DNA of 23,963 nucleotides from a virus, in IMG/VR virus record IMGVR_UViG_3300043446_005449, positions 1 to 23,963 of that record; one strand, 5' to 3'. The notes under the pieces were generated by a model. The model saw nothing but the letters and a program-made list of their open reading frames with translations. It searched no databases and had not been told where the DNA came from. Shown here piece after piece: positions 1 through 23,963 of the stretch. A program made the translations under genes and the position numbers. Positions within the stretch are counted from its first letter, which is position 1. Each line of letters begins with the position of its first letter.

Positions 1-243
1 AAAAAAGGTCTCAACGTCCTGTACAAATTGCACGTATTCGTATTCTTGTTCGAGCGTACCCTCCTCCTTGTAAATGTCTATGAGTTCCTGTCGGGTGTAA
101 GGTGTCTGAAAGCTCATGTTGGTTAGCCAAATGGCCATACGGCGACATGCCTCCTGCTTGATCTCGTGATCCCAATTAAAGTAATCCTTGTGGTCCAGCG
201 CGTACTGCAGGATTGGGTCAATTAGCGTGGTCTTTCTAGGCAT
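1..243 (-). CDS. Hypothetical protein, 3' part cut by window edge
   Basis: An ATG at 243-241 opens a minus-strand frame of 81 codons with no stop before the left window edge. The protein begins MPRKTTLIDPILQYAL and continues with a charged, mostly helical-looking stretch (WDHEIKQEACRRMAIWL), ending in an acidic EQEYEYV segment at the edge. I do not recognise the family. The start overlaps the last codons of the GIY-YIG-like gene upstream (stop 238-236) by 8 nt, which suggests translational coupling and supports the start and the reality of the frame. Codon use and base composition match the neighbouring minus-strand gene. Large-terminase motifs are not visible in this part. Confidence 0.7.
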   Translation of the reverse strand, partial: MPRKTTLIDPILQYALDHKDYFNWDHEIKQEACRRMAIWLTNMSFQTPYTRQELIDIYKEEGTLEQEYEYVQFVQDVETFF

Positions 244-709
244 GCTTTAGGGGATTAAGTTTGCAGTTATCTCCATGCCAGGTACCGTATACTGCACCCT
301 TAATCTTCTTGCCGCAATGGGGACAGGTATGGATCTTGGCCATTGAGGCCTTGCCCATTTCTGCAACTCGACCCGAGGCAACCTGTACAGCTGCACCACG
401 TCGACCCGCTTCCCGTTTGTCTACGGCCTTGAGACCGGCTAATTCGCCAACTTCGAGTCCATACTCTAATTTGAGCAGAATCTCGTCGGCGAGTGCCTCC
501 TTGCGAACAGTGTAGATATTGACGATATTCATCTGTAGGTCGGTCCTACCGTAAAAGGTGCCGTAACCCGTTTTTTTATTGGGATTGGGTCTGACACGAG
601 TGTGTTGATTAAATCTGTATTCTGGGCGATACGTAACGCCTACCCAACAGACGGTTCCATACTGATCAATTAGTTCATAAAGATACCAGAGTCTGGTTTG
701 TTCTGCCAT
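236..709 (-). CDS. GIY-YIG endonuclease-like protein with C-terminal zinc knuckle
   Basis: A 157-aa protein. Residues 8-11 (WYLY) and 22-24 (WVG) fit the two strands of a GIY-YIG nuclease core. They are followed by a basic patch with R28, R32 and H36, and by a helix around residues 70-84 (ADEILLKLEYG) that carries the expected acidic residue. The C terminus holds C129-x2-C132-x12-H145-x3-C149, the zinc knuckle common at the end of phage homing endonucleases. Residues 94-125 are basic and Gly/Ala-rich, like the linker or DNA-binding stretch of such enzymes. By family analogy it is a free-standing homing endonuclease or a domesticated nuclease; activity cannot be judged because the canonical tyrosines are partly replaced. 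It lies 17 nt after the 72-aa zinc-knuckle gene and overlaps the next gene by 8 nt. Confidence 0.72.
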   Translation of the reverse strand: MAEQTRLWYLYELIDQYGTVCWVGVTYRPEYRFNQHTRVRPNPNKKTGYGTFYGRTDLQMNIVNIYTVRKEALADEILLKLEYGLEVGELAGLKAVDKREAGRRGAAVQVASGRVAEMGKASMAKIHTCPHCGKKIKGAVYGTWHGDNCKLNPLKHA

Positions 710-726
710 GTTTTGAAGTTTTTTGT

Positions 727-945
727 TTATTTATCCAAAGAGGCTGTGCATTTTTTGACGTGCATACCGAATCCTGAGTTTCCTTTAACCAGTCGTCCGC
801 AATTCGGACAGGTGTTCATTCGATTACCGATTGCCAAACCACCCAACCTTTGTCTATCAGGAGTAAGAGTAAATTTTTGTTTAAATTCTCTAAGTTTAAG
901 GTATTCAGCGACTTCTTCTTTAGATAATACTACCATTTGTTCCAT
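727..945 (-). CDS. Small zinc-knuckle protein
   Basis: A 72-aa protein beginning MEQMVVLSKEEVAEYLKLRE. The N-terminal half is a charged helix-like segment and the C-terminal half ends in C46-x2-C49-x12-H62-x3-C66. This spacing is identical to that in the GIY-YIG-like gene just downstream. No nuclease core is visible, so it could be a remnant of a homing endonuclease, a stand-alone DNA-binding protein or a small regulator. It is the first minus-strand gene after the divergent intergenic region 946-1267, so its promoter should lie there. The ATG at 945 is the only reasonable start. Confidence 0.68.
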   Translation of the reverse strand: MEQMVVLSKEEVAEYLKLREFKQKFTLTPDRQRLGGLAIGNRMNTCPNCGRLVKGNSGFGMHVKKCTASLDK

Positions 946-1267
946 AGAATCTTATACTATAAATGAGCACAACAGTTTAAATAAGCAATCGGCTTAAAAT
1001 TTTTTTTAAAATAAGCAACATTAATTAAAACTTTTTGAAAAAAGCCGGTACAAGAGAGTACCTTACGCGAAGTTACTTCGAAACTTATCAAGCAGAATCA
1101 TAGTCAAACCTATCAGATTCAAATAAAGTTTAGCAGTAACTACTAAAGCAGATTCTTTATCTTCTTATTTAGTCCAATAAGCAGACTGAGAGGTTGAAGC
1201 ATCAGAGTCAGGTTGAAACTTTGGCCAAAATAGGCAAAAATGGTATAATAATTTAAAATAAAGGAAT
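946..1267. other. AT-rich divergent intergenic region with two small hairpins
   Basis: About 320 nt lie between divergently transcribed genes, and I see no convincing ORF. It contains A/T tracts near 1000-1045 and two adjacent perfect short hairpins: GGTAC/GTACC (1047-1051 with 1058-1062) and CGAAG/CTTCG (1068-1072 with 1076-1080). AAGCAGA occurs three times (1090, 1146, 1179) with one related AGCAG (1132), at irregular spacing. The right end carries the plus-strand promoter-like element described separately. A divergent, AT-rich, repeat-bearing segment is a reasonable place for regulatory binding or a replication origin, but nothing here proves either. Confidence 0.45.
1220..1255 (+). promoter_or_regulatory. 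Plus-strand promoter-like module 1
   Basis: TTTGGCCAAAA at 1220-1230 is followed by GGTATAATAATTTA at 1242-1255, 26 nt (GGTA to ATG) before the start at 1268. The same pair of blocks precedes the plus-strand genes at 11911, 12273 and (degenerate) 14144. TTTG, about 20 nt, then TAnnnT resembles the Bacteroidota -33/-7 promoter. Here the block spacing is one base shorter than in the other copies. Confidence 0.6.
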
Positions 1268-1498
1268 ATGGCAATCGACAAATTAACAATCTGTTTAGAT
1301 GATATTGATGAAAGTGTTATCTACATTTCTAAAACTGGCAGAAGACTACTTGATTTAGATGTAATGAGATCAAAGGTTAGATTTAAAGATCATCGAAATA
1401 TTGAAGTATTTCAAGGAGTCAATAAAAAACATCGTGAAGATGGTAAAGTTCCTAAGAGATTAGGCGATGGCAAAACAGTTTACGAAATAGTAAAATAA
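1268..1498 (+). CDS. Hypothetical small protein
   Basis: A 76-aa protein (MAIDKLTICLDDIDESVIYI...) with an acidic N-terminal half and a basic C-terminal half rich in Lys, Arg and His. I do not recognise a family and see no membrane segment or Cys motif. It is the first gene of plus-strand island A, behind promoter-like module 1, and is followed 6 nt later by the 146-aa gene. Both genes share an almost identical start context: AAAATAAAGGA, two or three bases, then ATG. Its codon use is AT-rich compared with the late genes. Promoter, spacing and shared leader support a real gene; its function is unknown. Confidence 0.68.
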   Translation: MAIDKLTICLDDIDESVIYISKTGRRLLDLDVMRSKVRFKDHRNIEVFQGVNKKHREDGKVPKRLGDGKTVYEIVK

Positions 1499-1504
1499 AG
1501 GACT

Positions 1505-1945
1505 ATGAAAAATTTTACGACCATAAATCATGAAGCTGTCCAAAGATTTCAAAAGACGTTGGAAGGAATAAGTGATCAATCAGATCCAATTCTTGAGGTC
1601 TTAATCCTAACGCTAATCCTACGTCGAATAGAATATTGTAAAAAAGAAGGATTGGCCTGGGCTAAACGAGAATTTAGGATTAAACATTATGAAGAAGGCG
1701 AGCGGTGGTCCACCAGATTCAATGCTGTTGATTTCTATCATAAATTCTTTTCATGGGTTACTCCTAATCAATATAAAAAGGCTCTTAATCGATTAGGTAG
1801 GTATGGATTAATAATTAGATTACCCGATGATTGGCTTACAGTTAATGCAGTAGGCGAAAAAATTATTGGAACCTGGGTAAATTTTCAACCTGAAGTGGAT
1901 GAACAGTCCTCTAAGATCGAAAACTTATTACAGAATTGGGGATAA
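1505..1945 (+). CDS. Hypothetical protein, possible winged-helix DNA-binding
   Basis: A 146-aa protein. Residues 30-75 are helical and charged. Residues 80-115 (SWVTPNQYKKALNRLGRYGL, then DDWLTVN) have the look of a helix-turn-helix followed by a wing, as in phage replication or regulatory proteins, but no family signature is certain. It directly follows the 76-aa gene in the same operon and ends just before a strong hairpin with a T-tract (1954-2039). The island position and AT-rich codons fit an early gene. The DNA-binding reading is an inference from pattern only. Confidence 0.65.
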   Translation: MKNFTTINHEAVQRFQKTLEGISDQSDPILEVLILTLILRRIEYCKKEGLAWAKREFRIKHYEEGERWSTRFNAVDFYHKFFSWVTPNQYKKALNRLGRYGLIIRLPDDWLTVNAVGEKIIGTWVNFQPEVDEQSSKIENLLQNWG

Positions 1946-1953
1946 AAGACTTT

Positions 1954-2039
1954 GGAACCGAGACGCTATTGTGTGCTTGTTATCTCTTCTAATCAACTCT
2001 GGTGACTGCCATTTCCAGAGTTCGTCTCGGTTCCTTTTT
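1954..2039 (+). terminator. Nested-hairpin terminator or structured RNA
   Basis: GGAACCGAGACG (1954-1965) pairs perfectly with CGTCTCGGTTCC (2023-2034), a 12-bp stem, followed by TTTTT (2035-2039). Inside, AACTCTGG (1995-2002) pairs with CCAGAGTT (2015-2022), an 8-bp hairpin stacked directly against the outer stem. A 29-nt single-stranded strip (1966-1994) is left over. It ends the 1268-1945 operon. Two nested perfect stems are more than a simple terminator needs. The next start codon is only 17 nt after the T-tract, so the element could also be an attenuator or leader RNA for that gene. It lacks the arms of a canonical tRNA. Confidence 0.8.
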
Positions 2040-2056
2040 AAATTACTCCGGACCAC

Positions 2057-2596
2057 ATGACCTTTGAGGGCTATTTACAGATTGATCCATCAGACCCATC
2101 AGTCGCAATAGCCTATTGTGTTAGAGGTTTTTGGTACGACAAATCCAAATTCAAGGACAGGACTAAACAGTATATCTTAGTCGCGGTTAGGGATCGAGAG
2201 TCAGAGGTGATCATTGAGACCAACTATTGGGTTAAGGAATGGAACAAGGGCGAAAGGGTACCCGATACCTTGAGAGAGGTTTGGCAGAACTACTTTGACT
2301 TTTCAAGAGCAACCGAGGGTTTAAGAAAAAAGAACGGTCATCTTACTCTTGAGACCAAGGCCAGGATTGAGGAGGGTATGAGTGGCAAAATGGGTAGACC
2401 GGCTGGCTCCTACGGTAAATACAATCTCTTAAGTCGAGAAAGGGACCCAATGTGGACGGAAAGACGTCGATGTGAACGTTGCCGTAAGGTTGTTAGATTG
2501 GGTCTCTACCTAAACAAACACGGCAAGCACTGCACAATTAGCACCAAATCATTTTACGTAAAGAAAGCGGATAGAAAACCGGACGGTGAAGTTTAA
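2057..2596 (+). CDS. Zinc-knuckle protein with NUMOD3-like segment
   Basis: A 179-aa protein. Residues 1-90 are an unrecognised alpha/beta-looking domain (FEGYLQIDPSDPSVAIAYC...). Residues 100-120 (LTLETKARIEEGMSGKMGRP) resemble the NUMOD3 DNA-binding motif of homing endonucleases. C139-x2-C142-x12-H155-x3-C159 is the same zinc knuckle seen in the genes at 236-709, 727-945 and 14144-14647. The stop TAA (2594-2596) overlaps the stop of the converging minus-strand gene in a shared TTAA. No clear promoter lies between the preceding T-tract and this ATG. Base composition looks more GC-rich than the two genes before it, which suggests a different origin. A DNA-binding or homing-endonuclease-derived role is likely; the N-terminal domain is unknown. 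Confidence 0.75.
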   Translation: MTFEGYLQIDPSDPSVAIAYCVRGFWYDKSKFKDRTKQYILVAVRDRESEVIIETNYWVKEWNKGERVPDTLREVWQNYFDFSRATEGLRKKNGHLTLETKARIEEGMSGKMGRPAGSYGKYNLLSRERDPMWTERRRCERCRKVVRLGLYLNKHGKHCTISTKSFYVKKADRKPDGEV

Positions 2597-2949
2597 GGTA
2601 TTGAATCAAAAGGCGATTCAAAATCACTAGGGCCTTCCAGGGACTCACGGCCATCCTCTGGTTTATTTGGAATAACTATCTTAATTGGCGAATCAAACGT
2701 CACCTCCTGTGAAACGTTTTTAGGAATTACAAAGGGGCTTAATCTAATTAAGCAGTCAATCGCGCCTTTGGGATCGTTGACAGCAACACGATTCAACCAG
2801 GATTGAATGTGCTCTAGATTACCTTCGATAAGAGCAGCATAGGCTCTCTTTATCTCTTCTGTGCTCTTGTTTGGGACGCCGGCTTTTCTGCCGTTTGGGT
2901 TGGCAGATTGACCTTTGACCCAGTTGGGGTTACCACCTGTTCTTGACAT
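2593..2949 (-). CDS. DUF5681-like protein, putative small terminase subunit
   Basis: A 118-aa protein. Residues 9-28 (NWVKGQSANPNGRKAGVPNK) match the KGQSGNPxGRPxGxxNK signature of the DUF5681 family, found in phages and often placed where the small terminase subunit sits. A helical segment (residues 29-72) and an acidic, Pro-rich tail follow. By context it would help select DNA for packaging, but the large terminase subunit is not in the window, so this is an inference. It is the last gene of the minus-strand late run and follows the connector-like gene. TATCTAG lies 4 nt before its ATG, a variant of the element found before other late genes. The stop shares TTAA with the converging gene at 2057-2596. 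Confidence 0.72.
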   Translation of the reverse strand: MSRTGGNPNWVKGQSANPNGRKAGVPNKSTEEIKRAYAALIEGNLEHIQSWLNRVAVNDPKGAIDCLIRLSPFVIPKNVSQEVTFDSPIKIVIPNKPEDGRESLEGPSDFESPFDSIP

Positions 2950-3032
2950 CGTTCTAGATAAGTTTTAAGTAGCGCCGAGTTTTTAACCGTCGGGCAGTAT
3001 TGACGAGAAAGTTTTTTCTCCATAGTTGGGGT

Positions 3033-3671
3033 TTAATTTGCTGGCCAATCGCCGCAGCCATAACATTGGTCCTGACCCTGCCATCCACCGTAGGCTGGAC
3101 CGCGTTCGCCAGTTCCATAAGGGTAATTGCGATATTTCTTCCAGTTGAAAAATTTGGAATTTGTCTGTAGTCCGCCAAAGTAGGGTGTCTTTTTGTCTGG
3201 CGTAATACCATCAATTGGATTTGGACTTGTCCAGGCTGGATAATCGTTTTGATTGTTCCACAAGAAAACCTGCATCAGTTTAGTGTATGACTCAGCAACG
3301 GATCTTACCTCGTTCTGCAAGAACTTAAGCTCGTCCATTGTGATCCCTGGTGCAGTTTCAGAATTGGGTGCAAGCACCGATTTATTAAAGATTTTGTACT
3401 TAAGGAATGGCAGTGCATGGTACATTGCGTAGTTACAGAGTAGGGTACCAATATAGTTATCCAATAGGTATCTGTTTGCAACAGTCACAGTGTTTGTAAT
3501 GATTTGATCTTGTAATTGTTGATAAAAAGTTGCGCCAAGATAGTTTTGTAGGTACAGATCCTGACTCTGTAGAACATAGGGTTGTAGGTCATCAGGCGAA
3601 ACTGACTGATGAATCGAAGTGTAGGACTTCAATTTCATTTCTGATACCATCAAAGCATTATATGCAGCCAT
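3033..3671 (-). CDS. Head-tail connector-like protein
   Basis: A 212-aa protein lying directly after the portal gene (17-nt gap). It is mainly helical: an early SPDDLQPYVLQSQDLYLQNY segment, then YLGATFYQQLQDQI and a long central helical region, the layout of head-tail adaptor proteins in Bacteroidota phages (DUF6712-like by my recollection). The C-terminal 60 residues are Gly-, Tyr- and Pro-rich with a small CYGC motif near the end. The likely role is completing the head neck after packaging; position next to the portal is the main support. TCTAA lies 3 nt before the ATG. Confidence 0.68.
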   Translation of the reverse strand: MAAYNALMVSEMKLKSYTSIHQSVSPDDLQPYVLQSQDLYLQNYLGATFYQQLQDQIITNTVTVANRYLLDNYIGTLLCNYAMYHALPFLKYKIFNKSVLAPNSETAPGITMDELKFLQNEVRSVAESYTKLMQVFLWNNQNDYPAWTSPNPIDGITPDKKTPYFGGLQTNSKFFNWKKYRNYPYGTGERGPAYGGWQGQDQCYGCGDWPAN

Positions 3672-3688
3672 CGATTAGAGTTAATTTT

Positions 3689-4858
3689 TTATGTTAGCGA
3701 AGCGGTTGGAGTCTGTACGCCAGCCTCTTCAGTTACGGTTTTTCCTAATTGTTTTCCTTCCTCGAGAACATTATGCGGTTGGATGAAGAGAGCAGAATCG
3801 TAACCATAATAACCGTACAATTTATCGAATACCTTAAGCATTGCCTTTTGAATTGGACGAATACAGGTTGCAATGAAGTGATTGTAAGAAACCATTAGCT
3901 CATCAGCATTGCTTGAGAATCCGCCGCCAGCTCCTTCATGATAGAGACCAAGAAGTAGAGGACTTGTGATACGGTGACCAGTGAGGATACGAGTGGTTAT
4001 ACGTGACTCTAAGGTCGAGTAATAGGTATCATTAGCCGAAGGAATTGGAATGACGTCAGGCGCATGCTCTTTATCCTGAGAGAATGCTATGAATGCCTTA
4101 CCTGCATTTTCAGTTCCTCTGTAGGCCATGGTTAATTCATCGTAAATTTCCTGTCTCTCTTCTGGCTCAGGAATACCGTTATTAAGTCCAATAAAGAGAC
4201 TTGGATTCATTGAGTTTGCAAGATTCGAGATATGGAATTTACTTACCTCTATGTCAATTTGAATATCATTAATTGATCCAGCATACGAAGGCATAGGATA
4301 GAAAAGATTTCCTGGTTCGTAGTCAAAATAGTAAAGGATTTGACTAGGCTCAGTTTCAGCCTTAGTTGGATCATAAGCAGGATACTCAATAGGTTTAATC
4401 TTGCGGAATTGACTCCAATCATGACAATAGTAATATTTTGAAGGCGTGTCCTCTTCCGGATGAATGTGACCCGAACGAAGTTTAGTAAAATCAGCATGAT
4501 AGATTTCTGCGATTCCGGTACCCTCATTGTTCCAGATAACGTTTATGGCAAAACCACCAAATGTAATGTAGTCTTGTGCACATTTCTCGAATACCTCATC
4601 CCATGATTCGGTTGGGTTGGCTCTACGTAGTACGTATTGTTGCTCAGGATTTTGGGTCTTGAGTCCTTCTCCGATTGTTGCGTCTATTTTAGATTGAATT
4701 GCAGTACGATTGATTGCAGACTTGTAAAAAAGACTTGCTACAAATTGAGGATAGAGGTTATCATCTCCGTATTGCACCCATTTTCTGTCCATACGCTCAA
4801 TGAAGGTTGGCATATTGGGTTGTATTGGGTTAACAGAGTAAAATGAATGTTTTTGCAT
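3689..4858 (-). CDS. Phage portal protein
   Basis: A 389-aa protein with the features of an HK97/PBSX-type portal. It has a GDDNLYPQF segment at residues 32-40 and a helix with NRTAIQSKIDATIGEGL (residues 50-66). The central part looks like mixed strands and wing. The stem/clip region includes RILTGHRITSPLLLGL near residue 300, and the next segment is rich in Gly and Ser (EGAGGGFSSNADE). The portal forms the dodecameric ring through which DNA enters the head. It precedes the connector-like and DUF5681 genes. The start lies 17 nt after a TATATCTAA element on the same strand. Its place downstream of the tail-fibre genes is unusual. Confidence 0.9.
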   Translation of the reverse strand: MQKHSFYSVNPIQPNMPTFIERMDRKWVQYGDDNLYPQFVASLFYKSAINRTAIQSKIDATIGEGLKTQNPEQQYVLRRANPTESWDEVFEKCAQDYITFGGFAINVIWNNEGTGIAEIYHADFTKLRSGHIHPEEDTPSKYYYCHDWSQFRKIKPIEYPAYDPTKAETEPSQILYYFDYEPGNLFYPMPSYAGSINDIQIDIEVSKFHISNLANSMNPSLFIGLNNGIPEPEERQEIYDELTMAYRGTENAGKAFIAFSQDKEHAPDVIPIPSANDTYYSTLESRITTRILTGHRITSPLLLGLYHEGAGGGFSSNADELMVSYNHFIATCIRPIQKAMLKVFDKLYGYYGYDSALFIQPHNVLEEGKQLGKTVTEEAGVQTPTASLT

Positions 4859-4875
4859 TTGTTCGCTTATTTTAT

Positions 4876-4884
4876 TTAGATATA
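4876..4884 (-). promoter_or_regulatory. TATATCTAA element before portal gene
   Basis: Minus-strand TATATCTAA, 17 nt upstream of the portal ATG (4858). Identical 9-mers precede the genes starting at 9426, 17215 and 19658. There is no shared upstream -35 block, so it could be a late-promoter -10 element or another initiation signal. Confidence 0.45.
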
Positions 4885-4901
4885 GAATCCATCATGTTTG
4901 T

Positions 4902-5666
4902 TTAGGTTAAACCATACTTAGCTTCTAGATATATTTTATATTGTGTCATTTCATTAGCGGTTGGAATACCATTAATGAAAACTGATTCAACTATATCCAT
5001 GTTTGGTGTACCTTCATACGATCCATTATAACTTGTTACACAAAATTTACCATTTGTAAAATCATAACCAGAAAGACTATTAATTGTTAAACTTGCAGTA
5101 GTAAGATCAGTTAATGAATTACCATGATAATAATTAGCCTGACCAGTTGTTCGATTATACGTTAATCTAATAAGTTGATAGGTTCCAGTAACAAAAGTCG
5201 TTCCATCATAAAGTATTTGATCGCCTGCTCCAGTAGCAATATAATTAAGATAATTATTTGTATTTCCTCCCCAAATACCCATTCGAGGATTTTGACCCGG
5301 CCCTGCTGTAATTAATGCATTCCAATCACCACCAGTTTTACCTTTTAATCTACCAATTAGGATTAAAGTTTTTGAAGTATTAATATTGGGTAAATTGGTA
5401 ATAAATCCACAATCGGTATTGACTTGAGTTGGATTAACATTAATTGATGGGTAACCTTTAAAAGAGGCATTTGTTGCAGCATAACTTGGATAATAACTAG
5501 TATTAAATGGGGTCAATACATTTCCATTATAACCGGTCCATGAGGTAACATTGGAACCTGAAGTTGCAACTCCACTATCAGCAGACCACCAATCCCAAAG
5601 ATTTGTAAATTGAGCCGGCGTAAAATCAGTAAATAGTCTTATAAATGAAAATGGGTATGTAATCAT
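4902..5666 (-). CDS. LamG/concanavalin-like virion protein
   Basis: A 254-aa protein opening with FTPAQFTNLWDWWSAD. Strand-rich segments follow throughout, and it closes with DIVESVFINGIPTANEMTQY and a KIYLEAKYGL end. This closing pattern is typical of LamG-like jelly-roll domains in phage fibre or decoration proteins, which bind carbohydrate or the host surface. It begins 1 nt after the stop of the 944-aa fibre (TAATATG), so the two are tightly coupled. It is probably an accessory adhesin at the fibre tip or on the capsid. Like the distal half of the fibre, its base composition is markedly AT-rich compared with the tail genes at the right of the window. Confidence 0.78.
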   Translation of the reverse strand: MITYPFSFIRLFTDFTPAQFTNLWDWWSADSGVATSGSNVTSWTGYNGNVLTPFNTSYYPSYAATNASFKGYPSINVNPTQVNTDCGFITNLPNINTSKTLILIGRLKGKTGGDWNALITAGPGQNPRMGIWGGNTNNYLNYIATGAGDQILYDGTTFVTGTYQLIRLTYNRTTGQANYYHGNSLTDLTTASLTINSLSGYDFTNGKFCVTSYNGSYEGTPNMDIVESVFINGIPTANEMTQYKIYLEAKYGLT

Positions 5667-5667
5667 A

Positions 5668-8502
5668 TTATGCGAAATTTTGTACGTATGATCCGTAAAT
5701 ATAGTCTATTCCACCAGCGGTATAGACAACGAATGTGTAAATATCGTGCTTATTTGCAGTTGCGGTCCAGGTTGGAGTTACACCACCTGACCATTGAACA
5801 TTCGCTGGCCAAGTTGCAGTTGCTCCACCACCTGCTGCCTGTTTAAGTCTTAGAACATAAGTTGCACCATTTTTAGTATTTGAAAAGGTAAATGTGTAGG
5901 CCCCAGCTGTAGTAGTTGCTGCAACTGATTGTACGTTACTATCATTCCAATCAATATTTACAGTACCCGCAGCAGTTAAACCTTTATCATTAGCTTCTGA
6001 ATAGCCTTGACCTACAATTTTAAGATTTTGTACATAAGCTGTATTATCTGCATCTGCTGTAATACCAGTACCACCCAAAATAACTGAGTTACTCTTTGAA
6101 TCTATTGCATTATTAGATCCACCAACAATTGCTGAGTTTTCTGCAATATTACCAGCATCTTGTATTGAATTATTGTATCCAGCTAAAATACCTGCACGTT
6201 TTTGACCTATATTATTTTGTCTACCTGCAAGAATACCAGCGGTTTGAGCGTTCGTATAAACATTATTCGCTGCACCTCCAGCAATTATTGAATATCTAGC
6301 ATCATTATAAAATGAATTTTCAAGACCCCCAACAATTGTGGTACAATAACCATTATTATTATTACCTTGACCGCCAAAGATCCATTCAAGATAACTTGCT
6401 GAACCAAGACCAGGATTACCTAATGTATTTTGATAACCTCCAAAAATTTGAGAATAACCATAATTGTTTTGTAAACTTGTAATAGTATTTTGATATCCAC
6501 CGTAAATTCCAAGAAATGGTCCGCTTGACTGAATTTGATTTACACTACCGCCTATGTTTACATTACCAAGTCCACTTGTACTAGAGATTGTATTACTTGG
6601 ACCAGAGATAAGTTGACTTGCAACAATTACTTGACCTCCATCATTTGCTGTTAATCTATCAGTTCCATTTGTTTTAAGAATAATTGATCCGCTAGCATCT
6701 TCTGTTATAATGTATAATCCGCTAGTACCTCTGTGTCTAATTTCACTAACCGCATCTGCACCAGTATTTTTACGAATAATTCTTAATCCATAATCAGAGT
6801 AGGTTGAGTCACCAACCAGATCAACATAACTATTACCGTTACCGCTTCGACTTGTACCAATTTCAAGATGACAATCCTCAGTGTTAACTCCAGCTATTCT
6901 TAATTGAGTATCTGATCCGGTTGCTTCAAATGTTAATTGAGTTTCACCATCGATTACACCAGATGTGCCAGTTGCGGTTAGGACATTATTATTAGTATTG
7001 TTATTAATGACTACACCCGTACCTGTACCACTAGTACCCGAAGTTCCACTTGAACCTGCGGCTCCTGTAGCACCCGAAGTTCCAGAAGTTCCTGAAGAAC
7101 CTGATGTACCTGCCGCTCCTGTAGCTCCCGATGTTCCACTAGTTCCACTAGATCCTGCTGCACCTGTTGCTCCTGAAGTGCCTGATGTACCAGAAGAGCC
7201 GGCAGCGCCAGTAGCTCCTGAAGTACCTGAGGTTCCACTTGAACCTGCTGCACCGTCTGCACCTGAGGTACCCGAAGTACCACTAGATCCAGCAGCACCG
7301 GTTGCTCCGGAAGTACCCGATGTTCCTGAAGAACCTGCAGCACCCGTAGCACCAGAGGTTCCACTTGAACCGGAAGTTCCAGAAGGAGTTGTGGTAATTA
7401 TGAATAGAACTTGATTGTTATTCGAGAAAGAATGCGTTGAAGTTACCAAAGAGACTCCATAAGTATAATAGGTTGAGTTATCAGTTTTTGAAGTGATTGT
7501 CCAAGTTTGATAATTCGCCTGATTGCTTTGATCTTGTATTGTAAAGACTGTGCCGATCCCAAGATTACCTAAGAAAATATCAACGTTATTGGTTAAGGCA
7601 TCAGTGTCGCTAATGTTTATTGAGGTAGCGCTTGACTGTGTTGCATTATTCCAAAGTAGATGACCACTACCTGGATCACCAGAGGTTGCCGCAGTATCTG
7701 ATTGATAATTAAAGAATGAGTTAGATAGACCGCTTGTTCCGGATGTGCCTGATGTACCAGAAGAGCCTGCTGCACCTGTAGCACCTGACGTTCCACTAGA
7801 ACCTGAAGTACCTGATGAACCAGCAGCGCCATCTGCTCCACTAGTTCCAGAAGTTCCACTTGAACCAGCTACACCGGTTGCTCCTGAAGTACCTGAAGTT
7901 CCCGAAGAACCTGCTGCTCCAGTTGCACCTGATGTACCACTTGTTCCAGAAGAACCCGCAGCGCCTGTTGCTCCGCTTGTTCCTGAAGTTCCCGAAGAAC
8001 CTGCAGCACCAGTTGCGCCTGAGGTACCAGAAGTACCTGAGCTACCTGCTGCTCCGGTTGCTCCACTAGTTCCACTAGAACCCGAAGTACCGCTTGAACC
8101 TGGGGCACCTGAGGCTCCTGAAGTTCCTGATGAACCACTAGTTCCTGATGAACCTGTGGCTCCGCTTGTTCCACTCGAACCACTAGTACCTGAGCTACCC
8201 GCTGCGCCTGTAGCACCCGAGGTACCTGAAGTACCAGAGCTACCAGCCAGACCTGAAGTAGGACCTGTCCAATTACCTGCATTATCAATTACTTGGCCAT
8301 AGCCATCGACTGAGTAAGAGACTGCGTCTAGAGTTGCGGCGGTTATGTGAACATCAGTTGTGCTGACCTCGATTGGAATTTCAACTCCTAATCCATCAGT
8401 TAATGGTTGTAAAGTTCCATCCACCCCTGATGTTCCAGCGGTTCCAATACCGACTAGTGATTTATAGGTTTGATAGATTCTTTGGTTCTGTAGATTTGCC
8501 AT
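5668..8502 (-). CDS. Collagen-like and YadA-head-like tail fibre
   Basis: A 944-aa modular fibre. Residues 1-85 form an N-terminal adaptor. Residues about 85-257 and 372-494 are long runs of Gly-X-Y triplets dominated by GSS, GTS, GAT and GAA units, the pattern of a collagen-like triple helix. A non-repeat domain of about 115 residues separates the two blocks. Residues about 640-820 contain repeated IxGGxxN units (IFGGYQNT, IVGGLENS, IIAGGAANN, IVGGSNNA), like the left-handed beta-roll head of YadA-type trimeric adhesins. The C terminus (about 860-944) is Trp/Thr-rich and resembles a phage fibre end cap. The protein is presumably trimeric and involved in host recognition. The many Gly-X-Y repeats may allow changes in length. 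Confidence 0.88.
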   Translation of the reverse strand: MANLQNQRIYQTYKSLVGIGTAGTSGVDGTLQPLTDGLGVEIPIEVSTTDVHITAATLDAVSYSVDGYGQVIDNAGNWTGPTSGLAGSSGTSGTSGATGAAGSSGTSGSSGTSGATGSSGTSGSSGTSGASGAPGSSGTSGSSGTSGATGAAGSSGTSGTSGATGAAGSSGTSGTSGATGAAGSSGTSGTSGATGAAGSSGTSGTSGATGVAGSSGTSGTSGADGAAGSSGTSGSSGTSGATGAAGSSGTSGTSGTSGLSNSFFNYQSDTAATSGDPGSGHLLWNNATQSSATSINISDTDALTNNVDIFLGNLGIGTVFTIQDQSNQANYQTWTITSKTDNSTYYTYGVSLVTSTHSFSNNNQVLFIITTTPSGTSGSSGTSGATGAAGSSGTSGTSGATGAAGSSGTSGTSGADGAAGSSGTSGTSGATGAAGSSGTSGTSGATGAAGSSGTSGTSGATGAAGTSGSSGTSGTSGATGAAGSSGTSGTSGTGTGVVINNNTNNNVLTATGTSGVIDGETQLTFEATGSDTQLRIAGVNTEDCHLEIGTSRSGNGNSYVDLVGDSTYSDYGLRIIRKNTGADAVSEIRHRGTSGLYIITEDASGSIILKTNGTDRLTANDGGQVIVASQLISGPSNTISSTSGLGNVNIGGSVNQIQSSGPFLGIYGGYQNTITSLQNNYGYSQIFGGYQNTLGNPGLGSASYLEWIFGGQGNNNNGYCTTIVGGLENSFYNDARYSIIAGGAANNVYTNAQTAGILAGRQNNIGQKRAGILAGYNNSIQDAGNIAENSAIVGGSNNAIDSKSNSVILGGTGITADADNTAYVQNLKIVGQGYSEANDKGLTAAGTVNIDWNDSNVQSVAATTTAGAYTFTFSNTKNGATYVLRLKQAAGGGATATWPANVQWSGGVTPTWTATANKHDIYTFVVYTAGGIDYIYGSYVQNFA
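7021..7387 (-). repeat. Distal collagen-like coding repeat block
   Basis: About 120 consecutive Gly-X-Y triplets at residues 372-494 of the fibre, built from units of the type GSSGTSGTSGATGAA. The protein repeat is nearly perfect while the codons for Gly, Ser, Thr and Ala vary from unit to unit, so the DNA repeat is degenerate. The opposite strand is also open here and encodes Val-Pro-Glu-rich nonsense. Confidence 0.85.
7731..8251 (-). repeat. Proximal collagen-like coding repeat block
   Basis: About 170 Gly-X-Y triplets at residues 84-257 of the fibre, the longer of the two blocks, with the same SS, TS, AT and AA alternation as the distal one. Codons are again mixed between copies. The two blocks flank a unique domain, so recombination between them could remove or duplicate that domain. 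Confidence 0.85.
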
Positions 8503-8510
8503 CTGTGATT

Positions 8511-8714
8511 TTATTTTTTAAGTTTCTTGATTTCTAACCAATATTTGTAGGATACCAGTATACTAGCAAGTATAGAAACTGCGTAAAATGCTATTTTAAT
8601 ATCGGTTTCTAGGGATGTCATTGAGATTGCGGCAGTTGTGGCATTTAGATAAGTGACTGGTTCCTTAGCCATTGAATCAGCAATATAAGCTACTGTGTCA
8701 GTTAAGTTCTTCAT
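8511..8714 (-). CDS. Single-membrane-segment protein, possible holin
   Basis: A 67-aa protein with a hydrophobic stretch at residues about 40-58 (IAFYAVSILASILVSYKYW) and a Lys-rich end (EIKKLKK), which would keep the C terminus in the cytoplasm. A small Ala/Thr/Ser-rich segment precedes it. Size, one clear membrane segment, basic tail and position among late genes fit a small holin that opens the inner membrane for lysis. No endolysin is in the window, so the role is a guess. It starts 2 nt after the preceding 63-aa gene ends and lies 8 nt before the fibre gene. Confidence 0.6.
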   Translation of the reverse strand: MKNLTDTVAYIADSMAKEPVTYLNATTAAISMTSLETDIKIAFYAVSILASILVSYKYWLEIKKLKK

Positions 8715-8716
8715 GC

Positions 8717-8908
8717 TTAATCTTCATTTTTGGTCCAAGGAATAACTCCTAATGATTTAGCAGCTTCATCAATTGAATTAAATTCTTGATAGCCCATTGC
8801 TTTGGATTCTTCAGTTTCTGGCATATCAACTTCACGTAAAACACATCTTTCTATTGGTAAATCAATAGTTTGCCAATCTCCTGGCGCTTTATAAATTTTG
8901 TATAGCAT
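8717..8908 (-). CDS. Hypothetical small protein
   Basis: A 63-aa soluble protein (MLYKIYKAPGDWQTIDL...) that is acidic in its middle and ends with EFNSIDEAAKSLGVIPW and a charged tail. The family is not recognised. It is packed between the 165-aa virion-type gene and the holin-like gene with only a few bases on each side, which supports it as a real late-operon gene. The ATG is preceded by an A/T-only leader without Shine-Dalgarno. Confidence 0.6.
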   Translation of the reverse strand: MLYKIYKAPGDWQTIDLPIERCVLREVDMPETEESKAMGYQEFNSIDEAAKSLGVIPWTKNED

Positions 8909-8928
8909 ATTATTTAATTTATTTTTAC

Positions 8929-9426
8929 TTAATTACAATCGCCCCATTTTAGAGCACTTATATTCCAAATATCTGGAAAGGTATTCCAAACTGCACATTC
9001 ATTGGGAACTGTGGTGAGATAGACAACGCTCTGTGAGTCTTCATTATCGCTCACATAGACAACAGGGGTAATTTCATCGGTGCCATTATCCAAGAACATT
9101 TGACCCCGGTCAATTAGGACTCCTGGATCCGGATCTAGACTTGGTGCATCAATCGCCCAAAGTTCGTAGTCCCAGTTGCCAGCCTCGCGTAGAGAAACCA
9201 TGCCATTGAGTGGATCCTCACTCTGATTATCCACCAGATCAATAGAGAACTTGGTGTATCGAGTATTCTGAACCAGGATGTTTGGCACTACTGAGATTGG
9301 TACTCGTGCAAAACCATTGGTGAATATGAATAAGAAGTTATTGCTACCCCAAGGATTATTCTCTACCGCAAGTGTGTTTACGTAGATAATTATTGAGTTT
9401 TGTTCTAAATTGTTTAGATTAATCAC
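8929..9426 (-). CDS. Putative virion protein with GTG start
   Basis: A 165-aa protein rich in Asn, Asp, Val and Trp, with alternating polar/hydrophobic strands, consistent with a beta-rich structural domain. The family is not named with confidence, but the position after the tail-tube-like gene suggests a tail or decoration role. The frame opens at GTG (9426-9424), and the codon immediately upstream is a stop (TAA). No ATG lies in the first part of the protein, so GTG is the best start. TATATCTAA lies 21 nt upstream, and the terminator of the preceding gene lies before that. This suggests a new transcript begins here. Confidence 0.66.
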   Translation of the reverse strand: MINLNNLEQNSIIIYVNTLAVENNPWGSNNFLFIFTNGFARVPISVVPNILVQNTRYTKFSIDLVDNQSEDPLNGMVSLREAGNWDYELWAIDAPSLDPDPGVLIDRGQMFLDNGTDEITPVVYVSDNEDSQSVVYLTTVPNECAVWNTFPDIWNISALKWGDCN

Positions 9427-9447
9427 TTAAATTTCCCTTATTTAATC

Positions 9448-9456
9448 TTAGATATA
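9448..9456 (-). promoter_or_regulatory. TATATCTAA element before the 165-aa gene
   Basis: Minus-strand TATATCTAA, located between the terminator at 9485-9516 and the GTG start at 9426. A promoter here makes sense because transcription from the capsid/tube genes should end just upstream. This copy is the best positional argument that the 9-mer is a promoter element. Confidence 0.5.
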
Positions 9457-9484
9457 CAAAAGCTGCCAGTTGACACAGCTAAAC

Positions 9485-9516
9485 AAAAAAAGGGTCCCGC
9501 ACGAAGCAGCAACCCT
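9485..9516 (-). terminator. Rho-independent terminator after the tube gene
   Basis: On the minus strand AGGGT pairs with ACCCT (outer stem 9512-9516 with 9491-9495), with further imperfect pairing inside and a TTCG-containing loop. Seven T residues follow immediately (9491-9485 as read on the minus strand). It lies downstream of the 177-aa tube-like gene and before the next gene's start. Confidence 0.85.
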
Positions 9517-9539
9517 CTCTTTGTTCCTAAGGTATAGGA

Positions 9540-10073
9540 TTAGGTAGTTACAATTGTAAGACCACCACTGATTACGTTAGCAAGAGTGTCATCCAATGGA
9601 ACCATAGGAGCAGGCTCTTGACCTTGTAGAGTGATAGTGTATCCGTTAAGATCACCAACTGCAGTTCCGGTAGCACCAGAACCAGCTGACATAACGCAAC
9701 CACGAACGTTACCCATTAACCAAGAAGTATTGTTGTTGTCAACAAAGACAACGCGTAGATCACGGTTTTGAGCAAGAAGTAGGATTTGATTACGTTTTGC
9801 AGCATCCAATTTTTGGAAGATTGCAGTCAATTCTGGTTGGTAGAACACGCTCCCATTAGCGTTAGAAACGTTAATAGATTCAGTAACAGATGCTGTATCT
9901 TTTGGAAGATAGAATTGATAGAAAGTACCGGTACCGGCAATTCCACTAACTTCACCTGCTGTTTCAGTTACGGTTACACCGTTCCAATCTCCAGCAAATA
10001 CGTACATCTCTTTCACACCACCTAGACCATTGATACAGTCTAAAGCAATTATGTCGTTAATTAAACAAGCCAT
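9540..10073 (-). CDS. Putative major tail tube or abundant virion protein
   Basis: A 177-aa protein beginning MACLINDIIALDCINGLGG. It is strand-rich with few charged residues, and it has a central helix with QPELTAIFQKLDAAKRNQIL (residues 78-97). Such small proteins directly after the capsid gene are often the tail tube or another abundant structural protein. It is bracketed by a stem-loop after the capsid gene and a strong terminator after its own stop. This bracketing suggests separate dosage control and high expression. I see no sheath gene nearby. A second capsid or decoration protein is the main alternative. Confidence 0.66.
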   Translation of the reverse strand: MACLINDIIALDCINGLGGVKEMYVFAGDWNGVTVTETAGEVSGIAGTGTFYQFYLPKDTASVTESINVSNANGSVFYQPELTAIFQKLDAAKRNQILLLAQNRDLRVVFVDNNNTSWLMGNVRGCVMSAGSGATGTAVGDLNGYTITLQGQEPAPMVPLDDTLANVISGGLTIVTT

Positions 10074-10098
10074 TGTGTTTTGAGATTTTTTTTAGTTT

Positions 10099-10130
10099 AA
10101 GAGAGGGGAGCGGTTAGACTCCCCTTTCTT
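10099..10130. terminator. Stem-loop between capsid and tube genes
   Basis: AAGAGAGGGGAG (10099-10110) pairs with CTCCCCTTTCTT (10119-10130) at 11 of 12 positions, with an 8-nt loop. On the minus strand it follows the capsid gene but has no clean T-run after it. On the plus strand it is followed by GGTTTTTATT. It may be a partial terminator, an mRNA-stabilising hairpin at the 3' end of the capsid message, or a block to antisense transcription. Confidence 0.65.
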
Positions 10131-10138
10131 GGTTTTTA

Positions 10139-11068
10139 TTAGTCTAGAGTTGATACGAATTGAGACGCGTAAACTGCAGTACCTAAACGGAATTTAGCCA
10201 TGAAGTTAACGATATCTTGTGAAGGATCGTAGTAGAACTTGAACTTATCTTGGTCATCAAGTAGGCCTGTTCCGAAGAAAGCATACTTTTTAGGACCCAA
10301 GAAAATCGCAGCGTTATCATCGATACCACCAGCAGCAAAGATAGTTACGTTAGTACCAGGCCATACGAATGAGCTAGCACCCATAACACCAGCAGCGTTA
10401 GAGATATTAGGATATTGAGCGATGATCGCGTTTCCTTTAGCTTGAAGAGCTTGAACAGCGATTGAGTAGTTAGAGTACGACATGTACATAACTAGATCAT
10501 CTTCTTGCTTAAGAGCGTTAGTCAAAAGACCGATAAGACCCCAAATTTGATCTTCAGCAGTAGCAACTGTCAAAGGACCAACGAAAGCTGAACCGTCGAT
10601 AGCGCCGTTAGCAACGTTTAATTGAGACATAAGACCGTCTAGGTTTCCACCATCACCTTGCCATACAGTGTTTTCAATGTATTGAGCGATGTTGTTTACT
10701 TTGTTGTCAGCGATCATTTTTTCAAATGGAACTGATTCCAAGTAAGCAGATGGAGAAAGTTGGCTAGACAACCAGTAAGTTCTTAGATCTTCTGGGCAAA
10801 GTTGCTCTTTCAACATTTTTGATTGAACTACTAAATCAATTTGAGAGAAGTTAGTAGAGTTTGAACCGGTTTGACCAGCTCCGAATCCACAAGTTGAATC
10901 TTTGATATCAACAGTAGAGTTTAGAACGTTTATTGCTGTGGTCCCAGCTGTTAAGCCAGCACGCAAAGTCAACATGTTCACTGAGTAGCTCTTCAAAAGA
11001 GCAGCACTGATCAGGTCTGTAGACAACTGGTCGGTGTAAGTGCTTAATCCTGATAAATTAAATGACAT
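10139..11068 (-). CDS. Major capsid protein, HK97-type fold
   Basis: A 309-aa protein. The N-terminal arm (residues 1-55) leads into a region with NSTNFSQIDLVVQSKMLKEQ (about 70-89), like the E-loop or P-domain strands of HK97 capsids. A long spine-like helix follows (VNNIAQYIENTVWQGDGG), then an A-domain. The C-terminal part has GPKKYAFFGTGLLDDQDKF and VNFMAKFRLGTAV, the usual closing strands of these proteins. Length and neighbours (scaffold just upstream, tube downstream) agree. It would form the icosahedral shell. The ATG is preceded by ATCTAATTAATC, nearly the same leader as the gene at 15140. A stem-loop follows the stop. Confidence 0.88.
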   Translation of the reverse strand: MSFNLSGLSTYTDQLSTDLISAALLKSYSVNMLTLRAGLTAGTTAINVLNSTVDIKDSTCGFGAGQTGSNSTNFSQIDLVVQSKMLKEQLCPEDLRTYWLSSQLSPSAYLESVPFEKMIADNKVNNIAQYIENTVWQGDGGNLDGLMSQLNVANGAIDGSAFVGPLTVATAEDQIWGLIGLLTNALKQEDDLVMYMSYSNYSIAVQALQAKGNAIIAQYPNISNAAGVMGASSFVWPGTNVTIFAAGGIDDNAAIFLGPKKYAFFGTGLLDDQDKFKFYYDPSQDIVNFMAKFRLGTAVYASQFVSTLD

Positions 11069-11074
11069 GATTAA

Positions 11075-11080
11075 TTAGAT
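11075..11080 (-). promoter_or_regulatory. ATCTAA element before the capsid gene
   Basis: Minus-strand ATCTAA, 6 nt before the capsid ATG, within the leader ATCTAATTAATC. Leader and spacing match the copy before the gene at 15140 except for one base. Confidence 0.35.
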
Positions 11081-11090
11081 TTTTTTAGTT

Positions 11091-11681
11091 TTATTTTACG
11101 AATTCTTTGCGTAGCTCTTTTAATGCTGCTACTTTAGCATCGATGGCATCGAATTTGGTTTCGATTTCACCAGTTTTTGGGATCTTTGTTGCAGCGGGTG
11201 CTTTAGCAAATTTCTCCATTTTTGTTTTCATGGCTCCCATTTCCTCTTTAACCTTAGAAATTTCAGCAGCGCATTCTTCGATTGCAGCGAATAGCATTGC
11301 CATTTTTTCTTCGATCTTAGCGGCAACTTCGTCCTTGATTGGAGTCTCTGTTTCTTTTGTTACTTCAACTTCAGTTTCTTCAGCCATAGCTGCAGGGATA
11401 GCTGCAACTTCTTCACCTTCAGCTACTTCGGCTTCAGAGGTAGCAATTTCAGAGATCATGCCATTAGCATCAACTTTTACTTTTGTACCGTCTTCTAGTT
11501 CATGGTAACCTTCGGGTGCTGGTGATTTTGTTCCGTCTTCGGCAACAATCGACACAGGGAATCCAACTTCGAGTTTCTCAACCTCAATGATCGTTCCGTC
11601 TTTTAACTTAGCCGTTTCAAATTTGATAGGCATGTTTAGGACTTCGCGGATTTGGTTCAGTTTTAACTTGTAGTTTGACAT
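11091..11681 (-). CDS. Scaffold-like head assembly protein
   Basis: A 196-aa protein. Residues 20-82 hold spaced DGT motifs (KLKDGTIIEVE, AEDGTKSPAPEG, LEDGTKVKV), a small strand-rich N-terminal domain. A very acidic linker (82-115) follows, then a predicted coiled coil (about 115-196) rich in Glu, Lys and Ala. Domain plan, size and position immediately before the capsid gene match scaffold proteins of Bacteroidota phages. It would guide capsid shell assembly and then be cleaved or expelled. The start at 11681 is used here; an internal Met at residue 17 (MPIKFETAKLKDG) is a plausible alternative start. It is the first minus-strand gene after plus-strand island B. Confidence 0.78.
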   Translation of the reverse strand: MSNYKLKLNQIREVLNMPIKFETAKLKDGTIIEVEKLEVGFPVSIVAEDGTKSPAPEGYHELEDGTKVKVDANGMISEIATSEAEVAEGEEVAAIPAAMAEETEVEVTKETETPIKDEVAAKIEEKMAMLFAAIEECAAEISKVKEEMGAMKTKMEKFAKAPAATKIPKTGEIETKFDAIDAKVAALKELRKEFVK

Positions 11682-11910
11682 TCCGTTCCGATTTTTTTAA
11701 TAGAGTTTAACCTCTTGATCTTAAATAGCAATTAATTGCCCTATGACATTTCCTAGTGCAAATTTTTTGGGTACTATAATCCTATAGCAAGTAGACGGTT
11801 CGGAATAAGGAAGCGGGAGGTATACTCCGACCTGCGAGCGGGTTTGGGATCTAAATATTTTTGGCCAAATTTGATGAAAAATGGTACCTTATCTTTATTA
11901 AAGAAGACTA
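11682..11910. other. Divergent intergenic region with promoters
   Basis: Scaffold is transcribed leftwards and the 111-aa gene rightwards from this 229-nt gap. It holds the plus-strand module at 11860-11897, described separately, and another plus-oriented GGTACTATAATC at 11770-11781 that resembles its second block but lacks the first. A G-rich stretch (11805-11850) with a short GGAG/CTCC hairpin follows. No tRNA or ORF of substance is seen. Confidence 0.4.
11860..11897 (+). promoter_or_regulatory. Plus-strand promoter-like module 2
   Basis: TTTGGCCAAA at 11860-11869 and GGTACCTTATCTTTA at 11883-11897, with the GGTA 28 nt before the ATG at 11911. This is the best-conserved copy of the module found before four plus-strand genes. 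It starts plus-strand island B. Confidence 0.62.
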
Positions 11911-12246
11911 ATGACACACGAAGAAAAACAAAATCGAATCGCTGAAGCTTTAACCATGTTACATGATAATTCATGGACAGATTTAGAATTAGAAGAATCA
12001 TTAGATTATGCATCTGATGAATTTGTTGATACTATATTACTTGAAATATTTAAGTGTTTTTGTAGATCAGAACATGTAAATGGTATAGCAGAAGGTCGTT
12101 CAATTATTGAAGATGAATTATTATCTGAGGACGAACGTGATATGATATGTGTTTTAACTAGATTTAAACATTTTTTTAGTGGTTATCTTGAGGGAGTAGT
12201 CGAAGCTTATATGAAAAATTTACAGGCCAAAGAAGAAAAAAAGTAG
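11911..12246 (+). CDS. Hypothetical acidic helical protein
   Basis: A 111-aa protein, strongly acidic and all-helical in appearance (MTHEEKQNRIAEALTMLHDN...), with two Cys residues near position 50 and a basic C-terminal tail (LQAKEEKK). I do not recognise it. It is the first gene of island B, 26 nt before the helicase gene, whose promoter-like module overlaps its last codons. Its small size, acidity and place before a helicase would suit a partner or regulator of that enzyme, but this is an inference. Confidence 0.66.
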   Translation: MTHEEKQNRIAEALTMLHDNSWTDLELEESLDYASDEFVDTILLEIFKCFCRSEHVNGIAEGRSIIEDELLSEDERDMICVLTRFKHFFSGYLEGVVEAYMKNLQAKEEKK

Positions 12247-12260
12247 TATATTATCTTTAT
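12225..12260 (+). promoter_or_regulatory. Plus-strand promoter-like module 3
   Basis: GGCCAAA at 12225-12231 lies inside the 3' end of the preceding gene. AGTATATTATCTTTAT at 12245-12260 overlaps its stop. The spacing equals that of module 2 and the distance to the helicase ATG at 12273 is also 28 nt. The helicase may therefore have its own promoter inside the operon. Confidence 0.58.
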
Positions 12261-12272
12261 AACAAAAGCACA

Positions 12273-14105
12273 ATGGCAAATTCTAAAAAACAACTTACTA
12301 AAAAACAAATGATCGAGGTAAAAAACTCGATTCAAAGTGAAACCATCACCAAAGTACTTGCAGAATATGTTGCATGTAAAAAGGCAGGCCGTCCGGTTAA
12401 AACTACTATTAACCTTGCAACAGGAGTTGGTAAAACACGTACTGCTTGGAAGCTTATTTTTGAAAATGACAAATTCCAGACAATTCTTTTTATGGTTCCA
12501 AAACAATCGCTAGTTGACCAAACTATAGCAGAGTTCATGGAGCAAGGAATTGACTTTGACTATTGTACAGTTTATACGCAAGGCGATGTTAAAACAGTTG
12601 AAGAGTTACATCAATTCTTAAATAGATCAACTAATGGTAAAAAAATCGTTTTTGCTGTCTATAATTCGGTTGGAGTTACTGACGAGCGTTCAACTATTTT
12701 TAATGACTCACCCTTTATATTCGACTTAGCGATTTACGATGAGTGTCACCGAGTTGCAGGTAAAGAAATGAGTCAATTTACTTCATGTGTAGCCGATGCA
12801 GTTGTTAAAGCTCATCATAAATTATTCATGACTGCTACTGTTAAATTTTATCTTGAAGGTCCAGATGAAAATTTAAATGAATACTCAATGCAAAATGAGG
12901 AACTCTTCGGTAAGATTGCAATGTCTTTAACTGTATTTAAAGCAATTGAATTGGGGATCTTATGTCCATTCGAGACATTCTTATTGGAAGTAAATGACTC
13001 AGAAATTCGTAAAGCCCTTCGTAAAAATGTAGAATTTTACGATAGTATAACTAAGGGTCGTCATGTAGCAACTTTCTATGGAGTCCTTAATGCTTACAAT
13101 CAAGGTGCTCGTAAAATTATTGTAATGTATCGTCAAATCAGCGATGCTAACGATTTTGCTCGATTATTCCAATACTTACAGAGAACTTCTGGTCTATTCC
13201 AAGGCGCAACTATTGGTTCTGTTGCAAGTAGCGCAAGCCGTTATGAATTAGGAGCGCCTTATCAATACTTAAATGAAGCTGGTCAATTAGTAATTATCGG
13301 TAATAGCAAACGTAAAGCTCAACAATGGTGGTTAAAATACGGTCCTTTCTGCCAAAGTGCATCAGCTGTTGCAACTGCAACTCCTTGGATCAAAGAAGGC
13401 GAAGATGTTCCATGCATTGATTGTATTGTATTTGGAGATATTTTTAAGTCCGGTATTGATATTATCCAAATCATAGGACGAGCTCTACGTTGGTATGAAG
13501 ATAAAAATATTGCTCGCATTATTCTACCCATTATGCAAGGCGAAGCTACAAGCGTTGCTACTGCAATCCGAGCAACAGTAGGTTCTCTTCAAGAAAATGT
13601 TAGTGATTTTCAAATTACTCATGTTGAACATGTAAACGAACTTACGCCAGATCCTGCAAATGGTCAAAATCCTGACGAAATTACAGAAGTTACTGAGACT
13701 ACACCACGTTGGATTTTCTCTGAGGATCAAGATGGAATAACTACATTGGTTACCGATAATCAATTGACATTTAGCGTTATTCATAATGCAAATACTCCTG
13801 CTGCAACTAGATTAGAGCATGAACACATGATGCAAGTGATTGGACTTAGAGCCACTAATCGTTTTCATGAATACTCTCGAGAACAACGTGCAGAAAAATT
13901 TATTGATGAAATAATTGCTTTACTTAACGATGATAATTTTAGAGCTACCTCTGTTCGTAAAATTAATTCAAATGATTCATATTATGAAAGATATGCTAAT
14001 CAATATTCAATAAGTTTTGATGATGCAAAAAAAGAATTAAGTAAACAAATTTATCGAATCGAAGCTTTACGTAATGACTTTTTAAATAATCTGATCCAAT
14101 TCTAA
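12273..14105 (+). CDS. Superfamily 2 DEAD/DEAH-type helicase
   Basis: A 610-aa protein with clear SF2 motifs. Walker A is ATGVGKT at residues 49-55, the DECH box (motif II) is at 156-159, motif III MTAT is at 186-189, and motif VI QIIGRALR is at 399-406. The arrangement resembles the helicase part of type I/III restriction or phage DNA-repair helicases. No nuclease motif is evident in the last 150 residues. The role could be in DNA replication, recombination or transcription, or defence against host systems. The gene is AT-rich compared with the late genes and lies on the opposite strand within them, which suggests a separate transcription programme or acquisition. Module 3 precedes it and module 4 overlaps its end. 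Confidence 0.88.
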   Translation: MANSKKQLTKKQMIEVKNSIQSETITKVLAEYVACKKAGRPVKTTINLATGVGKTRTAWKLIFENDKFQTILFMVPKQSLVDQTIAEFMEQGIDFDYCTVYTQGDVKTVEELHQFLNRSTNGKKIVFAVYNSVGVTDERSTIFNDSPFIFDLAIYDECHRVAGKEMSQFTSCVADAVVKAHHKLFMTATVKFYLEGPDENLNEYSMQNEELFGKIAMSLTVFKAIELGILCPFETFLLEVNDSEIRKALRKNVEFYDSITKGRHVATFYGVLNAYNQGARKIIVMYRQISDANDFARLFQYLQRTSGLFQGATIGSVASSASRYELGAPYQYLNEAGQLVIIGNSKRKAQQWWLKYGPFCQSASAVATATPWIKEGEDVPCIDCIVFGDIFKSGIDIIQIIGRALRWYEDKNIARIILPIMQGEATSVATAIRATVGSLQENVSDFQITHVEHVNELTPDPANGQNPDEITEVTETTPRWIFSEDQDGITTLVTDNQLTFSVIHNANTPAATRLEHEHMMQVIGLRATNRFHEYSREQRAEKFIDEIIALLNDDNFRATSVRKINSNDSYYERYANQYSISFDDAKKELSKQIYRIEALRNDFLNNLIQF

Positions 14106-14128
14106 CATAATGTGGTATATTATTTATG
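14094..14128 (+). promoter_or_regulatory. Plus-strand promoter-like module 4 (degenerate)
   Basis: The first block is reduced to ATCCAAT (14094-14100), over the helicase's last codons. The second block GGTATATTATTTATG (14114-14128) is well preserved. CCAA-to-GGTA spacing is 18 nt, as in modules 2 and 3. The ATG at 14144 is 30 nt after the start of the GGTA block. Confidence 0.5.
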
Positions 14129-14143
14129 TAATAAAATTTAATT

Positions 14144-14647
14144 ATGAAACGTCAAGTATATTTTGAAAATGGAATTGATTTTTTAAAATTTCTTCATCGA
14201 AGAGATAAAATGAGAATTGATTTAGCTGTTTTAATTGAGGCTTTTAATCAAAATGAAGAATTCAAATTAGGTATCTTAAAAAAGATGGCCGATGAAAATG
14301 AAAGTCGAAGAAAAAATCGATCAGAATGTAGTGCTAAAGCCCGAAATACTGATAAGTGGAAAGAATCTAATAAAAGAACAGCTTCAGCAAAAGGTAAATT
14401 AAATAAAGGCGTTAAAAAGAAAAGTAATGAAAAGTATATTGAAGTTGCTTTAAGTCGACCAGTTGAGCATTATCAAAAAGTTTCTGCAGCTTTAACTGGT
14501 ATACCTCTTACTGAGGATCGTCGAAATAATATCTCTGATTCTTGTAAAAAACGTAAAGTATGCCCCTATTGTAATTCATTTGAGTCCAATGTAGCTAATA
14601 CAAATAGACACATGAATAACTATTGTAAAAATAGACCAGGTCTTTAA
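14144..14647 (+). CDS. Zinc-knuckle protein with NUMOD3-like segment
   Basis: A 167-aa, very basic protein. The N-terminal half (residues 1-60) is helical and unrecognised. Residues 60-105 are Lys/Ser/Asn-rich, and residues about 112-132 (KVSAALTGIPLTEDRRNNIS) resemble the NUMOD3 DNA-binding motif of homing endonucleases. The end holds C140-x2-C143-x12-H156-x4-C161. No nuclease core is visible, so this may be a homing-endonuclease derivative or a DNA-binding protein. It closes island B. The stop TAA (14645-14647) shares TTAA with the stop of the 43-aa minus-strand gene, as at 2593-2596, and a plus-strand terminator follows at 14673-14704. Confidence 0.76.
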   Translation: MKRQVYFENGIDFLKFLHRRDKMRIDLAVLIEAFNQNEEFKLGILKKMADENESRRKNRSECSAKARNTDKWKESNKRTASAKGKLNKGVKKKSNEKYIEVALSRPVEHYQKVSAALTGIPLTEDRRNNISDSCKKRKVCPYCNSFESNVANTNRHMNNYCKNRPGL

Positions 14648-14775
14648 CGTCCTTGTCCTCTATACTTCTTTGGGCGTTCGGTCTTAGGGCCAAACGCCTT
14701 TTTTGCTTTACCTGACTTCTTAGGTTTCTTTTTAAAGAGACTTTCAAGAGCCTTTTTTATCTTTCCCAGTGCCAT
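14644..14775 (-). CDS. 43-aa highly basic peptide
   Basis: An ATG at 14775-14773 opens a 43-aa frame ending at TAA 14646-14644. It reads MALGKIKKALESLF and then a Lys/Arg/Gly-rich tail (KKKPKKSGKAKKAFG). The start overlaps the stop of the 121-aa gene by one base (TAATG), a classic translational coupling. The composition suggests a nucleic-acid-binding or virion-packaged peptide. Its coding sequence includes the plus-strand terminator hairpin on the other strand. The stop overlaps the stop of the converging gene. It is small, so the call rests on the coupling and the strongly biased composition. Confidence 0.66.
   Translation of the reverse strand: MALGKIKKALESLFKKKPKKSGKAKKAFGPKTERPKKYRGQGR
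14673..14704 (+). terminator. Rho-independent terminator of island B
   Basis: GGCGTT (14673-14678) pairs with AACGCC (14693-14698), with further inner GG/CC pairing, and six T residues follow (14699-14704) on the plus strand. It lies 26 nt after the 167-aa gene's stop and inside the minus-strand 43-aa gene. Confidence 0.85.
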
Positions 14776-15140
14776 TATTTCAAGTTAACTAATTTGTACT
14801 TGGTTGAATACAATAATTCCTCGATCTCATCTATTTGATTTTGCAAGTATGACTGAGGAATTGCCTTTCTGAGCTCTGTCAATTGCTTGCAGATTTCTAC
14901 AAAGTAAGCTACGGTTGCTGCGTTATCTTTGTAAGAGACTAATGGGTAAGCAACATATCCTGAAAGGATCCCGTATTCACCCTGTGCGCTTTCGGTTAGG
15001 CCATCAATTAGTTCTGTGATCTCAGAGTAATATTCACCTAGGGTCTCATGTTCTGAGAATGATTTGGTTTGGCGATGGAAGATTTGGGCTTGAGTGTTTG
15101 AACTCAAGAGAATTGAAAGGAGTTTTACTAGTTGTTCCAT
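14775..15140 (-). CDS. Ferritin-like (Dps/DUF5856-type) phage protein
   Basis: A 121-aa all-helical protein. Residues 16-58 (AQIFHRQTKSFSEHETLGEY, then EITELIDGLTESAQGEY) follow the pattern A..xH.QT.S...H..LGE.Y....D...E..QG, seen in Dps-like helical-bundle proteins of Bacteroidota phages (DUF5856 by my recollection). Possible metal-binding residues are H21, H30, E34 and E53. The family's role in phages is not established; metal storage, DNA protection or a structural role are all possible. It begins 2 nt after the protease gene's stop and ends overlapping the 43-aa gene's start. Its leader contains TATCTAATTAATT just before ATG. Confidence 0.72.
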   Translation of the reverse strand: MEQLVKLLSILLSSNTQAQIFHRQTKSFSEHETLGEYYSEITELIDGLTESAQGEYGILSGYVAYPLVSYKDNAATVAYFVEICKQLTELRKAIPQSYLQNQIDEIEELLYSTKYKLVNLK

Positions 15141-15142
15141 AA

Positions 15143-17215
15143 TTAATTAGATAGTATCTTTTTGATTTTCATGTATTTTTTCATGGCTTCAATTTCGGCG
15201 AGATCCGAGAAAACTCCTTCAACCGAGAAACCGCGTAGTTCTCCAGCTTTTACTCTTTTACGAACTTGAGGATCTTCGATCTGCATTTTTACCATCCAAG
15301 TTCCTTTAGGCAGATTGAAACCATAAACCGTGTTGGCTTTATCTGTTTTTGGATCCTCAATCAACCAGGTCTCGAACACGTAAGTACCAGCATCTTTCTC
15401 TTTGTGATCTTGGTTAACGTCATTTGTACGAGCCTCTTTCATGTACTTCTTTGCAATCTCTTCAATTGTCTCGGCTGAAAAAACAACATCGTAAGGTTTG
15501 CCTTCATCATCAATACGAGGAATCGCCATATTTGGGATCATTGCTGGGCCTACTAGGATTCCTTTCTCTTCATCTTCAAATCTCAATACACTTGAGAATG
15601 CTGAGTGACCAGAGAGTCCTGGTAATGAAGACTGAGGAGACTTAAGATAACCTCTACCTTGTAAGGTTCTGGGTGCAGTGTTTGCCATGTGCTCTTCGTT
15701 ACTACCGTCTATTTCAACTCTGGTTACCTTTAGTCTTGAACCATCACGTGTGATTGAGTATTTAGAAAAATAGTGATTGCAATTGGCACCACCCTTATAG
15801 AGAAAGATGGAATAACTTGAGTCTCCGCCTGGACCAAATTCTTTATTTAGACTGTCCATCATTGCTAACTCTTCACGAGAGTAATAGCGATTAAGAGATT
15901 TCATTACTTGACAAAATCCTCTATGAGGTCCGGGTCCACCGCCTGAGTACTTCCAAACAAACTCTTCCTTGTCGGCTTTGGTATGAGTACGAGCTGGAGT
16001 GTAGTCCGCGCTCTTGATTGCATTCTGATCCGCAAAATGACCGGGATTAATCTCTTCAACCTCTTCGGCCCGAATACCAATCTCGGATCCCAACTTTTCT
16101 AAAGCAACAAGAAATTCATCAGAGAAAGTCCAGCTCCAAGTAGGAACGGGTGTCTCTACCTGATCTTTTCTAGACTTGGGAACCTCGTCCACGTAGGTCG
16201 GTAGGCTTGAGGTATCAATTCCAAATTTCTGACCAACCTCACCAAGCAGATCAACAACCTCTTGGTTATTGTCAATATGAGTTGTGATACCAAGTTCCTT
16301 TACCTTGGCAACCTTAGCCGCATTGGAGCCGGTTGCAAAGACATGATCTCTTGGAATGCCCAATGAATCGGTAAGAGGTAGCATCTCTTCTTTTGAAGAA
16401 CGAGCTGAGATAACGTAAACGTCATAGCCAGCGTTCATGCTGGCAAGAGCAGCGGTTTGACCGGTTGCTGTACTTAGGGTATCATCGTAATCGTATGAGA
16501 TTTTGGCAGTGTCGAAGCGCTCGTTCCAGATAAATCTACATGATTCAAGTGCGTCAGTTGGTGACATGCCCTCGTGTACCTTAACTGCGGTACAACGCTT
16601 TAGGAAATCGTCCTTGTGTTCTTGGGGTTGCGGATAAACTGTTTCAAATTCTCCACGTATCTCTGCCAATTTATTCTGGGCCCATTCGATTGCTGCTGGT
16701 CCTCCCCAAGCGTCCACCATTAGTCCACCACATCCTTCGGAATAGGGCACATCCTTGTATTGCAGGTGTCTTGCGAACGATGCCATTCTGGCAATGGTCT
16801 CTTCGGAAACCGGTTCGCCCTTGGCTAATTGATTGGCTCTGGCCCAACCTACTGGGGTTCCGCAGTCCTGATCGGGATGAGCGTCTCTCCATTCTAGCGC
16901 GCGTTTGGCTGCCGCTTTGGCTGAGGCAGGATAGTCGGTGTAGCTCTCAAAGGCTTCGTGTTTTGATTCCCATACTGAATAACAGATAGCTGTGGCTTGA
17001 TCTGCATCCTTGCCCTCATTGATGTTATAGGCAATGCAACGAGAGATAAATTTGTCCCGTGATTCGCCAGCATTGGGTTCAACAAATTCCTCCTTCTTGA
17101 AGTAGAGAAAATCTGCCTCAATTGCTGGATTCTCAACGAGACTTATTTTTTGTACCCCTGACTCTTCCAATTCGGGTAGAATCGCGAGTTCAATTAGTTT
17201 GGTCTTCTTTTCCAT
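15143..17215 (-). CDS. XkdF-type prohead protease with HAD-like and Cys-repeat domains
   Basis: A 690-aa multidomain protein. The N terminus has KISLVENPAIEADFLYF (23-39). Two related Cys segments follow: DKFISRC...AICYSVW (54-82) and DDFLKRC...ESCRFIW (203-231). Between them lies a region with AAKRALEWRDAHPDQDCG and MASFARH. Residues 238-317 look like a HAD phosphatase: DYDDTLS near 242, ISARSS near 270, HIDNN near 314. Residues 421-500 contain GGGPGPHRGFCQVMKSL and SYSIFLYKGGANCNHYF. The C-terminal 140 residues match XkdF-like prohead serine proteases (Peptidase_S78_2) and carry a likely catalytic His at H604 (QDHKEKD) and Ser at S664 (RGFSVEG). The protease should mature the scaffold and capsid. 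The other domains are unusual additions. TATATCTAA lies 4 nt before the ATG. Confidence 0.84.
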   Translation of the reverse strand: MEKKTKLIELAILPELEESGVQKISLVENPAIEADFLYFKKEEFVEPNAGESRDKFISRCIAYNINEGKDADQATAICYSVWESKHEAFESYTDYPASAKAAAKRALEWRDAHPDQDCGTPVGWARANQLAKGEPVSEETIARMASFARHLQYKDVPYSEGCGGLMVDAWGGPAAIEWAQNKLAEIRGEFETVYPQPQEHKDDFLKRCTAVKVHEGMSPTDALESCRFIWNERFDTAKISYDYDDTLSTATGQTAALASMNAGYDVYVISARSSKEEMLPLTDSLGIPRDHVFATGSNAAKVAKVKELGITTHIDNNQEVVDLLGEVGQKFGIDTSSLPTYVDEVPKSRKDQVETPVPTWSWTFSDEFLVALEKLGSEIGIRAEEVEEINPGHFADQNAIKSADYTPARTHTKADKEEFVWKYSGGGPGPHRGFCQVMKSLNRYYSREELAMMDSLNKEFGPGGDSSYSIFLYKGGANCNHYFSKYSITRDGSRLKVTRVEIDGSNEEHMANTAPRTLQGRGYLKSPQSSLPGLSGHSAFSSVLRFEDEEKGILVGPAMIPNMAIPRIDDEGKPYDVVFSAETIEEIAKKYMKEARTNDVNQDHKEKDAGTYVFETWLIEDPKTDKANTVYGFNLPKGTWMVKMQIEDPQVRKRVKAGELRGFSVEGVFSDLAEIEAMKKYMKIKKILSN
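15147..15153 (-). promoter_or_regulatory. TATCTAA element before the ferritin-like gene
   Basis: Minus-strand TATCTAA, 6 nt before the ATG at 15140. It overlaps the last codons and stop of the protease gene. It differs from the 9-mer elsewhere (CTATCTAA rather than TATATCTAA). Confidence 0.3.
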
Positions 17216-17219
17216 ATTC

Positions 17220-17228
17220 TTAGATATA
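17220..17228 (-). promoter_or_regulatory. TATATCTAA element before the protease gene
   Basis: Minus-strand TATATCTAA, only 4 nt before the ATG at 17215 and right after the tape-measure stop. If it is a promoter -10 box, the transcript would be nearly leaderless. Confidence 0.4.
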
Positions 17229-17233
17229 ATTAT

Positions 17234-19489
17234 TTAGAGTCTTGCCACTTGCTGTATGCGGAAATCAGCCTCTTGTTGTGAGGTCATCTCAGAAGCAACA
17301 ACATAGGTTTTAATTACTGGAATCGTCATTGATCCGGGTGCGGTTGCTCCGCCCTCTGCGAACGGTCTACCTCCACCAGCCTGATTGATTAGGCTTAGGA
17401 GTCCGCTAAACATCTCGGTGCTGCGTGCATTGATCACGGATTCACCATTAGAGAGTCGAGCAGCTATTGAGTCCGATGTTCCGGTACCCGGTCCGCTTAC
17501 AAGGCCACCGTCCGCAAACATGCTCTTGCCACCGCCAGCGGCTCCACCCGCTCCAGCGCCTGCACCAGCACCGCCTCCTCCTTCATCCGGCACAAACTCG
17601 GTATTCTTGATCTTGATTAGCTGAGCGGCTAGGGTAATGCCTGCCGCAACTAGGGCAGCGGTCATCATGATACCACCGTCAAATTTTGGATATTGAGCAA
17701 TGATACTACCTACCGCGACAGCACCGTTGATTAGGGCAGTTGCGTACTGTAGTTTCTTATTGTTATCAAACTGTTTCTTTTTAATCGCATTGGACTCTGC
17801 CAATTTTGCGGCTTCAATTTGAGCGATTGCCTCCTTATCACCTTCGGCTGCAGCCAATTGCGCTGCATACTTGCGATTGATTGCATTGATCTCATTGGTC
17901 TGATTGACCTGAACAAGTCCGCTAATTTGATTGATGACTCCCGAAGCCATGGCCAAGTACTTTTGGTAGTTGTCCATTTTCTGTTGAAATAGAGCAGCAT
18001 CCCTAGCCTCTTCTTCATCGGCTAATTGCTTCTTCTTGTTTGCAAGTTCAATCTCTAGATCAATTGTCTCTTGTTGAGCAGCCGTAGCCGCATCTATCTT
18101 CTTTTGAATTCGATCAAGGTCAAGTTGATCCTGTTTCTTTTTGATCTCTTCTTTTTCTTGTTCGGTTTTTGCATCGCTTTGAATTAGGAGTAGGGACTCT
18201 TTCTTATACTCATCATCGATCGCTTTTAACCTATCATCAAATGCCTTTTTATCGTCCTCTAGCTTTTTGGCCTTACGTGCCTTTTCCTGTTCATCTAAGA
18301 GATTATTGGTTGCAACGATTTGTGCTGCATCCTCGGCCGCTTGTTGGGCCTTTAGGGCAGCTAGTGCAGCATTCTCTTCTTTAGTACGCTTCTTAATCTT
18401 TTCAAGGGCATCTATCTTGACCTGTAGTTCAGCATCCTGATTCTTTTGAGCAATTACCAGGGCCTCTCTTGCTCTGAGCTCCTCGTCCTTGATGCTGGCT
18501 AGGTAAGCCTCATCGACCGCCTTAGTCTCAGCTTTAAGAGCCTCTTTCTTGATTGCAATGGCAGCATCGGCTCTCTCCTTGGCCTTGGCAGCAGCCTCTT
18601 TGGCAGCATCCTCAGCCGCTTTTTGCTTTTCTTTCTCTTTTGCCGCTTCTTCAGCATCCAATTGCTTTTGAAGTTTATTAAATTGACGTTGTTGAGCAGA
18701 GGCTTTTTGTTGAGCTTCATATACTCGTTGTTGAGCTTCAGCCTGTTTATCTATTGCTGCTGTACTTCGTCCATGCATTATTATTTCATCTTCAGCTATT
18801 TCTAGTCTTTCCTTGGCATTCTTTAATGCTTGAGCAGCATTAGCTTCTTCAACTTTCCGTACATCTTCTAATGCCTTTTTTCTTTCTTCAAAAGTTGCAT
18901 TAGAGTCAGACATGATTTCCCTGGCCTCAGCAATTTGTGCATTGGTTTTAGCTTGTTGAACATTAAAATCTCTTTCTGCATCCTCTAATTCATCCAGTGA
19001 TGATGCTAGACTTCTACCAGCGGTACCCGCATTTCCAAATAGATTTGCAACAACCTCTAGACCGTCGGCAACCTTTTCAAGAACGTTAACCGCAATTGTT
19101 TCAAGAAATGCAAAAATTGGTCGAACAATCTGACCAAATATCTCTGTGATCTCACTAAGAGAGTCCATTGCTTTATCTGAGTTCTGGATTGCCTTGGTGA
19201 AGGCAGCTAGAATAACTCCAATTGTACCAATCACGGCACCAATTGGGGTAGCCAAGAACTGTAGCGCAGCCTTGGTCATGCTCATGATACCGCTAGCGGC
19301 ACCGCCTAGTGGACCGGGTAGTTTACCCAGCAGGTCACCAAAATTGCTGGTTGATTTTGTGGTACTTGCGACCGCACTACCGGCTTTACCACCGGCATCG
19401 GCCATTTTATCTAGGGAGTCCGTCGTCTTTTGAATCGACTCGGCCCCTTCCACGGTGGCTTTAACCCTTACGTCAACGTCTTTCGCCAT
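17234..19489 (-). CDS. Tail tape measure protein
   Basis: A 751-aa protein with the typical tape-measure plan. The N terminus is Val/Lys-rich (MAKDVDVRVKATVEGAESIQ). A hydrophobic segment near residues 70-105 includes FLATPIGAVIGTIGVILAAF. A very long charged coiled coil (about 165-510, rich in Ala, Lys, Glu and Gln) follows. A second hydrophobic region lies at about 577-625, then a Gly/Ala-rich stretch (about 633-651) and a C-terminal LSNGESVINARSTEMF motif common at tape-measure ends. It sets tail length and may form a membrane channel at infection; 751 residues imply a moderate tail of about 110 nm by the usual rule. No sheath gene is seen, so a siphovirus is favoured. It lies between the tail proteins and the protease. 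Confidence 0.9.
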   Translation of the reverse strand: MAKDVDVRVKATVEGAESIQKTTDSLDKMADAGGKAGSAVASTTKSTSNFGDLLGKLPGPLGGAASGIMSMTKAALQFLATPIGAVIGTIGVILAAFTKAIQNSDKAMDSLSEITEIFGQIVRPIFAFLETIAVNVLEKVADGLEVVANLFGNAGTAGRSLASSLDELEDAERDFNVQQAKTNAQIAEAREIMSDSNATFEERKKALEDVRKVEEANAAQALKNAKERLEIAEDEIIMHGRSTAAIDKQAEAQQRVYEAQQKASAQQRQFNKLQKQLDAEEAAKEKEKQKAAEDAAKEAAAKAKERADAAIAIKKEALKAETKAVDEAYLASIKDEELRAREALVIAQKNQDAELQVKIDALEKIKKRTKEENAALAALKAQQAAEDAAQIVATNNLLDEQEKARKAKKLEDDKKAFDDRLKAIDDEYKKESLLLIQSDAKTEQEKEEIKKKQDQLDLDRIQKKIDAATAAQQETIDLEIELANKKKQLADEEEARDAALFQQKMDNYQKYLAMASGVINQISGLVQVNQTNEINAINRKYAAQLAAAEGDKEAIAQIEAAKLAESNAIKKKQFDNNKKLQYATALINGAVAVGSIIAQYPKFDGGIMMTAALVAAGITLAAQLIKIKNTEFVPDEGGGGAGAGAGAGGAAGGGKSMFADGGLVSGPGTGTSDSIAARLSNGESVINARSTEMFSGLLSLINQAGGGRPFAEGGATAPGSMTIPVIKTYVVASEMTSQQEADFRIQQVARL

Positions 19490-19658
19490 GATCTTGTACG
19501 AGATTATTTGTTATATTAAATGTCTGTTGGGCAGAGTCGAAACTCCAGGCCAAAAGTTTACCAAGATGAGGATGTAGTCCGTCCCTCTCTAATTCTTTCT
19601 CGAAAAGAGCGGTGGCTAGTTCCAAACCCTGTTGTAATGGTGATTTATCGTGTTCCAT
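19473..19658 (-). CDS. Hypothetical protein before the tape measure
   Basis: A 61-aa helical protein (MEHDKSPLQQGLELATALFEK...) that overlaps the tape-measure start by 17 nt. Small genes in this position often act in tail assembly, but size alone does not prove a chaperone role. A frameshifted partner was looked for and not found. TATATCTAA lies 5 nt before the ATG. The overlap and this element support it as real. Confidence 0.6.
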   Translation of the reverse strand: MEHDKSPLQQGLELATALFEKELERDGLHPHLGKLLAWSFDSAQQTFNITNNLVQDHGERR

Positions 19659-19663
19659 TTGTT

Positions 19664-19672
19664 TTAGATATA
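19664..19672 (-). promoter_or_regulatory. TATATCTAA element before the 61-aa gene
   Basis: Minus-strand TATATCTAA, 5 nt before the ATG at 19658, in the short gap after the 1218-aa tail gene. Same 9-mer and near-identical spacing as the copy before the protease gene. Confidence 0.4.
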
Positions 19673-19690
19673 GATTTTAATTGGATTGAA

Positions 19691-22600
19691 CTAGGCGCAG
19701 ATTAATCCTTGAGTTATTTGTACGTCTCCAAAGATCGTCACCACGGTTCCATCTATTGCACATATCTGGTATTGTCCGCCGAAATCAACGTCCAGACTCT
19801 GAGTTAAACCAGTGTTACAGTCCTGATACTCAACCTGACCGGTATCGCCGCTCAAGAGTTCAATTGACCAGGTGTAACAGTCACTACCCGGACAGGCACC
19901 AGTCTCGGTGATGTCTAAATGACCTTCGGCTGAGGCACCGGATCCCTCACACATACAGATATTGTAGATGCTGTTCGGTAGGATCTCTTGGAATAGGGTG
20001 TTACCCGTCGTGCAGTCCTGATAGCTTAGGTAGGCCGGATCAAATCCAGGAGTTGACACCGTGTACTCTAAACAGTTACAGGTCCAACCCTCAGAACAGC
20101 TTAAGCAGTCAGGATAGATGAGATCCGCTGGATAGACACCCAAGTGATATTGTGCGGTAACAGTCCAACACTGTCCTGGGAAGGCGCTAGACGAAATGCT
20201 TTGACCTATTGAGATGGGTACATTAGAGTGGAATGAATAGATCACGGTCGGCGAAGTACAGGTTTGAGCAAGGTAATAATAGACCGGATCGCATACAGCA
20301 CAGTTAAGGGTTCCGGTAATGTAACCAGAAGCATCTGTGATGTAAACAGGGGTGCCCAATTCCTCGTAGGCTTTCCAATAACCTTCACCCGCAGCGGTCT
20401 GACCAGCATTATCTAAAAAGACTTGGGTTGCCGTTGCCCAGGTTGCAGCATTTAACCAAACGTCTGTCTGACTAATTGATCCAAAGCAGGCATCGCAGGT
20501 ACCGGTTCCAATTGATGAGACTAGAGCCTTTGCTGCATAGGTATCGGTTACGCCGGTACAGGTTGAACACAGACCGACCGCGTAGTTTACGCCGTTTACG
20601 ACCTGTATAGCTAGGGTTGGATCTGCTGGATCCATGTACCATCCATCGGTAGCTGCGATTGTGCCAGCGCTGTCCTGCCAAATATAGTAGCTTGTGGCTA
20701 GGGTCGTGTTGTCTCCCCAAAGGGTTATGGTCGTGCCTCCGCAATCGCATGCGGTACACAGTATACCTGATCTGCAACAGTTAATGAATTCGGTTAGCGG
20801 TGGTAGCGGTGTACACGGTTCGCATAGGGTTCCATCGTAATAGGCAATGATTGCACCGCCTGCTCCCACCTGAAAAACTGTACCGTCGGCAGCCGCATAG
20901 TAACCCGGATTACCCGGAATTGTCTGTGAGGCATTCTGCCAAACTATGGAACTTGCAGAGAGTAGAGCATTATCGGTCCAATAGGCTGCGGTGTTCTGTA
21001 GTTGAGCGCAGCAATAGGCATCGCAATAGTTTGCTGTTTCCAAAAAGTCCGAAACGTAACACAGTTGATGTTCGTAACCCAGACCGGTGGTTGGTGGAAT
21101 GGTTAGGCCAAGTTCGTTACCAACCTTGATTAGTTCAACCTTACATGGTGTTGTCTGACCCGCAACGTAATCCGAGACCTTATTGACAAGGTACCATGCG
21201 TCCTTGATCCAATAGTAGTTATTGAATTTGAGCGCAATCATGGTCTTGTAGTTCATGATGAGAGTTGCCTCAACCTTACGGGAGTAGGGGTCAAAGTTGG
21301 TTCCATACCAGGTCTTCCAATAGACATTAAATGTATCGTAGTTGGTTCTACCATCGGGTAGACCGTAAAGCGTGTTCCATAAAGGACTCTTGTTCTGCCA
21401 ACTAAGATCGAAAGTTGAACTATTCACCGGCCAGAAGGAGTACTCGCTCATTAGCGGATAGATCGTCTGTTGTTGCGGTGCTCCGGAATCGTCCTTTAGG
21501 TACCAGTTAAGCGGTGCGGCCTGCTTGCCATTATAGAAGACAAGTCGTAATTTTGGCTGGATTGGATTGTTCTGTACCGCGGTGAAGTCAGCCTTAGAGA
21601 TCCAAGGAATCAAGAATTTGGCAGCTAGGGCTGTTGGATTGCTACCCGCGGCTGGCACGGCTCCACCGATTGGGAAGAGCGGAGTTGGCGCGAACTGATC
21701 CTTGACCGTGGTGGTACCCGTAATGAGCTCGTTCTGCGAGTCAATATTGAGTTGCCCGTAGGTTTGCTTGTAGGCCAATTGATAGGTGTAGTTTGGAAAA
21801 TCGGCGTCCTCCTGATCCGAATAGATCTGAAATCTGCTCTGATCGTAGAACAGGGGTACCGCCTTGAAATCCTTGCTCGCATCCAAGAGTTGATTCCAAT
21901 CATAGGATTGTCCCTCAAGAATCCAGTCCTTCCAGGGTGTAATCCTAAAGTGTTTAAGATTATCCGGACTGGGCACAAACACCAACTTAAATCTGTTAAT
22001 TAGGCTGCGCATGAAATCAATCTTTCTAATGTTGTTTGGCATCATTGAGTTTAGGGTCACAATCTCTGGTGCAGCAGTACACGAGATGGTAATGTTATTG
22101 ATTCCAATTGATGCACTCGTATTCGCAGGCACCGGATCGGGTTCAATTGTAAATCGGACCTGTTGATTAACCGCTAAGTTAACCGTAAAAGACATGGTTT
22201 GGGTTGGACCCGTCCAGTTAGAGACCTGATTGGTAATTATCTTTAGATTCTGTGCAAGTACCGCTTGTGATTGCGCATCCCTAATTGAAATTGTGTAGGT
22301 TGTGGTGTATAATGGTATTGGGCCAGCGTTGGGCGGAGTTAATCTGTGTTTGTAATTAAGCGTGAAGTAGTAGGTGCCCGTAACCTGCGCGGTGTAGGTG
22401 CTAGCGCCGTTCCAGACTCCGTTGGGATCCGATATTTCATGAGAGGCATAGATATCGCCGACCGAGGTCAAGGCCAACCACCATTGCGGAGATGTGTTGT
22501 CTGCCGAAAAGGTTAATGATACGTCGAATTCGGGTCTGGCCTCCTTTTCTGAAATGATGTACAACTTTTGAAAGAACTCGCTCTGGAGAAAATCGCTTTC

Positions 22601-23347
22601 ATAGGTGTACTCGGTCTCCGAAAAGATCTTGTCCCATAGGGCTTTGGCCCGGATTGAAGGTTTTAACTGGGCTTGGCTTAACGGATTGGAGGCCGAGGTG
22701 AATCCCTTGGTGGCTGAGGTCGCATTGTAGAGCGCGGTCGAACCCGATTGTTGGGGTTCGGTGATTCCGGTTGATGGATTGGGCGCGTAGGTATAACCCC
22801 AGTTGCACAGAGGATAGACAACATCGCCGCCGAATAGTCCGTTTGCAAGGCCGTTTGCCGGATTGGTGTTCCAACTCTGCGTGATGTTTAAGTAGGTCTG
22901 ATCGTGATTGTAGTTGCTCAGGTCCAGATCGCTCAAGAAGCCGCCACCGATTTGACTGCCAAAGTCCGAGGTTTCACCCATAAAGACGATCTCGTACTCG
23001 ACATTACCATCCAAATCGTTTTGATAGGTTGCTATGAGTCTGATATGGCCATTCGTGTAGAAGGCACCGGAATCATTGATATAGGCCGCAATCTTTTGAC
23101 TTGCATCGAAAGAGACCGAGTTGACGTTGAACGCGGCCTTAAAGAATTCGTTATTGGCCTGCGTGTTGGGTACACGAAAGGTACGTGAAAATACTGAGGT
23201 TGTCGATAGTGGATCCACGATATTGGTAACCGACAGGTTAAGCTTGATTGGTTCCTCATTAAAGAGGTCAAGCCTGGTGTAGTCTGCATCGTCCGGTTTG
23301 CGAGCCCATAGTTGAACAAGAGCGACTGTTTGAGCGGTTTGAGCCAT
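19691..23347 (-). CDS. Large tail protein with Cys-rich repeat C terminus
   Basis: A 1218-aa protein, the largest in the window. The N-terminal part (1-180) includes LDLFNEEPIKLNLSVTNIVD and TFRVPNTQANNEFFKAAF, a pattern typical of large baseplate or distal-tail proteins in Bacteroidota phages. Residues 180-760 are strand-rich and Trp/Tyr-rich. From about 770 to 1020 three repeats of roughly 70 residues are bracketed by Cys pairs and share W, then DNAG/DSAG, then GYY/GYW. From about 1085 to 1218 two repeats share YQDCTTG/YQDCNTG. These may be Ig-like or adhesin modules stabilised by disulphides. It is likely a tail-tip or receptor-binding structural protein. It starts 3 nt after the preceding gene's stop. 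Confidence 0.8.
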   Translation of the reverse strand: MAQTAQTVALVQLWARKPDDADYTRLDLFNEEPIKLNLSVTNIVDPLSTTSVFSRTFRVPNTQANNEFFKAAFNVNSVSFDASQKIAAYINDSGAFYTNGHIRLIATYQNDLDGNVEYEIVFMGETSDFGSQIGGGFLSDLDLSNYNHDQTYLNITQSWNTNPANGLANGLFGGDVVYPLCNWGYTYAPNPSTGITEPQQSGSTALYNATSATKGFTSASNPLSQAQLKPSIRAKALWDKIFSETEYTYESDFLQSEFFQKLYIISEKEARPEFDVSLTFSADNTSPQWWLALTSVGDIYASHEISDPNGVWNGASTYTAQVTGTYYFTLNYKHRLTPPNAGPIPLYTTTYTISIRDAQSQAVLAQNLKIITNQVSNWTGPTQTMSFTVNLAVNQQVRFTIEPDPVPANTSASIGINNITISCTAAPEIVTLNSMMPNNIRKIDFMRSLINRFKLVFVPSPDNLKHFRITPWKDWILEGQSYDWNQLLDASKDFKAVPLFYDQSRFQIYSDQEDADFPNYTYQLAYKQTYGQLNIDSQNELITGTTTVKDQFAPTPLFPIGGAVPAAGSNPTALAAKFLIPWISKADFTAVQNNPIQPKLRLVFYNGKQAAPLNWYLKDDSGAPQQQTIYPLMSEYSFWPVNSSTFDLSWQNKSPLWNTLYGLPDGRTNYDTFNVYWKTWYGTNFDPYSRKVEATLIMNYKTMIALKFNNYYWIKDAWYLVNKVSDYVAGQTTPCKVELIKVGNELGLTIPPTTGLGYEHQLCYVSDFLETANYCDAYCCAQLQNTAAYWTDNALLSASSIVWQNASQTIPGNPGYYAAADGTVFQVGAGGAIIAYYDGTLCEPCTPLPPLTEFINCCRSGILCTACDCGGTTITLWGDNTTLATSYYIWQDSAGTIAATDGWYMDPADPTLAIQVVNGVNYAVGLCSTCTGVTDTYAAKALVSSIGTGTCDACFGSISQTDVWLNAATWATATQVFLDNAGQTAAGEGYWKAYEELGTPVYITDASGYITGTLNCAVCDPVYYYLAQTCTSPTVIYSFHSNVPISIGQSISSSAFPGQCWTVTAQYHLGVYPADLIYPDCLSCSEGWTCNCLEYTVSTPGFDPAYLSYQDCTTGNTLFQEILPNSIYNICMCEGSGASAEGHLDITETGACPGSDCYTWSIELLSGDTGQVEYQDCNTGLTQSLDVDFGGQYQICAIDGTVVTIFGDVQITQGLICA

Positions 23348-23350
23348 GTG

Positions 23351-23963
23351 TTAGTTATTCTGTAATTTTTGCGGTACGTTAAGAGAGATTGTGAATTCGG
23401 CCTGGGTCAACTTGTTCTGACGAACGTTCTTCACCTTGTAGCTTGAGTTGGTGATTGTGACAGGATAGGGTGAGTAATCCGAGTAGGCACTACCGTCCTG
23501 ATGAATGTAGGCCAGCACCTGTGAGCTCTTTTGTAGGCCCTGTAGGAGATCAACCTCATCCTGTGTGAGCCAATCGGACTGAATGGTCCAGCTTGTGGTG
23601 GCCACCTTGTTGTAGACCTTGGTACCACCCTGAATGAAGAGGTATTGGCTTGGGTCTAGGACCCCAACCGGCACCGGAGTTGTTGAGCTCCAGTTGATCT
23701 CTTCCTGCATGTAGGTATCGTTGGTGGTTGAGACCGATTTTTCTAGGAACTGCGTGAAGTTCATGTAGTCACGACCGCCAAGATCGTTAAGCCAAGAGAG
23801 TCTTACCCTTTGGTACAGGGAGTTCTCGCACCATTCCTTCACGTTGACCCTAACCTTTTTGGTTACCGGAATGTTAAAGGCACAGGTCCATGGGGTTGCA
23901 TTTGCGTTGTTGTAACCCTGAATCTCAATCCAGTCACCGGCAGCGGGCGTCCATGTCCCAACT
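23351..23963 (-). CDS. Tail protein, 5' part beyond the window
   Basis: The frame is open from the stop at 23351-23353 through the right window edge, about 204 codons. It shows no stop and no upstream limit. A GTG at 23842 could be read as a start, but upstream codons give sensible protein (for example GDWIEIQGYNNANATPW and FNIPVTKKVRVNV), so the true start lies outside. The visible protein is Trp-, Tyr- and Ser-rich with strands (NFTQFLEKSVSTTNDTYMQE, QSDWLTQDEVDLLQGLQK), consistent with a tail-tip or baseplate protein. Its stop is 3 nt before the 1218-aa gene, so the two form an operon. Confidence 0.72.
   Translation of the reverse strand, partial: VGTWTPAAGDWIEIQGYNNANATPWTCAFNIPVTKKVRVNVKEWCENSLYQRVRLSWLNDLGGRDYMNFTQFLEKSVSTTNDTYMQEEINWSSTTPVPVGVLDPSQYLFIQGGTKVYNKVATTSWTIQSDWLTQDEVDLLQGLQKSSQVLAYIHQDGSAYSDYSPYPVTITNSSYKVKNVRQNKLTQAEFTISLNVPQKLQNN

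Follow-up and report, generated by a model that had tools for sequence, protein, structure and literature searches.

Small modules, including a HAD domain, inserted at one site of an XkdF-type phage protease and their probable role as head cargo

In the viral DNA analyzed in this study, about 500 amino acids (aa) of small modules are inserted at one site of an XkdF-type protease. The window, i.e., the whole stretch of DNA that was analyzed, corresponds to the entire IMG/VR record IMGVR_UViG_3300043446_005449 (23,963 bases). The gene in question occupies positions 15143..17215 of the minus strand, on which all features described below are located unless otherwise stated. Its open reading frame (ORF) of 690 aa contains zero internal stops and was resolved by module profiles into NT-CYS-DYP-CYS-HAD-YKGG-PROT, the insert comprising CYS-DYP-CYS-HAD-YKGG in this order. 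Sequence comparisons suggest that the inserted modules, the HAD domain among them, are probably (approximately 60%) cargo of the head lumen, attached to proteins of the head interior. What would otherwise be an isolated oddity becomes a pattern: at a constant position within a protease that matures the capsid, modules of a shared set are taken up, and this set is also found on the portal or in free genes next to packaging genes.

Insertion site in the protease

The catalytic core of the protease (aa ~547–671; 15203..15577) was identified by its match to PF14550 (Peptidase_S78_2, XkdF), covering aa 547–668 with an E-value of 2.5e-16 and 60.3 bits at a curated cut-off of 24. The catalytic residues H604 and S664 reside in the motifs NQDH, starting at position 601, and GFSVEG, starting at position 662, and both are invariant in the protease alignment A2 (columns H53 and S113). 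The Pfam match and the invariant columns thus confirm the initial annotation, which had named these two residues of an XkdF protease. Its remark that proteases of this type are usually short likewise holds for the group studied here, since bare NT-PROT proteins measure 189–201 aa. The same annotation placed the protease core at the end of a fusion protein, which is correct for the core but not for an N-terminal fusion, as the modules are located between two protease parts. The first of these parts, NT (aa 6–41; 17093..17200; KLIELAIL...SLVENPAIEADFLYFKK), had been missed and was recognized by homology to bare relatives as belonging to the protease itself; the modules therefore represent an insertion.

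To delimit the insertion site, module profiles were built from the fetched loci, and every ORF in those loci was scanned. The gap between NT and the core amounts to 13–17 aa in 69 bare relatives and to 148–780 aa in 63 proteins, in which it is filled with recognizable modules, and no gap of intermediate length was found among these 69 and 63 proteins. Accordingly, in gp1 of the Nonlabens phage P12024L, the counterpart of aa 1–42 continues straight into the protease core. Furthermore, NT is retained in all inserted proteins featuring a complete 5′ end, with the exception of one split gene. The two gap classes, together with the retention of NT, indicate that the modules were inserted at one protease site. 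The full-length model of the window protein, in which NT reached a pLDDT of about 30–60, gave no significant match in Foldseek. Some relatives also carry modules after the core (NT-PROT-DYP and NT-PROT-SCAF), and the proteases of P12024L and of the L032 type are fused with the scaffold. In L100, NT-CYS-HAD-GHH-DYP and YKGG-PROT are encoded by two ORFs (264–1631 and 1643–2836), either because the gene is naturally split or because of a sequencing error; its close relative L099 possesses one ORF of 743 aa.

A conserved protease interrupted by about 500 aa could also be the product of an intein, an intron, an assembly chimera or an annotation artefact. This explanation is hardly conceivable for the gene studied here. 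A Pfam search of the protein yielded no match to a Hint or intein family, and the junction is devoid of intein splice residues, which led to the rejection of an intein or intron. An assembly artefact was rejected because intact ORFs with dN/dS values well below 1, i.e., under purifying selection, recur in many independent metagenomes; moreover, the same modules are also fused to other proteins and occur free-standing.

The gene is embedded in a head gene cluster of the order tape measure, protease, scaffold and capsid, which matches the arrangement in L191. The tape measure gene (17234..19489; PHROG tape-measure matches) lies immediately upstream of the protease gene. A separate gene for a probable scaffold protein (11091..11681) was found with the SCAF profile, the seed of which is the window's own ORF, and its function is assigned because it precedes the capsid gene. 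The probable major capsid protein (10139..11068) was named from its position after the scaffold gene and shows a weak match to phrog_11320, a family of unknown function.

Several further genes of the window were recorded. Between the protease and scaffold genes, a ResIII/DEAD-type helicase gene on the opposite strand (12273–14105, plus strand) interrupts the late cluster, and the product (121 aa) of the gene next downstream of the protease gene (14775–15140, minus strand) matches phrog_858, labelled as a starvation-inducible transcriptional regulator (E-value 4.9e-21). Four small ORFs (236–709 and 727–945, minus strand; 2057–2596 and 14144–14647, plus strand) share a similar terminal C..C...H..C finger (e.g., CPHCGKKIKGAVYGTWHGDNC) and appear to be free-standing genes akin to homing endonucleases. 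Long GSSGTSGTSGATGAA collagen-like repeats characterize a 944-aa protein (5668–8502, minus strand), which is probably a tail or fibre protein. Beside the tape measure gene, a 1218-aa protein (19691–23347, minus strand) is encoded, the C-terminal third of which is Cys-rich with repeated CxxC-like units.

The HAD domain and its companion modules

The segment around the motif DYDDT (residues 242–246), which had been described as HAD-like, represents a genuine capless HAD domain (aa 238–331; 16223..16504). Its AF2 model, computed from a 39-sequence alignment, reached a mean pLDDT of 98.2 and displays the full HAD strand and helix order. The best PDB matches in Foldseek were KdsC/YrbI-type capless HAD phosphatases, with a probability of 1.00 but a best E-value of 1.2e-3 and a TM-score of ~0.6, so that the fold is clear and the family relationship distant. 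Motif I comprises D242 and D244 (with T246), motif II S270 (with R272), motif III K301, and motif IV D315 with E319. Among 44 HAD sequences of less than 90% identity, the motif I Asp was found in 44, the second Asp in 43 and the Thr in 42; the Ser and the Arg are each conserved in 43/44, and the Lys and the motif IV Asp in 44/44. Since the HAD loci were found via patterns spanning motifs I and IV, the values for these two motifs are biased upward, while those for Ser, Arg and Lys are unbiased. The fold is present and the second Asp and the Lys are conserved, so that neither of the two observations named in the initial annotation as speaking against a HAD enzyme was made. The domain is likely an active phosphatase.

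Pfam produced marginal matches for a few family members only, and a match of the HAD segment to ADH_zinc_N (E-value 0.0024) was rejected, because it scored less than the curated cut-off and the fold speaks against it. PHROG matches were obtained to a nucleotidase family for 24 of 39 HAD members (best E-value 6.5e-6), to a family of unknown function for 16 of 39, and to polynucleotide kinase for one. From these weak nucleotidase and polynucleotide-kinase matches, the substrate might perhaps be a nucleotide or a nucleic-acid end.

Alternatively, the HAD domain and the other inserts could be structural or binding modules devoid of catalytic activity. The domain is indeed minimal and capless, and in L081/L085, where HAD follows the protease core, catalytic residues have been lost (DYHET for DYDDT and IISAA for IISAR), with the Lys and DNN being kept. 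Moreover, the full-length model contains long disordered linkers. However, a lack of activity is improbable, because the D, D, T, S, R, K and D positions are kept in 42–44 of 44 sequences, including residues outside the search patterns, and because the dN/dS of the HAD domain is about 0.17. The modules and the protease are all under purifying selection, as reflected by median pairwise dN/dS values, which amount to approximately 0.17 (HAD), 0.10 (DYP), 0.08 (CYS), 0.12 (YKGG) and 0.10 (protease core) and come from pairs that are not independent of each other.

The duplicated Cys motif and the Cys/His-rich region of the initial annotation were likewise recovered as modules. The two CYS copies, both identified by profile match and AF2, are helical hairpins with a Cys pair spaced 18 residues apart, namely, C60/C78 in copy 1 (aa 44–83; 16967..17086) and C208/C226 in copy 2 (aa 192–231; 16523..16642). 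In copy 1, helices were predicted at residues 53–66 and 71–86 (pLDDT about 92–95), and this copy matches phrog_2423, a PHROG of 52 aa. The Cys pair faces across the predicted helices. The hairpin could be a disulfide staple or a metal site and, in addition, a head-targeting tag. CYS is located immediately N-terminal to HAD in 55 of 74 cases, and in L002, two copies adjoin each other without a DYP domain.

In the window protein, the two copies flank the DYP domain (aa 90–185; 16661..16948), an all-helical domain of ~96 aa (pLDDT 94–98 in AF2), which is conserved and had previously been missed. Its homologues are found in halovirus portal-MuF fusions, the HGTV-1 prohead protease, a MuF-like protein and a stand-alone phage gene; Pfam and PDB provided no match. 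The Cys/His-containing YKGG domain (aa ~417–497; 15725..15967; RGFC ... YKGGANCNH) shows homology to the domain at the C-terminus of the P12024L portal, a relationship that had likewise been missed. A relationship between YKGG and MuF was rejected, as the YKGG profile did not match the MuF-like protein of L192.

Carriers of the modules and their probable place in the head

Among the relatives, dozens of module architectures were observed, and the near-identical backbones of L017 and L019 differ by a swapped order of HAD and DYP. The HAD domain is also fused to the portal, as PORT-(CYS-)HAD-YKGG, in L091, L080, L041 and L071. The G016/L189 phage carries CYS-HAD-YKGG on its portal and has a bare protease (202 aa), whereas the window phage combines a bare portal (389 aa; 3689..4858; phrog_11226 portal, E-value 3.6e-37) with a protease carrying CYS-HAD-YKGG. 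According to the HAD tree, about seven carrier changes are needed; the domain being short, well-supported branches enforce only two to three of them.

HAD was present in 24 out of 34 whole records, in exactly one copy in all 24. YKGG was detected in 31/34 records and is single-copy in 30 of these 31, including the window record with its one copy inside the protease; the one deviating record, G009, likewise yielded two protease matches, which lie at the two ends of its contig. All 26 long portals (564–742-aa frames) carry YKGG. Regarding the five intact short portals (360–417-aa frames), YKGG resides in the protease for three and in a separate CYS-HAD-YKGG gene for one, and is missing for one. 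The association between portal length and YKGG (Fisher p 6e-6) is partly built in, the two not being independent; the informative point is that with short portals, YKGG is usually kept elsewhere and not lost.

Free-standing genes for CYS-HAD (143–144 aa) were found in seven records, upstream of and close to the terminase genes. HAD matches in 84,980 bacterial and archaeal genomes were limited to two, namely, L191, a contig from a Bacteroidetes MAG that shares the gene order of the window and in which the end of a bare protease gene and a HAD gene of 97 aa overlap, and L192 (Empedobacter), in which, close to a portal-like gene, a MuF-like gene and a distant HAD overlap. This low number suggests that most carriers are probably lytic phages, and L191, L192 and the Nonlabens relative point to Bacteroidetes as their probable hosts. 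Among cultured phages, only the Flavobacterium elemo phages yielded a HAD domain; it is free-standing there (34% identity), close to a tail-fibre gene and with no recognizable head cluster around it.

A link of the HAD domain to the phage head is therefore supported by its recurrence in these genomes, be it in the protease, on the portal, or beside terminase, protease and portal/MuF genes. Portal C-termini and prohead proteases face the prohead interior, as established for HK97-like and T4-like phages. Since both carriers share this orientation, the modules would be located inside the head as cargo, and a module that moves between protease and portal, and otherwise resides beside packaging and head genes, would be either head-lumen cargo or a head-assembly accessory. 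As cargo, the modules could have reached the head as follows. The linker between NT and the catalytic core has become the place where small modules from a pool common to several head proteins are inserted, and fusion to the protease would place these modules, including the putative capless HAD phosphatase, inside the head. There, they may stay in the virion or leave it with the DNA on ejection, possibly freed by the protease cutting itself. Encapsidation, enzymatic activity and release by self-cleavage are what we infer for these proteins. At the module joints, no self-cleavage site could be demonstrated, which counts against a cargo role. Phe followed by Ala, Glu, Val or Ile, frequent at some joints (e.g., before CYS), was rejected as a cleavage motif because it overlaps with conserved module edges and a protease strand.

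The modules may instead act in assembly or packaging and not as delivered cargo, which we consider rather unlikely. For example, HAD would act on DNA ends or nucleotides at the portal or terminase, YKGG and CYS would be docking domains holding portal, protease and scaffold together, and fusion would merely secure stoichiometry and position. Consistent with such a role, free-standing CYS-HAD directly adjoins terminase genes, YKGG is normally a portal C-terminal domain kept once per record, and some HAD members match nucleotidase and polynucleotide-kinase PHROGs. Against cargo, it can further be argued that free-standing copies next to terminase need not be packaged, that a fusion might act during assembly alone, that cultured phages yielded the HAD domain as a distant free gene and not in the fused form, and that catalytic residues were lost in some copies (L081/L085). 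However, HAD is absent from 10 of 34 records with the same head genes and is thus not a core assembly factor, and domain turnover and order swapping resemble accessory cargo more. A role of the modules as head-lumen cargo is accordingly preferred.

As a bolder and doubtful extension, the XkdF linker of 13–17 aa could be a dedicated, recombination-accessible cargo-loading site, the protease of Bacteroidetes phages carrying exchangeable enzymes and binding modules into the prohead, from which they are released by self-cleavage and delivered at infection, with CYS as head-targeting or packaging tag. The pattern described here makes it testable which enzymes these phages hold in their heads and may represent a natural design rule for protein loading into capsids. 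Furthermore, the unnamed domains DYP and YKGG and the Cys hairpin gain a common head-associated context.

Comparison with known systems

Enzyme domains on head proteins have been described before. Nudix domains fused to MuF, portal and a capsid-processing serine peptidase were proposed to be packaged and injected (PMC9503650), as were the enzyme domains that polyvalent proteins carry on head proteins (PMC5512222), and MuF toxins have been described as well (PMC5576092). The initial judgement that a phosphatase module in such a protein is unexpected was thus too strong, given hundreds of relatives and published enzyme fusions (PMC9503650).

Among the closest known systems, the XkdF-type gp1 of P12024L shares NT, core, catalytic His and Ser, and the location in the head cluster with the window protein. 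In gp1, NT and core are contiguous and a scaffold is fused C-terminally, whereas the window protein features about 500 inserted aa and the scaffold is encoded by a separate gene. Proteins of uncultured Caudovirales labelled 'XkdF' or 'HAD-like domain' in UniProt/BFVD (e.g., A0A6J7WUA4, 335 aa) contain a near-identical HAD (TM-score 0.97–0.98, 55% identity), but are shorter than the window protein and were annotated automatically; no interpretation of them was found in the open-access literature. Likewise, the open-access literature, subscription papers being outside the search, contained no account of the HAD domain on such carriers, the insertion site or the relocation between protease and portal.

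With C0 HAD phosphatases, namely, KdsC/YrbI and KDN-9-phosphate phosphatase, which gave the top Foldseek matches, the window HAD shares the Rossmann-like core, the four motifs and the missing cap. It is shorter (~95 aa versus 155–185 aa in these enzymes), with a TM-score of only ~0.6, and a substrate of the KdsC type is not implied.

The window protein family resembles MuF toxins, polyvalent proteins and portal-MuF fusions in that an enzyme domain is fused to an interior head protein, here the HAD in the window protease and on the portal in relatives, and moves between carriers. Pfam found no MuF domain (PF04233) in the window protein, and neither a MuF domain nor an immunity gene was recognized with the window system. 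In contrast to the MuF and polyvalent systems, the window protein holds its modules within the protease, at one set position, and its enzyme is a HAD domain.
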